Shown one piece after another: positions 1-64,000 of a DNA stretch of 64,000 nucleotides. Position numbers and translations under genes: made by a program. Within the stretch, counting starts at the first letter, position 1. Every line of letters begins with the position of its first letter. The notes below the pieces were generated by a model, which worked only from the letters and a program-made list of their open reading frames with translations, searched no databases and was not told the origin of the DNA. Source of the stretch: Lachnospiraceae bacterium (GTDB taxonomy: Bacteria > Bacillota > Clostridia > Lachnospirales > Lachnospiraceae); contig JAFQLS010000002.1 in NCBI GenBank assembly GCA_017396555.1, positions 32,379 through 96,378 of the forward strand, read 5' to 3'.

Positions 1-291
1 TACTACACCTGGATTTCTGCACGCCAAAGCAATATATGGTAGATTCTGTATTCTGAGTATCTTAAATACTACATTCTTCCATATAATAGGTTTCTCTTCA
101 GTCTCATGTATAACGCTTATCGTCAACTCATCATCCGCTACATTAACGTATTTACCATCATAAACAATAGGTTCAACAACAATAGTATCCGACTGAACCT
201 TATACACCCTTGTCTCAACCGTAATAGACTGCTTCTGTCTCTGTAATTTAAGTATTATAGGGCTACCTTCCACCAGATCATGAAAAAACAT
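1..291 (-). CDS. Partial protein, possible YcgR/PilZ-type N-terminal domain
   Basis: An open frame of 97 codons starts at ATG 291 and runs off the left edge without a stop. An AAAGAGGA ribosome binding site sits about 7 nt before the ATG. The N-terminus reads MFFHDLVEGSPIILKL and continues as alternating beta-strand-like sequence (VYKVQSDTIVVEPIVYDG). This resembles the YcgR-like N-terminal domain that precedes PilZ (c-di-GMP binding) in Lachnospiraceae, but that is an impression and the PilZ part would lie outside the window. The gene is real by start and frame; the function is uncertain. Confidence 0.6.
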   Translation of the reverse strand, partial: MFFHDLVEGSPIILKLQRQKQSITVETRVYKVQSDTIVVEPIVYDGKYVNVADDELTISVIHETEEKPIIWKNVVFKILRIQNLPYIALACRNPGVV

Positions 292-376
292 ATATAGTCC
301 TCTTTCTATCACATTAATATACTACTTAATATTATATACTTTTTTCCTACCCTCTGCAACATATTTCGACATAAAC

Positions 377-1720
377 TTACCTAATTAGCTTTGTAATCAA
401 ATCCTTATTCTTTTTCCATGTTTTCTTATATTCCGATTCCGGCAATGGACATACCCCATAACCATTTTCAATAATAATCTCCGGTATATTCTTATCAAGT
501 ATAGTCCAATTATAGCTTAATCCCTCAGGCTCTGACTGTTCACCTAAAGGATATCCGGTTATCTTCGAAATCTTTCGAGCCAATTTGTAGGTTTCTGTAT
601 AAATTTCGCCACTTTGTCCAATGTCCCAATACACTAAATTTCCCATTGAATGGTAAGAAATAATAAAATCAAAATTGTATTTATTAACAATTCTCTTAAT
701 TATTCTTGTTTCTCGTTCCGAATCAGCCTTTCTGCCAGAATACATAGAACTTCCCGGTGTTCCTGTCCTCTCCCAATGATTACTAAAATTACGATTAATA
801 TCTACGCCTCTGGCGTTTGCTTTCCATCTCTCATAATTAGATATACCTGACATTCCTTTGAGTTTGTTTCTAAGTTCTTTATTCTTGATTCCATTTGCAC
901 CAAACTGACTAATACACACTCCATCCGGATTTAGCATAGGCATCATATATACACAGGTTCTATTAAACAAATCTCCATATGTGAATTTCTCATCATACAT
1001 AGCATTCCAATTATTTAAATAATATTCAAGCTGGGCCATACATATTGCTGAGTTCATATATTCACGTCCATGTATGGTTGACTGTGCCAAAATTTTCTTA
1101 TCTGCATTTTTATTTCCAAGACATATGATATAAATATTTCTTCCATCATAGGTTTTCCCAGCCACCTTATATGTAAAATAGTCAGGATATTTTTCTTTCA
1201 ATAATTTCAAGTCATTATGCATTTCTTTGTATGTATATAATTTCTCCCTAATCTCTACAATTCTAAGCTTATTCTTTTTATTCTTAACCTTACTTTTCAC
1301 CTTAATTATTGAAGAATAATCACTATATATCTTCTTATTTTCATTTTCAATATAGGTCCTTACCTTATAGTAGTAGGTATCAGTAGCTTTAACCTTATCC
1401 TCATAGGTATTTTCAGCAGTTGTTGCTACCCTTCTATATCTTCCATCTTTCTCTTTTGACCTATACACACAATAACCATCTGCATTTTTAATCTTTTTCC
1501 ATTTCAATTTGATAGTTCTTGCATATTTTCTTGTATACTTAATTATTTTAGCAGACTTTGGTCTTTCCATCTCACTATCCTCTGATTCACTATTTAAGTC
1601 TTCACTACTATAATAATTAACATCTGTGTCAGATATGACATTTTCCTCAGCAAATGCACATCTAATATTTATTAAACAAGCACAAACAGCAATAAATAAT
1701 ACTCTATTAATCTTACTCAT
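377..1720 (-). CDS. Secreted M14 family zinc carboxypeptidase with Fn3-like domain
   Basis: 447 aa. A hydrophobic signal peptide covers residues 1-24 (cleavage probably after CAFA). Residues ~55-145 look like a fibronectin III domain. The rest is a peptidase M14 domain. The zinc ligands are visible as HGRE near residue 217 (HxxE) and the His of ISYHS near 356. The substrate-binding NARGVDINRNF motif and the catalytic Glu of IIIENG near 418 are also present. All catalytic residues are intact, so it should be an active exported metallopeptidase, perhaps acting on cell-wall peptides like the gamma-D-glutamyl-diamino acid peptidases of the same family; the substrate is inferred. An AAGGA site precedes the ATG. 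It is divergent from the riboswitch-controlled ABC operon. Confidence 0.85.
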   Translation of the reverse strand: MSKINRVLFIAVCACLINIRCAFAEENVISDTDVNYYSSEDLNSESEDSEMERPKSAKIIKYTRKYARTIKLKWKKIKNADGYCVYRSKEKDGRYRRVATTAENTYEDKVKATDTYYYKVRTYIENENKKIYSDYSSIIKVKSKVKNKKNKLRIVEIREKLYTYKEMHNDLKLLKEKYPDYFTYKVAGKTYDGRNIYIICLGNKNADKKILAQSTIHGREYMNSAICMAQLEYYLNNWNAMYDEKFTYGDLFNRTCVYMMPMLNPDGVCISQFGANGIKNKELRNKLKGMSGISNYERWKANARGVDINRNFSNHWERTGTPGSSMYSGRKADSERETRIIKRIVNKYNFDFIISYHSMGNLVYWDIGQSGEIYTETYKLARKISKITGYPLGEQSEPEGLSYNWTILDKNIPEIIIENGYGVCPLPESEYKKTWKKNKDLITKLIR

Positions 1721-1779
1721 AAATTATTTTTCCTTTTTATTTTATTATAGCATTAAATAAATTTTTTTGTTGATTTTTG

Positions 1780-1808
1780 TTGACAAAACAAATTATTTTT
1801 GTTAAATT
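1780..1808 (+). promoter_or_regulatory. Sigma-A promoter for the riboswitch/ABC operon
   Basis: A consensus -35 TTGACA (1780-1785) and a -10 TAAATT (1803-1808) are separated by exactly 17 nt. It lies just upstream of the riboswitch aptamer, so it should start the leader RNA about 1815. Confidence 0.7.
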
Positions 1809-1816
1809 AAATAAAA

Positions 1817-1978
1817 CTTCTTAAGGGAGTAGTCGGCATCCTAAGATGCGATAAATCAACATCATGATTTCATATAAACATATTGAAATCTGGTTTATCT
1901 TAATTGACGAGACTTAAGTATAGCTAAGCTGTACTTGTCTCTTTTTTCACAAGTACAGCAAACGTACTTGTTTTTTTA
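1817..1978 (+). promoter_or_regulatory. yybP-ykoY (Mn2+) riboswitch with two terminators
   Basis: The leader carries the family hallmarks: AAGGGAGTAG (L1, 1823-1832), an ATAAATCAACATCATGATTTC segment answering to the central helix, CTGGTTTATC, and ACGAGACTT (L3) with P1 formed by CTTAAG at 1820-1825 and 1913-1918. The 3' strand of P1 overlaps a terminator hairpin: GAGAC...GTCTC (1909-1941) with an inner 9-bp stem, followed by six T. A second hairpin CAAGTAC/GTACTTG (1950-1970) is followed by seven T, and GCTGTACTTG (1928-1937) can pair with CAAGTACAGC to prevent it. Ligand binding would stabilise P1 and block the first terminator, so this reads as an ON switch for Mn2+. The ligand is inferred from the family. 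Confidence 0.72.
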
Positions 1979-2008
1979 TTGCATTTTATAAGGAGAAAAG
2001 AGGAAATT

Positions 2009-2707
2009 ATGAAAATCAAAATTAATGACATCCACAAATTTTATGGAGAAAACGAAAGTCGCGTTGAGGTTCTTAAAGGAATTGACTGTGAGATTAATGA
2101 TGGTGAAATCTGTGTTTTACTTGGTCCATCAGGTTCAGGCAAATCTACACTTCTTAACATTATCGGTGGAATAGAATCTGCGGATTCAGGAAATATAGAA
2201 ATCGGCGACAGCAACACCTTAAATATGAACGAAAAGGATTTAACCCTATATCGACGTAACCATCTTGGATTTGTATTTCAGTTCTATAATCTTATTCCAA
2301 ATCTTACAGTTAAAGAAAATATTGAAGTTTGCGCATATATAAGTTCAAATCCGTTAGATATTGACGAATTACTTAATGTACTTGGCTTATATGAACACAA
2401 GGACAAAATTCCTTCTCAATTATCAGGCGGACAACAGCAACGTTGTGCTATAGGAAGAGCTCTTGTAAAGAATCCTGCAATCCTTTTATGTGATGAACCG
2501 ACAGGTGCTCTTGATTACCATACATCTAAGGAAATTCTGACATTGATAGAAAGAATTAATAAAAAATACAATAACACAATAATAATTGTAACTCATAACG
2601 ATGCCATCAAAAATATGGCCAACAGGGTATTAAAAATGCATGATGGACAAATCACACAAAATTACATAAACGAAGCTCCGATATCTGCTACAGATTTAGA
2701 TTGGTAG
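2009..2707 (+). CDS. ABC transporter ATP-binding protein (MacB/LolD type)
   Basis: 232 aa from the ATG at 2009, which has AGAGGA five nt upstream; an upstream TTG in the same frame lies in the terminator and is unlikely. Walker A is GPSGSGKST, the Q-loop is VFQFYNLIPNLTV, the signature is LSGGQQQR and Walker B is LLCDEPTGALD, all intact. This is the MacB/LolD/FtsE-like class that pairs with FtsX-type permeases. It acts with the permease encoded directly downstream. It is one of the few plus-strand operons here and sits behind a Mn2+-type riboswitch, which is unusual for this transporter class. Confidence 0.9.
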   Translation: MKIKINDIHKFYGENESRVEVLKGIDCEINDGEICVLLGPSGSGKSTLLNIIGGIESADSGNIEIGDSNTLNMNEKDLTLYRRNHLGFVFQFYNLIPNLTVKENIEVCAYISSNPLDIDELLNVLGLYEHKDKIPSQLSGGQQQRCAIGRALVKNPAILLCDEPTGALDYHTSKEILTLIERINKKYNNTIIIVTHNDAIKNMANRVLKMHDGQITQNYINEAPISATDLDW

Positions 2708-2716
2708 GTGATTCAA

Positions 2717-4978
2717 ATGAGAAACCCATTAAACAAAAGGCTTCCAAGAGAACTAAGAGCAAATGCAGGAAAATACATAGGTCTATTATTAATTTTTGTT
2801 GTAACCATCATGGTAGGTTCAGCATTTATGGTTGCACTTGACTGTTCTAATAATGCACTTAAGGAAAACGAAAAAGAATGTCTTGTTGAAGACGGACAAT
2901 TCGAGCTTTTGGAAAAGCTGGATAAAGAAGTACTTGAAGAACTGTCAAAACATGGAATAACCCTATGTTCTAACTTCTACTCAAGCACAAACGGCTATAA
3001 TAAAAATGCAAAAATCATAACCTTTAATGAAAGAAATGAAATGAACCTACCTTCAATATTTGAAGGTAAATTACCATCAACAGATAATGAAGTAGCTATA
3101 GACCGATTATTCGCATACAACAATAATTTATCTGTAGGAGATGAAATAGAACTTTTAGGCAATAAATTTATTATTTCCGCTACAATTTCTCTACCTGATT
3201 ATACTTCACTATTTAAAAACAATCAGGATCTTATGATGAATGCTTATGATTTTGGTGTAAGTATTGTAACTGAAGAAGGATTTGAAAAATTTGACGAAAA
3301 TCAAATTACCTATCGTTATTCTTATCGTTTCAACGATACTTCATTAACGTATGATGAAAAAAATGAGATTGTAACAGATATTCAGACTACTTTGGTACAA
3401 AATGGTGCAAATATCCAAAGCTATCTCACAGCAAAAGAGAATCAAAGTATAACATTTTTAAAGCTGGACATGGGCAAGGATGGTCCTGTAATGCAGGTAT
3501 TCATCCATATTCTTATATTGGTAATTGCATTTGTATTTACTATTCTAGCTAACAACACAATCGAATCTGAAGCAGCAATAATCGGAACACTTAGAGCCTC
3601 AGGTTATCATAAATATGAGATAGTTTTACATTATTTATGGCCAACCATAATCATTGCTCTTATTGGTTCAATAATTGGTAACATTTTAGGATACAGTATT
3701 ATGCTTGAGCCATTTAAAAACCTGTACTACTCTACATACTGTCTGCCTCCAATGGAATTAAGTTTTAACACCAATGCATTTATTACAACAACCATACTTC
3801 CTATTCTTATTATGATACTTACAAATGTTATTATTTTATACAAAAAGCTTTCTCTCTCACCTTTAAAATTCTTAAGAAAAGACCTTAAAAAGAAAAAGCA
3901 GAAAAAAGCCATACATTTACCTATGTTTTCATTTATAAATAGGTTTCGAATAAGAATTATATTACAAAATAAAGTTAATTATCTTATTTTATTCTTTGGG
4001 ATATTTATTTCAAGCTTTCTTCTTATGTTTGGTATAGGTTTAAAACCGCTCATGGAACATTACTGTGAAGAAATTGACGATACTCTTCCATATGAATATC
4101 AATATATATTAAAAACGCCTGAAGAAATTGATGATGTAACTGCCGAAAAGATGCAATTATATAACTTAGTCACTTACTATAAGCTTGGTGATTTAGATAT
4201 AAATGTTTCATTTATGGGTATAACAGATGATACAAAATATTTTAAAAATATTAAACTTCCGGATAAAGAAGGCTGTATAACGGTCACTAAGCCTTTAGCT
4301 CAAAAGCTTAATCTAAAAATTGGTGACAAAATAACTTTTGAGGACGAGTACACTAACAAAGAATACTCATTAGAGGTTACAGAAATCTGTACTTATACCA
4401 GCAGTATGGGTGTATTTATGAAAATCCAGCAGTTAAATAATATGCTCAATTTGGACACTGCCAGCTACAATTCATATATTTCAAACGAAAAGCTACCTAT
4501 CAACGAGTCAAATATTATAAAATATATTACTCGTGATGATTTAATTGGTACAACTCTGCAAATGCTGGACTCCTTTAATGGTATATTTGAGATAGTAAAT
4601 GTATTTTCTATCCTTATATATATTGTAATAATGTATATTTTAACAAAAACGGTTATTGAAAAAAACTCGCTATATATTTCATTTATGAAGGTATTTGGAT
4701 ATAAAACAAAGGAAATTAACAAACTATACCTTAATGCGACTACATTTACAGTTATAGTTTCATTATTCATTTGTATACCAATTGAAATAATTTGCTTTAA
4801 ATATGCACTTGTATATATTTCGAGCTTAATTGAAGGATATCTGCCATTTTATCTACCAACAAGTGTATATATTACAATACTCCTTACCGGTATAATAGCT
4901 TACCTTTTAATAAATTCCCTTTTAATTCTAAAGGTAAGAAAAATACCTATGAACGAAGCTCTTAAAAATAGAGAATAA
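2717..4978 (+). CDS. ABC transporter permease, duplicated FtsX domains
   Basis: 753 aa from the ATG at 2717, preceded by AGGTGAT; a GTG at 2708 is in frame but too close to the Shine-Dalgarno. It has an N-terminal membrane anchor (~24-45), a large external domain, a first FtsX block with three membrane segments (~255-385), a second anchor (~425-445), a second external domain and a C-terminal FtsX block (~625-745). This is the MacB-like architecture of lipoprotein or antimicrobial-peptide exporters. It begins 9 nt after the ATPase stop, so the two are co-translated partners. Substrate unknown; a link to Mn2+ or envelope stress would follow only from the leader. Confidence 0.85.
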   Translation: MRNPLNKRLPRELRANAGKYIGLLLIFVVTIMVGSAFMVALDCSNNALKENEKECLVEDGQFELLEKLDKEVLEELSKHGITLCSNFYSSTNGYNKNAKIITFNERNEMNLPSIFEGKLPSTDNEVAIDRLFAYNNNLSVGDEIELLGNKFIISATISLPDYTSLFKNNQDLMMNAYDFGVSIVTEEGFEKFDENQITYRYSYRFNDTSLTYDEKNEIVTDIQTTLVQNGANIQSYLTAKENQSITFLKLDMGKDGPVMQVFIHILILVIAFVFTILANNTIESEAAIIGTLRASGYHKYEIVLHYLWPTIIIALIGSIIGNILGYSIMLEPFKNLYYSTYCLPPMELSFNTNAFITTTILPILIMILTNVIILYKKLSLSPLKFLRKDLKKKKQKKAIHLPMFSFINRFRIRIILQNKVNYLILFFGIFISSFLLMFGIGLKPLMEHYCEEIDDTLPYEYQYILKTPEEIDDVTAEKMQLYNLVTYYKLGDLDINVSFMGITDDTKYFKNIKLPDKEGCITVTKPLAQKLNLKIGDKITFEDEYTNKEYSLEVTEICTYTSSMGVFMKIQQLNNMLNLDTASYNSYISNEKLPINESNIIKYITRDDLIGTTLQMLDSFNGIFEIVNVFSILIYIVIMYILTKTVIEKNSLYISFMKVFGYKTKEINKLYLNATTFTVIVSLFICIPIEIICFKYALVYISSLIEGYLPFYLPTSVYITILLTGIIAYLLINSLLILKVRKIPMNEALKNRE

Positions 4979-5000
4979 AGATTTTGATATCTCACTAAAA

Positions 5001-5074
5001 AAGATATGTTCCCTCCTGAGTAACACGTTTATGTTATTTCACTTGTCTACCCAGAAGGGGAACATATCATTTTT
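5001..5074. terminator. Bidirectional terminator
   Basis: GATATGTTCCC (5003-5013) pairs with GGGGAACATATC, flanked by A-run on the left and T-run on the right. It can end both the plus-strand ABC operon and the minus-strand DUF4097 operon, which converge here. Confidence 0.75.
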
Positions 5075-5142
5075 TATTCTCCCAATTTTTGTGTTTGTTT
5101 TTTACAGTACTATATATTGATTCAAGCTTTTCAATTTTATCA

Positions 5143-6054
5143 TCAACTTTGTTCAACCGTTATCCTAATATCTCCTGTATCTGTAATAATCTCACATTTA
5201 CCTCCGTTTGTAGTCTTTGGAACATCAACTTTTCCTAAATCTGTATCTGTAATAAAGCTTTTATCGGTAAGCAGATTACCCTCCACATCTCCTGTATCAG
5301 TTTCCACAAAAATTTCATTAGCATCGGAAGCATCAAATCTAACATTGCCTGTATCTCGTTTAATTGAAATTGTTTCACTTGCAATAACATTATTCAAATA
5401 TATATTTCCGGTATTTCCACGCGAAGTAAGGTTTTTACACTCAAAATTATTTAACTTAGTTTTACCGGTTGATACCTTAAAGCTTGCATCACCTTCACAA
5501 CTTACATTAGAAGCAGTTATTCCACCTGTTGAAGTCGAAAGCTCAAGATTTCCTACCATTGCTTCTTCTACACATATACTACCTGTACTTGACGAAATAC
5601 TAACATTCTCAAACATAAAACCTGCTTGTATTTCAACATCTCCTGTACTTTCTTTTATAGACAGTTCCATGTATTCAGATTTCGGAAGATACACAGTTAC
5701 CTTAGGTGAACCAATATTAATACCTATATAATCATACCACGCCCTATTATTGTTAACTTCAATAATAAGTTTATCCTCTTCAACATTAACAGAATGTTTT
5801 GATTTTTCTTCTTCGTAACATTCTACCTTGCATTTCTCATTCTCAGATAATACAAATTTTATATCTGCAATATCCATATCCATAGAAATACTACTAAATT
5901 CCTCATCTATTTCATAAATATTTGTTTCATATTTTCTTGTATTAATTTTATCAAAATCCCACTTACAGACCGACATTACAATCACAAAAATGATTAGTCC
6001 GATAATCACAAATGAAGTTGCTACACCAAGCCATACTTTTGTAACTTTTCTCAT
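5143..6054 (-). CDS. DUF4097 family beta-strand repeat membrane protein
   Basis: 303 aa with one N-terminal membrane helix (~9-29) and a long extracytoplasmic region built of short repeated beta strands of the STGDV/DTGDI kind. This is the DUF4097 (putative adhesin / LiaF-like) fold. Its ATG shares one base with the stop of the upstream HAAS gene (TAATG), so translation is coupled. The PadR-HAAS-DUF4097 trio is a common Firmicute arrangement thought to sense or buffer envelope stress. The role is inferred from context. Confidence 0.8.
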   Translation of the reverse strand: MRKVTKVWLGVATSFVIIGLIIFVIVMSVCKWDFDKINTRKYETNIYEIDEEFSSISMDMDIADIKFVLSENEKCKVECYEEEKSKHSVNVEEDKLIIEVNNNRAWYDYIGINIGSPKVTVYLPKSEYMELSIKESTGDVEIQAGFMFENVSISSSTGSICVEEAMVGNLELSTSTGGITASNVSCEGDASFKVSTGKTKLNNFECKNLTSRGNTGNIYLNNVIASETISIKRDTGNVRFDASDANEIFVETDTGDVEGNLLTDKSFITDTDLGKVDVPKTTNGGKCEIITDTGDIRITVEQS

Positions 6055-6653
6055 TATGCTTCCTCCTTTTTCACAAAACAGTTCTTTATTACTAATACCA
6101 GTTTTTTTGTAAAAACTAAAATACCTTTTGTTACGACCTTACATCCATAAAATGTAAAAATAGAAAATCCCACACATACAAGTCCTGCTGATATCATTGC
6201 CATTCCGGGTAATAGACTGCCATTACACATCAAGCCAATGCCTGCTATGATACTTCCAAACGAACTCGCTGCCAATGCCACAAAAACTGACCATAACGAA
6301 ATAATAACCGACCAAAATGCAGCATATAATGAGATGAATACTGCAATTATCGCAATACCTAACGGAAGCCATATTACCGAACTCAATATTAAAAGCACAA
6401 TCTCTAATCTATTTAATCGTCTTTTCGGTTTTACTCTTTCTTTTGCCAGCTTTGCAAGAGGAATATCTGATATTGTCTGACTGATAATCGTATCAATATC
6501 TCCGGCCTCTGCAACAGCTTCCTCTTCCGGAAGCCCTTCCTCCATTCTATCCTCAATCATTTCATTGTAAAAAGTCAATCTCTCTTCTATATCATCCTGT
6601 GGTAAACCTGACAACCCTTTTCGTAATTTCTTAAGAAATTCTTGTTTAGTCAT
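6054..6653 (-). CDS. HAAS/DUF1700 membrane protein
   Basis: 199 aa from the ATG at 6653. The Shine-Dalgarno AAGGAGG touches an earlier ATG (6662), so the ATG nine nt further on is the better start. Residues 1-60 (MTKQEFLKKLRKGLSGLPQDD) are the HAAS helical domain typical of DUF1700; four hydrophobic segments follow. It overlaps the padR stop by eight nt and the DUF4097 start by one. HAAS proteins pair with PadR-type regulators and probably relay a membrane signal. Confidence 0.85.
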   Translation of the reverse strand: MTKQEFLKKLRKGLSGLPQDDIEERLTFYNEMIEDRMEEGLPEEEAVAEAGDIDTIISQTISDIPLAKLAKERVKPKRRLNRLEIVLLILSSVIWLPLGIAIIAVFISLYAAFWSVIISLWSVFVALAASSFGSIIAGIGLMCNGSLLPGMAMISAGLVCVGFSIFTFYGCKVVTKGILVFTKKLVLVIKNCFVKKEEA

Positions 6654-6966
6654 TATTATCATCCTCCTTAGTTACAAACTTGTATATAGCTAAAATTTCT
6701 TTCCAATCTTCCATAAAATCTTCAATACGCTTCAAGCCCTGACCTGTAATATGGTAATATTTTCTTAACCTTCCACTATGCTCAACCGTATAAACTGTAA
6801 GCATATCCGCTGTCTCCAAGCGTTTCAAAATTGTATACAAGGTAGATTCAGAAAGCTCCAAATATGGTTTCATATCTTTAATAATTTTATAACCATATGA
6901 ATCTTCACTTTTTATTGCTGCCAAAACACAGACATCTAAAAGTCCTCTTTTTAACTGAATATCCAT
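6646..6966 (-). CDS. PadR family transcriptional regulator
   Basis: 106 aa from ATG 6966, behind AAAGGAGGT. The winged-helix domain is compact: LKRGLLDVCVLAAI, then YGYKIIKDM and STLYTILKRLE, the recognition helix typical of PadR. The short C-terminal helix is that of subfamily-2 PadR proteins. It heads the operon with HAAS and DUF4097. A perfect dyad covers its -10 region (6985-7009), so it probably represses itself. Confidence 0.9.
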   Translation of the reverse strand: MDIQLKRGLLDVCVLAAIKSEDSYGYKIIKDMKPYLELSESTLYTILKRLETADMLTVYTVEHSGRLRKYYHITGQGLKRIEDFMEDWKEILAIYKFVTKEDDNND

Positions 6967-6984
6967 ACAATACCTCCTTTTATG

Positions 6985-7019
6985 CAATACATCGTACCAC
7001 GAAGTATTGTGTTTGTCAA
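6985..7019 (-). promoter_or_regulatory. padR operon promoter with overlapping operator dyad
   Basis: On the minus strand, -35 TTGACA (7014-7019) and -10 TACGAT (6991-6996) are 17 nt apart. The segment 6985-7009 is a near-perfect palindrome, CAATAC-T-TCGT-GGT-ACGA-T-GTATTG, covering the -10 box and part of the spacer. This position suits autorepression by PadR. Confidence 0.75.
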
Positions 7020-7028
7020 GATTTTATC

Positions 7029-7065
7029 AAAAAAGACGATATAGCATTATGCCATATCGTCTTTC
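7029..7065 (-). terminator. Terminator after rubrerythrin
   Basis: GAAAGACGATATGGC on the minus strand pairs with GCTATATCGTCTTTTTT; stem of about 12 bp followed by a T-run, 34 nt after the rbr stop. Confidence 0.8.
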
Positions 7066-7098
7066 AACATCATTATTATACTGTTTATACACCTTTTC

Positions 7099-7641
7099 TT
7101 AATAATTCTCTGCTCTTACTTCAAAGAATGCCTGTGGATGATAACAAACAGGACATACCTCAGGTGCTTCAAGACCAACTACAACATGTCCACAATTTCT
7201 ACATTCCCACATTGTAACTCCACTCTTCTTAAATACCTCCATAGCTTCAACATTATGAAGTAAGGCTCTATATCTTTCTTCATGCATTTTCTCAATTGCT
7301 GCCACACCTCTAAACTGTGCTGCTAATTCAGTAAATCCTTCTTCTTCTGCATCTTTAGCCATTCTTTCATACATATCTGTCCATTCAGCATTTTCACCTT
7401 CAGCTGCATGAAGAAGATTTTCAGGTGTACTTCCAAGTTCACCTAATGCTTTAAACCAAAGCTTTGCATGTTCCTTTTCATTTTCGGCAGTTTTTAAAAA
7501 CATAGCAGCAATCTGCTCATAACCAGCTTTTTTTGCCACAGATGCAAAATATGTGTATTTGTTTCTTGCCTGTGACTCACCAGCAAATGCCTCCCATAAA
7601 TTTTTCTCTGTTTTTGTTCCTGCATACTTATTTGTTGCCAT
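7099..7641 (-). CDS. rbr: Rubrerythrin
   Basis: 180 aa. The N-terminal ferritin-like four-helix domain shows the diiron Glu and ExxH motifs ([32 protein letters not shown]). The C-terminal rubredoxin domain has the FeS4 cysteines in CRNCG and CPVCYHPQ. It reduces hydrogen peroxide in the cytoplasm, a normal oxidative-stress defence in strict anaerobes. AAGGAGA precedes the ATG. It follows the 756-aa cNMP-like gene by 27 nt and ends at a good terminator. Confidence 0.95.
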
Positions 7642-7668
7642 GACTAATTCTCCTTTTCATTATATTTA

Positions 7669-9939
7669 TTACATTTGGTAATATAAAATATTATCTTTAA
7701 GTTCCTGTGTTATTATTCCACCGGACTTTTGATACTTCTCATATACTCCTTTATATCTTTGGAGTTTTCTCATAACCTCTACCTCATATCTTTGAATGGA
7801 ATTCTGATACATTGGGTTAATTTTTAATTCATTTCTAATATTCTTAACAAATGGGCAATACCTTACTAAAATATCTCTCGAAATTTTATTCAATCTAAAA
7901 CTTCCCTTTGATTCAAATTTAATCCAATTGACATAATCTCTCACAAACACTTCTCTATAATTGTTCTTAACTTTAGTCAATGTACTCTTAACCTTTTCCT
8001 TCGCCTCTGCTGATAATTCGTTGTTCTTACGATAAAACTGAATATAAGCACAATACTCTGCTGTAAGAGATTTATCACGAATATCATTCCAGTGAACGCC
8101 CTGAATCTTACGACACATTTCCCAACGGAATCTTGCTACTGTCTCGAGCATCATGTCTGATAAATCCACCGATGTAAATATCGGAAACATAAATCTTCCC
8201 GGTGTATCTCTTTTGATTCCGGCAGTTTCCTGCCACATCATTGCTCTAATACCAACATTTGGCATTAATATTATATCCGGTAAAATTTCCTTCATTATCA
8301 ATTCCTTGTTAATTCCCTTCGCTGCATCAGCAAAATTAACTTCTCTGTAAAACAAAGAGAAATCCACCTTTCTAATGTCATTTAAGGCATTTTCTATCTT
8401 CTCTGATGTAACTAGCATCTTATCAATAGAATTTATCAGATCATATTCATTTAATATCGGGCAAAAGGATGTAATCTTACCATAGGTTGTCTTATTAACT
8501 GTAGCAAACATATTTTTTATCTCATATTCAACCTTCATAATGCAGTCATCTCTAAGTTCCATTTCCTGCTGCTTTGTAATCTTTCCTGCTGTCCTCTCTT
8601 CTGCAAGATAATTCAAAAAGTCCATATCAAATTCATTTTTAGATGGCTCTTTTTTCCCTTGATAAATAGCCTTAAGCCATGTATAGATGGTATAAATGTT
8701 CTCTGACTGACATATGTCCATATGAGCAGTCATATCATATAATGCCCTAGCCTTCTCCTCACCGACAAGTTCCAAATCCATAAAACCAAAATTCAGAAAC
8801 ATTTCAATTATAGGTGTCAGTGTACTTTCATCCAATACCGCCTTAAGAAATACTTTTCTATATATCTCATAAAACATAGGCGTTATAGTTCTTCTGAGCT
8901 TATATGCTACCTCATCTGTAGAATGCATATCTGGTAACGATTTATATTTATTTATCTTAGTACAAATTTCTTCAATCTCATTATTGCTGTAACCTGCATA
9001 TCTTAAAATATGATCCAGACAATCTACAGATACAATATCCATTTCCTTACGCACCGGTACATTACCGTCATTATTATTTTCTGATACAATTTCAAAATCA
9101 TGATTATCATATTCCATCAGTCTTCTTGAAACTAGTCTTATATTATATATACCTAATTCCTTTGTAAAATTACCTATATTGTGTAGTTGTTCAGTTATTG
9201 ATGTTATCTCATATTTCTTATTATAGGTTTCTATTGCCAAATCAAAATACAGTTTGAATATATCATTCTCATTTTCCGACATCAATATATCCTTATTATA
9301 TGCCAGATAATACTCCATTTCATTAATACCAAGCGTTACTCTTCGCATCTGTGCAGATGCCTCTAATATAACACCAAGAGTAAGACTGTCATCTTTCTCC
9401 ATTAATTGCAGATATTCAGACATATACTTCTTTACAAGGCTAATACTATTCTTAACTTCCCATTCCTCCGCTCTGTGCTTCATTTCAAGAGGTTTAAAAT
9501 ATTCCATCTTTGAGAAATTACCTAACTCAATCTTAAACTTATTACAGAGCACCTCATACTGATTATAAATATTTTCCACAAATGTATGAAATTTTCTAGA
9601 TTTTGTATAAAGATTTGCATATACCTCGAACATTTGATTACGTTGTTCCAGTGCTGCCTTAAGAAATATCTTACGCAATTTCTCCTGACCTATCAAAATC
9701 TTCTTAAGATCATCACTATTTTCACAGGTAAACGCAGCTAAAACTGTATCTTCTCCAGCAATATAATCACACAAAAATCTGTCACTTTCAAGAATACCAA
9801 TTATTGCATTTCTTCCAAGCTTTACTTCAGAAAAGCCAAATTTCTGAATAACCGTACCCTCTTGAATAAGGTACCAGTCCTTAACCTTATCCTTTTTACT
9901 TGCAATAACTTGATCCTTCTGAACTTTTACTAATTCCAT
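7669..9939 (-). CDS. Large protein with cNMP-binding-like N-terminal domain
   Basis: 756 aa from ATG 9939, which has AGGTGG seven nt upstream (the GTG at 9945 is too close). Residues ~1-110 look like a cyclic nucleotide-binding beta-roll (WYLIQEGTVIQKFG, LGRNAIIGILE). The remainder is mostly helical and matches nothing I recognise; there is no helix-turn-helix, kinase or membrane segment. It is probably cytosolic. It lies 27 nt upstream of rbr and may be co-transcribed. The function is unknown; only the N-terminal fold suggests ligand sensing. Confidence 0.7.
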   Translation of the reverse strand: MELVKVQKDQVIASKKDKVKDWYLIQEGTVIQKFGFSEVKLGRNAIIGILESDRFLCDYIAGEDTVLAAFTCENSDDLKKILIGQEKLRKIFLKAALEQRNQMFEVYANLYTKSRKFHTFVENIYNQYEVLCNKFKIELGNFSKMEYFKPLEMKHRAEEWEVKNSISLVKKYMSEYLQLMEKDDSLTLGVILEASAQMRRVTLGINEMEYYLAYNKDILMSENENDIFKLYFDLAIETYNKKYEITSITEQLHNIGNFTKELGIYNIRLVSRRLMEYDNHDFEIVSENNNDGNVPVRKEMDIVSVDCLDHILRYAGYSNNEIEEICTKINKYKSLPDMHSTDEVAYKLRRTITPMFYEIYRKVFLKAVLDESTLTPIIEMFLNFGFMDLELVGEEKARALYDMTAHMDICQSENIYTIYTWLKAIYQGKKEPSKNEFDMDFLNYLAEERTAGKITKQQEMELRDDCIMKVEYEIKNMFATVNKTTYGKITSFCPILNEYDLINSIDKMLVTSEKIENALNDIRKVDFSLFYREVNFADAAKGINKELIMKEILPDIILMPNVGIRAMMWQETAGIKRDTPGRFMFPIFTSVDLSDMMLETVARFRWEMCRKIQGVHWNDIRDKSLTAEYCAYIQFYRKNNELSAEAKEKVKSTLTKVKNNYREVFVRDYVNWIKFESKGSFRLNKISRDILVRYCPFVKNIRNELKINPMYQNSIQRYEVEVMRKLQRYKGVYEKYQKSGGIITQELKDNILYYQM

Positions 9940-10004
9940 ATTCACGCCACCTATCTTTTAAAGTCCTAATAATCATTATAACACTTTATTTTACAAATTC
10001 ATAC

Positions 10005-10050
10005 AAAAAAAGAGCTTTTATAAGTAGTATTTTCTTCCTATAAAAGCTCC
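10005..10050 (-). terminator. Terminator after the DUF6033 gene
   Basis: On the minus strand GGAGCTTTTATAG pairs with TATAAAAGCTC and is followed by seven T. Confidence 0.8.
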
Positions 10051-10112
10051 AAATCATAATTAAGATTTTATTTCCTCTTTACAGACTTCTTAGCGGACCA
10101 TGCTGAATATTA

Positions 10113-10808
10113 TCAGCAATTAAAATCTATATGCTGACCTAACATTTTTTCTTCCTTAGTCTGAACATTATCAGTTCTTTCTTCCATTCCATAATCACTA
10201 ATCTTCTGAATTAATTCTTCTATTGAATTAGCTGTTATTGTAACTGTATCAGACTTATGGTATCTCTCCTCAAGTTCTTCCTTTGCTTTTAGCTTCTTTT
10301 CTTCTTTTCTTTCCTCAGCTTTCTCTTCAATTCTTTCTCTTTGAAGTTCATAGCCTCTGTCAAGAACTGCAAAATACGATGTCAGACCATTATCATTCAC
10401 CTGTATTCCATAACCTTTTACCTTTGTTCCAATAGTGCCTACACTCTGTTGAATCTGTGATAATTGATTTCTAGCATTACTAATGATTCCCTCGTATTTT
10501 TTCCTAAAATTCTCATCAGTTGCCATTTTCTCAAGCTTTTCTTCATCAATAAGAACAACTGTCTTCGTAGGATTAGCAAATTTTGCTGCCTGACTCTGTG
10601 CATAATCCTTCATATCAGAACTAACAAGTACAAATTCCATATCTCCATACTTCTTCTTTAGTTCTTCATAATACTTGCTTGCTTCTTCGCTAAGCTTAGG
10701 AGTTCCTATAGTTTTACCATACTCCCATGTCTTATCCATTGGTTTTGAATCCTTTACATAAGACGAATAAATTTCTTTTCCTGCATCCATACTTGTTTTT
10801 TCAAACAT
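10113..10808 (-). CDS. DUF6033 family protein
   Basis: 231 aa from ATG 10808, spaced seven nt from AAGGAGG. The central block (LSEEASKYYEELKKKYGDMEFVL...QAAKFANPTKTVVLIDEEKLEKMA) is characteristic of DUF6033, which I associate with Lachnospiraceae. A charged coiled-coil (EERKEEKKLKAKEELEERY) follows at ~170-195. No signal peptide or membrane segment. The function is not known. It stands alone between two terminated units. Confidence 0.75.
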   Translation of the reverse strand: MFEKTSMDAGKEIYSSYVKDSKPMDKTWEYGKTIGTPKLSEEASKYYEELKKKYGDMEFVLVSSDMKDYAQSQAAKFANPTKTVVLIDEEKLEKMATDENFRKKYEGIISNARNQLSQIQQSVGTIGTKVKGYGIQVNDNGLTSYFAVLDRGYELQRERIEEKAEERKEEKKLKAKEELEERYHKSDTVTITANSIEELIQKISDYGMEERTDNVQTKEEKMLGQHIDFNC

Positions 10809-10906
10809 ACACATTCCTCCTTGAAAATATAACTGCAAATCCATTTGCACATACCACCAGTTATCAATATATATATCGGACAGTTATTAGAATTTCTTAA
10901 TAACAA

Positions 10907-12067
10907 TCATTCACAAATTGGATATTTATTTATCTCATATGTATGGTCAGGTGTATTCAAGATATAATCAGCCCCAACATTAAAGTAACTCCACTCATCC
11001 ACACCTTCATCCCACAATGCATCACAGTGGTAATATTTTCCATCTATTTTAACAATGTTCCATGCATGTGTTTCACTATTACATACGTAAGCCTCTATAC
11101 CTGCATGATTTGCAAGTAAACAAAAACCATCTGCATAATGACCACATACACCTACGCCTCCTATAAGAGCCTCATAACCAAATGCCGTAGCATTTCCGTC
11201 TACCACATCATATTCAACATTATCTATAATATACTGATAAATCACCTTCTCAAGTTCAAGTTCTGTAAGATTCTTAGGAAATGCTTTAACAATTGATTTT
11301 GCCTTTTCCTCTACTTCAATACAATACGAAACTTTGCATTGCGAAAAATAATCTATCGCTTCTATCAATCCAAGACTATCTTTTATTGTGTAATAATCAA
11401 GTATACAGTTACCGTCTATAACCAAGCCTTCTAAAAAATTACAATCTGCCATAGGGCTAATACTTTTAATTCTATTACAACTAAGGTCTACATATCTAAG
11501 ACTTGTAACCTTACTAATCGGAGTTACGTCCTCTATAAGATTTCCTCCAAGGTATAGGCTGGATAAATTTTCAAGAACTGAGAAATCCGGAATTTCTGTA
11601 ACATAACAATTAGCAATATCTATAAATGTAAGATTTTTTAATTCCTTAAGTTCACTTATATCCCTAATATTACCCTTACTTATATGTAGTTCTGTAAGAT
11701 TAACAAGCTTTGATATTCCGGCAAGCGAATCAATATTTGTCTCAAATGCCGCAAGATATGTCATTTCCTTCAACATATCATCTGTAAGTTCTGCCTCTGC
11801 AGTTATTCCAAGTTCAATCCTTATAGCTTCCTCCAAAGTTGGGTCAAGCTCTACTTCTTTCTCTGTTGTTTCCTCTGTTGTTTCTTCTGTTGTTTCTTTT
11901 GTTGTTTCTTCTGTTGCAGGCTCAATAGTTGTATTCTCTGAGGTTAACAACTCTGTGCTTGCTTCCGTCGTGGTTTTCTCGCTATTTGTAACATTCTGCT
12001 TAACATCCCTTTTACCACAACCAGTGAAAAATACACATATAATAATTAATAATGTTATCTTTTTCAT
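10907..12067 (-). CDS. Lipoprotein with leucine-rich repeats and transglutaminase-like domain
   Basis: 386 aa. The N-terminus is a lipoprotein signal (MKKITLLIIICVFFTGCGK, lipobox FTGC). A Thr/Glu-rich linker of repeated TTEE units (~30-72) follows. About five short leucine-rich repeats of the type LTELHIS/LRYVDLS cover ~105-230. The C-terminal transglutaminase/protease-like domain has a catalytic triad in order: Cys of GVCGHYADGF (~306), His of THAWN (~335) and Asp of HCDALWD (~347). It is therefore likely a surface-anchored enzyme that cuts or crosslinks peptides, with the repeats as a binding module. The substrate is unknown. Confidence 0.85.
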   Translation of the reverse strand: MKKITLLIIICVFFTGCGKRDVKQNVTNSEKTTTEASTELLTSENTTIEPATEETTKETTEETTEETTEKEVELDPTLEEAIRIELGITAEAELTDDMLKEMTYLAAFETNIDSLAGISKLVNLTELHISKGNIRDISELKELKNLTFIDIANCYVTEIPDFSVLENLSSLYLGGNLIEDVTPISKVTSLRYVDLSCNRIKSISPMADCNFLEGLVIDGNCILDYYTIKDSLGLIEAIDYFSQCKVSYCIEVEEKAKSIVKAFPKNLTELELEKVIYQYIIDNVEYDVVDGNATAFGYEALIGGVGVCGHYADGFCLLANHAGIEAYVCNSETHAWNIVKIDGKYYHCDALWDEGVDEWSYFNVGADYILNTPDHTYEINKYPICE

Positions 12068-12308
12068 TTGTCACACACCTTTCTATACCTTCTTATATTA
12101 AGATTATTTTACCATATAAATGGTTCCTGCTTAACATAAAAACTCATAAAATTAACAACATTTTTTATTATATACCTTCTGAATTTATTAATATCTTCAA
12201 CATCAATCCGTTTATATATCTTATCGTTAGTACTGTAAAGTATTATATCCGATATATAAACTTGGATTACATATATTTTTACTACATTACTTTCTTTAAC
12301 TAAAAACA

Positions 12309-12422
12309 AAGAAGTTGTTTACGGACTCCACGCCTGCTACGGGTCACATTGCGACATCTTCCGCTCCGACGCAGTGTGCAGCCCGCCGGAAGCTTTTGAT
12401 TCATAGAAATTTCCTATGAATT
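12309..12422 (-). repeat. GC-rich structured element with AT palindrome
   Basis: This stretch between the LRR lipoprotein and ssrA is markedly GC-rich for the window. CACATTGCG pairs with CGCAGTGTG (one G-U), and it is followed by the palindrome TTCATAG-GAAATTTC-TATGAA near 12400-12421. It shares a TAGC(A/G)GGCG...AGTCCG core with the element at 25582-25640. No ORF fits. It may be a dispersed repeat or a small structured RNA. The rest of 12068-12472 is AT-rich with nothing else I can support. Confidence 0.4.
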
Positions 12423-12470
12423 AAAAAAGCTACAAACTTCAGAAACATTAAATTTCCTAAGTTTGTAGCC
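12423..12470 (-). terminator. ssrA terminator
   Basis: On the minus strand GGCTACAAACTT pairs with AAGTTTGTAGC and is followed by six T, immediately after the tmRNA 3' end. Confidence 0.85.
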
Positions 12471-12472
12471 TA

Positions 12473-12815
12473 TGGAGCTGAGGGGAATCGAACCCCTGTC
12501 CGAAATCTCTTCCATTAAGGCATCTCCCACTACAGTCAGTGTATTAACATTCCCTCACTGATACGCCCACTAACAGGCTTATCAGATTAGTAGCTTCATA
12601 ATTCTTCCGCTATCTCAAAGCTTTGACAGCGAAGTGCCTCGCAAAGTCGATGCCGAACTCTTAAGCAGCGAGTGACTTAAGGTCGACAGCTGCCATTAGG
12701 CAGCGTAAGCAAAATTATCGTTTGCGTTTATATTTAATTTCGGTTTACTAAGACGGTCCCGACCCGCCAGTGGCTTCCCTAACTTCTAAAACCCCGTCGA
12801 AACCAGTACAACCCC
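12473..12815 (-). ncRNA. ssrA: Transfer-messenger RNA (tmRNA)
   Basis: The 5' end GGGGTTGTACTGGTTTCGACGG and the 3' end GGTTCGATTCCCCTCAGCTCC-A form the tRNA-like domain. The acceptor stem pairs GGGGTTG with CAGCTCC (G-U at two places), with A as discriminator; CCA is not encoded (TAG follows). The tag reading frame is at 12725-12696 and encodes ANDNFAYAA then TAA. With SmpB it rescues stalled ribosomes and tags the nascent chain for proteolysis. About 343 nt is normal for the family. It sits downstream of rnr and smpB, the usual neighbourhood. Confidence 0.97.
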
Positions 12816-12856
12816 TAAAAAGTTGACTGTTGCAAACGTATTAATTAGGTTTATTC

Positions 12857-12885
12857 ATAATAATACAATTAAATAAAAATATCAA
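12857..12885 (-). promoter_or_regulatory. ssrA promoter
   Basis: On the minus strand -35 TTGATA (12880-12885) and -10 TATTAT (12857-12862) are 17 nt apart. This would give a 5' leader of about 35 nt before the mature tmRNA end. Confidence 0.65.
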
Positions 12886-12920
12886 GTATTTTACTTACAT
12901 TTACTAATATTTTTTCTAAA

Positions 12921-13865
12921 TCACACAAAATTATACTCGTTATACAACCTATTTCTCAATTGCTTATCTGTCAGCATATCCGCTAAGTCTTTATATCTAT
13001 TTTCTTCTGTTAATTTTTTTACCAACTTAGCCAATCTTTCTTCTCCTTCTTCTCTTCCTTCTTCTCTTCCAATATTTCTTTCATCCTTACGAATATCTTG
13101 TATAGCCTTGCACACGTTATTTTCCACCTCCTCTGATATCTCGATTTCAGCATTAACGCATGTATTTAATAATTCAACAGCATCTTTACTTAGAAATATA
13201 TTTTCTTTGGCGAGAAAATTTTTTTCAAATTCTTCTCTGTTATCTGCATATGCAATAAACTTAAAAACATTACCCAACTCTGTCTTAAATTTATTAAAAT
13301 CATCTATTTCACCGGGTACAATTAAATTCAACCAATAATTAGGAACATATTCCAACAATTCTTTGTCTTCTACATCCAACATCTCATGCAAACTTCTCAT
13401 ACCATCCCATGAACCCGAATTCCAATATACAGTTATTGTAATAACCGGTATCAATTTACCATATTTGCTAAATCTTGATATATATTCTGCACCTGTTAAA
13501 TCTTTTTTCTCGTTATTGTTCCTAGTCCTTTCATCAACTTGAGCCGAATAATTAAGAGCATCATATACCATATTTCTAATAACCATAGCATAATGAACCT
13601 CTGCCTGATTCTCTATTCCAATAATCATATAAGAAATTCCTTTAGATGTCTTAACAACACATCTTTTAATAGTATCTCTTAACTTCTGCACCGATATCAT
13701 TTTATTCTTTTTTTCTTTAAATGTAAGTAATTCTGTTATATCCCTATCTTCTAATTCTTCAGCTTTTATAACAGATTCTCCATTAAATAAATAATAATTA
13801 CATACATCTGCAAATTTATCATTATGTCTTATATACTTCTTAGTAACTGCATCAATTCCTCCCAA
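12921..13865 (-). CDS. Rpn family recombination-promoting nuclease / putative transposase
   Basis: 314 aa from a TTG start at 13865, which has AAGGGGA seven nt upstream. The sequence matches the Rpn/PD-(D/E)XK transposase-related family common in Lachnospiraceae: VTKKYIRHNDKFADVCNYYLFNG at the start, MIIGIENQAEVHYAMVIRNMVYDA (~80-110), PVITITVYWNSGSWDG (~145-160), and a helical C-terminus with a charged REEGREEG segment. These proteins are DNA endonucleases in E. coli; the role here is inferred. No terminal repeats are visible beside it, so I call it a gene rather than an insertion sequence. Confidence 0.8.
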   Translation of the reverse strand: MGGIDAVTKKYIRHNDKFADVCNYYLFNGESVIKAEELEDRDITELLTFKEKKNKMISVQKLRDTIKRCVVKTSKGISYMIIGIENQAEVHYAMVIRNMVYDALNYSAQVDERTRNNNEKKDLTGAEYISRFSKYGKLIPVITITVYWNSGSWDGMRSLHEMLDVEDKELLEYVPNYWLNLIVPGEIDDFNKFKTELGNVFKFIAYADNREEFEKNFLAKENIFLSKDAVELLNTCVNAEIEISEEVENNVCKAIQDIRKDERNIGREEGREEGEERLAKLVKKLTEENRYKDLADMLTDKQLRNRLYNEYNFV

Positions 13866-13976
13866 TAAGCGTTCCCCTTTCTATTGTCTATATTTAATAT
13901 TTTTATTATATTATAGCACAATATACATTCGTTGTCTATGTTTAAAATATTATATTTCTAATATGTATTGTTTTTC

Positions 13977-14023
13977 AAAAAAACTAAGTGCTAAACCATT
14001 ACACTTATTCATTGGTTTAGCAC
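13977..14023 (-). terminator. Terminator after the patatin gene
   Basis: GTGCTAAACCA and TGGTTTAGCAC form an 11-bp stem followed on the minus strand by CTTAGTTTTTTT. Confidence 0.8.
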
Positions 14024-14037
14024 CTATTTTTAGACAC

Positions 14038-14982
14038 TTATAAATTTATATCATATTTATCAAAATATGCATTTACACTACTTACTTCATTCTCGATATA
14101 ACTACCAATAGCGTCTACTTTATATTTATTGCAAAATTGCCTATACTCTTCATCCGCCATTTCCATCATTTTAAGTTTAAATGCAGGGCTATCATAAGCA
14201 GCATCGTTATAATACTTAATAAATCTCTTGGCTTCAGTATATCCCATTTCCATTCTGATATTAGCACCTGTACTGCTAAAATCAAGAGTTCCTCTTATCA
14301 AATCCCCCAAATCTCTGCTTGGTCGAATCTCAAAGAAATTAGCATTCGGAAATCTGTCATATGCAATCTTAGTATTTGGAGATAACATAATCACAATAAA
14401 ATTTCTAATACCCTCATCATATAAAGGCTTAATTGGAAGATTATCTGTTAATCCTCCATCTCTATATATGTAGTCGCCAATCTTTACAGGTTCATATACA
14501 ATTGGCAATGCAGAAGATGCGAGTAAAACATCCTTAACAACCTCAAAATCAAGATTATTAATCTTTATATATTCGCATTCCATTTCTTTCATTGTCATAT
14601 CCTTGTATCTGCTAAGTGAAGCGTACATAGGAGTTGTCTCTCCCATCAACTTATCTCTGTTAATATTACCTTCAATAATTTGTAGCAAACCATCACGACT
14701 AATAAACCCTTCTATTCCATCAAACATTTTATCTGTTTCAATTTCAAGAAACTGATTTGGCGAAATACTTTTCCATACAGATTCAACCATTTCAATATTA
14801 CCCATGTCAAAAAGTGCCATATTAAGGGCTCCAACACTAGCTCCGGACACAGCAACAATGTTCTTATCAAGTCCTGTCTCGACTAATGCCTTATATGCAC
14901 CAACCTGATAAGCACCTTTCCCACCACCTCCGGCAAGTACCAAGCCCCATTTCTTTTCCATTAATTCAGCAATCCCTGGCAT
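14038..14982 (-). CDS. Patatin-like phospholipase
   Basis: 314 aa, GGAGG nine nt before the ATG. All patatin motifs are intact: oxyanion hole GGGGKGAYQVG (~18-28), nucleophile serine in GASVG (~46), and catalytic Asp in the DGG of YRDGGLTDNLP (~176). It is expected to be a cytoplasmic Ser-Asp lipid acyl hydrolase. It is 24 nt downstream of smpB and probably reads through from the rnr-smpB unit; it ends at a strong terminator. Confidence 0.9.
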   Translation of the reverse strand: MPGIAELMEKKWGLVLAGGGGKGAYQVGAYKALVETGLDKNIVAVSGASVGALNMALFDMGNIEMVESVWKSISPNQFLEIETDKMFDGIEGFISRDGLLQIIEGNINRDKLMGETTPMYASLSRYKDMTMKEMECEYIKINNLDFEVVKDVLLASSALPIVYEPVKIGDYIYRDGGLTDNLPIKPLYDEGIRNFIVIMLSPNTKIAYDRFPNANFFEIRPSRDLGDLIRGTLDFSSTGANIRMEMGYTEAKRFIKYYNDAAYDSPAFKLKMMEMADEEYRQFCNKYKVDAIGSYIENEVSSVNAYFDKYDINL

Positions 14983-15006
14983 ATTACTAATCCTCCATCA
15001 TATTAA

Positions 15007-15477
15007 TCATCCAAGATTTCTTATCTTAAATTCCTTCTCTGCCTCTCTTCTCTGATCCTTCTTAGCAATATCCTGCCTCTTATCATAGAGTTTCTTACCC
15101 TTCGCAAGACCAACCTCAACCTTAACAAGACTTCCTTTAAAATATACTTTTGTCGGAACCAGCGTATATCCCTTCTCAGTCATTTTACCCATAATCTTGT
15201 TAATCTCATATCTGTGAAGCATTAACTTCTTAATCCTTAGAGGGTCTTTATTAAATATGTTACCCTTTTCATAAGGACTAATATGCATATTATAGACAAA
15301 CACCTCTCCATTTTCTATTCGTATAAATGATTCCTTTATACTACATTTTCCCATTCTAAGAGACTTTACCTCTGTCCCATGAAGGCAGATTCCTGCCTCA
15401 TAGGTTGCCTCTATAAAATAATCATGATATGCCTTCTTATTATTAGCTATCAATTTAATTGATTCTTTACTGCTCAT
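15007..15477 (-). CDS. smpB: SsrA-binding protein SmpB
   Basis: 156 aa from the ATG at 15477 ([23 protein letters not shown]). The motifs [20 protein letters not shown] and the basic C-terminus [24 protein letters not shown] are diagnostic. It binds the tRNA-like domain of tmRNA and delivers it to stalled ribosomes. The start overlaps the rnr stop by 11 nt (ATGAGCAGTAA), so the two are translationally coupled; ssrA is 2.2 kb downstream. Confidence 0.96.
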
Positions 15478-17608
15478 TTTCCTCTTCCTCAAATAATTCA
15501 AAATCTATCTGTCTTAAAAGCCTGTCAGTTCCGGCAACAACCACCTTCAGTTTCTGACCAAGCTTAAAAGTTCTCTTTGTGGTTTCACCCACTAATTCAT
15601 AATGTTCCTCATCATAATAGTAATAATCATCCTTGATGTTGGTTATTCTAACCATACCTTCTACAGTATTAGGCAACTCAACATACATTCCCCAATTAGT
15701 TATACTTGAAACTACACCTTCAAATATTTCTCCATGGTGTTTTTCCATATATTCAACCATCTTAAGCTTATCTGTATCTCGCTCAGCATCATCAGCCCTA
15801 CGTTCCATCATACTACTTTGCTCTGCAACACCATTTAAAATCCTCTCATAATGCTTAATTCTCTTATCTGTAAGCCCGCCACGAAGATTTTCCTTTATAA
15901 TTCTATGAATCTGCAAATCAGGATATCTTCTGATTGGCGAAGTAAAATGACAATAATACTTAGTCGCAAGACCAAAATGTCCCGTACTTGATGTCGTATA
16001 TTTAGCCTGTTTCATAGAACGGAGTGTTATTCTGCTAATTAATGCTTCTTCAGGTGTGCCTTCTACCTTATCAATAAGTTTTTGTAATTCCTTTGGATGA
16101 ATATCCTCTTGTGTCATCTTAATTGCATATCCAAAGTTATTAATAAACATACCAAGCTTCATAATTTTCTCTGGATCAGGAGTATCATGAGTACGATACA
16201 CAAATGGTAGTTCCTGCCAGAAGAAATCCTCTGCAATTGTTTCATTTGCTGCAAGCATAAAATCTTCTATTATCTTAGTAGCCACATTTCTCTCATATGG
16301 AATAATATCCTGTGGGACACCTTTTTCATCAAGAATTATCTTGCTCTCTGGAAATTCAAAATCAATTGCACCGCGTTTCATTCTTCTTTCTCGAAGAATT
16401 GTTGATAACTCTTCCATAAGCTTAAACATAGGAATTAATTCCTTGTATTCTTCTATTTCCTTTTCATCATTATCTACAAGTATCTTTTTAACGCTTGTAT
16501 AACTCATTCTTCTATCAATTCTGAGTACTGTCTCCGCAATCTTATGCCCAATTATATTTCCCTTAGCATCAATATCCATAATACAGCTAAGTGCTAATCT
16601 GTCTACACCTGCATTAAGCGAACAAATTCCGTTAGAAAGCTTGTGTGGAAGCATAGGAATAACTCTGTCAACAAGATAGACACTTGTACCTCTCTTAAGT
16701 GCTTCCTTATCCAGCGGACTATTTTCTGTAACATAGTGAGTAACATCCGCAATGTGCACACCCAGTTTATATTTATCACCATTTTTAATGATTGAAATTG
16801 CATCATCAAGGTCTTTTGCATCTTCTCCATCAATAGTAACCATCTGCCAGTCTCTAATATCAAGCCTGCCAGCAAAATCTTTTGACTCCACCTCTGATGG
16901 AATTTCAGATACCTGTTTCATCACATCCTCTGGGAAATCCGTAGGCAAACCAAACCCCTTTACAATAGACATAATATCCGTACCAGGGTCATTAACGTGA
17001 CCTATTATTTCCTTTATATTGCCTTCTGGTTTCTTATTTTTTGAACCATAATCGGTGATATGAACCACAACCTTGTGACCGGTAACGGCTCCCTTTGTCT
17101 TTTCTTCCGGAATAAATATATCCTTACCCATCTTGGTATTATCAGGAACAACAAATCCAAAACCTTTTCCCTTTTGAAAGGTTCCTACTACATCTGTTAA
17201 TTCATGTGCAAGTATCTTAACAACTTCGCCCTCGCGTCTTCTTCCTTCTCGTCCATCCCTAATAACTACCTGAACTGTATCTCCATGTATAGCTCCTGCA
17301 GTTGCACTCCCTGGAATAAATACATCTTCTCCTTCTCCTTCAATACGCACGAATCCAAAGCCTCTGCTATTACCCTCAAACACTCCGGTAAGAATCAAAG
17401 AACTCATTTTGCTATATTTTCCTTTTTTAGAAATTCCAATTTTACCTTCCGCAACAAGAGCATCCAAAACCTCCACCAATTCATCTCTGTCTTCTCTTGA
17501 CACATTAAGCAAAATGGCAAGTTCCTTTACTTTCATAGGTACGTAATGCTCATCATTAATGATGTCCAAAATTATTTGTTTTCTCTCTTTTAATCTAGCC
17601 TCGTCCAT
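15467..17608 (-). CDS. rnr: Ribonuclease R
   Basis: 713 aa with the preferred ATG at 17608 ([11 protein letters not shown]); a further in-frame start at 17620 is possible. Order of domains: N-terminal winged helix (~1-65), two cold-shock domains (~70-220), the RNB catalytic domain (~245-570) with the metal-binding Asp cluster in [13 protein letters not shown], and a C-terminal S1 domain (~625-705). It is a processive 3'-5' exonuclease that degrades structured RNA and clears mRNA during trans-translation, which fits its coupling to smpB. The C-terminus is a short acidic tail. Confidence 0.95.
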
Positions 17609-17678
17609 ACATATCACCATACCTTTCCCTTATCCATATTTTACCACACAACCTCACCAAATAATAGTTATTTGTATA

Positions 17679-17712
17679 AAAAATAAAAGGTACTCCTTTT
17701 CAGGAATACCTT
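17679..17712 (-). terminator. Terminator between secG and rnr
   Basis: AAGGTATTCC and GGAGTACCTT form a stem with TGAAAA loop, followed by TTTATTTTTT on the minus strand. It ends the eno-secG unit. Confidence 0.75.
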
Positions 17713-17725
17713 GAATAATCTATGA

Positions 17726-17965
17726 TTATTTAACCCACTTAGATGCAAGTATTGCAGCTAGAACAAAGAATACAAATGCAAGAATCTTTGTTAAAAGTTC
17801 AAGCTTTCCTTCCTTGGAACGTCCTTTATTCTTTCCCCAATATGTGTCTGTAGAACCTCCACCTATTGCACCAAGACCAGCTGATTTACCTTCCTGAAGT
17901 AATACAAGAGTAGTCAATACTATTGAAACAACTATCATAACGATAGATAAAATCTTTACTAACAT
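17726..17965 (-). CDS. secG: Preprotein translocase subunit SecG
   Basis: 79 aa from ATG 17965, seven nt after AGGAGGT. Two membrane helices (~3-23 and ~57-76) flank the conserved cytosolic loop LLQEGKSAGLGAIGGGSTDTYWGKNKG. It is the accessory subunit of the SecYEG channel. It follows eno, as in many Clostridia and Bacilli. Confidence 0.95.
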   Translation of the reverse strand: MLVKILSIVMIVVSIVLTTLVLLQEGKSAGLGAIGGGSTDTYWGKNKGRSKEGKLELLTKILAFVFFVLAAILASKWVK

Positions 17966-18033
17966 GAATACACCTCCTATTCGCTCAATTACACCATATT
18001 TTAGCACATAGAAGATATATAATCAAGCTATTT

Positions 18034-19302
18034 TTATTGTATTTCTTCTTGAATTTTTAACAAACGATTATATTTAGCTGTTCTTTCACCTCTGCAAGGA
18101 GCTCCCGTCTTAATAAAACCTGTATTTAATCCAACTGATAAATCCGCAATAATTGTATCTTCTGTCTCTCCTGAACGATGTGACATTATCGTTTTATAGC
18201 CATTATCTTTTGCTAATTTTATAGCATTCATTGTCTCTGTCAATGTTCCAATTTGATTTGGTTTAATCAGGATAGCATTTGCACACCCCTCATCAATACC
18301 CTTTTGCAAACGTTCTGTATTAGTAACAAATAAATCATCACCTACAAGCATTATCTTATCACCCAAACGTTTTGTAAGCTTCTTCCAGCCTTCCCAGTCC
18401 TCTTCATCAAGACCATCCTCCAATGATATTATTGGAAAATGATTGACAAGCTTCTCATAATAATCAATCATTTCGTCAGCATCTCTGGCAACCCCTTTTT
18501 CAAGGACTTTACTTTCACCCGGGAATACATACCTCTTTAAGTTAGAATCATATAACTCACTTGCTGCTGCATCAATTGCAATAGATATATCCTTACCTGT
18601 TTCATACCCTGCAATCTTAACTGCCTCACATATAAAGGTTAACACCTCAACAGCATCCTTAAGATTTGGTGCAAAGCCACCTTCATCACCAACACCGGTT
18701 GACATTCCCTTTTTAACTAAAAGCTTCTTAAGACACTGATATACTTCACAGCACATTCTTAAACCTTCCTTAAAATTAGGTGCTCCTATTGGCATAATCA
18801 TAAATTCCTGAAAATCAACCGTGTTATCTGCGTGCTTACCTCCATTTAAAATGTTCATCATAGGTATAGGAAGTGTTTTACCATTAATACCACCAATATA
18901 TCTGTATAATGGCATTTCATATTTCTTTGCTGCCGCATCTGCTATTGCAAGTGACACACCTAGCATCGCGTTCGCTCCAAGATTACTTTTATTTGGTGTC
19001 TCGTCTAAAGTAAGCATAAGCTTATCAAGCATCTCCTGTCTAGTAACCTTTACACCCTTTAAACCCTTATTTATAACAGTTTCAATGTTAGTAACAGCAT
19101 TTTCTACACCTTGCTTAAAAAATCTATCTGTTCCATCTCTAAGCTCAACTGCCTCATATTTTCCTGTAGATGCACCCGAAGGCACACAGGCACATCCTGT
19201 AGTTCCATCTAACAATTCAACCTCTGCCAAAACTGTAGGATTTCCTCTCGAATCAATTATTTCTCGTCCTCGTATTTCAGTTATTTCTAAAAATTTATGC
19301 AT
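18034..19302 (-). CDS. eno: Enolase
   Basis: 422 aa from ATG 19302, with AAGGAGG about nine nt upstream. Motifs: [66 protein letters not shown] and SHRSGETED. It converts 2-phosphoglycerate to phosphoenolpyruvate in glycolysis. It lies 60 nt downstream of capA and upstream of secG. Confidence 0.97.
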
Positions 19303-19362
19303 AAAAAAAGGCCTCCTTATAAACTCATATTTATAAGTATGACCTTTTAAGTTCAAAATATA

Positions 19363-20598
19363 CTATTTTATCCAATCTCCAAGAACTTCGTTGGCTGTAT
19401 TCTGAAGTCGCTCAAGTGAAAATGATGAATCAAATCTATTGTAAATATCATGAATCTTTGCCATTTCTTCAGTATAATCACTTAAACGATATGTCTGAAT
19501 TAAAGGCTTTGCACCACGTCTGTCATTCTGAGTAACAATAGGAACCATACCTGTATTTTCTTCATCAATATATGTTCCTGTCTCATCTTTGATAATTGTA
19601 ACAGTTGCCATACCACCAAGCACCTCGTTAAGCTCCTGCTGATTTGAAATATAATTACCTACTGAGTAATAGCACAAAGACTTATTTCCTGCTTCTGTTT
19701 CAATCCATTCAACCTTCTCAAGCACATGTGGATGTGCACCAATTATCAAATCTACACCGGCATCCGTAAATATATTTGCCCAGTTTTTCTGCCAGTCAGA
19801 TGGCTCACCTAACCAATCTTCATTTCCCCAATGAGGAAATACAATAACGAAGTCAGCTTCTTCTTTTGCCTTCTGTATTTCACTAACAATAAGTTCTCTA
19901 TTACTATCGTCAAGAAGATTTACTCGATATTCTTCTCCCTCTGGAAGTACATAACCATTAAGTCCATATGTGTAATTGAACATTGCAAACTTGATTCCGT
20001 TTTTCTCAATATATTTAGGCTTACAAAGTTCTTCTGCTGTTTCGTTAAATCCAAGCATTGTAATGGCATCACCCTTTTTCTTCCAATATTCAATAGTATT
20101 GTGAACGCCTTGTATTCTTACATCCATTGAATGATTTGTTGCCTGTAAAACTACATCAAATCCAGCATCAACAATTGCATCTCCTACTTCATCAGGCGAA
20201 TTAAAGTTAGGATATCCGTCATATCCAAGTTCCGGTCCGCCAAGAACACTTTCCTGATTAACCACTGCTATATCTGCAGATTCAAAATCAGACTTCATTA
20301 TTTCAAATAAAAACTTGAAATCATAGCTTCCATCTTCCTGTAATCCTTCAGCAAGCAATGGAGTATGAATAAGAATATCACCAACAGCCACTAATTTGAC
20401 ACTTGTACTCTGAGGCTCTGGTTCTGTTGTAGGTTCCGTTGTAGGTTCTTCTGTCGTTTTTTCCTCTGTTGATTTAGTTGTAGTCTTTTGAGTTGCAGGC
20501 TCTTTGTCTGAAACCTTATAATCTGCATAAACAGCAACACCAACTAACGCAATCAAAGAAATCATCAAAACAATTAATAGTGCTTGAAATTTTTTCAT
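19363..20598 (-). CDS. CapA family (PGA_cap) membrane-anchored metallophosphatase-like protein
   Basis: 411 aa, starting at ATG 20598 or 20601. A signal-anchor helix (~5-27) is followed by a Thr/Glu/Pro-rich linker (~32-72). The rest is the CapA fold: VKLVAVGDILIHTPLL, VNQESVLGG, ATNHSMD, VFPHWGNE and IGAHPHVLEKVEW, which are the metal-binding motifs of the family. CapA-type proteins take part in poly-gamma-glutamate or other surface polymer handling; the actual substrate is not shown here. It sits between gpmI and eno, which is not a standard member of the glycolytic cluster. Confidence 0.85.
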   Translation of the reverse strand: MKKFQALLIVLMISLIALVGVAVYADYKVSDKEPATQKTTTKSTEEKTTEEPTTEPTTEPEPQSTSVKLVAVGDILIHTPLLAEGLQEDGSYDFKFLFEIMKSDFESADIAVVNQESVLGGPELGYDGYPNFNSPDEVGDAIVDAGFDVVLQATNHSMDVRIQGVHNTIEYWKKKGDAITMLGFNETAEELCKPKYIEKNGIKFAMFNYTYGLNGYVLPEGEEYRVNLLDDSNRELIVSEIQKAKEEADFVIVFPHWGNEDWLGEPSDWQKNWANIFTDAGVDLIIGAHPHVLEKVEWIETEAGNKSLCYYSVGNYISNQQELNEVLGGMATVTIIKDETGTYIDEENTGMVPIVTQNDRRGAKPLIQTYRLSDYTEEMAKIHDIYNRFDSSFSLERLQNTANEVLGDWIK

Positions 20599-20641
20599 CA
20601 TAATCTCCAATCCCTCATCATATGTTTTTTACAACAATAAA

Positions 20642-22183
20642 TTATTTAACAATAAGTGACTTACCTGTCATTTCAACAGGCTGCTCTAATCCCATAATCT
20701 CAATAAGTGTAGGTACGATATCTGCAAGACATCCGCCCTCTCTTAACTTATAAACAGGATCAGCATTTACAAGGATAAATGGTACCGGATTAGTTGTATG
20801 CGCTGTAAAGCTTGCTCCTGTTTCATAATCAACAAGCTGCTCTGCGTTACCATGGTCTGCACAAATGAACATCTGTCCATCAACTTCCCTGATAGCCTCT
20901 ACAGCTCTGCCTACACATTCATCCACAGCCTCTACGGCCTTAATTGCAGCTTCTTCAATTCCTGTATGTCCAACCATATCCGGATTAGCAAAGTTAATAA
21001 TTATTACGTCATATTTCTGGCTCTTAATAGCCTCTACTAATTTATCACATACCTCGTAGGCACTCATTTCAGGCTTAAGGTCATATGTTGCAACCTCCTT
21101 AGGTGAATTAACAAGAATTCTGTCTTCACCTTCATTTGGTTCTTCCACACCACCGTTAAAGAAGAATGTAACGTGTGCATACTTCTCAGTTTCAGCGATT
21201 CTTGCCTGCTTAAGTCCCTTATTTGCAAGATATTCACCAAATGTATTAGTTACCTCTACCTTCTTAAATGCGATTAATTTATTTGGAATAGTTACATCAT
21301 ATTCTGTAAAGCATACAAATACTACATCAAGTCTGTCTCCTCTATCAAATCCATTGAAATCATCAGCACAAAATGCTCTTGTTATCTGACGTGCTCTATC
21401 CGGTCTAAAGTTACAGAATACTACTGAATCACCATTCTGTACCACACCAACTGCTGCGCCATCCTTTTCAATAACTGTTGGAAGAACAAATTCATCATTA
21501 ACATCCTGTTCATACGAGTCTGCAATTGCCTGTACAGGATCAGTCGCCTTAACGCCTTCACCCTTAGTAATAGCATCATAAGCCTTAACAACTCTATCCC
21601 AGTTATTATCTCTATCCATCGCATAATAACGCCCAGTAACTGTTGCCACTTCACCAACACCGATTTCAGCCATCTTAGCAACCATCTCTTCCATAAATCC
21701 CTTACCTGATGTAGGAGCTGTATCTCTACCATCAAGGAATGCATGCATATATACCTTGTTAAGACCAAATCTCTTAGCCATTTCTATCGCACCGTAAATA
21801 TGTGTATTATGACTATGAACACCACCATCTGATAAAAGACCAAATAAGTGAAGAGCACTGTCATTCTTCTTACAATTTTCCATTGCCTTAACTAATTCTT
21901 CATTTGTAAAGAATGTTTCGTCCTGAATTTCTTTTGTAATTCTTGTAAGCTCCTGATATACAATTCTACCAGCACCCATATTAAGATGACCAACCTCTGA
22001 GTTACCCATCTGACCATCCGGTAAACCAACTGCCATACCACTTGCATTTCCCTTTACAAAAGGACATTCAGCCATTAATTTATCTAAAACAGGAGTCTTT
22101 CCCTGCGCAACGGCATTTCCCTTAGCCTCCTCATTTAAACCATATCCATCAAGAATCATTAATACTGTAGGTTTCTTACTCAT
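20642..22183 (-). CDS. gpmI: 2,3-bisphosphoglycerate-independent phosphoglycerate mutase
   Basis: 513 aa, AAGGAG nine nt before ATG. N-terminal DGYGLNEE, nucleophile Ser in MGNSEVGHLNMGAGR (~63), DGRDTAP and the Mn-binding CADHGNAEQ near the C-terminus mark the alkaline-phosphatase-type mutase. It interconverts 3- and 2-phosphoglycerate and needs Mn2+. It has its own promoter. Confidence 0.97.
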   Translation of the reverse strand: MSKKPTVLMILDGYGLNEEAKGNAVAQGKTPVLDKLMAECPFVKGNASGMAVGLPDGQMGNSEVGHLNMGAGRIVYQELTRITKEIQDETFFTNEELVKAMENCKKNDSALHLFGLLSDGGVHSHNTHIYGAIEMAKRFGLNKVYMHAFLDGRDTAPTSGKGFMEEMVAKMAEIGVGEVATVTGRYYAMDRDNNWDRVVKAYDAITKGEGVKATDPVQAIADSYEQDVNDEFVLPTVIEKDGAAVGVVQNGDSVVFCNFRPDRARQITRAFCADDFNGFDRGDRLDVVFVCFTEYDVTIPNKLIAFKKVEVTNTFGEYLANKGLKQARIAETEKYAHVTFFFNGGVEEPNEGEDRILVNSPKEVATYDLKPEMSAYEVCDKLVEAIKSQKYDVIIINFANPDMVGHTGIEEAAIKAVEAVDECVGRAVEAIREVDGQMFICADHGNAEQLVDYETGASFTAHTTNPVPFILVNADPVYKLREGGCLADIVPTLIEIMGLEQPVEMTGKSLIVK

Positions 22184-22225
22184 TTTAAAATTCTCCTTCT
22201 ATATAATTTAGCTTTTCACTTGTAT

Positions 22226-22254
22226 AATATACCTTTTTAATAAAATGTTGTCAA
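22226..22254 (-). promoter_or_regulatory. gpmI promoter
   Basis: On the minus strand -35 TTGACA (22249-22254), 17-nt spacer, -10 TATATT (22226-22231). gpmI is thus separately transcribed from the TIR gene upstream. Confidence 0.7.
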
Positions 22255-22267
22255 TTAGATAAAACAA

Positions 22268-23677
22268 TTAATCCAATTTAGTTAAATCAACAGTGATAGC
22301 CGGACGAATACCAAAACCCTCTGCTCCAACATAAAAGCTTCCGTCAATAGGTTCTGACGCCGAATCAATACTTACCATATAACATTTAGAAGGACTATCA
22401 TTAACCGGTGTTCTAAGTCTCCATAATAAAGTATCTGTTTCATATCCCTCCTGCATCATTTCGGTATATGTAAGTGTTTCATCCTTATCAATAGCATCCT
22501 TAGTCGGCTTAGCATAAATCTGAAGTCCGGCTTCCTTTAACCAATCAACCTCGTCTACTGATAGCAAAAACACCTTATCATTAGTTTCTACTATCTCTTT
22601 ATCAGACAGCATATTTCCTTCAGTCGAAATTGTTTTTTCGATAATTGCATTTCTTTCTTCTTCTGTAAAATTATATAAAAATCCAGGTTCTACATCATAT
22701 CCATTGGAATTATCTGCAAATCTCTTTGATTCAGGTACAAAATCTGTATATTCTACGATTTTATCAGAAGAGTTTAACCATTTTCTAATGGTTGATGTTT
22801 CCCAACTATTTTCTCCAAATGCATATGCCTGTACTTCCATATCTGTATTGGCAAGTGCATCACTAAACACCTGATTTTCACCGTTATACAAACCCCATTT
22901 TTCTTTAGAAGGATTAAAGCCCTTCATAGTCAAAATATCTTTGGATAATAATACAGCCTCTTTTCCATCTTCTGATATTTTAATAACATACCAAACAATA
23001 TCCGCATTATTATATCTTCCAAATACCACTTCTTCTCCCAGCTTGGCATTTTTAATTGTCTGAGAATTTATAGATGCTTCCATATTATCTTCACTTGATG
23101 AATCCTCATTATGTTCTATCATAGTACTTTCAATATTATGCTTATTACCACTTTTAACAATAAAACTGCCAACTATTATTGCAATAGAAACAACAAGGGC
23201 AGACACACCGATAACCATAGGAAGTATCGACTTAAAAACTTTCTTTTGAGGTTCTGCCACAGGAGTACTTTCCGGCTTATCATCTTTATTATTTTTACCG
23301 TCTAATTCATTTATACTTTTAACAATTTCAGCAAAGCCCGCCTCCGAAGCATTAATCCATTGGTGAGTCATAAGGAAATATTCCATTGACTTAGATAATT
23401 CCACTTCTTCAAGCTTATATAGAATTATTGGAATAGATTTACTAACCGCTCTCTCAACTTCTCTTAATATATGTGGGGATTCATTTGCTTCCTTTGATAA
23501 TAGTAATACCATTACATCTGAATTATCTATTCCGATTACTATCTCAGATGCATATTCATGTCCCAATCTGATATCTCTTGGGGCAATGAAGCATTTATGC
23601 CCTGCATCCTCTATATCTTTACATAATTTCTGAGCAAGCCCTGCGTTAACAGATGAATGTGATATAAATATATTCAA
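22268..23677 (-). CDS. TIR domain - transmembrane - DUF6273 protein
   Basis: 469 aa from a TTG start at 23677, which sits eight nt after AAAGAGG; the GTG at 23686 abuts that site. Residues 1-130 are a TIR domain: NIFISHSSVNAGLAQKLC, CFIAPRDI, VMVLLLSKEANESPHILREVERA with the Glu at the usual catalytic NADase position. One membrane helix follows (~152-176). Residues ~205-468 are a DUF6273 (formylglycine-enzyme-like) domain: VWYVIKI, AVLLSKDIL, WRLRTPV, GIRPAITVDL. TIR is predicted cytosolic and DUF6273 outside the cell. It could be a receptor-type NADase or a scaffold; the function is inferred. Confidence 0.8.
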   Translation of the reverse strand: MNIFISHSSVNAGLAQKLCKDIEDAGHKCFIAPRDIRLGHEYASEIVIGIDNSDVMVLLLSKEANESPHILREVERAVSKSIPIILYKLEEVELSKSMEYFLMTHQWINASEAGFAEIVKSINELDGKNNKDDKPESTPVAEPQKKVFKSILPMVIGVSALVVSIAIIVGSFIVKSGNKHNIESTMIEHNEDSSSEDNMEASINSQTIKNAKLGEEVVFGRYNNADIVWYVIKISEDGKEAVLLSKDILTMKGFNPSKEKWGLYNGENQVFSDALANTDMEVQAYAFGENSWETSTIRKWLNSSDKIVEYTDFVPESKRFADNSNGYDVEPGFLYNFTEEERNAIIEKTISTEGNMLSDKEIVETNDKVFLLSVDEVDWLKEAGLQIYAKPTKDAIDKDETLTYTEMMQEGYETDTLLWRLRTPVNDSPSKCYMVSIDSASEPIDGSFYVGAEGFGIRPAITVDLTKLD

Positions 23678-23714
23678 AACTAACACCTCTTTATCTTTTC
23701 TAATTACAGATTAC

Positions 23715-24626
23715 TTAGACTATCACCGAACTGATCAAACCAATTATTATTACTAAAAATACTATAGCATAAATGATTTTTATTATTTTTCTTGATTTTG
23801 GTATCGGAATATTAGACATATCTGTATCTAAAGTTATTTGTTCCGGTATATACTCATTACTATTTTCTATCGCTTCTAAATACCTTTTCGATAGTTCTGA
23901 ATAACGAAAAGCCGGCGCGGTAGCTATTACATCATTAAACAATTCAGTAGCTTTATCAAAATCACCACATTTATAACAACAAATAGCATATGTAAATTTT
24001 ACAGAAACATCATTTAATTTTATTTTGTTTTGATTTTTCTTTTGCCCTAAATAAATTTTTTCGTAAAGTTCTTTTGCAGCTGAGAACTCACCCAATAAGT
24101 AAAATTCAACAAACTTAAAATAAATAAACTTCTCTTTTATCTTGTTTCCATTCTTATTGGTTGCTACATAGTTTTTAAACATTTCATTTACTTTGCCAAG
24201 ATTTTCAAAATCGCCCATTTCAAAGTAACAACGAGCAAGCATAAGTAAATAAAAATGCTTATATTTCTCATACTTTTTATTTTCAAGTTTTATATTACAA
24301 ATATTAATTGCTTTATTATAATCGCCCGAATAATATGCGATATATAGATGTTCAAGCAGATTATTTGAAACAAATTTTCCTGTTTCTATTAAATCAATAT
24401 ATTTAGGAAGATTCATTTCTGTTGTTAAAATAGAATTAAAGAATTTATTATAAAGAATCATTCCGAATATTTTAATGGATAAAACTGCCACAAGTAGTGA
24501 TAAATAATACACAAAATAGTTATCAGTTAAATACAACAGTAGTATTGTGATTATTACAAATACAACACCCACACCTATCAAACTAAGTCTGTATTTATTT
24601 ATTATTGATTTTGCATTGTAGTTCAC
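23715..24626 (-). CDS. Membrane protein with TPR-like repeats
   Basis: 303 aa from a GTG start behind AGGTG. Two hydrophobic helices at ~13-33 and ~36-57, a helical repeat region (~85-255) with TPR-like units such as HLYIAYYSGDYNKAINICN and FTYAICCYKCGDFDKATELF, and a C-terminal membrane helix (~280-302). It lies 37 nt upstream of the TIR gene on the same strand, so the two are probably one unit inserted between tpiA and gpmI. Role unknown; a partner of the TIR protein is a reasonable guess. Confidence 0.7.
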   Translation of the reverse strand: MNYNAKSIINKYRLSLIGVGVVFVIITILLLYLTDNYFVYYLSLLVAVLSIKIFGMILYNKFFNSILTTEMNLPKYIDLIETGKFVSNNLLEHLYIAYYSGDYNKAINICNIKLENKKYEKYKHFYLLMLARCYFEMGDFENLGKVNEMFKNYVATNKNGNKIKEKFIYFKFVEFYLLGEFSAAKELYEKIYLGQKKNQNKIKLNDVSVKFTYAICCYKCGDFDKATELFNDVIATAPAFRYSELSKRYLEAIENSNEYIPEQITLDTDMSNIPIPKSRKIIKIIYAIVFLVIIIGLISSVIV

Positions 24627-24712
24627 TATAACACCTCACTTCATAGGTATTATATATTATAAGCTAAATAAAAGCAATATTGGGTCTGATAAAGGGTTTG
24701 GGCAAATACAGC

Positions 24713-24765
24713 AAAAAAGGAGCTGACACTCCAAGAAAATTCTTCTTCAAAGTGACAGTCTCCTC
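24713..24765 (-). terminator. tpiA terminator
   Basis: GGAG-A-CTGTCACT pairs with AGTGTCAGCTCC and is followed by TTTTTT on the minus strand, 22 nt after the tpiA stop. Confidence 0.8.
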
Positions 24766-24786
24766 TTATGAAATAATTTGACTATA

Positions 24787-25536
24787 TTATTTATAATTTA
24801 CAATCTGACCAAAATCAGCCTTAAGTGATGCTCCACCAACTAATCCGCCATCGATATTCTCTTTAGCGAATAATTCAGCTGCATTGTTAGCACCTACAGA
24901 ACCACCATACTGGATTCTGATTGCTGCTGCTGTAGCATCATCATAGATTTCAGCGATACATTCACGAATTGCTGCACATACTTCTTCTGCCTGTTCAGAA
25001 GTAGCTGTCTTACCTGTTCCAATTGCCCAGATTGGCTCGTAAGCAATAACTGCTTCCTTAGCCTGATCTGCTGTAACATTTAAGAAAGCAATCTTAATCT
25101 GCTGACGAATCCAGTCAATTGTAATTCCCTGTTCTCTCTGTGTTAAAGATTCACCACAGCAGATGATAGGTGTAATTCCGTGTTCGAAAGCCTTTAATAC
25201 CTTCTTATTAACTGTTTCATCTGTTTCAGCGAAGTATTCTCTTCTTTCTGAATGCCCGATAATTACATATTTAACTCCAACATCTGTTAACATATTTGGA
25301 GCGATTTCTCCTGTATAAGCACCACTTTCTTCATAGTACATATTCTCTGCACCGATAGAAATGTTGCTTCCCTTAGCAGCTTCCATAGCTGGAATGATAG
25401 AAATAGCTGGTACACAGAATACAACATCTACTTCTTCATTAGCAACTAATGGCTTTAATTCATTGATTAATGCAACTGCTTCACTTGGAGTCTTATTCAT
25501 TTTCCAGTTTCCTGCAATAATTTTCTTTCTTGCCAT
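24787..25536 (-). CDS. tpiA: Triosephosphate isomerase
   Basis: 249 aa with AAGGAGA before the [11 protein letters not shown] (catalytic Lys), IIGHSERR (catalytic His) and [12 protein letters not shown] (catalytic Glu) are intact, as are the phosphate-loop GGSV and GGLVGGASL. It interconverts DHAP and glyceraldehyde-3-phosphate. Confidence 0.97.
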
Positions 25537-25581
25537 GATTGTTTCTCCTTACTATTCTATAATATTGTACTCGCACTTTGT

Positions 25582-25640
25582 CTGATAGAAAATGTATGTT
25601 TACAAACATTTTCTATCAGCACGCGGACTGTCGCCCGCTA
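25582..25640. repeat. Palindrome plus GC-rich segment (repeat element)
   Basis: CTGATAGAAAATGT and its exact complement form a 14-bp stem with a 10-nt loop at 25582-25619. A GC-rich segment CACGCGGACTGTCGCCCGC follows, sharing its core with the element at 12309-12422. Confidence 0.45.
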
Positions 25641-25699
25641 ACACACCACAAAAATGAATGGAATTATGCAAGCATATTCCATTCTTTTTGTGGTGTGTT
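25640..25699. terminator. Long hairpin after pgk
   Basis: AACACACCACAAAAA-T-GAATGGAAT pairs with ATTCCATTC-T-TTTTGTGGTGTGTT, about 24 bp. It lies 80 nt after the pgk stop. There is no clear T-run, so a processing or mRNA-protection role is as likely as termination. Confidence 0.5.
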
Positions 25700-25721
25700 G
25701 AAGTGCTCGTAGTTTTCGCGT

Positions 25722-25800
25722 TTATCGTTTGCTGCAGGCAACCAAGGTGTTGCTGCAACACTTTCAAGTATCTAACTACTTCTACTTATCGTTTGCTGCA
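25722..25800 (-). repeat. 15-bp direct repeat of the pgk 3' end
   Basis: TGCAGCAAACGATAA, the end of the pgk coding sequence (25786-25800), recurs exactly at 25722-25736 just downstream. GTGTTGCAGCAACAC lies between. It looks like a partial 3'-end duplication. Confidence 0.6.
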
Positions 25801-26978
25801 GCAACACCTGGTAATTCCTTACCTTCAAGGAATTCAAGAGAAGCTCCACCACCTGTTGAAATGTGTGTCATCTTGTCACCAAATCCAAGGTTGTTAACTG
25901 CTGCTGCTGAGTCACCACCACCGATGATTGTTGTTGCATCGATTGCTGCTAATGCTTCAGCTACTGCAATTGTACCACCTGCGAAGTTAGGCATTTCGAA
26001 ACATCCCATTGGTCCATTCCATACTACTGTCTTAGCACTCTTAATTGCATCAGCGAATAATTCTCTTGACTTTGGTCCGATATCAAGACCTTCCATATCT
26101 GCTGGAATCTCTCCACGTCCTACAACCTTGAAGTTAGCATCGTTAGAGAAGTCATCAGCTACAACTGTATCTACAGGAATTAATAACTTAACGCCCTTAG
26201 CTTCAGCTTTCTTTTCCATTTCAAGTGCATATTCCTTGTAATCCTCTTCAAGAAGTGACTTACCAACTTCTTCACCGTGAGCTGCCATAAATGTATATGC
26301 CATACCACCACCGATGATAAGAGTATCAACCTTATCAAGAAGATTTTCGATTACTGGAATCTTAGAAGAAACCTTAGCGCCGCCAAGAATAGCTACAAAT
26401 GGTCTCTCAGGATTATTTACTGCATTTCCAAGGAAATCAATTTCCTTCTGCATTAAATAACCAACTACTGCTGTATCTACAAATTCTGTTACACCTACAT
26501 TTGAGCAGTGTGCTCTATGAGCTGTACCAAAAGCATCATTTACAAATACATCACAAAGGCTAGCAAGCTCCTTGCTGAAAGCTTCACCATTCTTTGTCTC
26601 TTCTGCACGGTAACGTGTATTTTCAAGAAGGATTACATCTCCATCGTTCATAGCTGCTACAGCTGCTTTAGCATTTTCACCAACTACTGTATCATCTGCT
26701 GCAAACTTAACTTCCTGTCCTAATAATTCTGATAATCTCTTAGCAACTGGAGCTAAAGATAATTCAGGCTTAGCTTCTCCCTTTGGTTTACCAAGATGTG
26801 AACAAAGGATAAGCTTTCCTCCATCTGCGATTAACTTCTTAAGTGTTGGAAGTGCAGCAACAAGACGATTTTCGTCTGTAATATTTCTTTCTGCATCAAG
26901 TGGAACGTTGAAATCACAACGAACTAATACTCTCTGTCCTTTTACATTGATATCATCTACTGATTTTTTGTTAAGCAT
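25782..26978 (-). CDS. pgk: Phosphoglycerate kinase
   Basis: 398 aa from ATG 26978, behind [49 protein letters not shown] and the ATP-site GGGDSAAAV are all present. It makes ATP from 1,3-bisphosphoglycerate. It is 95 nt downstream of gap, past an attenuator-like hairpin. Confidence 0.97.
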
Positions 26979-27013
26979 TGTAATTGCTCCTTTCAAAATA
27001 AATATTTTATACT

Positions 27014-27042
27014 AAAAACAGGTCCGGTCCTAAGACCGGACC
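27014..27042 (-). terminator. gap-pgk intergenic terminator/attenuator
   Basis: GGTCCGGTC and GACCGGACC form a perfect 9-bp GC-rich stem with a 4-nt loop, followed on the minus strand by TGTTTTTAG. Because pgk has no evident promoter of its own, partial read-through is likely, which would set gap expression above pgk. Confidence 0.7.
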
Positions 27043-27073
27043 CGCATAGGATCTAAATACTGTATGCTTATAA

Positions 27074-28087
27074 TTAAGCTAATTCAGCAAAATACTTGAT
27101 TGTTCTAACCATCTGGCTTGTGTATGAGTTTTCGTTATCATACCAAGAAACAACCTGTACTTCATATAAATCATCAGCAACCTTAGAAACCATTGTCTGT
27201 GTTGCATCAAATAATGAACCATATCTGATTCCTACGATATCTGAAGATACGATTTCATCTTCATTATATCCGAATGATTCAGAAGCTGCTGCCTTCATAG
27301 CTGCATTGATTCCTTCTTTAGTTACGTCTGTACCCTTAACAACTGCTGTTAAGATTGTTGTAGAACCTGTTGGAACAGGAACTCTCTGTGCAGAACCGAT
27401 TAACTTTCCGTTTAACTCTGGAATAACTAAGCCGATAGCCTTAGCTGCACCTGTTGAGTTAGGAACGATGTTAACAGCACCAGCACGTGCTCTTCTTAAA
27501 TCACCTTTTCTATGTGGTCCGTCAAGAATCATCTGATCACCTGTGTAAGCATGAATTGTTGACATAATACCTGACTGGATTGGTGCGTAATCATTAAGAG
27601 CCTTAGCCATAGGAGCTAAGCAGTTTGTTGTACAAGATGCTGCAGAGATGATTGTGTCATCTGCTGTTAATGTATTTTCATTTACGCTAAATACGATTGT
27701 CTTAAGGTCGTTACCAGCTGGAGCTGAAATAACTACTTTCTTAGCACCTGCATTGATATGAGCCTGTGACTTTTCCTTTGAGCAGTAGAAACCTGTACAC
27801 TCAAGAACTACGTCTACACCGATTTCTCCCCAAGGAAGTTCAGCTGCATTAGCCTTTGCATAAATCTTAATATTCTTTCCATCAACTGTAATTGAATCCT
27901 CGCCAGCTTCTACTGTATGTCCATCATATCTACCCTGTGATGAGTCATACTTTAATAAATGAGCTAACATTTTAGGATCTGTTAAATCGTTGATTGCTAC
28001 GATTTCATATCCTTCTGCTCCGAACATCTGTCTGAATGCAAGACGTCCGATACGTCCAAAACCATTGATTGCTACTTTTACTGCCAT
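27074..28087 (-). CDS. gap: Glyceraldehyde-3-phosphate dehydrogenase, type I
   Basis: 337 aa, TAGGAGG before the ATG. NAD-binding [15 protein letters not shown], active-site Cys in [13 protein letters not shown] (~149), and [19 protein letters not shown] and [13 protein letters not shown] near the end. Catalyses the NAD-dependent glycolytic step. It heads the gap-pgk part of the cluster from a good promoter. Confidence 0.97.
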
Positions 28088-28155
28088 GATTATAATTCCT
28101 CCTAAAAGTTATATATAATGTGTTGAGTTTGTTAAAAAAAAATCAACCTGCGAAT

Positions 28156-28184
28156 ATTTTACCTAATTATGCTAAAAATATCAA
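28156..28184 (-). promoter_or_regulatory. gap promoter
   Basis: Minus strand -35 TTGATA (28179-28184), 17-nt spacer, -10 TAAAAT (28156-28161). Confidence 0.75.
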
Positions 28185-28220
28185 GACTTATTTTCAAAAT
28201 ATTACGAAAAGGTTATTTTG

Positions 28221-28249
28221 TTGCAAAAAAAGCCAAAATCATTTATTAT
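28221..28249 (+). promoter_or_regulatory. Promoter of the PHP phosphatase gene
   Basis: Plus strand -35 TTGCAA (28221-28226), 17-nt spacer, -10 TATTAT (28244-28249), divergent from gap. Confidence 0.6.
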
Positions 28250-28281
28250 ATTTAGTATTATTTACAAAAGGAGGACATTAT

Positions 28282-29088
28282 ATGCTTTCAGATTTTCATT
28301 TACATAGTCATTATTCAGCCGACAGTGAGACATTACCAGAGGATGTTATCGAAACTGCTATCAAATTAGGTATGAAATGCATTTGTTTTACAGAACATAA
28401 CGACTTTGAATTTCCAAAAAATCACGATAATTTTGACTTTACACTTGATACCAAAGCATATTTTAACGAATTAAATACATTAAAGGAAAAATATAGTAGC
28501 CGTATTGATGTAAGAATCGGCTTAGAAGCAGGGCTAGAAATCTGCTTTGAAGACAGAATTAACAACTTAATTAATAACAATTCCTTTGATTTTGTAATCG
28601 GTTCTTCACATTTAATAAATAGATTAGACCCTTATTACCCTGAATTTTTTGAAAATCGCACCGAAAAGGAGTGTTTCGAGGAATATTTTATAAACATTCT
28701 TGATAATGTAAAGACATTTGACAACTTTGATGTATATGGTCATCTTGACTACATAGTAAGATACCCGGATACAAAGGATAAATACTACTCATACTCTGCT
28801 TTCGGTGATATTATTGATGAAATTCTAAGAACTCTTATATACAAAGGAAAGGGAATAGAAGTAAATTCCGGCGGACTTCGATGCGGACTAACATTTCCTA
28901 ACCCACATCCTGATATTATTAAAAGATACAAGGAGCTTGGTGGTGAAATATTAACCATAGGCTCAGATGCACATACAACCGAATATATCGGAAAATATTT
29001 TGACAGGATTGAAGACATAATAAAAGCCTGCGGTTTTGAATACTATACCATATTCAAAAATCGCAAGCCTGAATTTATTAAGCTTTAA
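28282..29088 (+). CDS. PHP domain histidinol-phosphatase (HisJ-like)
   Basis: 268 aa from ATG 28282, seven nt after AAAGGAGG; the frame is open further upstream but those codons lie in the promoter. PHP metal-binding motifs are intact: DFHLHSHYSADS, FTEHNDFEF, GLEAGLE, DFVIGSSHL, YGHLDYIVRY and GSDAHTTE. HisJ-type enzymes remove phosphate from histidinol phosphate; other PHP phosphatases have different substrates and no his genes are near, so the substrate is tentative. The 3' end overlaps the convergent Cache gene by 11 nt. Confidence 0.85.
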   Translation: MLSDFHLHSHYSADSETLPEDVIETAIKLGMKCICFTEHNDFEFPKNHDNFDFTLDTKAYFNELNTLKEKYSSRIDVRIGLEAGLEICFEDRINNLINNNSFDFVIGSSHLINRLDPYYPEFFENRTEKECFEEYFINILDNVKTFDNFDVYGHLDYIVRYPDTKDKYYSYSAFGDIIDEILRTLIYKGKGIEVNSGGLRCGLTFPNPHPDIIKRYKELGGEILTIGSDAHTTEYIGKYFDRIEDIIKACGFEYYTIFKNRKPEFIKL

Positions 29089-30043
29089 TTTGTTTTTTAT
29101 GTTCATAAATGCTAATAGCAATTATACTAATCAAGAAAACAACAACTCCTGAAGTAATGAGAACATTCAAGATACTATTGGCAGAAATTATTTTATTCGC
29201 CTGAGGATCAACTGCATTTTCAGAAACAATCGTCATTAGGCACCAATCGCTGTTTTCAATCTTTGAATAGCAGATAAATCGTTTATGTTTACCGGATTTT
29301 ACGCTGGTCACACCCGATTTGCCCTTTTTTATCTTCTCAACCATTTTAGCTATGGTTTTCTCTGATTTTTTACCTGCATTCTTAGTTAAAGACTCAAACA
29401 TATTAGGAGTTTCATCAGTAGCCTCTTTTCTAGTTATCATAGAACCATCTCTCTGAATAACAAACGTAGAGCCTTTCTTATTAAATGCACCATTTTCAAT
29501 CAAATCGTTAAACATTGTAATATTATAAGCACATTGAAGTGTTGCAACCACTTCATCATTTTCCCTTATTGGAATCGCAAATCTGATATATTCCCCATCT
29601 TTCTCCTGATAGATATCAGACATACGTCTTTCACCTTCCATAGCAAGCTTAAAATATTCATCATCAACATAATCAGAATCAACCTTAACATCTCCCACAA
29701 CCCTTCCGTCGGGATATGCTACAAAAGAATAACTGCTCTGTTCATTTGTTCCCAAAACTCTTACCAGATTATTTACAGTTTCCTCATTTTCAAGTCCAAC
29801 ACTTTCAATACAATCTCCAATAGTCTCCAGAACGCTAAATTTTTCTTCAATCTTAAGCTGAATCTTACTATTGTTTTCCTGCATAAGATCCTCTAAATAT
29901 GTATCAACATAATTTTCTTTTATATTAAATATTTTCGTCCTATAATTTATAATACAAAGCATTGTATAAACAACAAGTATTACAAACAATACAATTCTAA
30001 GAGTATTGAATGTTTTTAATTTTTCAATGTATTTTTTCATCAT
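29078..30043 (-). CDS. Cache (PDC-type) sensor membrane protein without effector domain
   Basis: 321 aa. Membrane helix at ~15-32, an extracytoplasmic region of ~250 residues with the Cache/PDC pattern (SSYSFVAYPDGRVVGD, RRMSDIYQEKDGEYIRFAIPI, GSTFVIQRDGSMI, CYSKIENSDWCLMTIV), and a second membrane helix at ~287-310 with a short basic tail. It has no HAMP, kinase, GGDEF or methyl-accepting domain. It starts 14 nt after the GGDEF-EAL stop, so it is probably a separate sensor subunit for that protein. Confidence 0.8.
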   Translation of the reverse strand: MMKKYIEKLKTFNTLRIVLFVILVVYTMLCIINYRTKIFNIKENYVDTYLEDLMQENNSKIQLKIEEKFSVLETIGDCIESVGLENEETVNNLVRVLGTNEQSSYSFVAYPDGRVVGDVKVDSDYVDDEYFKLAMEGERRMSDIYQEKDGEYIRFAIPIRENDEVVATLQCAYNITMFNDLIENGAFNKKGSTFVIQRDGSMITRKEATDETPNMFESLTKNAGKKSEKTIAKMVEKIKKGKSGVTSVKSGKHKRFICYSKIENSDWCLMTIVSENAVDPQANKIISANSILNVLITSGVVVFLISIIAISIYEHKKQIKA

Positions 30044-30057
30044 TAAGTTACCTTTCG

Positions 30058-31488
30058 TTAAGAATAATACTTATGCTCAAAATCATGAACCGGCAAAGGC
30101 TTTGAATAGTAATATCCCTGAATCTTATCGCATTCCGTTTCAGCTAAAAATTCCAACTGTTCTCTATTCTCAACACCTTCTGTTATAACTGTCATATTAA
30201 GTTCCTTTGCCATCTTAATAATATTCTTAATAACAATTCGTCCTCTATCATCAACTGAAGTACCCTGAATAAAGTCTTTATCAATTTTAAGTACATCAAC
30301 CGGTAAAATATTCAACATATTGAGCGACGAATATCCCGAACCAAAATCATCCATTGCAATCTTAAATCCTAATTGATGTAATTTATCAATAATATCTATA
30401 ACATTTTCCTTATCTTCCACGAATGTACTTTCTGTTATTTCAAGTTCTATAAGATGTGGCGGAATGTTATAGGCAGTTACGATATCCGCTATCTCATTAA
30501 CTAAATCACCATTAGTAAAATGAATAGGAGATACATTTACAGATATCGTAATTGGCTCTTTTTCTTCGTCTATCCATTTTCTTAACAATTTACAAATTTC
30601 TTCCCAAATATAAGAATCCAACTTAAGAATAAATTTATTTCTCTCAAATAAATCAATAAATTCGCCGGGGCTGACAACCTGATTATTACTAGTAGGATCA
30701 TTCCATCTTACCAAAGCTTCAGCCGAAGCAATTTTACCTGTTCTAGTTGAATACTGTGGCTGTAAATAAGGTACAAATTCACCTGCTTCAAGAGCTGCAT
30801 GCATACTATTTTCAATGCTTTTCTCTCTAATAAGCTTGTCTCTTATTTTTTTATCAAAAAATGCGTAATAATAAACCGAACTTCCTTTAATTGACTGTTT
30901 TGCAAGATTAGCTCTATCAGACATAATATCAATCTGAATCTCATCTTCAATCTTATATATACCAAAATAAGCATTAAGCTTAAATGTTACAGAACAATTC
31001 TTAACAGCCTTATTAAATTCGGTAACTCTCTCAATAAGCTGTTCATCAGATTCATATTCAACAAAAAGACAAAAAACATCCGCATATACTCTTGAAGCAA
31101 TTTCTCCTGAATTAAGCAATGCTTTGATATCAGTTGCAATCGCTCTCAAAATTCTATTACCGCCTGATGTTCCATATACGTCATTTACAGTTTTGAATTT
31201 ATCTATATCAAAATGAATCAACGCATATTTCTTGCCTTGATTCTTAGTCAATTTAACCTTTAATTCACTTTTAAAACGTTCCCAGTTGATTAATCCTGTT
31301 ATCCCGTCAATATCTGTAGCCATATGAATATATGCTTTGTATTTTCTATATGAAAACAATATTACAGATGCCGTAAACAGTAATAAAACAATAACTATTC
31401 TTAAGATAAAGTACGGATGCTCAACAAGAAAAAATCCCAAATCCGTCTTTAAATCTGGTAAAACATTTGGAATATTATTACTAGACAT
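30058..31488 (-). CDS. GGDEF-EAL protein; degenerate GGDEF, intact EAL c-di-GMP phosphodiesterase
   Basis: 476 aa from ATG 31488, nine nt after GGAGG. One membrane helix (~30-50), a GGDEF domain (~60-215) whose signature is SRVYADVFCLF instead of GGDEF, and an EAL domain (~230-470). The EAL catalytic set is complete: EALVRW, NVSPIHF, EITES, MDDFGSGYSSL, KIDKDF, TEGVEN and QGYYYSKPL. It should hydrolyse c-di-GMP; the GGDEF domain is likely only regulatory. It is co-transcribed with the stand-alone Cache protein. Confidence 0.9.
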   Translation of the reverse strand: MSSNNIPNVLPDLKTDLGFFLVEHPYFILRIVIVLLLFTASVILFSYRKYKAYIHMATDIDGITGLINWERFKSELKVKLTKNQGKKYALIHFDIDKFKTVNDVYGTSGGNRILRAIATDIKALLNSGEIASRVYADVFCLFVEYESDEQLIERVTEFNKAVKNCSVTFKLNAYFGIYKIEDEIQIDIMSDRANLAKQSIKGSSVYYYAFFDKKIRDKLIREKSIENSMHAALEAGEFVPYLQPQYSTRTGKIASAEALVRWNDPTSNNQVVSPGEFIDLFERNKFILKLDSYIWEEICKLLRKWIDEEKEPITISVNVSPIHFTNGDLVNEIADIVTAYNIPPHLIELEITESTFVEDKENVIDIIDKLHQLGFKIAMDDFGSGYSSLNMLNILPVDVLKIDKDFIQGTSVDDRGRIVIKNIIKMAKELNMTVITEGVENREQLEFLAETECDKIQGYYYSKPLPVHDFEHKYYS

Positions 31489-31565
31489 ATCTGTCATCCT
31501 CCAATGAATACCCCTCTATTTTAATCACATAACATCTAGTTAATTCTACCACAATTTATATATAT

Positions 31566-32645
31566 TTACAAGACAATTGTTCCCCCACCCATAACATAAT
31601 CTCCATCGTATAATACTAATGATTGTCCCGGTGTAACAGCTCTTTGCGGCTCATCAAATACACATTCTATTTTATCATCGTTAATCCTCTTCACAGTACA
31701 CATAGCACCCTTGTGTGCATATCTTATTTTGCCTAATGCCCTTACTTCATTAGCAAAATTCTCTATAGACATAGCATTTATCTTATTCGCATATACCTTT
31801 GTTGTAAATATATCTTCATTTTCTCCTATAACAACTTCATTTGTATCAGTTCTTAACTCAGTAACAAATACAGGGTGTCCCATAGCAAGATTCAATCCCT
31901 TTCTCTGCCCCACCGTATAATTAATAAGACCTTTATGCTTCCCAAGAACATTACCTTCCTTATCAACAAAATTTCCGGGAATAGCAGTTGATTTAGTCAA
32001 TCTTTCAATAAATCCAACATAATCTCCATCCGGTATAAAACAAATATCCTGACTGTCTGGCTTATTAGCAATTTTTAAGTTAATTTTTTCTGCAATCTCT
32101 CTTATTTCCTCCTTTGTGTATCCACCTACCGGCATAAGAGTCTTTGAGAGTTGTTCCTGCGTAAGATTATATAGCACATAAGTCTGATCCTTTGTCGCTG
32201 TTGCAGATGTCTTTATAGAATATCTTCCATTTGGAAGCCTGTCTATTCTTGCATAATGACCTGTTGCTATATAATCTGCTCCCAGCTCTTTTGCTTTATT
32301 TAACAGTGCCTCCCACTTAATCCATCTGTTACAGTGCACACAAGGATTAGGGGTTCTGGCATTTTGATACTCATTAACAAAATACTCCATTACCTTTTCC
32401 TTAAATTCATCTCTAAAACTCACAATATGAAATGGAATGTCCAGTATTTTTGCAACTCTTCTCGCATCCTCAATTGCATTCTGACCGCCACAGCCACCAT
32501 CTTTATGAACAATATACTCATCATTTTCATGGAACATTTGCATGGTTACACCTATAACATCATAGCCTTGTTCCTTTAATAAATAAGCTGCTACCGAAGA
32601 ATCAACTCCGCCAGACATACCAACTACTACCTTTTTATTTTTCAT
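31566..32645 (-). CDS. mnmA: tRNA-specific 2-thiouridylase MnmA
   Basis: 359 aa with the ATG at 32645; a TTG three codons upstream is an alternative. The PP-loop VGMSGGVDSSVAAY, the first catalytic Cys in NPCVHCNRW and the second in SQDICFIPDGDY are intact. It makes 2-thiouridine at U34 of Lys, Glu and Gln tRNAs. It follows the histidine phosphatase gene by 18 nt. Confidence 0.96.
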   Translation of the reverse strand: MKNKKVVVGMSGGVDSSVAAYLLKEQGYDVIGVTMQMFHENDEYIVHKDGGCGGQNAIEDARRVAKILDIPFHIVSFRDEFKEKVMEYFVNEYQNARTPNPCVHCNRWIKWEALLNKAKELGADYIATGHYARIDRLPNGRYSIKTSATATKDQTYVLYNLTQEQLSKTLMPVGGYTKEEIREIAEKINLKIANKPDSQDICFIPDGDYVGFIERLTKSTAIPGNFVDKEGNVLGKHKGLINYTVGQRKGLNLAMGHPVFVTELRTDTNEVVIGENEDIFTTKVYANKINAMSIENFANEVRALGKIRYAHKGAMCTVKRINDDKIECVFDEPQRAVTPGQSLVLYDGDYVMGGGTIVL

Positions 32646-32663
32646 ATCATTCAAACCTTTCAG

Positions 32664-33281
32664 TTAATCTTCCGAAACATAATTTCTATCCGCCTGATTA
32701 CATTCCTTTATTATGCTGTATTTTCCTTCTTTGTATTCAACTACAGTTATCGAACAATTTGCAACGTTAGACTTCCAAATATCCTTAATCTCCAATCCTT
32801 TAACCAGCATAATCACACCATGTATAAGTGCTCCGTGCGAAACCACCAAAATATTAGTATCCGGTAAATCCTTATATTTTTCTTCTATATCCCTCAAAAA
32901 ATCCTTTGTCCTATCAAGCATTTCCTCGTAGCTTTCAGCATTATTAACCGGAACATATTTCTCCGGATTATAGAAAAAATCAACCATAGTCTGATTATCC
33001 CTTGATACGACATTACCTTCCATATCTCCAAATGAAATCTCAACAATTCTTTTGTCCAAAATAATCTCATCTTCTTTAAGACCTGAAGCAATCATAGCTG
33101 TTTCCTTCGCCCTTTGCAAAGGACTTGTATAGACAGCCTCAAAGCTTATACCTTCAATTTCTTCTCTTGCCTTCATAGCCTGAAGCCTGCCGTCATCATT
33201 AAGCGGGTTATCAATTCTTCCCTGTAAAATCTTGTTTTTATTTCCGTTTGTTTCTCCATGCCTTAAAAAATACATCTTCAT
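32664..33281 (-). CDS. Histidine phosphatase family protein (phosphoglycerate mutase-like)
   Basis: 205 aa from ATG 33281. Catalytic FLRHGETNGN near the start, TSPLQRAKETA (~53), and the second His in VVSHGALIHG (~150). These dPGM-like phosphatases act on varied phospho-metabolites (CobC/GpmB type); the substrate cannot be told. It is upstream of mnmA on the same strand and divergent from the SpoVB-like gene. Confidence 0.88.
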   Translation of the reverse strand: MKMYFLRHGETNGNKNKILQGRIDNPLNDDGRLQAMKAREEIEGISFEAVYTSPLQRAKETAMIASGLKEDEIILDKRIVEISFGDMEGNVVSRDNQTMVDFFYNPEKYVPVNNAESYEEMLDRTKDFLRDIEEKYKDLPDTNILVVSHGALIHGVIMLVKGLEIKDIWKSNVANCSITVVEYKEGKYSIIKECNQADRNYVSED

Positions 33282-33394
33282 CAATTATCGCCATCCTTTA
33301 TGCACTATATTATCACAAAGAAGATAAAATATCCACCTATTCATAATCATACAAATTCTGAATATATTTATAAAAACATATTTTCGGTGAAATA

Positions 33395-34879
33395 ATGAAC
33401 AAAAAGAATCCATTAATTATAGGAACACTGATACTTACTGCAACCGGCTTTTTAAACAAAATAATCGGTTTTTTCTTTAGAATATTTCTATCAAGGACAA
33501 TAGGTGCAGAAGGAATGGGTATATACCAAATGGTATTTCCGCTATTTGCCTTCTTCCATTCTATTTCCTGTGCAGGTATAGAAATAGCTATTTCGAAATA
33601 TGTTGCAGAGGAAAAGAAAAAAGAGGCAAAATTCTCGGTGCTTGCCTGTGGCTGTATTATTTCTATATCATTAGCATCAGTTTGTGCCCTATGTATGTTT
33701 TATTTTTCAAACGAATTTGCCACTTATGTATTAAACGAAACAAAAACTGCTCCTCTTTTACAGGCATTATCTTATGCCTTAATTTTTAGTGTGATTCATT
33801 CATGTATAAGCGGATATTATATAGGTCAAAAGAAAACTCTTATTCCCGGAATCAGTAGTCTTATTGAACAAATTGTTCGAACAATAACTGTATATACCAT
33901 TATAAACGTTTTAACCGAACAACAAATGACTATATCACCAATTGTAGCAATATATGGTACAATTGCCGGCGAAATTGCTTCTTCACTATTCACATTTTCG
34001 TCACTTCGTTTATCAAGAATACATTTATTCAAAAAACATTCTATTACATATTTCAGGAAAATAATAAAAATGGCTATGCCAATAACATTCAACAGTGCTA
34101 TGATGACTTCTTTATTAAGTGTCGAAGCAATACTTATTCCATTTTGTCTTAAGCAATATGGGCATAGTGGTTCTGAATCCCTTATGGTATATGGAATTTT
34201 AACAGGCATGGCAATTCCATTAGTTATGTTTCCTGCTTCATTTATAACATCAATGTCTATGCTGGTGCTTCCTACTATATCAGAAGCATCTAATGAGCAT
34301 AAAAACAAAAAAATAACAGATTTTATAGAAAAAATTCTTTCCTTTTGCCTTATATCAGGAATTTTTTCAACATTCATATTTATAAGCTACGGAAACACTG
34401 CCGGCTATATTATATTCAAAATCAGGGATGTAAGCACTTTTATTACCATTTTAGCATGGCTCTGCCCTTTTATATACCTTTCTATAAATTTCAAGAGTAT
34501 CATAAACGGATTAGGCGACAGCAAAATTACATTTATTCACAATATCATAACAATAAGTATAAAGATTTTATTCACAATAATCTTTGTGCCTTTAGTTGGA
34601 ATAAAAGGATATTTATGGGGGCTGTTAGCCTCACAAATATTACTGTGTTTACTTCATTACAGATATTTGTTCAAAAAGTTCACAATCAACTTAAATCCTA
34701 TAAAAAATATCGTTATGCCTGTGATTTTTAGTATAATATCGTTTGCAATAAGCAAACCATTCTATATATTTACAGCAAAAATGACAGGACACTTATCGTA
34801 TCCTGCCATAATAATTCCTTGTTTCGTATGCTTTATCGCATATTTACTTATATGCAAATTATTTCTTTACAACAACTGA
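33395..34879 (+). CDS. SpoVB/MurJ-like polysaccharide flippase
   Basis: 494 aa, GGTGAAATA before ATG. About 13-14 membrane helices, starting TLILTATGFLNKIIGFFFRIFLSRTIGAEGMGIYQMVFP, the hallmark of the stage V sporulation protein B / MVF family. It flips lipid-linked cell-wall or spore-cortex precursors. The 3' end overlaps the convergent CotH gene by 21 nt. SpoVB could suggest a spore-forming lineage, but close homologues occur in non-sporulating Clostridia. Confidence 0.85.
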   Translation: MNKKNPLIIGTLILTATGFLNKIIGFFFRIFLSRTIGAEGMGIYQMVFPLFAFFHSISCAGIEIAISKYVAEEKKKEAKFSVLACGCIISISLASVCALCMFYFSNEFATYVLNETKTAPLLQALSYALIFSVIHSCISGYYIGQKKTLIPGISSLIEQIVRTITVYTIINVLTEQQMTISPIVAIYGTIAGEIASSLFTFSSLRLSRIHLFKKHSITYFRKIIKMAMPITFNSAMMTSLLSVEAILIPFCLKQYGHSGSESLMVYGILTGMAIPLVMFPASFITSMSMLVLPTISEASNEHKNKKITDFIEKILSFCLISGIFSTFIFISYGNTAGYIIFKIRDVSTFITILAWLCPFIYLSINFKSIINGLGDSKITFIHNIITISIKILFTIIFVPLVGIKGYLWGLLASQILLCLLHYRYLFKKFTINLNPIKNIVMPVIFSIISFAISKPFYIFTAKMTGHLSYPAIIIPCFVCFIAYLLICKLFLYNN

Positions 34880-37510
34880 TTTTGCTTTGCTTGCATTTCC
34901 ATAGAACTTAGTACCTGATTTGGTCTTGTAGTAAGCTCTAACCTTAACATAATACCTCTTACCAGCCTTAAGACCTTTTATTTTTCTTGTCACCGTCTTA
35001 TTTTTCTTAATGTTTATCTTAGTAGACTTTTTAAAGTTCTTTTTGGTAGAGTATATAATCTGGTAGCCTGTTGCCTTTGCATCACGTTTCCATTTCACCA
35101 CCATAGACTTCTTTGCATTAGATTTAACACTTGTCAGACTAGCCTTCTTAGGATAAACATTAATAGTTACTTTTTTAGTAGCCTGCTGATATTTATCAGT
35201 TTCCTTTGCTTTGATAGTAATCGTAACCTTACCATAGCCTTTTAACATTACAGTTCCTGTTGATGTTACTGTAGCTATTTTCTTATTTGATGACTTAAAT
35301 ATAAGTGTTGTTTTTGCACTTGCTTTTATTTTAAATGACTTACTTCCAAAATATTTTTTGTATGTAGTCTTTTTAACACTAATCTTCTGCTTAGCTTTAA
35401 CTACTTCTCCGGTTTTAGTAACTTCAACCTTGATTCTTCTTGACGCAGATGCATATCTAGCTGTCTCATTTGCTGTTACAACAATATATGCTGTTCCTAT
35501 TCCAACAATATCAAATTCCTTATTAGTAGCATCATACTTAAGAACCTTTGTATTGCTTGAAGAATATGAAACCTTACTGCTTCCGGTTGTTGTTACTCCA
35601 AGTGAAGATACCTTTATTGGCGAAGCGCCAAGCTTTTTAACAAGACTTGTAACTCCAAGCTTAACCGACGAAGGATATTTGATTGTAATCTCTTTAGTTG
35701 CAGAATCAAATCCTATTACATATTTACCAGCAGGAAGACAAATATTACCATCATTATCCGTAGTAAACTCAATAGCATTATTCTCTGCTACATTTTCTTC
35801 ACCATACCATGCGTTTGCAGTATTATCAAAAACCTTAAACGATTCTGTTTGGGATAATGTAAGTGTAAACTTAGCCTTACCATCGTAGGCCTTCATATTA
35901 TAGGCATCTTCCACATTCCAGTTATTAAATGTTCCTCTTATATAGAATGGTGTCTTAATTGCAATTGAAATTTCTGCATACTCATCTACATTTGCCAAAT
36001 ATCCCTTAAAGCTAGACATTTTTGTTGTTATGTATTTCTTAAAGGAGTAATTACCCGTATTCGAAGCCACAGATGTCTCATTATCAAATTTAAAATTATA
36101 ATCACCTGTATTATCAAAGTTCTTAGATGGCTTTGTATCTGATGAATAATTGCTTTTTGCTATATTAAAATATTTATCAAAATTAGATGTAGTAAGCCAC
36201 TTATTTGCAGCAACCTTTTCTAACACCTCTGCATATTCATTTACATAATATCCACCTGCATCTACGGTATAAATAAATACCGGGTTCTTCTGGTCTTCAT
36301 TAGCACCAAGAGCCCTATCACTAAACGGATTATCTGTAGAACAGCCATCACCTGTAGGATCCCACTGTGCTCTCATACCAAGACATCTGTCAAAATCATA
36401 AGGAATAAATATTGCTTTTCCTGAATCTTTCAGAAAATATACATAATAGTTATTATAATTATTTCTAATGTCATCAGGATTACCCATAAAATATGAAACA
36501 GCAGCAAACTTAAGGAATTCATCCATATCAATGATTTCTGCCACTTCTTCCTTAGTAAGAATTCCGCTATTTAACTTAGTTATCATATTTTTAAGCGATG
36601 AATGATCAGTCTTTTTCTTATTAGTCTTAATATCATAAGCATAAAACTCAACATTATCTTCATCTTCTTTACCAATCGAATCTATACTTGTAAAGCTTCC
36701 GTTTTGATTTCCGGCCCAGCCAACCTTATATAAATCTCCACCCTGCTCTGCTTCAGGCAAATATTTATTAAGAAAAATCTCGTCAATCGGCTCATAAATT
36801 GTATATACACCTGTATGTACTCCACCCCAATCAATACTTGCAAGATTTGTATGTGGCGCTAATACACCATTTGCTCTGTATGTCTCATAAGCATAATATT
36901 CCTTAATGTATGAAGTATCATCACATCTGTTCCATTTCATATCAATTTTCTCTAATGTTGCAAATGTACGATCTTTTCTGGCATCTCTTCCGTCGTCATT
37001 TCCGTCCCATCTTGTAGCCCATGAATCACCATAATAATCTTCATCATCAAAGGTTTCCTGGAAATCAAGCTTAAGATGAACAAGATTATATATACCTTTA
37101 CTCGAATCATAAAACGAAGTTCTTGAAGTATTACCCTTCATTCTTACACCAACTTCATCCACATGATAGGTATATTTATCTGTGTCTGTTGTAATAGTAA
37201 CATCTAAATCTGCCATTCTGTAAATTGGAGACTTAGAACTCATTCCACTATACTTGTTGTAATCATCCTGCATCTTCTGAAGTTCAGCATTTGACATATC
37301 AATATTAATTTCAACCTTATTATTAATATCAAATAACTGAGTGTAAATCTGTTCCGGTGTGTACGGAAGCGTATCTGTGTCAATATTATATGTTCCCGTC
37401 TTAAGTGCAGCATAGGCCGTAATCTGTGCCGACTCATATACAGCCAATACTGACAAAGCCATAATAAGACTTAACATAAATGACATAAATTTTGTAAATC
37501 TGTTGCGCAT
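34859..37510 (-). CDS. Secreted CotH kinase family protein with Ig-like and Fn3 domains
   Basis: 883 aa, AAAGGAGG before ATG. Signal peptide (~1-34); CotH domain (~45-470) with VGVRMKGNTSR, MGNPDDIRNNYNNYY (~345) and PYDFDRCLG (~373), which hold the catalytic residues of CotH protein kinases; a carbohydrate-binding-like beta domain (~515-600, FYIRGTFNNWN); two Big_2-like modules (~615-775); and a C-terminal Fn3 (~785-875). In Bacillus CotH phosphorylates spore coat proteins. This longer secreted version is common in gut Clostridia and probably acts at the cell surface; its target is unknown. It ends with basic KSVVVKK, no LPxTG. Confidence 0.88.
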   Translation of the reverse strand: MRNRFTKFMSFMLSLIMALSVLAVYESAQITAYAALKTGTYNIDTDTLPYTPEQIYTQLFDINNKVEINIDMSNAELQKMQDDYNKYSGMSSKSPIYRMADLDVTITTDTDKYTYHVDEVGVRMKGNTSRTSFYDSSKGIYNLVHLKLDFQETFDDEDYYGDSWATRWDGNDDGRDARKDRTFATLEKIDMKWNRCDDTSYIKEYYAYETYRANGVLAPHTNLASIDWGGVHTGVYTIYEPIDEIFLNKYLPEAEQGGDLYKVGWAGNQNGSFTSIDSIGKEDEDNVEFYAYDIKTNKKKTDHSSLKNMITKLNSGILTKEEVAEIIDMDEFLKFAAVSYFMGNPDDIRNNYNNYYVYFLKDSGKAIFIPYDFDRCLGMRAQWDPTGDGCSTDNPFSDRALGANEDQKNPVFIYTVDAGGYYVNEYAEVLEKVAANKWLTTSNFDKYFNIAKSNYSSDTKPSKNFDNTGDYNFKFDNETSVASNTGNYSFKKYITTKMSSFKGYLANVDEYAEISIAIKTPFYIRGTFNNWNVEDAYNMKAYDGKAKFTLTLSQTESFKVFDNTANAWYGEENVAENNAIEFTTDNDGNICLPAGKYVIGFDSATKEITIKYPSSVKLGVTSLVKKLGASPIKVSSLGVTTTGSSKVSYSSSNTKVLKYDATNKEFDIVGIGTAYIVVTANETARYASASRRIKVEVTKTGEVVKAKQKISVKKTTYKKYFGSKSFKIKASAKTTLIFKSSNKKIATVTSTGTVMLKGYGKVTITIKAKETDKYQQATKKVTINVYPKKASLTSVKSNAKKSMVVKWKRDAKATGYQIIYSTKKNFKKSTKINIKKNKTVTRKIKGLKAGKRYYVKVRAYYKTKSGTKFYGNASKAKSVVVKK

Positions 37511-37586
37511 AATGTCCTCCTTTATATTTTACAATTTTATAGTTATCCAAATCTTAGCATATTTATGGTTTGAAATCAAATAAAAA

Positions 37587-38276
37587 TTACCTATATTTTT
37601 GATACATTTTATAAGAATATACCATACTTAATATAGTATCTAACACCAAGATTCCTAACATAACAAATGTAGATAATATCCCACCAATTATCAAGGATTC
37701 TAATATCGTTAGTACTCCACTTAGCATCAATAAAACACCACCCATTCGATTACTTGTAGCCCAAGTCCTATCATTATGCATCGACCATACGGTTCTAACA
37801 CCTACAATGGAATTTTTCTTTGCTTTTGGAAGTATATTTCCAAGTACGATGAACATTATACCCATACATACATTAGTAACAACACTAAAATCAACTGCTG
37901 ATGCTGTAAATTCACCTTTACTTGCAACAAATGCAGAATATAAAATAAAGTATTGCATTACTCCAAACATAATTGCCATACTGTCAGCAACATAATAAAG
38001 CATTTTTGCATTATTTTCACTTTCCTTAACTTCCTTGTCATTAGTCGACTTCTTCTGCTTGTTTTCAAAATATTTTATAAAGCACAACCAGAATAATGTC
38101 ATAATCACTATAATCCCCGGAAGAACAAAACTTTCATACTTTGAACCCCATCTGTCAATATTCCCAGCCGCATCATAATGTGCCGGAATCTTATCTGGCA
38201 TAAACCGAAGTACTATTGCAGTTGTAATAAGCGGTAAAACTGTAAGTACTGTTAAAACCTTATTTTTCATCTTCAT
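37587..38276 (-). CDS. SdpI family membrane protein (DUF1648 + SdpI)
   Basis: 229 aa from ATG 38276, eight nt after GGAGG. An N-terminal DUF1648 segment (MPDKIPAHYDAAGNIDRWGSK) and C-terminal SdpI domain (NSIVGVRTVWSMHNDRTWATSNRMGG) lie among six membrane helices. In B. subtilis SdpI protects against the SdpC killing peptide and signals to SdpR. No sdpABC genes are present here, so it is an orphan immunity-type pair. It overlaps the sdpR stop by 17 nt. Confidence 0.85.
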   Translation of the reverse strand: MKMKNKVLTVLTVLPLITTAIVLRFMPDKIPAHYDAAGNIDRWGSKYESFVLPGIIVIMTLFWLCFIKYFENKQKKSTNDKEVKESENNAKMLYYVADSMAIMFGVMQYFILYSAFVASKGEFTASAVDFSVVTNVCMGIMFIVLGNILPKAKKNSIVGVRTVWSMHNDRTWATSNRMGGVLLMLSGVLTILESLIIGGILSTFVMLGILVLDTILSMVYSYKMYQKYR

Positions 38277-38541
38277 CTCTTTTTCCTCCAAACTGTTTCA
38301 TCCAAATAACCATTTCATCAAACACCGTTGTATTAAGTTCATAGTAGATATGATTCTTTTGCTTATATTCCATAACCACATCTGCCTTTTTAAGCATTTT
38401 CAAATGATACGAAAGTGCTGCCGGAGTAATATTAAGTCTTTCTGCAATCTCACCGGCATTCATTCTACCTTCTCTAAGCATTGTGAGAATTTCACGCCTT
38501 TGTTCATCTGATAATACTTTGAATATCTCAGCCATTCCCAC
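38260..38541 (-). CDS. SdpR-like ArsR family autorepressor
   Basis: 93 aa from a GTG start seven nt after AGGTGG. A winged helix of ArsR type: FKVLSDEQRREILTML, MNAGEIAERLNITPAALSYHLKMLKKADVV, and the C-terminal TTVFDEMVIWMKQFGG typical of SdpR. It has no cysteine metal site. It is coupled to the SdpI gene. Matching palindromes lie in its promoter region. Confidence 0.88.
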   Translation of the reverse strand: MGMAEIFKVLSDEQRREILTMLREGRMNAGEIAERLNITPAALSYHLKMLKKADVVMEYKQKNHIYYELNTTVFDEMVIWMKQFGGKRDEDEK

Positions 38542-38564
38542 TGTTTAACCACCTCTTCTTTTAT

Positions 38565-38588
38565 CTATTTAAAAAATTCTTTAAATAG
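38565..38588 (-). promoter_or_regulatory. Probable SdpR operator
   Basis: CTATTTAAA-6 nt-TTTAAATAG palindrome, just downstream of a TATAAT -10 box on the minus strand (38589-38594) and 24 nt before the GTG start. Position and symmetry suit autorepression. Confidence 0.6.
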
Positions 38589-38613
38589 ATTATAACACAA
38601 AGGTGCAAAAAAA

Positions 38614-38649
38614 CAAGAACTATTTAAAAATATTTTTAAATAGTTCTTG
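38614..38649 (-). promoter_or_regulatory. 36-bp perfect palindrome: metA terminator and/or second SdpR operator
   Basis: CAAGAACTATTTAAAAAT and its exact complement abut without a loop. It shares the CTATTTAAA...TTTAAATAG arms of the operator at 38565-38588. On the minus strand it is followed by TTTTTTT, so it can also end metA transcription. Confidence 0.6.
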
Positions 38650-38652
38650 GAC

Positions 38653-38721
38653 TTATATTAATATTCGAAATATTCCATCTTGTTCTTCCATCATTAAAAA
38701 TAATTTTTTGTATGAAATCAT
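38653..38721 (-). other. Possible 22-codon ORF or gene remnant
   Basis: ATG 38721 opens a 22-codon frame (MISYKKLFLMMEEQDG...), with AGGTGTTACCTGA upstream and a TATAAT on the minus strand near 38745. The first residues resemble the start of small XRE/YozG regulators, so it may be a truncated remnant. Support is weak. Confidence 0.25.
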
Positions 38722-38806
38722 TCAGGTAACACCTCGCTTTGATTTATTATAGCATATATATTCAGCATCATAAAGGTGTCAGGTTTAATTTCTTGAACGA
38801 ATCATT

Positions 38807-39715
38807 CTACGACCACTCATATGGTGTATTCTGATATACGTAATAATCCAACCAATTGGTATACAACGCATTTGCATGGGCTCTCCATGTAAGAAGCGGC
38901 GCATTCTCCGGATTGTCATCCTTATAATAATTAACCGGAATCTCAATATCAAGTCCCTTGCCAATATCTCTCTTATATTCTCCATCCAAAGTATTTCTGT
39001 CATATTCAGGATGCCCCATTACAAATACTCTCTTACCATCCTTAGATACCACTATAAATGCTCCAGCTATATCAGATTCTGCTAATAGCTCCAGTGCATC
39101 ATTTGCTCTGATAGACTCAACAGGAATCTGAGTATGTCTTGAATGTGGTGCTAAAAACACATCATCAAAGCCTCTCATAAGAGGTGTTTTTCTATGCAAT
39201 ACCTTATGCTCAAATATACCAAACATCTTACTATCAAGAGCTTCCTTGTTAATTCCATAATGATGATAAAGCCCTGCCTGAGCTCCCCAGCATATATGAA
39301 ATGTAGACGTTACGTTCGTTGTGGTCCAATCCATAATTTCCTTAAGTTCTTCCCAGTAAGTAACCTCCTCAAACTCCATCTGTTCAACCGGTGCACCGGT
39401 AATTATAAATCCATCAAATTTATGATCCTTAATATCTGAAAATGTACTATAAAACTGATTCAAATGTGAAACCGGAGTATTCTTAGATACGTGTGTCTCA
39501 ACATATACAAATGTCACATCTACCTGAAGAGGCGTATTCGACAGAGCCCTAAGAAGCTGAATTTCTGTCTCATGCTTAAGAGGCATAAGATTAAGAATAC
39601 CTATCTTGAGGGGACGAATGTCCTGACTGATAGCTCTTGTCTCATCCATAATAAATATATTTTCCTGTTCTATAACTGCCTTTGCAGGCAAATCACCTAT
39701 AACCTTAACTGGCAT
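38807..39715 (-). CDS. metA: Homoserine O-acyltransferase MetA (predicted acetyl-CoA-using)
   Basis: 302 aa. The HTS fold is clear: LKIGILNLMPLKHETEIQLLR, FIITGAPVEQMEFEEV, catalytic Cys142 in FHICWGAQAG, and VMGHPEYD with the catalytic His. Residue 111 is Glu (GAPVE); studies of this family link Glu111 to acetyl-CoA and Gly111 (E. coli) to succinyl-CoA, so this is probably an O-acetyltransferase in methionine synthesis. It stands alone upstream of sdpR. Confidence 0.93.
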   Translation of the reverse strand: MPVKVIGDLPAKAVIEQENIFIMDETRAISQDIRPLKIGILNLMPLKHETEIQLLRALSNTPLQVDVTFVYVETHVSKNTPVSHLNQFYSTFSDIKDHKFDGFIITGAPVEQMEFEEVTYWEELKEIMDWTTTNVTSTFHICWGAQAGLYHHYGINKEALDSKMFGIFEHKVLHRKTPLMRGFDDVFLAPHSRHTQIPVESIRANDALELLAESDIAGAFIVVSKDGKRVFVMGHPEYDRNTLDGEYKRDIGKGLDIEIPVNYYKDDNPENAPLLTWRAHANALYTNWLDYYVYQNTPYEWS

Positions 39716-39729
39716 AATATCATTCCTTT

Positions 39730-41682
39730 CTAGTTCTTGGGAAGCATTTCAATAAATTCTTCCTCTGTAATTATCGGCACTCCGAGTTCCTTAGCCTTTT
39801 TATTCTTAGACGAACCCGAATTAATATCATTATTAATAAGATAATTTGTCTTAGATGTAACCGAACCCGTTACCTTACCTCCAAGCTCCTCTACCTTATC
39901 CTTAACTTCATTTCTATTTGCAAAATGATTAACCGAACCCGTTACAACAAAAACCATACCTTCGAATATAGCTTCAACCTCTGCCTTCTTCTCTGTGACC
40001 AAATTGAGTTCTTTAAGAAGATTATCCAATTCTAACATATTATTCTCATTTGCAAAATATCGTATAACAGCATCCGCTATCACATCGCCGATGCCTTCAA
40101 TGCCAACAAGTATCTCCTTGTCGGCGTTTCGCATTCGCTCTAAATCATAATCAAAATACTTGCATATAACCTTTGCATTTGACAGACCAACACCCTCTAT
40201 TCCGAGTCCATAAATAACTCTTACAAGATTAGTCTCTCTTGAAGCTTCAATTGCACTCCAAAGCTTATCATACGACTTTCTGCCAAAGCCTTTAGTTCCT
40301 ACTATTTCAGACTCATATCTATTAAGCTTGTAAATATCAGCCGGTTCCTTAATATAACCGCTACTGATAAATTTTTCAATAGTCTCTTCTGATAAACCAT
40401 CTATATTCATCGCATCTCTGCTAACAAACAAAGAATAAAGCTTAATCTTCTTAGCCTGACAATTTTCATTAACACAATACAACGACTTAGCATCATTTAT
40501 CTTCTTAATCTCAGTTTTTCCACCACACACCGGACAAATATCAGGTATAATAATATTTCCGCTTCTCGTCATATTATCTGCAATCTGCGGAATAATCATA
40601 TTTGCTTTATACACAGTAATTTTATCACCAATACCAAGCTCCAGGCTTTCCATTACACTTAAATTGTGCACACTCGCACGACTAACTGTAGTACCCTCAA
40701 GCTCTACAGGCTTAAATATAGCCACCGGATTAATAAGACCTGTTCTTGACGGACTCCACTCAATCTCAATCAATGATGTTGGTGCCAACTCATCAGCCCA
40801 TTTATAAGCAATTCCATTTCTTGGAAACTTAGCTGTTCTTCCAAGAGAAATACCATATTCAATATCGTCATACACAAGAACCAGACCATCAGAAGGTAAA
40901 TCCTGAGTCTTAATAGCTTCTGCAAAATATCCCACTGCATCCTCTATATTACCTGCGTCAACCTCTTTATATTCCACTACATCAAAGCCCTGCTCCTTAA
41001 GCCATTCATACTGAGTCATTATGGAATTATTAAAATCAACATTTTCTGCCTGAACAAGTGAGAATACGTAAAGATTTACATTTCTCTCGGCAGTAATCTT
41101 ACTATTAAGTTGTCTGACCGAACCACTACAAAGGTTACGAGGATTCTTATATTTTGCATCCACATCGTCTATCTGAGCATTTATATTTTCAAAATCTGAA
41201 TACTTAATAACAGCTTCTCCCCTTACTACCAGCTTACCCCTATGAGATATACGAAGAGGAAGGTTCTTAAATGTCTTGGCATTGTTGGTTATAATTTCTC
41301 CCACTTCACCATTTCCTCTGGTTACAGCCTTAGTAAGCTCACCATTTTCATATGTGAGAACCACTGTAAGACCATCGAGTTTCCAGGAAAGTGCTCCTGT
41401 CTGACTACCAAGAAATGCTTTTAACCCTTCTATTTCCTTTGTCTTATCCAACGAAAGCATTGGCGACTCATGAGTTTCCTTTGGAAGCTCACTAACTACT
41501 TCATAACCAACATTCACGGTCGGACTATTCGCAAGAACAATCCCACTCTCCTGCTCAAGAGCCACTAACTCATCATACAGCCTGTCATATTCGATGTTAC
41601 TCATAATCTCACGACTTTCCTGATAATAGGCTCTGCCTGCTCTATTAAGTAATTCAACTAATTCTTTTATTCTTTCTAACAT
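39730..41682 (-). CDS. ligA: NAD-dependent DNA ligase
   Basis: 650 aa. Adenylation Lys in SWKLDGLTVV (~100), NTPase motifs GEAVIKYSDF, GLVLVYDDIEYG and YKWADE, a Cys4 zinc finger (CPVCGG...CVNENC), helix-hairpin-helix repeats (~470-560) and a C-terminal BRCT domain (~580-650). It seals nicks during replication and repair. The Shine-Dalgarno is weak and distant. Confidence 0.96.
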   Translation of the reverse strand: MLERIKELVELLNRAGRAYYQESREIMSNIEYDRLYDELVALEQESGIVLANSPTVNVGYEVVSELPKETHESPMLSLDKTKEIEGLKAFLGSQTGALSWKLDGLTVVLTYENGELTKAVTRGNGEVGEIITNNAKTFKNLPLRISHRGKLVVRGEAVIKYSDFENINAQIDDVDAKYKNPRNLCSGSVRQLNSKITAERNVNLYVFSLVQAENVDFNNSIMTQYEWLKEQGFDVVEYKEVDAGNIEDAVGYFAEAIKTQDLPSDGLVLVYDDIEYGISLGRTAKFPRNGIAYKWADELAPTSLIEIEWSPSRTGLINPVAIFKPVELEGTTVSRASVHNLSVMESLELGIGDKITVYKANMIIPQIADNMTRSGNIIIPDICPVCGGKTEIKKINDAKSLYCVNENCQAKKIKLYSLFVSRDAMNIDGLSEETIEKFISSGYIKEPADIYKLNRYESEIVGTKGFGRKSYDKLWSAIEASRETNLVRVIYGLGIEGVGLSNAKVICKYFDYDLERMRNADKEILVGIEGIGDVIADAVIRYFANENNMLELDNLLKELNLVTEKKAEVEAIFEGMVFVVTGSVNHFANRNEVKDKVEELGGKVTGSVTSKTNYLINNDINSGSSKNKKAKELGVPIITEEEFIEMLPKN

Positions 41683-41702
41683 ATTCTATATTACATCTCC
41701 AT

Positions 41703-42443
41703 TTATTTAAGTTTCTTAAGAAGTGTATCAAGCTCGCTATCCGTAACATTTCTGTAGGTACCAAGCTTTAACTTTCCTAAATTAATATTCATAATTCTAA
41801 TACGCTTAAGTGTCATTACCTTATATCCAAGTGTTTCACACATTCGTCTTATCTGTCTGTTAAGCCCTTGTGTAAGAATTATCTTAAATGTCTTATCATC
41901 AATTTTTTCCACGGTACATGGTCTTGTAACAGTATCAAGGATAGGCACTCCGGAACTCATTTTCTCTATAAAATCCGCATTAATCTTCTTATTAACACTT
42001 ACTATATATTCCTTTTCATGATAATTAACAGACTTTGAAATCTTATTCACAATGCTTCCATCATTTGTAAGAAGTATAAGTCCCTCAGAATTCTTATCAA
42101 GTCGTCCTATTGTATACACTCTCTTAGGATAATTTAAAAAATCTATTATATTATCAGGATTCTTCCTATCGCACGTGCACTCAATACCCACAGGCTTATT
42201 AAGGGCGATAAGGATAAGTTCATTCTCTCTGCTTGCTGACTTTCCATTGCAAATTATCTTCTGTGTAGGTAAAACCTTCTGCCCCATAACAGCAACCTTG
42301 CCATCCACCGTCACCTTACCGGCTTCAATAAGTCTGTCTGCCTCTCGTCTTGAACAAATACCGGCATCACTTAGGAATTTGTTAAGTCTAACAGGCTCAT
42401 CCTGATTAAATTCTTCTATAATATTTTTACTTCTTTTTGCCAT
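41703..42443 (-). CDS. Pseudouridine synthase, RluF/RsuA family
   Basis: 246 aa. N-terminal S4 RNA-binding domain (VRLNKFLSDAGICSRREADRLI) and catalytic Asp in GRLDKNSEGLILLTNDG. The C-terminal LTQGLNRQIRRMCETLGYKV is typical of RluF (23S U2604) and its relatives. Which rRNA position it modifies is not certain. It is 20 nt upstream of ligA. Confidence 0.88.
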   Translation of the reverse strand: MAKRSKNIIEEFNQDEPVRLNKFLSDAGICSRREADRLIEAGKVTVDGKVAVMGQKVLPTQKIICNGKSASRENELILIALNKPVGIECTCDRKNPDNIIDFLNYPKRVYTIGRLDKNSEGLILLTNDGSIVNKISKSVNYHEKEYIVSVNKKINADFIEKMSSGVPILDTVTRPCTVEKIDDKTFKIILTQGLNRQIRRMCETLGYKVMTLKRIRIMNINLGKLKLGTYRNVTDSELDTLLKKLK

Positions 42444-42478
42444 TAATAATCATCCTCAACATAGTCATAGCTTATATC

Positions 42479-43126
42479 TTACCACAACTTACCATTCATT
42501 TCATCAAAATTTTCAATATATCTGTCTGCCTTTTCTATAATGGCCTTTTTATCAAATGCTGAATGTTCATCTCGCATGGCAACAACTCTGAAATTGCCTA
42601 GCTTTGCTCCCTGAACACCCTTTAACACATCCTCAAAGACTATACACTCATTTACAGGAACACCCAGTAAATCTGCTGCTTTCTCGTAAATATCCGGAAA
42701 ACCTTTTGGTCTTGTCACATCTCTGACTGTTACAAATACATCAAAGCAATCATAAATGTCATTTCTAATAAGCGCCGGCTTATATAATTCCTCGTCTGAA
42801 GCCGTCGCAACTGCAAGCTTAATTCCGTCCTTATGAAGCTTCTTAATATATGCTTTAGCACCCGGCTTAAGCACTACGTCGTTAGTATAAGCATCTATTG
42901 CCATAGCATACCACTCGTCGATAATTTCCTCCGGTGTCTCCTTAAATCCAAATCTGTCAATTGTATATCTGGCTGCTGCCTCAAATCCAAGCGCTGTTAT
43001 CTCCTTAAGATAATCGTCAGGTACTTCTATTCCTCTTTTACCAAGAAATTCGTAATCAATCTGCCTCCACACACCCATTGAATCAAGAACTGTGCCATCT
43101 AAATCAAATATTGCTGTTGTGTACAT
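42479..43126 (-). CDS. HAD family hydrolase (beta-phosphoglucomutase/phosphatase-like)
   Basis: 215 aa, GGAGA before ATG. HAD motif I FDLDGTVLDSMG, motif II VATASDEEL, motif III Lys in RPKGFPDIYEKAA, motif IV CIVFEDVLKGVQGA. The cap domain places it with subfamily IA sugar phosphatases or mutases. Substrate not evident. It precedes rluF-like and ligA. Confidence 0.87.
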   Translation of the reverse strand: MYTTAIFDLDGTVLDSMGVWRQIDYEFLGKRGIEVPDDYLKEITALGFEAAARYTIDRFGFKETPEEIIDEWYAMAIDAYTNDVVLKPGAKAYIKKLHKDGIKLAVATASDEELYKPALIRNDIYDCFDVFVTVRDVTRPKGFPDIYEKAADLLGVPVNECIVFEDVLKGVQGAKLGNFRVVAMRDEHSAFDKKAIIEKADRYIENFDEMNGKLW

Positions 43127-43254
43127 ATGTTTTCTCCGTGTTTTATTTAAAAAGTTGGTATTATTATAGCATAAAACTAATGATTTGTTATTTTTTTCTT
43201 CTTACTATACCCCACCTGCGTCAAACAAAATCTTCATCCTATAAAAATACAACA

Positions 43255-43345
43255 TCCCCAAAGTCATAATGCAGAACCCCACGAGTCACTGCCTCGTGGG
43301 GTTCTGTAGCCCATATGGACTAACCATATCTTTTTTGCCTGACAA
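43255..43345. ncRNA. Candidate structured RNA or terminator region
   Basis: A GC-rich stem AGAACCCCACGAG / CTCGTGGGGTTCT (43273-43305) is followed on the plus strand by ATATGG-ACTAA-CCATAT and TTTTTT, which has terminator form. No plus-strand gene ends here. On the minus strand a TATAAT lies at about 43350. It may hold a small RNA, or just the end of the thiT unit. Nothing else is visible in 43127-43397. Confidence 0.35.
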
Positions 43346-43397
43346 AATTATAGCACATGTATTTATACAATTTAAGCACAAATCTATTTAATTAACA

Positions 43398-44078
43398 TTA
43401 TTTCTCATTCGCCATATTCTTCACTTGTTTCATAGCCTTAGCCACAGCCGGAATGCAGATAATCACAAGTGTAATCACTGCTTCTGCCAAAAGGTATCCA
43501 CCATTATATGCTACTGAATACCACAGTGGGTTCATTCCGTCCGGTGCATAAGAAGCAAAGAAAATCACGCCGGACAACACCGCAAATACAAATCTTCCAA
43601 ACACCGCTACCACATAGCCTATCTGCAAGCCCCATTTTTTATTGCTGAACAAGCCTGCAAGCCCAAGTGCACCAAAAGCCAAAGGATAATCACACAACAT
43701 CTGAGGCAAGCTAATAATGTATGGATCAATTATCATTTGTAATAATCCATATGCAACGCCAACCATCAGACCTGTCTTAAGTCCATACCAATATGCAATC
43801 AAGACAATAAACAGCATACTAAACAATGTAACCGAACCACCCATAGGCATCTCAAATAATTTGCAATATGTTGAAGTTACAAATGCAAGTGCCATAGCAG
43901 CTCCTGAAAAAGCTATCTGCAATGTAGTCATCTTTGCGCCACTCTTGTTTTTTCTTAATAATGCAGCTACACATACTAACATTAGTATAATGGCAATAAA
44001 TGCAACATAGCCTGCACCCGTAAGTTCATACATAAATCCGCCGTATCCGTCATCTATTTTAGTTACAAAAAAATCCAT
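43398..44078 (-). CDS. thiT: Energy-coupled thiamine transporter ThiT
   Basis: 226 aa with six membrane helices. ECF-type S component features: a conserved aromatic thiamine pocket region (LLQMIIDPYIISLPQMLCDYPLAFGALGLAG) and the GLMVGVAYGLL helix. It would bind thiamine and work with a shared ECF energising module encoded elsewhere. Control by a TPP riboswitch upstream confirms the substrate. Confidence 0.93.
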   Translation of the reverse strand: MDFFVTKIDDGYGGFMYELTGAGYVAFIAIILMLVCVAALLRKNKSGAKMTTLQIAFSGAAMALAFVTSTYCKLFEMPMGGSVTLFSMLFIVLIAYWYGLKTGLMVGVAYGLLQMIIDPYIISLPQMLCDYPLAFGALGLAGLFSNKKWGLQIGYVVAVFGRFVFAVLSGVIFFASYAPDGMNPLWYSVAYNGGYLLAEAVITLVIICIPAVAKAMKQVKNMANEK

Positions 44079-44084
44079 TAAAAA

Positions 44085-44116
44085 ATCCTCCTTCGTGAAT
44101 ATACACGCCAGAGGAT
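44085..44116 (-). promoter_or_regulatory. Shine-Dalgarno sequestering hairpin of thiT
   Basis: On the minus strand ATCCTC-TGG-CGTG pairs with CACG-AAG-GAGGAT and hides the AAGGAGG of thiT. It is the likely expression platform of the TPP riboswitch, acting at translation. Confidence 0.6.
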
Positions 44117-44140
44117 AAATTTATACATTGATATAAAATA

Positions 44141-44226
44141 GCTTCCTTACGTCGGCATTAACCGAATCAAGTAATAAGGGTCATGCTAATTGCAAATCTC
44201 AGCCACAGTGGCTCCCCTAGCGTAAA
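44141..44226 (-). promoter_or_regulatory. TPP riboswitch (THI element)
   Basis: On the minus strand: TTACGC-TAGGGGAGCC, GGCTGAGA, ACCCTTATTACTTGATTCGGTTAATGCCGACGTAAGGAAGC. The conserved CTGAGA, ACCC, GATTCGGTTAATGCC and AGGAAG are all present and P1 pairs TTACG with CGTAA. It switches thiT off when thiamine pyrophosphate is plentiful. Confidence 0.95.
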
Positions 44227-44288
44227 ATCATATTTAGTTTTTCGTTCGAACAAAAGTAATATAACACTCAATTACAAACTTGTCAAAC

Positions 44289-46280
44289 CTATTTTTCAAA
44301 AAATGATGCTATATAGCCCTTCTTATCATACATATGATTATAAATAAAGCTCTCATAAGTAATCAATTCATCAAACTTTTCAAGTGCATCCATCTTAGTA
44401 TAATAGTTTCCTTCAGCATCAACCACACCATTTCCGTTTATTATCGGAAACTTTTCACTTAATTCTGCTAAATATTCCTGATAAGCTGATGTTGGAAGAC
44501 CTGCTGTCTTACACAAAAGTGTCGAAAGATAATTGAGGCTGATATCATAATCTTCCTTTTCTTCTATATCATAGTTTGCCCACACAAAATATGGTGTCTG
44601 ATATAATTTTTGAAGTTCCTCAATACCAAGATTATCCATGCTGCCGCCAAGCATATCTTCAATAAAATTGCTATCTATTTTAGGCTGATGATCTCCAAAG
44701 AAAACTACTACTGTTGGTTCTTCATAATTTTCAAAGTAGGAAATAAGTCTTTCAACCTGTTTATCTGTTTCTCTGGCAACAGACATAAACTGCTCTGCCT
44801 TAGGATATTTTCCAGAACCCGAAGTGATTTCAACCGTATTCTCATATCCCTTTACGAGATATCCACCATGATTTTGCATTGTTATGTTGAAATAGAATAA
44901 CGGATTATCATCCTTCTTATTCTCAAACTCATCAATTATCATGTTAAAATCACATTCGTCAGTAACATAATTTCTAAGAAATTCCGGATTCTTAACGTCA
45001 TCAATCCAAAGTGATTTGTTAAATCCAAGTGCCTGATAAATGCTGGTTCTATTCCAATTACTCGCTTCATTTGGATGGAAAGAAATAGTTGTATATCCAG
45101 CCTTTTGAATATTCCTAACAAGCGAACTCATAAATTTGGTACCTTTTAAATAAGTCTGATAAGGCACTGCGCCATTTGGATAAGAAATCATTGAATCCCC
45201 TGTAAAGAATTCGTATTCAGAATCCGCAGTACTGCCACCATACACAGATGTAAACATTTTTCCTTTAATAGTATTCTCTTTCATACTATTTATAAATGGC
45301 ATAATCTCAACATTTGTCTCAAAATCACCAATAACCGACAAATCTGCATATGACTCACTCATAATAACAACTATGTTAGGAGTTTTTCCATCTCCCTCCG
45401 TACCCTTGTACTTATTCGCTATCTTCTCTAACTCCTCAACATCATATCCTTCCGGAATCTCAAGCTTAGAATATTTAATATCCATCATAAGATTGAGGAC
45501 AACGCCATTCTTTGTATGTTTCCAGAAATATGTCTCAATACCCGAATCCACCATAATATTAGTCTTAAGAAACAACGTAAGTACACCAAATACAAATCCA
45601 AGGCAAGCCAATCTGATAAGTACGTTAAACTTCGTTTTCTCCGGCTTAGTCTTAGTCTGCATCTTAAGTACATATATAGTAGTAACTGTACTAGTTAAAA
45701 ACCAAATAAAAATACACAAATACTGTGGCCATTCCTTAAACGTGTAATTTCCTGCAACCTCCATTGCTGTTCCAATTGAAAATAAATCCGCTGAAAAGAA
45801 AGGTAATCCTCTCTCATCAACCAAGAAAAGATTGACAATTAACAATATAAATGTAAACACATTAAATGTTATAACTGTCGCAGGTAATCTATAGAAAATT
45901 GCAAATATAAACACCATGATAGCAACATAAATCAAACCATTAAACCAAAATCTTACATCCAGCGGATTAATATTTTTACTGCTTCCACAAAAATGCTCCA
46001 TATAATAGAACACAAGATAAATATTCTTAGCCACAATAAAGCCTTTAATCCAAATATCATAACGATCATTCTTCTTAATATACTCGAAAATGTATACAAC
46101 AATCATAAATACCAGATCTACAACCAATGTACTTATCAAATATTTCTCATCTATCTTGCCAAGTCCAAACATCAAAATGCATCCAATAATAATGTCCACA
46201 ATCCAATTTGCCATCAAAACCACTGCAAGGTTTATATTCTTTATATTCTTAATGTTCTTAATATTCTTTATGTAATTCAT
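44289..46280 (-). CDS. LTA synthase family phosphoglycerol transferase
   Basis: 663 aa from ATG 46280, six nt after AAAGGG. Five to six membrane helices (~15-235) and an extracellular sulfatase-like domain (~300-600). Metal and catalytic residues: Glu in VVIMSESYAD (~306), Thr in GGSTADSEYEF (~348), and Asp-His in VFFGDHQPK (~530). It polymerises glycerol phosphate or transfers it to surface glycans. The N-terminus carries four tandem Lys-Asn-Ile units, an unusual simple repeat. Confidence 0.88.
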   Translation of the reverse strand: MNYIKNIKNIKNIKNINLAVVLMANWIVDIIIGCILMFGLGKIDEKYLISTLVVDLVFMIVVYIFEYIKKNDRYDIWIKGFIVAKNIYLVFYYMEHFCGSSKNINPLDVRFWFNGLIYVAIMVFIFAIFYRLPATVITFNVFTFILLIVNLFLVDERGLPFFSADLFSIGTAMEVAGNYTFKEWPQYLCIFIWFLTSTVTTIYVLKMQTKTKPEKTKFNVLIRLACLGFVFGVLTLFLKTNIMVDSGIETYFWKHTKNGVVLNLMMDIKYSKLEIPEGYDVEELEKIANKYKGTEGDGKTPNIVVIMSESYADLSVIGDFETNVEIMPFINSMKENTIKGKMFTSVYGGSTADSEYEFFTGDSMISYPNGAVPYQTYLKGTKFMSSLVRNIQKAGYTTISFHPNEASNWNRTSIYQALGFNKSLWIDDVKNPEFLRNYVTDECDFNMIIDEFENKKDDNPLFYFNITMQNHGGYLVKGYENTVEITSGSGKYPKAEQFMSVARETDKQVERLISYFENYEEPTVVVFFGDHQPKIDSNFIEDMLGGSMDNLGIEELQKLYQTPYFVWANYDIEEKEDYDISLNYLSTLLCKTAGLPTSAYQEYLAELSEKFPIINGNGVVDAEGNYYTKMDALEKFDELITYESFIYNHMYDKKGYIASFFEK

Positions 46281-46429
46281 ATTTACCCTTTCATTTTCAT
46301 ACTGAAGCAATTTATTTGCGAGGCATCGCGTTGCAAATATCAAATTCGCAACTGCATGATTTTTCTCAATATCCTCTCAAGTTGTTTACTAATATTAACA
46401 CAATAAGAAATATTACAACATTTTGCTTA

Positions 46430-46894
46430 TTAAATCAAGGCTAAAAATTTTAACAATCCTCGACAACCTTCTACCACATCATTATAAGTAGCATCAAAAT
46501 TACCTGTGTACCAAGGGTCTGCTATATCTCTGTCAGAGCCGGCAAATGTTAAAAACTTGTATATTTTCCCATCAGGGTCACCACCTAATATCCTGTTGAG
46601 ATTCCTAATATTCCACTCATCCATTCCAATAATGTAGTCAAATTCATCATAGTCTTTGAGCGTTATCTGTTTTGCTCTATGAGGTATCAACGGGATGCCT
46701 ACTTCTTTTAATTTATTTACGGTTCCTCTGTGGGGTGGGTTGCCGATTTCTTCGGTGCTGGTGGCACGGGAATCTATTATAAATTGATCTGTTTGATTTA
46801 GTTTGTTCACCATGTCCTGGAAAACGAATTGGGCCATGGTGGAACGGCAGATGTTGCCGTGGCAGATAAATAGCACTTTTATATGTTCTTTCAT
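46430..46894 (-). CDS. Low molecular weight protein tyrosine phosphatase
   Basis: 154 aa. P-loop FICHGNICRSTMAQ (C-X5-R) at ~10-22 and the general-acid loop IADPWYTGNF at ~118. It dephosphorylates tyrosine, often controlling capsule or stress proteins. Its 5' half is clearly more GC-rich than its 3' half and than the surrounding genes, with the change near 46690. It borders the accessory island, so part of the gene may have been replaced at integration. Confidence 0.9.
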   Translation of the reverse strand: MKEHIKVLFICHGNICRSTMAQFVFQDMVNKLNQTDQFIIDSRATSTEEIGNPPHRGTVNKLKEVGIPLIPHRAKQITLKDYDEFDYIIGMDEWNIRNLNRILGGDPDGKIYKFLTFAGSDRDIADPWYTGNFDATYNDVVEGCRGLLKFLALI

Positions 46895-47002
46895 AAGTTC
46901 TCAAATCCTTTCAAACGCCCGTAAATACTGGGTTTTTGGAGTTTTTCATTCTTTTGATACTCTGTCATTTCTTCTCAAAATAGAGCGTATTTTCTCGGGT
47001 GA

Positions 47003-47164
47003 TTGGCATAAAAATTGGCATAAATTAAAATTTTTATGCCACAGTTTTTAGCTGGCATAATTTTTTGCAACTCCGCATAAACACTGGGGTTGCAAGGCAT
47101 TCCGTGGCATATTAACATAAAAAAACGCTTATTTTGTCATAAAACAAAAATCAATTTATGCCAC
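47003..47164. repeat. Cluster of TGGCATAA sites beside the integrase gene
   Basis: TTGGCATAAA occurs at 47003-47012 and 47015-47024, GGCATAA at 47054, and in inverse orientation as TTTATGCC(AC) at 47034 and 47155; GTGGCAT at 47104. They lie between the integrase 3' end and the island edge, where arm-type integrase sites are expected. Confidence 0.5.
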
Positions 47165-47197
47165 GTTTTTTACCGCATATAGCAACTTGCTTTTTTT

Positions 47198-48406
47198 CTA
47201 CGCCTCTTTTTCGGTCAGCAAATCAAGTCTTTCCATCTCTGCAATCGCATCCTCCGCTTTGATATGCGTATATGTATCCAGTGTCACGGAAATATCTCCA
47301 TGTCCCATGATATATTGCAATACCTTTGGATTCATACCAGACTTCGCCATATTGGTACAAAACGTATGTCTGCACACATGCGGCGTAATCTTCGGCAACT
47401 GCACGCGATAAATGCTATTGTATTTTTCAACGGAAAGCTGGAAGTATTTCTCCCAATGCAATGCTACCCTTGGTTTACCGTTCTTGTCTAAAAATAGAAA
47501 TCCTGAATACCCGTCTACAATCGGCTCAATTTTTGGCTTCGGACGATTCTTAATGATTCGTTTGAAAGCATCCACTACATCCGGATTCATCGGAACCTCG
47601 CGAACTCCATTATCTGTCTTGGTTGTCTCACAAATATATTTCATTTCGCTCGTACGTTGGAGCTGATGATTGACTTTGATGACTTTCTTTCTAAAATCAA
47701 TGTCCTTTATCGTCAAACCACAAAACTCACTGATACGAAGCCCTGTCTTGAACAAGATATAAAACGCATCATAATATCTCTTATAATGTGCGTCTTCCGC
47801 AATAAACTGCAGAAACTTTCTCTCCTGTTCTCTTGTGAGTGCATCCCTTTTGACACTATCATTCACAACAACTGTGTGAAGTTCAAACTGAAATGGATTC
47901 TTGACTATCATATCATCATCTGCCGCCATCTGAAATGCCGGGCGAAGAACGCCACGCACCGTACAAATGGTGCTATATCCTCTGCCTTCTTCCTGCATTT
48001 TAATCAGAAAAACCTTTGCATCTGATGTTTTGATACTCGCAATCTTTCTTTGTCCAAAGGGTTCTTTTTCCAAGATGTTTTGCACAAATTTGTAGCCGGT
48101 ACGAGTACTGTGCTTTACTCCGGTCTTGGTCATTAGATACTTTTCAACTAATTCGCAAACCGTAATATCTTCACAACAGAGTTCCAATCTCAGTTGTTTC
48201 TCGACTTCTTTGATTTTCTCTCTCAAAGATTTCTCCTTACGCTTTCCTGCCGGAGTTGGATCCGAAGCAGTCAATCGCCAACTGTATACTGATTTTCTCT
48301 GTCCAAACGGTGTAGTGTAACGATACACATAACGTCCATCATCTTGTTGCCACTCGCCTGTCTGAAGCACTCTTCCTTTATTGTCACGTCTCTTTGTATT
48401 ACTCAT
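47198..48406 (-). CDS. Tyrosine recombinase, Tn916 integrase type
   Basis: 402 aa from ATG 48406, behind AAAGGAG. The N-terminal RRDNKGRVLQTGEWQQDDGRYVYRY matches the arm-binding domain of Tn916 Int. A SAM-like core-binding domain (~75-165) precedes the catalytic domain. Catalytic residues: Arg in KTGLRISEFCGLT (~222), HVCRH (~343), GHGD (~366) and Tyr in LDTYTH (~377), all intact. It would integrate and excise the element together with the adjacent Xis. Confidence 0.93.
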   Translation of the reverse strand: MSNTKRRDNKGRVLQTGEWQQDDGRYVYRYTTPFGQRKSVYSWRLTASDPTPAGKRKEKSLREKIKEVEKQLRLELCCEDITVCELVEKYLMTKTGVKHSTRTGYKFVQNILEKEPFGQRKIASIKTSDAKVFLIKMQEEGRGYSTICTVRGVLRPAFQMAADDDMIVKNPFQFELHTVVVNDSVKRDALTREQERKFLQFIAEDAHYKRYYDAFYILFKTGLRISEFCGLTIKDIDFRKKVIKVNHQLQRTSEMKYICETTKTDNGVREVPMNPDVVDAFKRIIKNRPKPKIEPIVDGYSGFLFLDKNGKPRVALHWEKYFQLSVEKYNSIYRVQLPKITPHVCRHTFCTNMAKSGMNPKVLQYIMGHGDISVTLDTYTHIKAEDAIAEMERLDLLTEKEA

Positions 48407-48473
48407 AATCATTCTCCTTTCAAAGAGCTGTGACATGGCTTAGTGTTAATATATCACAACCCGTTCATTTTTT

Positions 48474-48680
48474 CTATATTGCTTCTAATGTATCTACGAA
48501 TTTTTCAAATTTTTCTCGCTTAATTTGAACACGATTCCCATTCCAAAGAAGGTAATCTGCGTTCTTATTCTCATTGATGTGTCTACGCAATTTATGTTCT
48601 CCGATACGAAAATAAGCCGCTGCTTCCTCCACTGTTAAAGTGTACTTCTCCCACAAAGGAACATTCTGACTATGCTTCAT
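48474..48680 (-). CDS. Excisionase, Tn916 Xis type
   Basis: 68 aa. [29 protein letters not shown] is the winged-helix start of Tn916-type Xis proteins. It overlaps the stop of the upstream gene by 11 nt and precedes the integrase by 68 nt, the standard order. It would direct excision. Confidence 0.9.
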
Positions 48681-49215
48681 CTACATCCACTCCCCTTTCT
48701 TTTAATCTCCGTCGTAAGTCTATTACCAACCCTAACGTTTCATCCATCTTTTCAAAGTATCTACATGATCCGATTTCATCCCCTTTGGCTTCTGCCAAGT
48801 CCGATTTCGCATCATAATAGCTGGCCTTTACATCCAGATAACGATAACGAAGTAAATCATATTCCAGCTGAAGAGCTGCATATTTTTTCTTCATCTCAAT
48901 CAATCCATCCCTCGCTTCTGTCTCTTCTTTAGGCGGATATGGATAAGGCTTTAACCTGATAGGATAGATGGAACGCAAATCCTCTATGACTGCCTTAAAT
49001 TTTTCCTCATCCAAATAAAACTTCCAGCCAAAGCTTTTGACAATTCCATCCTCATCCTCCAAAGCCCGTGTCATCTGATATCTGGCTGTTGCCTCCGGCA
49101 ATCCCAACTCCTGCATCAAATACTCCTTGATTTCCTCTCTCTCCTTGCCCTCACTGCCAAGGAACTCACAAATGTGTCTGTACTTACAAAAATGCTCTAA
49201 CCACTGTTTCTGCAT
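48670..49215 (-). CDS. Hypothetical protein of the integration module
   Basis: 181 aa from ATG 49215, eight nt after AAGGAGG. Residues ~1-75 look like a helical DNA-binding region ([32 protein letters not shown]), followed by a coiled coil (~105-165). No family is recognised. It is the first gene of the unit with xis and int and may be a regulator of excision; this is inference. Confidence 0.6.
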
Positions 49216-49238
49216 TTTCTTTTCCTCCTTCTGTTTAG

Positions 49239-49340
49239 TACTTAGGGTCAAAAAAAGCTGATTGCAAAAAACGCGATAATTTTCTTCAACTTTTTTTCTC
49301 CTGTCAGTTATTACTTGGAGTCAAAAAAAGCTGATGACAA
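49239..49340 (-). promoter_or_regulatory. Tandem duplicated promoter for the int module
   Basis: Two near-identical 29-bp units at 49239-49267 and 49312-49340 share TCAGCTTTTTTTGAC. Read on the minus strand, each gives -35 TTGCAA or TTGTCA, a 17-nt spacer and -10 TAAGTA or CAAGTA. The proximal unit sits 24 nt before the ATG. Confidence 0.5.
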
Positions 49341-49737
49341 AAAAATCCGGCAAAAAAGAAGAAAGTCACCAACATTTCTGCTGATGACTCTAAACTTCAA
49401 CAATATTTACTTTTATCTTCTCATAAGTGGCATTTTCTCAAATTCCGAAAATCTCGGACAAATAGTCTCAAAAAATGAGACTGACTTGTCCAGCATCTCT
49501 AAAAAGAATCCAACGTCGCCGGACATTTTCCAGTGTCTCCGGACGGAGAAACCCAGCAAAATCAATGGTTTCAGAGGCTCTGTCTAAAATTCCAAAACTG
49601 TAGAATCTGTCTACGTAATTGGACTGCGAAAGAAACAGGATACGCATAAAGTTGTATACTTTACGCCAGCAACTTCACGCCCAGGGCGTTCATAGTAGGG
49701 TTCCCCTACAACCCGAATATTGGTCAACAAAGGAAAA
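49341..49737. other. Non-coding stretch with small inverted repeats
   Basis: No convincing gene. GTCTC-AAAAAAT-GAGAC (~49467-49483) and a GC-rich fold around CCGGACATTTTCCAGTGTCTCCGG (~49519-49542) are visible. It separates the int module from the end of the defence operon. Confidence 0.4.
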
Positions 49738-49826
49738 GCCACTTTTGGTCACAATGACCAAAAGTGGCTTAAAATGTTGGCTTGAAATGCTGGTTTGGAA
49801 CTTTTGGTCATCATGACCAAAAGTTC
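49738..49826. repeat. Two near-identical palindromes after the defence operon
   Basis: GCCACTTTTGGTCA-CAA-TGACCAAAAGTGGC (49738-49768) and GAACTTTTGGTCA-TCA-TGACCAAAAGTTC (49798-49826) are both perfect and share the core ACTTTTGGTCA. No T-run follows on the minus strand, so protein or RNA-structure roles fit as well as termination. Confidence 0.6.
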
Positions 49827-49843
49827 TTTAAAATATTTACATT

Positions 49844-50269
49844 CTAAACTTCTAAATATCCCTTTGCTTTTGCTTCTTCATACAATGCATTCGCTTTATT
49901 CAGCATTAAAAGCGAATAAACTTCTGCACTTTTATCTGCCATTTCACTTAGAATCACCGTAAAACCCTTGTCCGCCATTCCTTCTGCCTTCTTTAACACC
50001 AGAGATCTTTCTGTAATATCTTCTAATTGCTCTAACTCTGGAGCAAGTAGCGCATAAATCATTGCCTTATCTGCTTCATTTAAATCTCTATCATTGAAAA
50101 AACCATCTTTAGCATTTTCAATAACTCCACCATTATAACAATCCATGCCCATGGCTAATGCAAACATAAAAACATCTTTCTGATTATCAAACGCAAGGTA
50201 ACCAGCATCTTTTATTCCACGAATTTCTTTTTGTCTAGTTTTATCAATATAAATTCTATCTTGATCCAT
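49844..50269 (-). CDS. 141-aa protein, last gene of the candidate defence operon
   Basis: The ATG shares a base with the stop of the DndD-like gene (TAATG), so the two are translationally coupled. Mostly helical, acidic, no signal peptide or membrane segment, and no motif I recognise. Coupling suggests a small partner of the ATPase, in the place DndE holds after DndD, but I see no DndE similarity. Confidence 0.65.
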   Translation of the reverse strand: MDQDRIYIDKTRQKEIRGIKDAGYLAFDNQKDVFMFALAMGMDCYNGGVIENAKDGFFNDRDLNEADKAMIYALLAPELEQLEDITERSLVLKKAEGMADKGFTVILSEMADKSAEVYSLLMLNKANALYEEAKAKGYLEV

Positions 50270-52236
50270 TATAAGTCACCTGCCTTTACAAAATCTTCAT
50301 CAACTAACTCAAATCGATATTTTCTATTTGCATATGGTTCAAAAACATCTCTTACATTAATTGAGTATTCATCCTCTGTTACAAATAAAATAATTTGTTT
50401 ATTTTTGCTTACTTCACGCAATACCTTCGCAAATGCAACTCTTAATTCTCCTGAAATACGCGAAATTGGAGTATCAATTACAAGCGGTCCGTCAAATCCA
50501 GACTCTTTATGCAAGGCAAGTGTAAATGCTAACACCAATAACTCTCTTTCTGCAGCAGAGCAGGAACCTAGACATTCAAAACCATCATTATTGATAACAG
50601 ACGTCGAATAGTTATCCGTTAACTCAACTTTGCTAAATTTACGTTTCCACATAAGTTCAAAAAACTTCAGGCTCATTTCTTCACTAATTTTGTCTCGAAT
50701 ATCGCCTTTTATATCAGCAATAATCTCGCTCACTTTATTTCTTGCTTTTTCAGCAAGTTGCGCCTCTTTTCGAACTTTGGCATTTTTCTCATCTTTTTGT
50801 AATGCCTTATTTAACTCCGTTTTCAGTTCTTCCAATCTTCTCATTAATGTAGCCAACTCGATTTCTTCACGAATAACTCTACGATTTGTGTCTTCTATGA
50901 ACTTTTCAAGTTCGCTTCGTTTAGCGTAAAGCGTCTTAATGTGATCTTTATCTGTATATTTGTCAATTGTACTATCGAGTTCACTAATTCTAGCCAACAC
51001 AGTATCAATATCGTGCTTAATACGGTCTTTCGCCTTAAACAGTCTATCTCTTTCCACTTCGTATTTCTTAGCTTCCTGGATTTGCATTTGAAGTGGACCT
51101 AACATACGAGTTAGCAATGTTCCTGTATCTTGTCCTAGTTCATATCTTTTAATCAACTCAGCGACATAAATGGTTGCATCTGTATCTAAAGTACGTCCAC
51201 ACACATGACAAGTATGCTCCGAAAGCATTTCTTCCAGTTCTTTTTTGTCATACTTAGGTGGCAATTCCTTATTACGTTCTTTTTCAACAATTATGTCATA
51301 CATTCTCTTCAATCTAGGTAATGCTGTCAATAAAGTCAAATATTTTTTTAAGAATTGCTTAATGGCATAAGCATTTTCTTCCTGCTCAACTTTTAATTCC
51401 TTACGCAGTTTTTCATCCAATGTATCTCTTTCTAATTCTAATTCTGAAACATCCGGATCATCGCCTAGTTCCATATTAATTCTTTCTAATTCTTTCTTTG
51501 CTCTAGACAAATCCTCTGAATCTTTTTGGACTTTTTCTTTTAATGTTCTCTCCTCTTCTACTTTTGCTTCATACTCAGAATTAAGTTTGGCAGATTGAGA
51601 ATTTCCTCTAGAAGCCTCTCTTCTCAAGTCGTCTGCAACCCTTACCAAATTCTTTTCCATCGTTACCAAAAGATCAATTTGCGAGATCTCTAAAACTGCC
51701 TGTTCAACATTCTTTCCTGCTGTATTTGCTAAGTATGTATCCAATTGTTCACCATCAAAGAAAAAGAATTGTTGGATTTTAAAAGGCAACCTTTTATTTA
51801 CCTCTATCTTAAATTCTTCCTCACCATTCAATACATCAGGTTCTCCAACACTTGGCACTATGACAACTTTTTGACTCTTTACTTTCTCGTAAGCATCTCC
51901 TTCTTCATTTTTACGAAAAGTTATCCATCTAACAAAAGTTACTTCTCCATCCGAATCCTCTAATGTGATGCTAACCATTGTATTTTCTTCTTGGCCTGTT
52001 TCCATTTCTCTTAATGTCTTCAATGTAAATAGCGGTAAGGTTTTGTCCTTTAATCCTTCTGTTACATGCAACTCTCTACCATAAAGACACCAAGTGATTG
52101 CATTTAGAAGTGTAGTTTTACCTATTCCGTTTTCGGCCAGTACATAATTCAAATCATACGTAGATGCATTAGGGAATGTCAAAACAACATCTCTATACTG
52201 TCTATAGTTTTTTATATCTATTTTCTTAATCTTCAT
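50269..52236 (-). CDS. DndD-like SMC/Rad50-type ATPase with zinc hook
   Basis: 655 aa from ATG 52236, after GGAGG. Walker A LAENGIGKTTLLNA (~34-44), two long coiled-coil stretches around a CxxC zinc hook (HTCHVCGRT, ~345), a signature-like GSCSAAERELLVLAFTLAL (~565) and Walker B PLVIDTPISRIS (~587). The IDTP Walker B with following Arg and the coiled-coil layout are those of DndD from phosphorothioation systems. No DndB or DndC is present. It overlaps the 59-aa gene upstream by 11 nt. Confidence 0.85.
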   Translation of the reverse strand: MKIKKIDIKNYRQYRDVVLTFPNASTYDLNYVLAENGIGKTTLLNAITWCLYGRELHVTEGLKDKTLPLFTLKTLREMETGQEENTMVSITLEDSDGEVTFVRWITFRKNEEGDAYEKVKSQKVVIVPSVGEPDVLNGEEEFKIEVNKRLPFKIQQFFFFDGEQLDTYLANTAGKNVEQAVLEISQIDLLVTMEKNLVRVADDLRREASRGNSQSAKLNSEYEAKVEEERTLKEKVQKDSEDLSRAKKELERINMELGDDPDVSELELERDTLDEKLRKELKVEQEENAYAIKQFLKKYLTLLTALPRLKRMYDIIVEKERNKELPPKYDKKELEEMLSEHTCHVCGRTLDTDATIYVAELIKRYELGQDTGTLLTRMLGPLQMQIQEAKKYEVERDRLFKAKDRIKHDIDTVLARISELDSTIDKYTDKDHIKTLYAKRSELEKFIEDTNRRVIREEIELATLMRRLEELKTELNKALQKDEKNAKVRKEAQLAEKARNKVSEIIADIKGDIRDKISEEMSLKFFELMWKRKFSKVELTDNYSTSVINNDGFECLGSCSAAERELLVLAFTLALHKESGFDGPLVIDTPISRISGELRVAFAKVLREVSKNKQIILFVTEDEYSINVRDVFEPYANRKYRFELVDEDFVKAGDL

Positions 52237-52405
52237 GTTGTCCCTCCATTTCTTTCGCATATTTCTCGATTATTTTTGTATATTCCTCTTTATACCACTG
52301 CCGCCCTGTAAGGTTAAAATCCAATAAATCCATCAATAATCCCTGCATCTCTTTGTCATCTGCACAACTTTCTTTGATTGCTTTTCCAATTCTACTCGTA
52401 CTCAT
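52226..52405 (-). CDS. 59-aa small protein
   Basis: ATG 52405, with AGGAGG six nt upstream and ten nt after the helicase stop; stop at 52226 overlaps the DndD-like ATG by 11 nt. The protein (MSTSRIGKAIKESCADDKEM...) is helical, with a GRQWYKEEYTKIIEKYAKEME C-terminal part. No family known. Start signal and coupling make it a real gene; it would be missed by a 60-codon cut-off. Confidence 0.8.
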   Translation of the reverse strand: MSTSRIGKAIKESCADDKEMQGLLMDLLDFNLTGRQWYKEEYTKIIEKYAKEMEGQHED

Positions 52406-52414
52406 TTTATCCTC

Positions 52415-54544
52415 CTATGGTAATCTGGAATATACTTCATCAATAATGTCTAAACGATTCAATGCATTCTCCGATATTTCACTAATTCGTACCATTTCTT
52501 TCTCGAATATCTTTCGCTCATATTTCTTTAACTCACCTTCCAACTGATCAAATGACGGTTCGACAATCACATCATATAAAACTGCTTTTTCCTTTCCCTC
52601 ACTACGTCTTATAATACGCCCTATCCTCTGAACATATTCTCTCGGATTAGTAGAACTAGCAAGGATAATCGCCCTTTTAGCAGACGGAATATCTATTCCT
52701 TCATCTAAACATTTAATTGCAATTAAGGTTTTACAATCTCCATTTACAAACATCTCTATGATATGCTGCCTTTCAGACAAATTTCCATATTGCTTTAATG
52801 GAGTATTGCCTTGGTCCTTTGTGATTCTTTTCGCAAAAACACCTCGACTTTTTAAAATGCTCTCAACTTCATCTATTTGGTTCGGAGAAGTAAAAATAAT
52901 TGTATCACTTAAGTCATTTCCTATTTCATCAAGTATTCTTTCGAATTCAACAAGCTTATTTCTTGCACTCTTATGAAGGTCCGCTCGCATAAACATTAAG
53001 TTCTCAATTTTTTCAGCCATATCACTGTCGTTTTTCGCTTTACTCAAGCCTCTGATAATACTTTCTGTCAACTTTTTATACTCAACTAATTCATCAGTCT
53101 CTAACGAAATGAATCTTGGAATGTATTCATATGGTGTCAAATACGTTTTTCCCGTAATTGGATTCTTCTTGTGCAACGCTTCCGCTATAGTAAAACAATA
53201 TCTATCACTTCCGAAATAGTCTGTAATAACACGCGTTCCATATTCATCAAACCAACGATCAGGTGTAGCGCTCAATCCCAATCTATAGTCATACTCTTCT
53301 AAAAAACCTCTCGCTCTACGTGCCGAACCTAATCCATGAACCTCATCCCCTATGAGAAAATAGGTTGTATTATTTTTGTATTGCTTAACAATCGTCGTAA
53401 AAGCATCTCTATAGTATGTATCAAATGTAGAATACACAAACAAAGTGTTTTTCCTACCCGCTCGCTCTACACTAACTTCTAGTAACTTGTAAGCCAACTC
53501 TTCTTTCCATCCTTTCGAAGAAGAGTCTGCAATAATATAATTATCCCATTCCAAGCCACTTTTCTTAATATCATCTAACCATTGTCTTGCCAATGTGTCC
53601 TGCGGACAAATTATAAAAACAACTGCTGGGGTTTCACACTCATTAAAAAAATCTACAATACATAACTGTGCTGTTTTTGTTTTCCCCGTTCCTGTTGCCA
53701 TCTCAAAAATAGCCTTATGATGTTCTTTCCACACTTTCAATGCTTCTTCCTGATACACAAACGGAGTAAAACTTAACTTAACAACCTTTTTCTCTTTTAA
53801 TTCCTCTTGTACAATTTGTTCTTCTAGTTTTTCAAAATTCTTTGGTGCTTTCTGAATCAATTTTTCAGATACTGCGACCGGCAAATCAGTAATTTTAACT
53901 TTCGAAACATTTTGGTTCCAATAATTGTTAAATTTATCAATATCAATTTGTGCGGAATCTCTTTTACCTTCATCCCAATAGCGAAAAACTTTAAACTCCT
54001 CAACGTTTCGAACCCATGCACTTGCCGTTTCATTTACCGAGCCACTAAAAGTAATTATGTTTCCATCTTCATCTTCAAGGATTCCTACCTTAATATGAAA
54101 AAGTCCTGATTCTTCAACTTTTTCATAATCCATAATATTTCCTTTATCATCATATACAGTAGCCACTTTTATTGTAAGATAACCATTTGCCATCAACCAG
54201 CCCAAAGCTTCTATTCTTCTTCGTTGTAGCAACGACTCTAAGTTATCCATCTCCAAAAGCATAACCTTTGAGATAATCTCTTGTGGGTCACTAGACGCCT
54301 TTTTCATGATATCAACATCTTCCGGTGATAATCTTGGAGACACCAACAAATCCATATGCCCACCATTCGCAATCAATCCTGCTATCCCCCTAGCTGCAAC
54401 CGATAAACTAGATGACGAAAAAAATCCTGCAATTCGCTTATAATATTTTGTTTCTTTTAAAACCGGAATATAAAAATCATTCAAAATATCATCAAATCCC
54501 GAATCATATCCACTTTTAATTTCTGGCAAATCTTTTAATCCCAA
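52415..54544 (-). CDS. Phospholipase D-like nuclease fused to DEAD/DEAH helicase
   Basis: 709 aa from a TTG start, seven nt after AGAGGG. The N-terminal PLD domain (~1-230) shows one HxK-D-GSxN motif: FHIKVGIL (~149) then GSVNETASAW. The helicase has Walker A ATGTGKTKTA (~285), DEVH in LIGDEVHGLGS (~400), LSATPDRW, KCLDEGIDIPS and RIGRIIR. PLD-helicase fusions occur in restriction-type defence, including some proteins placed with phosphorothioation systems. It begins four nt after the preceding stop. Confidence 0.9.
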   Translation of the reverse strand: MGLKDLPEIKSGYDSGFDDILNDFYIPVLKETKYYKRIAGFFSSSSLSVAARGIAGLIANGGHMDLLVSPRLSPEDVDIMKKASSDPQEIISKVMLLEMDNLESLLQRRRIEALGWLMANGYLTIKVATVYDDKGNIMDYEKVEESGLFHIKVGILEDEDGNIITFSGSVNETASAWVRNVEEFKVFRYWDEGKRDSAQIDIDKFNNYWNQNVSKVKITDLPVAVSEKLIQKAPKNFEKLEEQIVQEELKEKKVVKLSFTPFVYQEEALKVWKEHHKAIFEMATGTGKTKTAQLCIVDFFNECETPAVVFIICPQDTLARQWLDDIKKSGLEWDNYIIADSSSKGWKEELAYKLLEVSVERAGRKNTLFVYSTFDTYYRDAFTTIVKQYKNNTTYFLIGDEVHGLGSARRARGFLEEYDYRLGLSATPDRWFDEYGTRVITDYFGSDRYCFTIAEALHKKNPITGKTYLTPYEYIPRFISLETDELVEYKKLTESIIRGLSKAKNDSDMAEKIENLMFMRADLHKSARNKLVEFERILDEIGNDLSDTIIFTSPNQIDEVESILKSRGVFAKRITKDQGNTPLKQYGNLSERQHIIEMFVNGDCKTLIAIKCLDEGIDIPSAKRAIILASSTNPREYVQRIGRIIRRSEGKEKAVLYDVIVEPSFDQLEGELKKYERKIFEKEMVRISEISENALNRLDIIDEVYSRLP

Positions 54545-54547
54545 TTT

Positions 54548-55138
54548 TTATCCCTCTCTTAACTTTACTACCATATCCCATGTATTTCTTCGTCTTCGCT
54601 CCGCAGTACTTTTCGAAAGATACATACGCATTACTTCTTCTAATGCCTTTGCATCTGGCGTTCCATGTTTAATCGCATACTGAACAATTGGAACTCGACC
54701 GGATAGTTTTACAAAACAATCTTCCTGTTCTGCTTCGCTTCTTTTTTCAAGAGACTTTCCTAGCTCATTTAAATATACACGCTTTCTACTTTCCTGCCTT
54801 ATTTCCACAACACCTAAAATTTCTGCAAGCTTAGCATGATTTTCTCCATATTTTACGTAAGCACGTTCATCACTTCCACTGTCTATATAATGTTGACCCA
54901 CTTCTAAAAAAGAAGGTCCGAAATCACCAGCCATTCGTAAATATTTAATCATGTTTGTTGTCCCATCTACAAAGGAACTGTATTGCGGAATACTGTATGT
55001 AACTATCTCTTTTTGCTCTAGTCCAGAAATTAAGTAACATATATTTTCGTTTGAGCACTCTAACAACGAATCTATCAATTCATCCGCATTATTATATTTA
55101 CCCGTTTCATAATACACACACACTATAGAGTTAACCAT
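54548..55138 (-). CDS. Winged-helix-like protein of the defence operon
   Basis: 196 aa from ATG 55138, preceded by GGTGAT; an earlier in-frame ATG has no ribosome binding site. The C-terminal STAERRRRNTWDMVVKL segment resembles repeated helical DNA-binding units found next to restriction genes. The middle (KLAEILGVVEIRQESRKRVYLNELGKSL) looks like a winged helix. No catalytic motif is seen. Likely a DNA-recognition subunit; that is inference. Confidence 0.65.
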   Translation of the reverse strand: MVNSIVCVYYETGKYNNADELIDSLLECSNENICYLISGLEQKEIVTYSIPQYSSFVDGTTNMIKYLRMAGDFGPSFLEVGQHYIDSGSDERAYVKYGENHAKLAEILGVVEIRQESRKRVYLNELGKSLEKRSEAEQEDCFVKLSGRVPIVQYAIKHGTPDAKALEEVMRMYLSKSTAERRRRNTWDMVVKLREG

Positions 55139-55142
55139 TTTA

Positions 55143-56339
55143 TCACCACTTTCCATCGAATTCATCAAATCTTAAATCAAAGTACTTCTTTGCAATTTCT
55201 GGAAATTCTTGTTCAAAATCAAGCAGTGCCTTCATTGAAGAACAAACATGCCCTTCCGTTTTTACCAATGCCTGATTAGCTTCACAATATTGCCTGAAAC
55301 TCTTTTTCTTAAAGAAACTTGGTTGATTACACCAACGAGCCATAGCCACATACATACCACGATATTTTGACTCTTTCCATGGAGTCTCATTTTTATTACG
55401 ATATCTCATAATATATGGCAAGCATTGATATCTCATCAATAATTCAACTCTCTTCCACATATTTTCAATATCTTCCGCATCAGTACTTTTAAATCCTACC
55501 AATACGTAAAATTTGATGTTCGTTACTTTTGAATACTTTCTAATTAGTTTCAATTTGCGATGTATCAAATCATAATCTTCGATATTATCAAAAGCAAATG
55601 TATAATCCCCGTCATATGATGCATTAAATAGCATCTCACACTTTTCTTCTGTTAATAACCTTTCATCCATTCCTTGTTTGAACTTAAATGGTTTTTTCAT
55701 AGCTATTAATTTTTCTAAAATTTTCTTCCATGACGGACATCCTAATACATTATCATCTAATAAACATATCTTTTTCCTAGATGGATCATAAAACTCCTCT
55801 AATGGGCTATGACAAAACACATGATCATATTTCTGATTTACGCAGAATGGACATTTACGAAAACATCCTCTCGTAACAAATCCTATACTATAATCGGTAT
55901 ATTCTTTAAACTTAACCATAAAAGAAGTTCTATTAAATTTCTTCCCCGCTTTTTTGCGTTCTTCTTCCGCTCTTTTTACTTCACTTGCAATCCAATCATC
56001 ATATAAATGATAGTCTGGCATATGATGTTCTATTTCAGGGTCAAGGTCTGGTGCTTTTTCAAAGAAGAAACCTGTACCACCTACAAAAATGTTCTCCGGA
56101 AGAGTAACTTCACACGTATCCATATTCACGCCATTGGCAATCCAATCCGGCACCCAAGTATCTGTGAATACTTTAGAAATATATACTCTATCGTACTTAT
56201 CCAAATCTTCATAATCCAATTTTAACTCTACTTCTGCGTCTCTTTCTTTCCAATAGGCAGACAATTTCTCACATACTAGGTTTGGAAAGCGATGTTTTGT
56301 TCTTCCCAAAAGATCTGCATCAATAATTGCTATTTTCAC
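55143..56339 (-). CDS. Radical SAM protein
   Basis: 398 aa from a GTG start six nt after GAGGAAACGA; an ATG overlapping it is out of frame. The N-terminal ~130 residues resemble a cobalamin-binding-like Rossmann region (MKIAIIDADLLGR, YDRVYISKVFTDTW, IFVGGTGFFF). The radical SAM cluster motif is RGCFRKCPFC (C-x3-C-x2-C, ~159-166), followed by LLDDNVLG and KFKQGMDERLLT. Relatives occur in Clostridial phages and mobile elements with unknown substrates. It sits second in the operon, so it may modify DNA or a partner protein; that is a hypothesis. Confidence 0.88.
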   Translation of the reverse strand: MKIAIIDADLLGRTKHRFPNLVCEKLSAYWKERDAEVELKLDYEDLDKYDRVYISKVFTDTWVPDWIANGVNMDTCEVTLPENIFVGGTGFFFEKAPDLDPEIEHHMPDYHLYDDWIASEVKRAEEERKKAGKKFNRTSFMVKFKEYTDYSIGFVTRGCFRKCPFCVNQKYDHVFCHSPLEEFYDPSRKKICLLDDNVLGCPSWKKILEKLIAMKKPFKFKQGMDERLLTEEKCEMLFNASYDGDYTFAFDNIEDYDLIHRKLKLIRKYSKVTNIKFYVLVGFKSTDAEDIENMWKRVELLMRYQCLPYIMRYRNKNETPWKESKYRGMYVAMARWCNQPSFFKKKSFRQYCEANQALVKTEGHVCSSMKALLDFEQEFPEIAKKYFDLRFDEFDGKW

Positions 56340-56360
56340 ATTCGTTTCCTCAGTTCTTTA

Positions 56361-56570
56361 TTATTGTTCATCCGGAGTGATTTCTACAATATCTCCTATT
56401 TCACAGTGTAATGCTGTACATATCTTTACAAGTACATCCATTGTTACATTCTCATTTCTACCCATTTTTGCGATAGAAGTGTTGCTTATCTTTGCCAACT
56501 GTGCAAGATCCTTTTTCTTCATATCTTTATCAATTAGCAACTTCCACAATTTCTTGTAATTTACTGCCAT
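56361..56570 (-). CDS. XRE family (YozG-like) transcriptional regulator
   Basis: 69 aa from ATG 56570. A compact helix-turn-helix: MAVNYKKLWKLLIDKDMKKKDLAQLAKISNTSIAKMGRNENVTMDVLVKICTALHC in outline (positions 1-56), ending GDIVEI. It is the first gene of the operon. A dyad spans its promoter spacer, so it probably represses the whole unit. Confidence 0.85.
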   Translation of the reverse strand: MAVNYKKLWKLLIDKDMKKKDLAQLAKISNTSIAKMGRNENVTMDVLVKICTALHCEIGDIVEITPDEQ

Positions 56571-56621
56571 AATAACTTTTCCTCTTTCAATTAGCACAAT
56601 TATTACTTTTGTCTTATGATT

Positions 56622-56684
56622 AGTATAGTTGATCCATCCAGCATGATCAACAAAATTCGCGCAAGTTATTATGCGTTCGCGTAA
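56622..56684 (-). promoter_or_regulatory. Promoter and operator of the candidate defence operon
   Basis: Minus strand -35 TTGATC (56645-56650) and -10 TATACT (56622-56627) are 17 nt apart. The dyad GTTGATC...GATCAAC (56628-56651) covers the spacer and -35. Upstream, TTCGCG(C/T)AA occurs twice in direct orientation, 20 bp apart (56656-56664 and 56676-56684). Confidence 0.6.
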
Positions 56685-56716
56685 ATTGTTGTTTAATATA
56701 AAACAAACTATATGTT

Positions 56717-56830
56717 GACTGCAGGCACCCACAGCTGTGCTTGTAAGGCAAAAAGGAAGGCACTAACCACCGGACTCATTCCAGTAATTAGTGCCTTATT
56801 GGCAAGACAGCCTAGCACAGCAGTCTCCTA
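56717..56830 (-). ncRNA. Strongly folded ~115-nt element; contains ATPase terminator
   Basis: On the minus strand GACTGC and TGTGCT pair with AGCACA and GCAGTC as an outer stem. Inside, AAGGCACTAA-TT-ACTGG / CCGGT-GG-TTAGTGCCTT makes a long hairpin followed by CCTTTTT, which is terminator-like. The outer pairing goes well beyond a simple terminator, so a structured RNA is possible. No reverse transcriptase gene is present, so it is not a retron. Confidence 0.5.
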
Positions 56831-56884
56831 CAGTAAACATATTTATTTGAACTATGTTTTTCCTACGCAATTTATATTTCAGAA

Positions 56885-58816
56885 TCACTCCTCACATGCA
56901 TTCTCTTTCAATAAATATTTATCGTTATCCAACTCATAAAATACATACGGTTTAAATTCCTCCGGATAAGTATCAATACCGGTAGTTAAAATAATTTGAT
57001 AGGGACGTGCATTTTCATTATTGTACTCATCCGCCTTTGCTAATAAAGCAATATTCTTTATCAAATTGTCTTTATCTATTCCTTCCTTATTAGGTGTATC
57101 AATCAATAAAAACCTTGGAAAATTAATATCATTCCTGATGCTCTCAATTAATAAGGTCAAGAAATACATTAGTCTCTTAGGAACTGCCGCACTACGTTCT
57201 CTATACTGTCCCATGTTAATATGCGGTAAATAGTCCTCTCCTATATAAGCTGAATAGCATTGCGCATCTGCACGCTGCATAAAAATCGAATATACCTCAT
57301 CAAATTCGTTTTTCTTCTTTAGCATATCATCCTTTGCACTATTCAAAAATCCATCCACATTTATTTTCAATTTTTCAACCTGACCTCTTAAGCGTGTAAC
57401 CTCTGCAACAAGAGCATCTCTCTTTTTCGACAACTCCTCCGCTTGCTGTAATTCTAATATTCTAGCATTTAATTCTCTTTCTCTCTCATCAAGTTTCCTT
57501 ATATATGCTGAATTATAATTAGAGGTAACAGTTTTCGACAATTCTACAATGTAAAGTCGTATCCTTTCAATCTCATTTGTAAAATTCTCAATATTTGAAA
57601 GCACTGTTTTCATTCTTTCATTTTTTCTATCCAGCAACTCCTTCATTGACTGAATGGCTTTCTTTCTTACTTTTAATATATCTAAATATTCCTCATCCGT
57701 ATAGAAAAACTTTTCATATTGCTCTTCTGTAACATCACTACCGCATATACATTTCCCTGCTTTACGTTCAACTTCTCTCAAACAATATGGGCATGTATTC
57801 GGATTGAATAATTTCAATGTTTTATTAACTAATCTTATTTTTTCAATTTCCTCCAATTCTTTTTCTGCTTCTTCAATTAAGTATATTATCTTGTCAATAG
57901 ATTGAGCAGTTAAAACTTTTACTCTTTCCCAATGTTCTAACTCACTCTGTTGTGAAAGAAGTACTGCCTTCTGCTGATTGATTAATTGCAAAACTTCGTC
58001 TGCATTAGACTCTTTACACATCGCCACATTGCGTTCAAGCTGTACCCTTTCGACCATCTCCTGATTTTCTGATATCATTGCATGAATATGTAATACATTT
58101 TCCAAATCATAATCCAATACTTCTCCTAAAAAATCATCATAGCTATCCATAATAGCCTGTGCCTTTTCTAGTTCTTTTAGTTTTAACTTGTACTGACCTA
58201 ATGTGTAATAGTACTCATTATAATTCTTTCCAAGTAACACTTCGAATATAGCTTTTCTAATCTCTAAGGAATCCGATAAAAAATTAGAATTATCTGCTTC
58301 TTTATATATCTTATCAACCTCTGTTGCTTGGTCATGATATATCAAACGTAACAAATCAGTAAAATTTAGTTTAAAATTTTTTGTGCCTTGTACGATATCA
58401 AAAACCTCAATGCTTAATTTACTTAATATCCAATCCGAAAAAATAATAGCGTCTTCATCACCTTGGTTTCTATATACATAAGTTTGAAGCACTTCCTCAT
58501 CTTCGCCAACCACAAAAATCCTGTTGTCTCCTATATATCTAGTCAATTCATATTTACTATCATTGATTTCTATTAGTAATTCTACATAATTATTTTTATC
58601 ACTGCATACCTCGAAGTGCTTGTTCCTCTCACCGTCATCACTTTTATTAAAGGCCTTTACTCTTCCTCCCAAACCATAATATATCAAATTCATAAATGTG
58701 CTTTTCCCATGCCCATTTATACCTTCCATTATTACTAATCCGTCGTCCAAGTAAGGTGATTCAAAAATATATTTGTCTCCACTATAAACAACTCTCCTGA
58801 CCGCTAATCGTCCCAT
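56885..58816 (-). CDS. Rad50-like ATPase, ABC-three-component-type defence ATPase
   Basis: 643 aa. Walker A EGINGHGKST (~31-40), coiled coils broken by a zinc hook (CPYC ~344 and CICG ~362), Walker B FLLIDTPNKEG (~573) and an ending TTGIDTYPEEF. It overlaps the preceding 172-aa gene by 13 nt. Together with the two genes upstream this fits the ABC-three-component defence systems described from comparative genomics. The ATPase would sense invading DNA and license the effector. Confidence 0.85.
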   Translation of the reverse strand: MGRLAVRRVVYSGDKYIFESPYLDDGLVIMEGINGHGKSTFMNLIYYGLGGRVKAFNKSDDGERNKHFEVCSDKNNYVELLIEINDSKYELTRYIGDNRIFVVGEDEEVLQTYVYRNQGDEDAIIFSDWILSKLSIEVFDIVQGTKNFKLNFTDLLRLIYHDQATEVDKIYKEADNSNFLSDSLEIRKAIFEVLLGKNYNEYYYTLGQYKLKLKELEKAQAIMDSYDDFLGEVLDYDLENVLHIHAMISENQEMVERVQLERNVAMCKESNADEVLQLINQQKAVLLSQQSELEHWERVKVLTAQSIDKIIYLIEEAEKELEEIEKIRLVNKTLKLFNPNTCPYCLREVERKAGKCICGSDVTEEQYEKFFYTDEEYLDILKVRKKAIQSMKELLDRKNERMKTVLSNIENFTNEIERIRLYIVELSKTVTSNYNSAYIRKLDERERELNARILELQQAEELSKKRDALVAEVTRLRGQVEKLKINVDGFLNSAKDDMLKKKNEFDEVYSIFMQRADAQCYSAYIGEDYLPHINMGQYRERSAAVPKRLMYFLTLLIESIRNDINFPRFLLIDTPNKEGIDKDNLIKNIALLAKADEYNNENARPYQIILTTGIDTYPEEFKPYVFYELDNDKYLLKENACEE

Positions 58817-59322
58817 TTTGTCACCTCGTTATATCCAAATATCTTGTCCTGTAATGTACTTAACTTCATACTTCTAATTTTAGGTAACGCCTTTTTTACT
58901 ATCAAAGACCTCCTAATATCTTCATTTAGGATATCTCCTTTTATTAGTCCTTCTATTTCTTTATTTACGACTAATAAAACATCAATATTACCACCCTTTT
59001 TACTTTTCTGTAACTCTACCATCCCCTGCTTTTCCAAGAAAAAAAGTACTCTTTTTACTACGGATATATTTAACTTAGAATCACAAAATAATTTTATTGC
59101 TCTCTCATTGTCAAATATACTATCTGCTTTTTGACTTACTAGTTTTTCGAAAAAAGATATGTTTTCCTGACTTTTTACAAATTCAAATATGATTCCTAAT
59201 TTTCTGTAGTCTTCAAAATTTTTTTTATCACACTCAAGTGCCACTAAAACAGAAAGAAGTTTAATAGTAATAAAATAGTAATCTTCTTCAAGAATAAACA
59301 TCATTCTTTTTTTACTATTCAT
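58804..59322 (-). CDS. ABC-3C-like middle component
   Basis: 172 aa from ATG 59322, after AAGGGGGG; the ATG overlaps the nuclease stop by eight nt. Helical, with a FEDYRKLGIIFEFVKSQENISFFEKLV segment and a winged-helix-like VVKRVLFFLEKQGMVELQKS part, as in middle components of ABC-3C systems. It likely bridges ATPase and nuclease. Confidence 0.65.
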   Translation of the reverse strand: MNSKKRMMFILEEDYYFITIKLLSVLVALECDKKNFEDYRKLGIIFEFVKSQENISFFEKLVSQKADSIFDNERAIKLFCDSKLNISVVKRVLFFLEKQGMVELQKSKKGGNIDVLLVVNKEIEGLIKGDILNEDIRRSLIVKKALPKIRSMKLSTLQDKIFGYNEVTKWDD

Positions 59323-60580
59323 CTGTTTTCCCCCCTTCATCTAACGCCAAGTAGCATTCTTGAAACAGCAAAATAATTGTTTTTCTTATCATATCCTCAT
59401 CTTCAAATGCTACATTATACGTCTTTGCTTTATCTTGAATAACTTTATTTGCTTCCACTGTAAGATTATCCATTAACGCTTCTATTTCTACCTGTGTAAT
59501 TTTTTCACCATGTGTCTTTAAAAACTTATCTATTATTTTTTTACAAGTTTTATATACTCTATAGTTATATGCCTTCACCTGTCTATGATTTTGATGATGT
59601 CTCTGTTCATATGCTCCCTCAACATATTCTTCTTCTAATTCATCTAACAAGTCTTTTTCAAACTCAGCACACACGCTCAGAAATTTTTCATTTAAATTTC
59701 TTACATCATTACATGAAATTTCATCCCATTTTCCATGCATTGGATCAAGTTTTTCTTCTACACGAGCTTCCTGTGCAAATAATAAAAACAGTTTTTCTAC
59801 TTCTGCTACGTGCACAATACTGCGCAAAAAATCTTTTTCAAATTTTCTAGCTTCAATCATATCTAGAATTTTAGCTGTAATTAACCCCACATACTTTCCG
59901 TTGACATCAAATTTAACGCATAATTGTTCCACTAAATTCTCTATATTTTTTCTAACCTCCACTTCGTCAGGTTCTCCAAAATTCCATTCAATTAGATCAA
60001 AGAATTTCTTCCACTTTTCTTCTGTCATAGAGTCCAATATTTCTTGAAATTGCCTTATCTCCTCCGTATCTTTAAGATGCTTTCCATGTTGTTCAATATA
60101 ATATTGTTTAAAACATGGTAACACAAACGGAAATGCTTCACTGTATCTTTTTTCTTTCAGTAACTGAAGCATTGGTTCTTCCGGAAATGTAACCTCTATA
60201 TCTTTGAATATACCTACTTTATTTTCTTTCTTTATATTTGTATTAGTGTAAAAAACAAATTGAATACTTTCAGACATTTCTACTGTTCCTAACCATGCAT
60301 CAAAAAATATTCTTAAAGAATTTTTTATCTCGTGACTATTCATCGAAAAGCCTGTAGAATATGACTTGTTTTGCTCAGCTGTATATTTTACAACTTCTTC
60401 TTGCCAATCTCCTTGCAAAACATCATCAACATGCTCTATCATGCAATATAAAGCTTTTTTTTCTTGTATAACGGCCTCAAGTAATCGTTGAGCCGCACGC
60501 ACCTTTTGTAGTCCCAATCCTTTAATGCTAGCATCTGCATCTGTATTAATTTTGTTTTTCTGAAGTACTTCATTAATCAT
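59315..60580 (-). CDS. Cap4/DUF4297-like nuclease effector (ABC-3C)
   Basis: 421 aa from ATG 60580, five nt after AGGTGA. The N-terminus has the pattern of DUF4297 nucleases: GLGLQKVRAAQRLLEAV, then HVDDV (~49, catalytic Asp) and EQNKSYST (~68, the QxK position), then LRIFFDAWL and QFVFYTNTNI. The rest is a long helical region typical of ABC-3C effector C-termini. It should be a double-stranded DNA nuclease released on infection. The nuclease call rests on motif reading only. Confidence 0.65.
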   Translation of the reverse strand: MINEVLQKNKINTDADASIKGLGLQKVRAAQRLLEAVIQEKKALYCMIEHVDDVLQGDWQEEVVKYTAEQNKSYSTGFSMNSHEIKNSLRIFFDAWLGTVEMSESIQFVFYTNTNIKKENKVGIFKDIEVTFPEEPMLQLLKEKRYSEAFPFVLPCFKQYYIEQHGKHLKDTEEIRQFQEILDSMTEEKWKKFFDLIEWNFGEPDEVEVRKNIENLVEQLCVKFDVNGKYVGLITAKILDMIEARKFEKDFLRSIVHVAEVEKLFLLFAQEARVEEKLDPMHGKWDEISCNDVRNLNEKFLSVCAEFEKDLLDELEEEYVEGAYEQRHHQNHRQVKAYNYRVYKTCKKIIDKFLKTHGEKITQVEIEALMDNLTVEANKVIQDKAKTYNVAFEDEDMIRKTIILLFQECYLALDEGGKTDE

Positions 60581-60627
60581 TTTTTCACCTATATAAACAT
60601 GTAATATAACCGCCAATACACTGTTTC

Positions 60628-60636
60628 AGTATAGCA
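60628..60636 (-). promoter_or_regulatory. Promoter of the ABC-3C-like operon
   Basis: Minus strand extended -10 TGCTATACT (60628-60636); the -35 is poor (TTTTCT at 17 nt). It lies 48 nt before the ATG. Confidence 0.4.
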
Positions 60637-61045
60637 TATTAGCAATCTAAAGAAAACCACATCAAGTATTTCTGATATTGTAGTCTACTCACCATAAATA
60701 ATATTCTTACCAATTGTCTGTTCATTTTTCTCCACCACGTCACAACCCTAAATCCTAAAAAATTGGCTTAAATCTGGTATAAAAATCTCCTTCTAAACTC
60801 CCACAACCCTTGATTTTACGAACTTTCTTTCAAAAAGCAACTTCCTGCCGTGGCAACAAAATGCTATTTTTATCATGTTTATCAAACTCCTTAAAATGCT
60901 CGGAAATTCCGTATTTTACAGGCATTCCGAGATTATGGTTAAATTGTTGTTTGGTTATCAAGAATTATAGCATAATTTAGCAGGTTGTGACTACCTAATA
61001 GTAGTAAAAATCGTTGTAAAACAAAATTTTCTACTACTAAAGATT
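60637..61045. other. Non-coding stretch right of the ABC-3C-like operon
   Basis: About 400 nt without a gene. CTCGGAA...TTCCGAG (~60899-60931) and a TAGTAGTAAAAAT/ATTTTCTACTACTA inverted repeat (~61000-61040) are visible; the latter may terminate the AbiEii remnant. Confidence 0.4.
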
Positions 61046-61736
61046 TTAAACTACAATCATTCTCATCACTTCCAAAATATTCTCATACGAAATGTCACTG
61101 GCATACGCGAACTTCTTCTGATACTTTCTCCACATATCCTTAAGATCATCACTCTCTGAAATTTGTTTCAAAATACCCTCTACATCAGAAATCTGTTCTG
61201 TACTTCCTCGATGTTCTGCTGTAGCTTTCAAAGCTTCCTTATAGATTTCCTTATCGTATTCCTGTGTTGTTCCAAGTATGTAAACATCATAATAATCTCT
61301 TGGTCTTGTGTTAAAAACACCTCTGCGCAGAATTGTCTCGACCTTCTCTGCAATAACCGTCTCTATATTATACCCCCATAACCTAATTCGAATATCTTCA
61401 TCGAAAATACCACCAAACTCATACTTTACTGCGTCCGGGATAATCACATCTCCTGTAGAAACATCAATGAATAATGGAGTAATTATTGTATCATATACTG
61501 CGTCCAATCGAACACAATACCCGCCATAAATATCATCCTTACGAATTGGTTCAATAGACTTTACTGTAAATACAACATCATCTTTCATATCGATTTTACA
61601 GATTGCATCAATTGCTTCTGTTATTTTTTCTTCCGTCAACGGCAGATTACGAAGCGTGGTGTCTAAATCCATCGTAGATCTGGTGTCCAATCCGACAATA
61701 GCCGCTATCTACATTCCACCCTTCACAACAAATTTC
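61046..61736 (-). pseudogene. AbiEii-type nucleotidyltransferase toxin, 5' truncated with a nonsense codon
   Basis: The open part begins MDTRSTMDLDTTLRNLPLTEE, the middle of the AbiEii nucleotidyltransferase domain. Reading the same frame upstream gives YSEKFVVKGGM-stop-IAAIVGLDTRSTMDLD, where a TAG replaces the Leu usual after KGGM (one base from TTG). About 45 N-terminal residues are missing. The DxD site and much of the C-terminal part survive. No AbiEi antitoxin is next to it. It is broken. Confidence 0.8.
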
Positions 61737-61994
61737 TCACTGTATATGATCAATAACAAAATCCTGTTCCTTCATGCTTTGACAAACTTCTTCGCCATAC
61801 CACTTTTTCATTATATAAGCATGAAAATACCCTAGCTTTTGATTATAAAGGTATCTTTCGTTATTCAATCCCCAAGTAGCATTCTGTATTTCTTCTGCAT
61901 AATCGTCCCTTACCGTAGCACATGCCATATAATTCCATTCAGGTCTTGTTATATATATTTTATCCCCTGATATGCTAAAAGTATTTTTACTCAT
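61737..61994 (-). pseudogene. Truncated HNH-type endonuclease fragment
   Basis: 85 codons from ATG 61994. The sequence YFHAYIMKKWYGEEVCQSMKEQDFVIDHI matches the lead-in to an HNH motif (VDHIDG) but stops right after DHI, at the junction with the AbiEii remnant. The catalytic domain is lost. Possibly still translated, but not as a nuclease. Confidence 0.65.
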
Positions 61995-62027
61995 TGCATC
62001 ATCCTTTCCATTTATCCAAACTACACT

Positions 62028-63821
62028 CTATAAATTCTTCAAATACTCTTCCACATTCAGATAAGTCACATCCTCCTGTGTCTCTACTCCGACCTGCACA
62101 AGGGATGTTGTGGTGCCACGATAAATCACATATTTCCCGGTAATTGTACCGTATCTAAATTCCGTGTCCTTACATTTTTGTTCATCTAACAAATGCTTAC
62201 ATTGCTGCGGAACAACTTCTTTACTATGTTTAATTTCATAGATTTCACAAGTTCCCTCATCCGGATTAAACACCACCATATCGAATTCGCCAATCGCAAA
62301 CTGTAATCGGAAAACTTCACAATTCTTTTTAGAAAGTTTTGTTTCCAAAAGAACAATATCCTCCATCATTCTGCCTTTGATTTCATCTATTATTCTTTCA
62401 GTTACTCTCTTTCGCTCTTCAAAAGATAAACCTCTGAACATATCATCCTGCATAAGCGATTTGATTAGCGCCTCTGCTTGGGAATAACGCATACCAGGCT
62501 GCGAAAATGCCGTTCTGGATTCTCTGCGATTATAGTCAGACATCCATCTGCTTTCTATTTCCACAGTCAAGTCAAGCAAGTCTAAATATTCTTTTATTTC
62601 ATAACGATGTGCATCTTGAATTTCAACCTTTTGTTCTTCCTTATCTTTGATTTCCAACAAAGATTTCAGTGTTTCATTTACTTTAAGAATATCAATACGA
62701 TCGAGAATGTCTGTAGGTTCTTCTCTATCCTTTCGTAAATTGCTTGCTGAAATTCTAAAATCGTTTGATTTGAAATCTCTGGTCAATACCTCCATAGTGA
62801 ATCGATGATTCATATCCTCTACAATTCTGTTAATTGCATTTGTTAATTCATTTTTCTCATATAAATCCCGTAAAGAACGGAAATGACCTTCGTACTTATA
62901 ATTCTTCAAAGAATGCTGAATATTTCGTGCAATGGCACTGTCAACATACTCATCCGTGCTTTTCTTAGTGGCAAAAATCATAGCATTATCATTATACTGT
63001 TTTCCACCAAGGCTCATTGTTCCGCCATATCGTATAAAATCATCAATACCTACAATCCCCAGCACTCTTTCAAACTCGCGATATGGAATAAATGTTGTAT
63101 GACACATAATGCATCTGTCATACAACTCCTCATCCTCTGTAAACATAAAGCCTAAGGAATCTGTACCGGAAAATACTATCTTCATGCCACTTGCCGCAAA
63201 CACATCAGAAAACAATGCTGCACCTTCGATAAAATCGTTCAGCAGTGTAACCTCATCGATAAACACATACCGATAGCCTTTTTCTTCCAAAACCTTTAAA
63301 TCCTGATTCACATCATCCAAGGTCTTACTATCCTGTATCTGAATGAACACTGTTTTACTTCTCATTGATGCATCCATTTCAGATATCAACTGACGAATCA
63401 GTGTCGTTTTTCCTGTTCTCCTAAGACCATACAGAATATACACTCTATCATGTATATCTCCATAAACATAATCATGAAGTTGCTGATAACATTCACGTTT
63501 TACCCACTTTGTCACCGGTTTTACAAAACGCTCCAGGTCCTCACCAATTCTTACTGTGCATCGAAGCAAAGAAGACGTCTTTTCTTCATTTACTTCCTGA
63601 TTATCCATGTCTTTTATTAAATTTTGAAGTTTTTTCCTTCGCTCAATTTGTCTGGAAAGTTGTTCTAATTCTTCATCCTTTATCCTTCTGCTGTGTTGCT
63701 TTCCATCCTCACGCCATTGGTAATATGCATACTCTTTTCCATTTATCTTTTTATAAGTAATACCGCCTGTTGGCAAAGTTTCAATCTCAGCTATAATCTT
63801 GCTATACTCTTCGTTAGTCAT
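62028..63821 (-). CDS. AAA family ATPase with C-terminal nuclease-like domain
   Basis: 597 aa from ATG 63821, six nt after AAGGAGGG. An N-terminal DUF6788-like region (GITYKKINGKEYAYYQWREDGK, ~20-60), then Walker A YGLRRTGKTTLIRQL (~130), Walker B YVFIDEVTLL (~190) and FSGTDSLGF (~215), of the AAA_14/ATP-binding DUF4143-related class. The C-terminus (LQFAIGEFDMVVFNPDEGTCEIYEIKHSKE) has a D...ExK arrangement, as in PD-(D/E)XK nucleases. Such ATPases are common in gut Clostridia and mobile islands; the role is unclear. Confidence 0.82.
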   Translation of the reverse strand: MTNEEYSKIIAEIETLPTGGITYKKINGKEYAYYQWREDGKQHSRRIKDEELEQLSRQIERRKKLQNLIKDMDNQEVNEEKTSSLLRCTVRIGEDLERFVKPVTKWVKRECYQQLHDYVYGDIHDRVYILYGLRRTGKTTLIRQLISEMDASMRSKTVFIQIQDSKTLDDVNQDLKVLEEKGYRYVFIDEVTLLNDFIEGAALFSDVFAASGMKIVFSGTDSLGFMFTEDEELYDRCIMCHTTFIPYREFERVLGIVGIDDFIRYGGTMSLGGKQYNDNAMIFATKKSTDEYVDSAIARNIQHSLKNYKYEGHFRSLRDLYEKNELTNAINRIVEDMNHRFTMEVLTRDFKSNDFRISASNLRKDREEPTDILDRIDILKVNETLKSLLEIKDKEEQKVEIQDAHRYEIKEYLDLLDLTVEIESRWMSDYNRRESRTAFSQPGMRYSQAEALIKSLMQDDMFRGLSFEERKRVTERIIDEIKGRMMEDIVLLETKLSKKNCEVFRLQFAIGEFDMVVFNPDEGTCEIYEIKHSKEVVPQQCKHLLDEQKCKDTEFRYGTITGKYVIYRGTTTSLVQVGVETQEDVTYLNVEEYLKNL

Positions 63822-63843
63822 ACGCAACCCTCCTTACACGTCT

Positions 63844-63890
63844 ATTTTAACTTTTTTAACTTTGTTTGTAAAGTTAAAAAAAGTTAAAAT
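63844..63890 (-). promoter_or_regulatory. Promoter with overlapping inverted repeat
   Basis: Minus strand -35 TTTACA (63867-63872), 17-nt spacer, -10 TAAAAT (63844-63849). The arms ATTTTAACTTTTTTAACTTT and AAAGTTAAAAAAAGTTAAAAT form a long AT dyad with repeated AGTTAA, a possible operator. Confidence 0.55.
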
Positions 63891-64000
63891 TATGATTTTT
63901 TCATATTATTAGCTAATTCACCCAACAATGATATAATGATTTCAGTTAAGAAATCTGCGAGATTTGTCCGCATTCTGTAATTGTATCTCCACCTTAATAC
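63890..64000 (-). CDS. Partial protein, C-terminal 36 codons
   Basis: An open frame enters from the right edge and stops at 63890 (ending LLGELANNMKKS). It overlaps the inverted repeat of the ATPase promoter by one base. No family can be told from so little. Confidence 0.35.
   Translation of the reverse strand, partial: VLRWRYNYRMRTNLADFLTEIIISLLGELANNMKKS

Follow-up and report, generated by a model that had tools for sequence, protein, structure and literature searches.

Gene content and layout of the locus

The window analysed here, a 64,000-nucleotide stretch of DNA from a Lachnospiraceae bacterium, carries seven open reading frames, all in the same orientation and devoid of internal stop codons, at the coordinates at which they were first claimed (Table 1). 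These genes are separated by short gaps of 21 nt (XRE regulator and radical SAM enzyme, hereafter rSAM), 3 nt (winged helix and PbeA) and 9 nt (PbeA and 59-aa protein), or overlap by 11 nt (59-aa protein and ATPase) and 1 nt (ATPase and 141-aa protein). The gaps of 3–21 nt announced by the original prediction are thus found, but its range of 1–11 nt for the overlaps is too narrow, as the rSAM and winged-helix genes overlap by 14 or 26 nt depending on whether the latter starts at its ATG or its TTG. The single regulated promoter that had been proposed finds no support either: promoter-like matches between 49000 and 57500 number 30 versus 30.7 expected from shuffled sequences, i.e. there is no excess. 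The terminator-like stem-loop located between the operon and the upstream gene closes a preceding Lamassu-like operon, and palindromes are found 3' of the operon (49736–49837). A Tn916-type integrase is encoded in the same island.

Table 1. Features of the seven-gene operon and its upstream flank (positions in the window)
Feature	Position	Strand	Remarks
XRE/Cro-type HTH regulator, 69 aa	56361..56570	-	ATG start; first gene of the operon; Pfam HTH_26, 71 bits
Radical SAM enzyme (rSAM), 398 aa	55143..56339	-	GTG start; C-x3-C-x2-C site
Winged-helix protein, 206 aa	54548..55168	-	TTG start; alternative ATG at 55156
PbeA (HKD/PLD nuclease domain + SF2 helicase), 709 aa	52415..54544	-	TTG start
PbeB-position small protein, 59 aa	52226..52405	-	ATG start; assigned by position and size
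PbeC (DndD-like ABC ATPase)	50269..52236	-	ATG start, GGAGG just upstream; longer start possible at 52260
PbeD-position protein, 141 aa	49844..50269	-	ATG start; assigned by position and size
Terminator-like stem-loop, upstream of the operon	56757..56797	-	18 pairs, loop of 5, T-rich tail; consensus match only

The last four genes match, in order (the two small ones by position and size), PbeABCD, a module known from archaea (Haloterrigena/Natrinema), where it accompanies Dnd phosphorothioation in the DndCDEA-PbeABCD system; protection is lost there when dndCDEA is deleted (Xiong et al. 2019, PMC6459918). PbeA obtains 691 bits with its PADLOC model (and 345 bits with TIGR04095, under the cut-off of 600) and displays the motifs HxK...GSxN (150–171), GTGKT (285), DEVH (400), SAT (425) and QRIGRIIR (639). 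The ATPase matches the PADLOC PbeC model with 315 bits (over 5–620 of 618 model positions) and the PADLOC DndD model with 131 bits only; as its score with TIGR03185 DndD (134 bits) is also under the cut-off (245.85), it cannot be regarded as DndD proper. It is nevertheless the only long DndD match in the source genome. The two small proteins have no family match in Pfam, PADLOC or NCBIfam. The 59-aa protein, which may be compared with the 66-aa PbeB of Xiong et al. (PMC6459918), is weakly similar to the protein found at the same position in a Mitsuokella locus (L062, E 1e-4; L114, from the cultured Mitsuokella jalaludinii DSM 13811, is the same locus and was counted once). The 141-aa protein (PbeD has 152 aa in PMC6459918) gives E 0.006 with its counterpart at the PbeD position in L063. 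The comparison of the PbeD set with the DndE proteins of Dnd loci by hhalign reveals no sequence signal (probability 0.2%, E 0.25). DndE consists of two RHH domains, and a single member of the PbeD set, out of 26, resembles an RHH repressor (Mnt, E 0.0014).

The locus therefore shares with DndCDEA-PbeABCD, as described in the available part of PMC6459918, homologues of PbeA and PbeC, the order A-B-C-D and small genes at the B and D positions. It differs by the XRE, rSAM and winged-helix genes located upstream, by the cysteine hook of PbeC and by the lack of dndC, which is not found at the locus, as had been claimed, or elsewhere in the source genome assembly (85% complete). It also resembles the systems anchored by a CxC ABC ATPase and DndE, which occur as well without a DndD system (Rakesh, Aravind and Krishnan 2024, PMC10853773): both include an HKD-SF2 helicase, a rapidly evolving small protein, a DndD-sister ATPase and a protein at the DndE position. 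However, these systems have a CxC-type hook at the tip of the coiled coil of their ATPase, whereas the conserved cysteines C346 and C349 of the ATPase form here a C-H-V-C, i.e. a CxxC hook and not a CxC one. A motif scan of the middle region found CxxC in 17 of 18 loci carrying the same type of rSAM (type 1), whereas CxC was found in 23/23 Dnd loci and in 11/12 loci carrying a more distant rSAM (type 2).

As four of the seven genes correspond to PbeABCD (PMC6459918, PMC10853773), the locus is not a wholly unnamed system, and the proposal that it is entirely new must be rejected. By contrast, no paper tying a radical SAM enzyme to PbeABCD was found by literature search, although an earlier mention in Krishnan et al. 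2020 is possible, and this part of the claim of novelty stands. The partners named in the available part of PMC10853773 are phosphorothioation genes, cytosine methylases, MTaX1 and nucleases, and "radical SAM" appears there twice, both times in a remark on DndC. PMC12839542 makes no mention of Pbe, CxC or radical, and in the available part of PMC4158269 the radical SAM enzymes mentioned for archaeal islands lie "outside of any conserved context". As far as literature searches show, the new part of the system is thus the upstream pair formed by the rSAM and the winged helix.

The radical SAM enzyme and its winged-helix partner

The C-x3-C-x2-C site that had been reported as intact, the single one of the protein, is indeed present (C159, C163 and C166), and its cysteines are found in 41/41 aligned relatives. 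The protein matches PHROG 9298, annotated "radical SAM domain protein" (174 bits), and no Pfam family at E <= 0.1. An AlphaFold model (pLDDT 94.5) predicts a Rossmann-like N-terminal domain followed by a radical SAM barrel, so that the cysteine site and the predicted barrel together place the protein in the radical SAM superfamily. The full-length predicted fold matches MgmA, AprD4 and MiaB, enzymes with a B12 domain or of MTTase type being the best matches. Like RimO, these enzymes carry a B12-type/MTTase-type N-terminal domain, and the rSAM is 10–16% identical to the four of them. Methylthiotransferases such as MiaB and RimO bind a second cluster on three conserved N-terminal cysteines, and cobalamin-dependent radical SAM methylases carry in their N-terminal domain a DxHxxG motif, which some members lack. 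Unlike these enzymes, the rSAM alignment displays neither DxHxxG (0/41 type-1 and 0/11 type-2 proteins) nor, among the 41 relatives, any conserved N-terminal cysteine triplet beyond the SAM site. An activity as methylthiotransferase or cobalamin methylase is therefore unsupported, and the reaction cannot be read from the nearest folds. The search by sequence for a matching solved structure found none for the rSAM and weak matches only for its type-2 counterpart. The two rSAM types are clearly related (hhalign, 99.9%, E 9e-32) and both match PHROG 9298; a type-2 fragment of 91 aa (L123) was left out of the rSAM tree and alignment A9.

The partner protein displays a MarR-like winged helix (wHTH fold), with an invariant KYGENH motif preceding the wing, and no solved structure matching it by sequence was found. 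It is encoded in 19 of the 20 rows of the PbeA clade associated with type-1 rSAMs, including locus L094, where it is absent from the ORF calls and was recovered by a six-frame search, and it is fused to the rSAM in 8/18 related loci, for instance in L099 of the cultured Bacteroides ndongoniae. A search for the winged helix alone, covering 398 genomes of the phylum, found it in three, each time in an rSAM-Pbe locus, and it has no plasmid match. Alignment searches succeeded where single-protein collection scans for PbeA and the winged helix gave no matches, the patterns chosen for the scans being not conserved.

Distribution among PbeA loci and phages

The association of rSAM, winged helix and PbeABCD, for which the original prediction advised a genome search, recurs in G515 and G427. 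This conserved co-occurrence in distant genomes indicates that the gene set exceeds chance. From at least 235 relatives, the 80 best-matching PbeA loci were surveyed. A type-1 rSAM is encoded in 18 of them, a fraction that gives no prevalence because the loci were chosen by similarity to rSAM-type PbeA; in 17 of the 18 it precedes PbeA in the same orientation, and the 20 PbeA rows concerned form one clade (SH-aLRT 100). Twelve others carry the type-2 rSAM, usually directly behind PbeD, at 280 nt or less from its stop in nine cases. Neither dndC nor dndD is found in the fetched stretch of any of the 30 rSAM loci, versus 23 of the 50 others (Fisher 1.8e-6), and the same holds for long-flank loci only (0/11 versus 18/30, p 7.6e-4); with phylogeny controlled, this exclusion is not significant (median p 0.25), the eight independent pairs being too few to decide. 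A dndC above cut-off occurs in only 1 of the 29 rSAM-Pbe genomes searched (L088 being outside this search), elsewhere than in the rSAM-Pbe locus. Some rSAM loci also contain a methyltransferase-like gene: this holds for at least three of the 12 with type 2 (L076, L088 and L079) and for one of the 18 with type 1 (L082), a lower bound because the gene of L079 was missed by the count. Finally, no modification gene was found in 11 of the 80 loci, some of which are cut by contig ends, and Pbe may therefore not always need one.

Proteins of the PHROG 9298 type are common in phages and mobile elements. They belong to the same family as both rSAM types of Pbe loci, but 49 of the 50 viral records considered (taken from 59 viral loci) encode them without PbeA; L169 and L155 are such solitary phage rSAMs. 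One phage copy, 364 aa long, shares 94.2% identity with the corresponding portion of a fused rSAM defence protein. In the rSAM tree, from which viral rSAMs under 300 aa were dropped, Pbe-linked and phage proteins are intermingled and a single Pbe clade is rejected (AU test, p 1e-66); the starred branches of the careful tree, built also without L210, L211 and all type-2 rows, force at least six changes between the two. Furthermore, methyltransferase genes are concentrated near phage rSAMs, with 19/161 genes within 1.5 kb versus 4/304 farther away (p 1.8e-6; 43 of 56 kept after near-duplicate removal, L175 and rSAMs of 250 aa or less being dropped), a clustering that may also stem from a general phage accessory region.

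Possible roles of the radical SAM enzyme

Several features lend indirect support to the idea that the rSAM takes the place of the DNA-marking genes normally present, namely its position, the absence of dndC/dndD beside it in the loci sampled, its fusion to the winged helix and the phage copies located beside DNA methyltransferase genes. On balance, we consider it probable that the locus is a restriction-type system directed against invaders, in which PbeABCD is paired with an rSAM and a winged helix replacing the Dnd or methyltransferase genes, and which would spare marked host DNA. The winged helix, which some loci encode as part of the rSAM, would recruit the enzyme to DNA, and the rSAM would modify host DNA at a C-H position, in either a base or a sugar, by 5'-deoxyadenosyl radical chemistry. 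The ABC ATPase PbeC and PbeD would scan DNA, PbeA would act as an ATP-driven HKD nuclease-helicase with PbeB as small accessory protein, and the four together would block or cut unmarked DNA and spare marked DNA. Phages bearing the rSAM alone would mark their own genomes. The more specific scheme, in which the rSAM and its winged-helix guide put a new carbon-centred DNA modification as self mark, PbeABCD reads this mark and phages carry the enzyme to escape, is more tentative and in our view has a chance slightly short of even.

To our knowledge, no restriction system described so far relies on a radical SAM enzyme for its mark. If the proposal is true, the rSAM would be the first such marker and might lead to a bacterial and phage DNA modification not described before, and PbeABCD would be a restriction core that has combined with three or more marking chemistries unrelated to each other, based on sulfur (Dnd), on methyl groups (methyltransferases) and on radical SAM enzymes. 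The locus thus suggests a new means of discriminating between self and foreign DNA. According to the available part of Xiong et al. (PMC6459918), 320 of 553 PbeAC lack dndCD nearby and 165 lack any modification gene, and these authors asked whether such PbeAC are inactive or paired with other modifications; a radical SAM partner is a possible answer for part of the PbeAC lacking dndCD.

Other roles can be envisaged. The rSAM could be a maturase or a switch acting, instead of on DNA, on one of the proteins or peptides that make up the system, such as PbeB or PbeA. This is unlikely, as the PbeB-position gene also occurs in Pbe loci devoid of rSAM (e.g. as a small annotated CDS next to PbeA), a protein substrate belonging to Pbe would be unexpected in phages that almost always lack PbeA, and the fusion to the winged helix would be left unexplained. 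Prokaryotic viperins are radical SAM enzymes acting in defence, and their existence favours an rSAM that would make, beside PbeABCD, an antiviral nucleotide or another small molecule; close copies in phages would be odd for an antiviral effector, and the best full-length folds are of the B12-domain/MTTase type. Viperin is not among the 50 fold matches listed, although a resemblance to it may still exist. We regard this role as quite improbable.

We give an equally small chance to a phage-derived passenger that would lie beside PbeABCD without any role there: the frequency of the family in phages and mobile elements and the integrase of the island fit such an origin, but the presence of the rSAM throughout a PbeA clade of 20 rows, its near-constant place and strand upstream of PbeA, and a winged helix that is specific to rSAM-Pbe loci and often fused argue against it. 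Even less credible is a modification-dependent, type IV-like system, in which the rSAM would mark invading DNA and PbeABCD would attack the marked DNA. The anatomy is compatible with it, and foreign DNA, or DNA under replication, might be what the winged helix recognises, but phages would then carry a gene flagging their own DNA, and in DndCDEA-PbeABCD, as described in the available part of PMC6459918, the mark protects.

Composition of the operon and its surroundings

The seven ORFs of the operon are intact, closely packed and all encoded on the minus strand. The 709-aa protein is identified by PADLOC as PbeA (691 bits), an HKD nuclease-helicase, and the 658-aa ATPase as PbeC (315 bits; 131 bits with the DndD model). 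As expected for sister families, the NCBIfam models TIGR04095 (Dnd-associated restriction enzyme, 345 bits) and TIGR03185 (DndD, 134 bits) score under their cut-offs. The 59-aa and 141-aa proteins, without family match in Pfam, PADLOC or NCBIfam, occupy the positions of PbeB and PbeD, which measure 66 and 152 aa in the described system (PMC6459918). The last four genes therefore match PbeABCD by family or position, and this restriction half is already named; Rakesh et al. call the same module CxC ABC ATPase-DndE systems and report it also without a Dnd system (PMC10853773).

The genes located 5' of the pbe set encode a regulator of the XRE type, a radical SAM enzyme and a winged-helix protein of 206 aa, the last without Pfam match of useful score. 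The proposal of a new defence system falls for PbeABCD; the radical SAM–winged helix module appears to be new, in that no paper found in the literature collection searched links a radical SAM enzyme with Pbe. In the available text of PMC10853773, "radical SAM" appears twice, both times in a remark on DndC; PMC12707154 too mentions a radical-SAM mechanism proposed for Dnd, and states that it is still obscure what kind of event Pbe restriction is. In line with the noted absence of DndC, dndC has no match in the window's own genome (85% complete assembly), where the sole long DndD match is PbeC itself. As phosphorothioation genes were sought and none found, the system is not a member of the phosphorothioation-based DndCDEA-PbeABCD; it is PbeABCD with a radical SAM–winged helix module.

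Given the nearby Tn916-type genes, which likely mark the end of the island, and the Lamassu-like operon, the region looks like a defence island, which is compatible with a defence role without proving it.

Features of the window and of related loci (L-numbers)
Locus	Coordinates	Feature
Window	47198-48680	Tn916-type integrase and excisionase, adjoining a low-molecular-weight phosphatase gene
Window	49736-49837	Two similar palindromes 3' of PbeD, arms of 25 nt with 92% mutual complementarity; one terminator-like
Window	56570-49844 (-)	Seven-gene operon
Window	56885-60616	Three-gene operon directly upstream; Lamassu-like ATPase LmuB (174 bits), LmuA-like protein (57 bits)
Window	61046-61690	AbiEii-type nucleotidyltransferase (104 bits)
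L129	6031-9993	~950-1330-aa protein directly 5' of PbeA, other Pbe lineage; RNA polymerase alpha-CTD-like or sigma70 region 4 domains
L066	4945-8949	As L129
L146	7159-10005	As L129
L106	2364-7706	Methanobrevibacter; single locus with two PbeC-PbeD pairs
L214	4732-11346	Viral contig with phage-type genes; complete fused radical SAM-winged helix and PbeABCD
L033	10340-11161	PP-loop (PAPS reductase-like) gene near radical SAM gene (L033, L035, L073: mobile elements and a phage)
L035	7215-8030	As L033
L073		As L033

Recurrence and partners of PbeABCD

The gene set recurs. Both protein and profile searches found the 206-aa protein in three of 398 phylum genomes, the window's and two others in which its gene adjoins the radical SAM gene and PbeABCD; one of these loci has the window's order, while in the other the radical SAM gene is convergent, behind PbeD. 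By contrast, five other PbeA of the order, out of six matches in 290 genomes, are ~30% identical and, judged by eye, neighbour Dnd-type genes.

An alignment scan of the genome collection yielded at least 235 PbeA relatives. The 80 top-ranking ones were retained, and every one of them was examined; since these were chosen by similarity to radical SAM-type PbeA, the following counts are not prevalences. Type 1 radical SAM genes (the window's kind) occur in 18 loci (17 upstream on the same strand), type 2 (distant relatives) in 12 (nine of them at most 280 nt from the PbeD stop codon), dndC or dndD in 23, and a methyltransferase-like gene alone in 16; no modification gene was found in 11. The number of methyltransferases is a lower bound, one in locus L079 having been missed. 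The large proteins of L129, L066 and L146 are a possible further Pbe partner.

Within the fetched stretches, dndC or dndD is present in 0/30 radical SAM loci versus 23/50 others (Fisher, 1.8e-6), and in 0/11 versus 18/30 long-flank loci (p = 7.6e-4); with phylogeny controlled, the eight independent pairs are too few (median p = 0.25). Whole-genome searches detected dndC over its cut-off in one of 29 radical SAM–Pbe genomes.

In the PbeA tree (82 rows), the 20 rows with type 1 enzymes form a single clade (SH-aLRT 100), with record titles including Oscillospiraceae, Lachnospiraceae, Mitsuokella, Acidaminobacter, Bacteroides, Prevotella and Verrucomicrobiota, many members being metagenome bins. 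Type 2 enzymes require eight changes on this tree, Dnd 10 and methyltransferases 10. Pbe partners have therefore been exchanged repeatedly, whereas the type 1 enzyme became fixed in one clade. Grouping of all type 2 loci in one PbeA clade was rejected (p = 7e-97). The PbeC coiled-coil hook varies with the partner (CxxC in 17/18 type 1 loci, CxC in 23/23 Dnd loci). The winged helix accompanies 19 of the 20 type 1 rows (exception, L078) and is fused to the radical SAM enzyme in 8/18 type 1 loci and in a phage contig.

Proposed marking and restriction

What the analysis shows is homology, gene order, recurrence, fusion, phage copies and predicted folds. On the best supported reading, slightly more probable than not, the radical SAM enzyme and winged helix would mark host DNA, putatively by C-H chemistry at base or sugar, and PbeABCD would restrict unmarked DNA, the marked own DNA being protected. 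This logic would be carried over from the phosphorothioation system, for which Xiong et al. report that phosphorothioate-modified virus evades PbeABCD and that each of the four pbe genes plays a part (PMC6459918). Modification of a protein instead of DNA is unlikely; production of a small-molecule effector and a mere passenger enzyme are each improbable, and marking of foreign DNA slightly more so.

Radical SAM enzymes of phages and mobile elements

The radical SAM family is frequent in phages and mobile elements. PbeA is absent from 49 of the 50 viral records searched, which may be fragments; the only exception carries the whole system (L175/L214). A 138-kb phage contig encodes an enzyme 71% identical to the window's, and a 364-aa phage enzyme is 94.2% identical to the corresponding part of the L175 fused protein. 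Phage and Pbe-linked enzymes are intermixed (AU test, p = 1e-66), with at least six changes on the starred branches of the careful tree.

Around 43 non-redundant phage radical SAM genes, methyltransferases account for 19/161 genes within 1.5 kb versus 4/304 farther out (p = 1.8e-6). Such a pattern would be expected of a DNA-marking enzyme that phages use to protect themselves; a general accessory region could also produce it. Methyltransferase genes occur in 18 of these 43 loci and PP-loop (PAPS reductase-like) genes in six.
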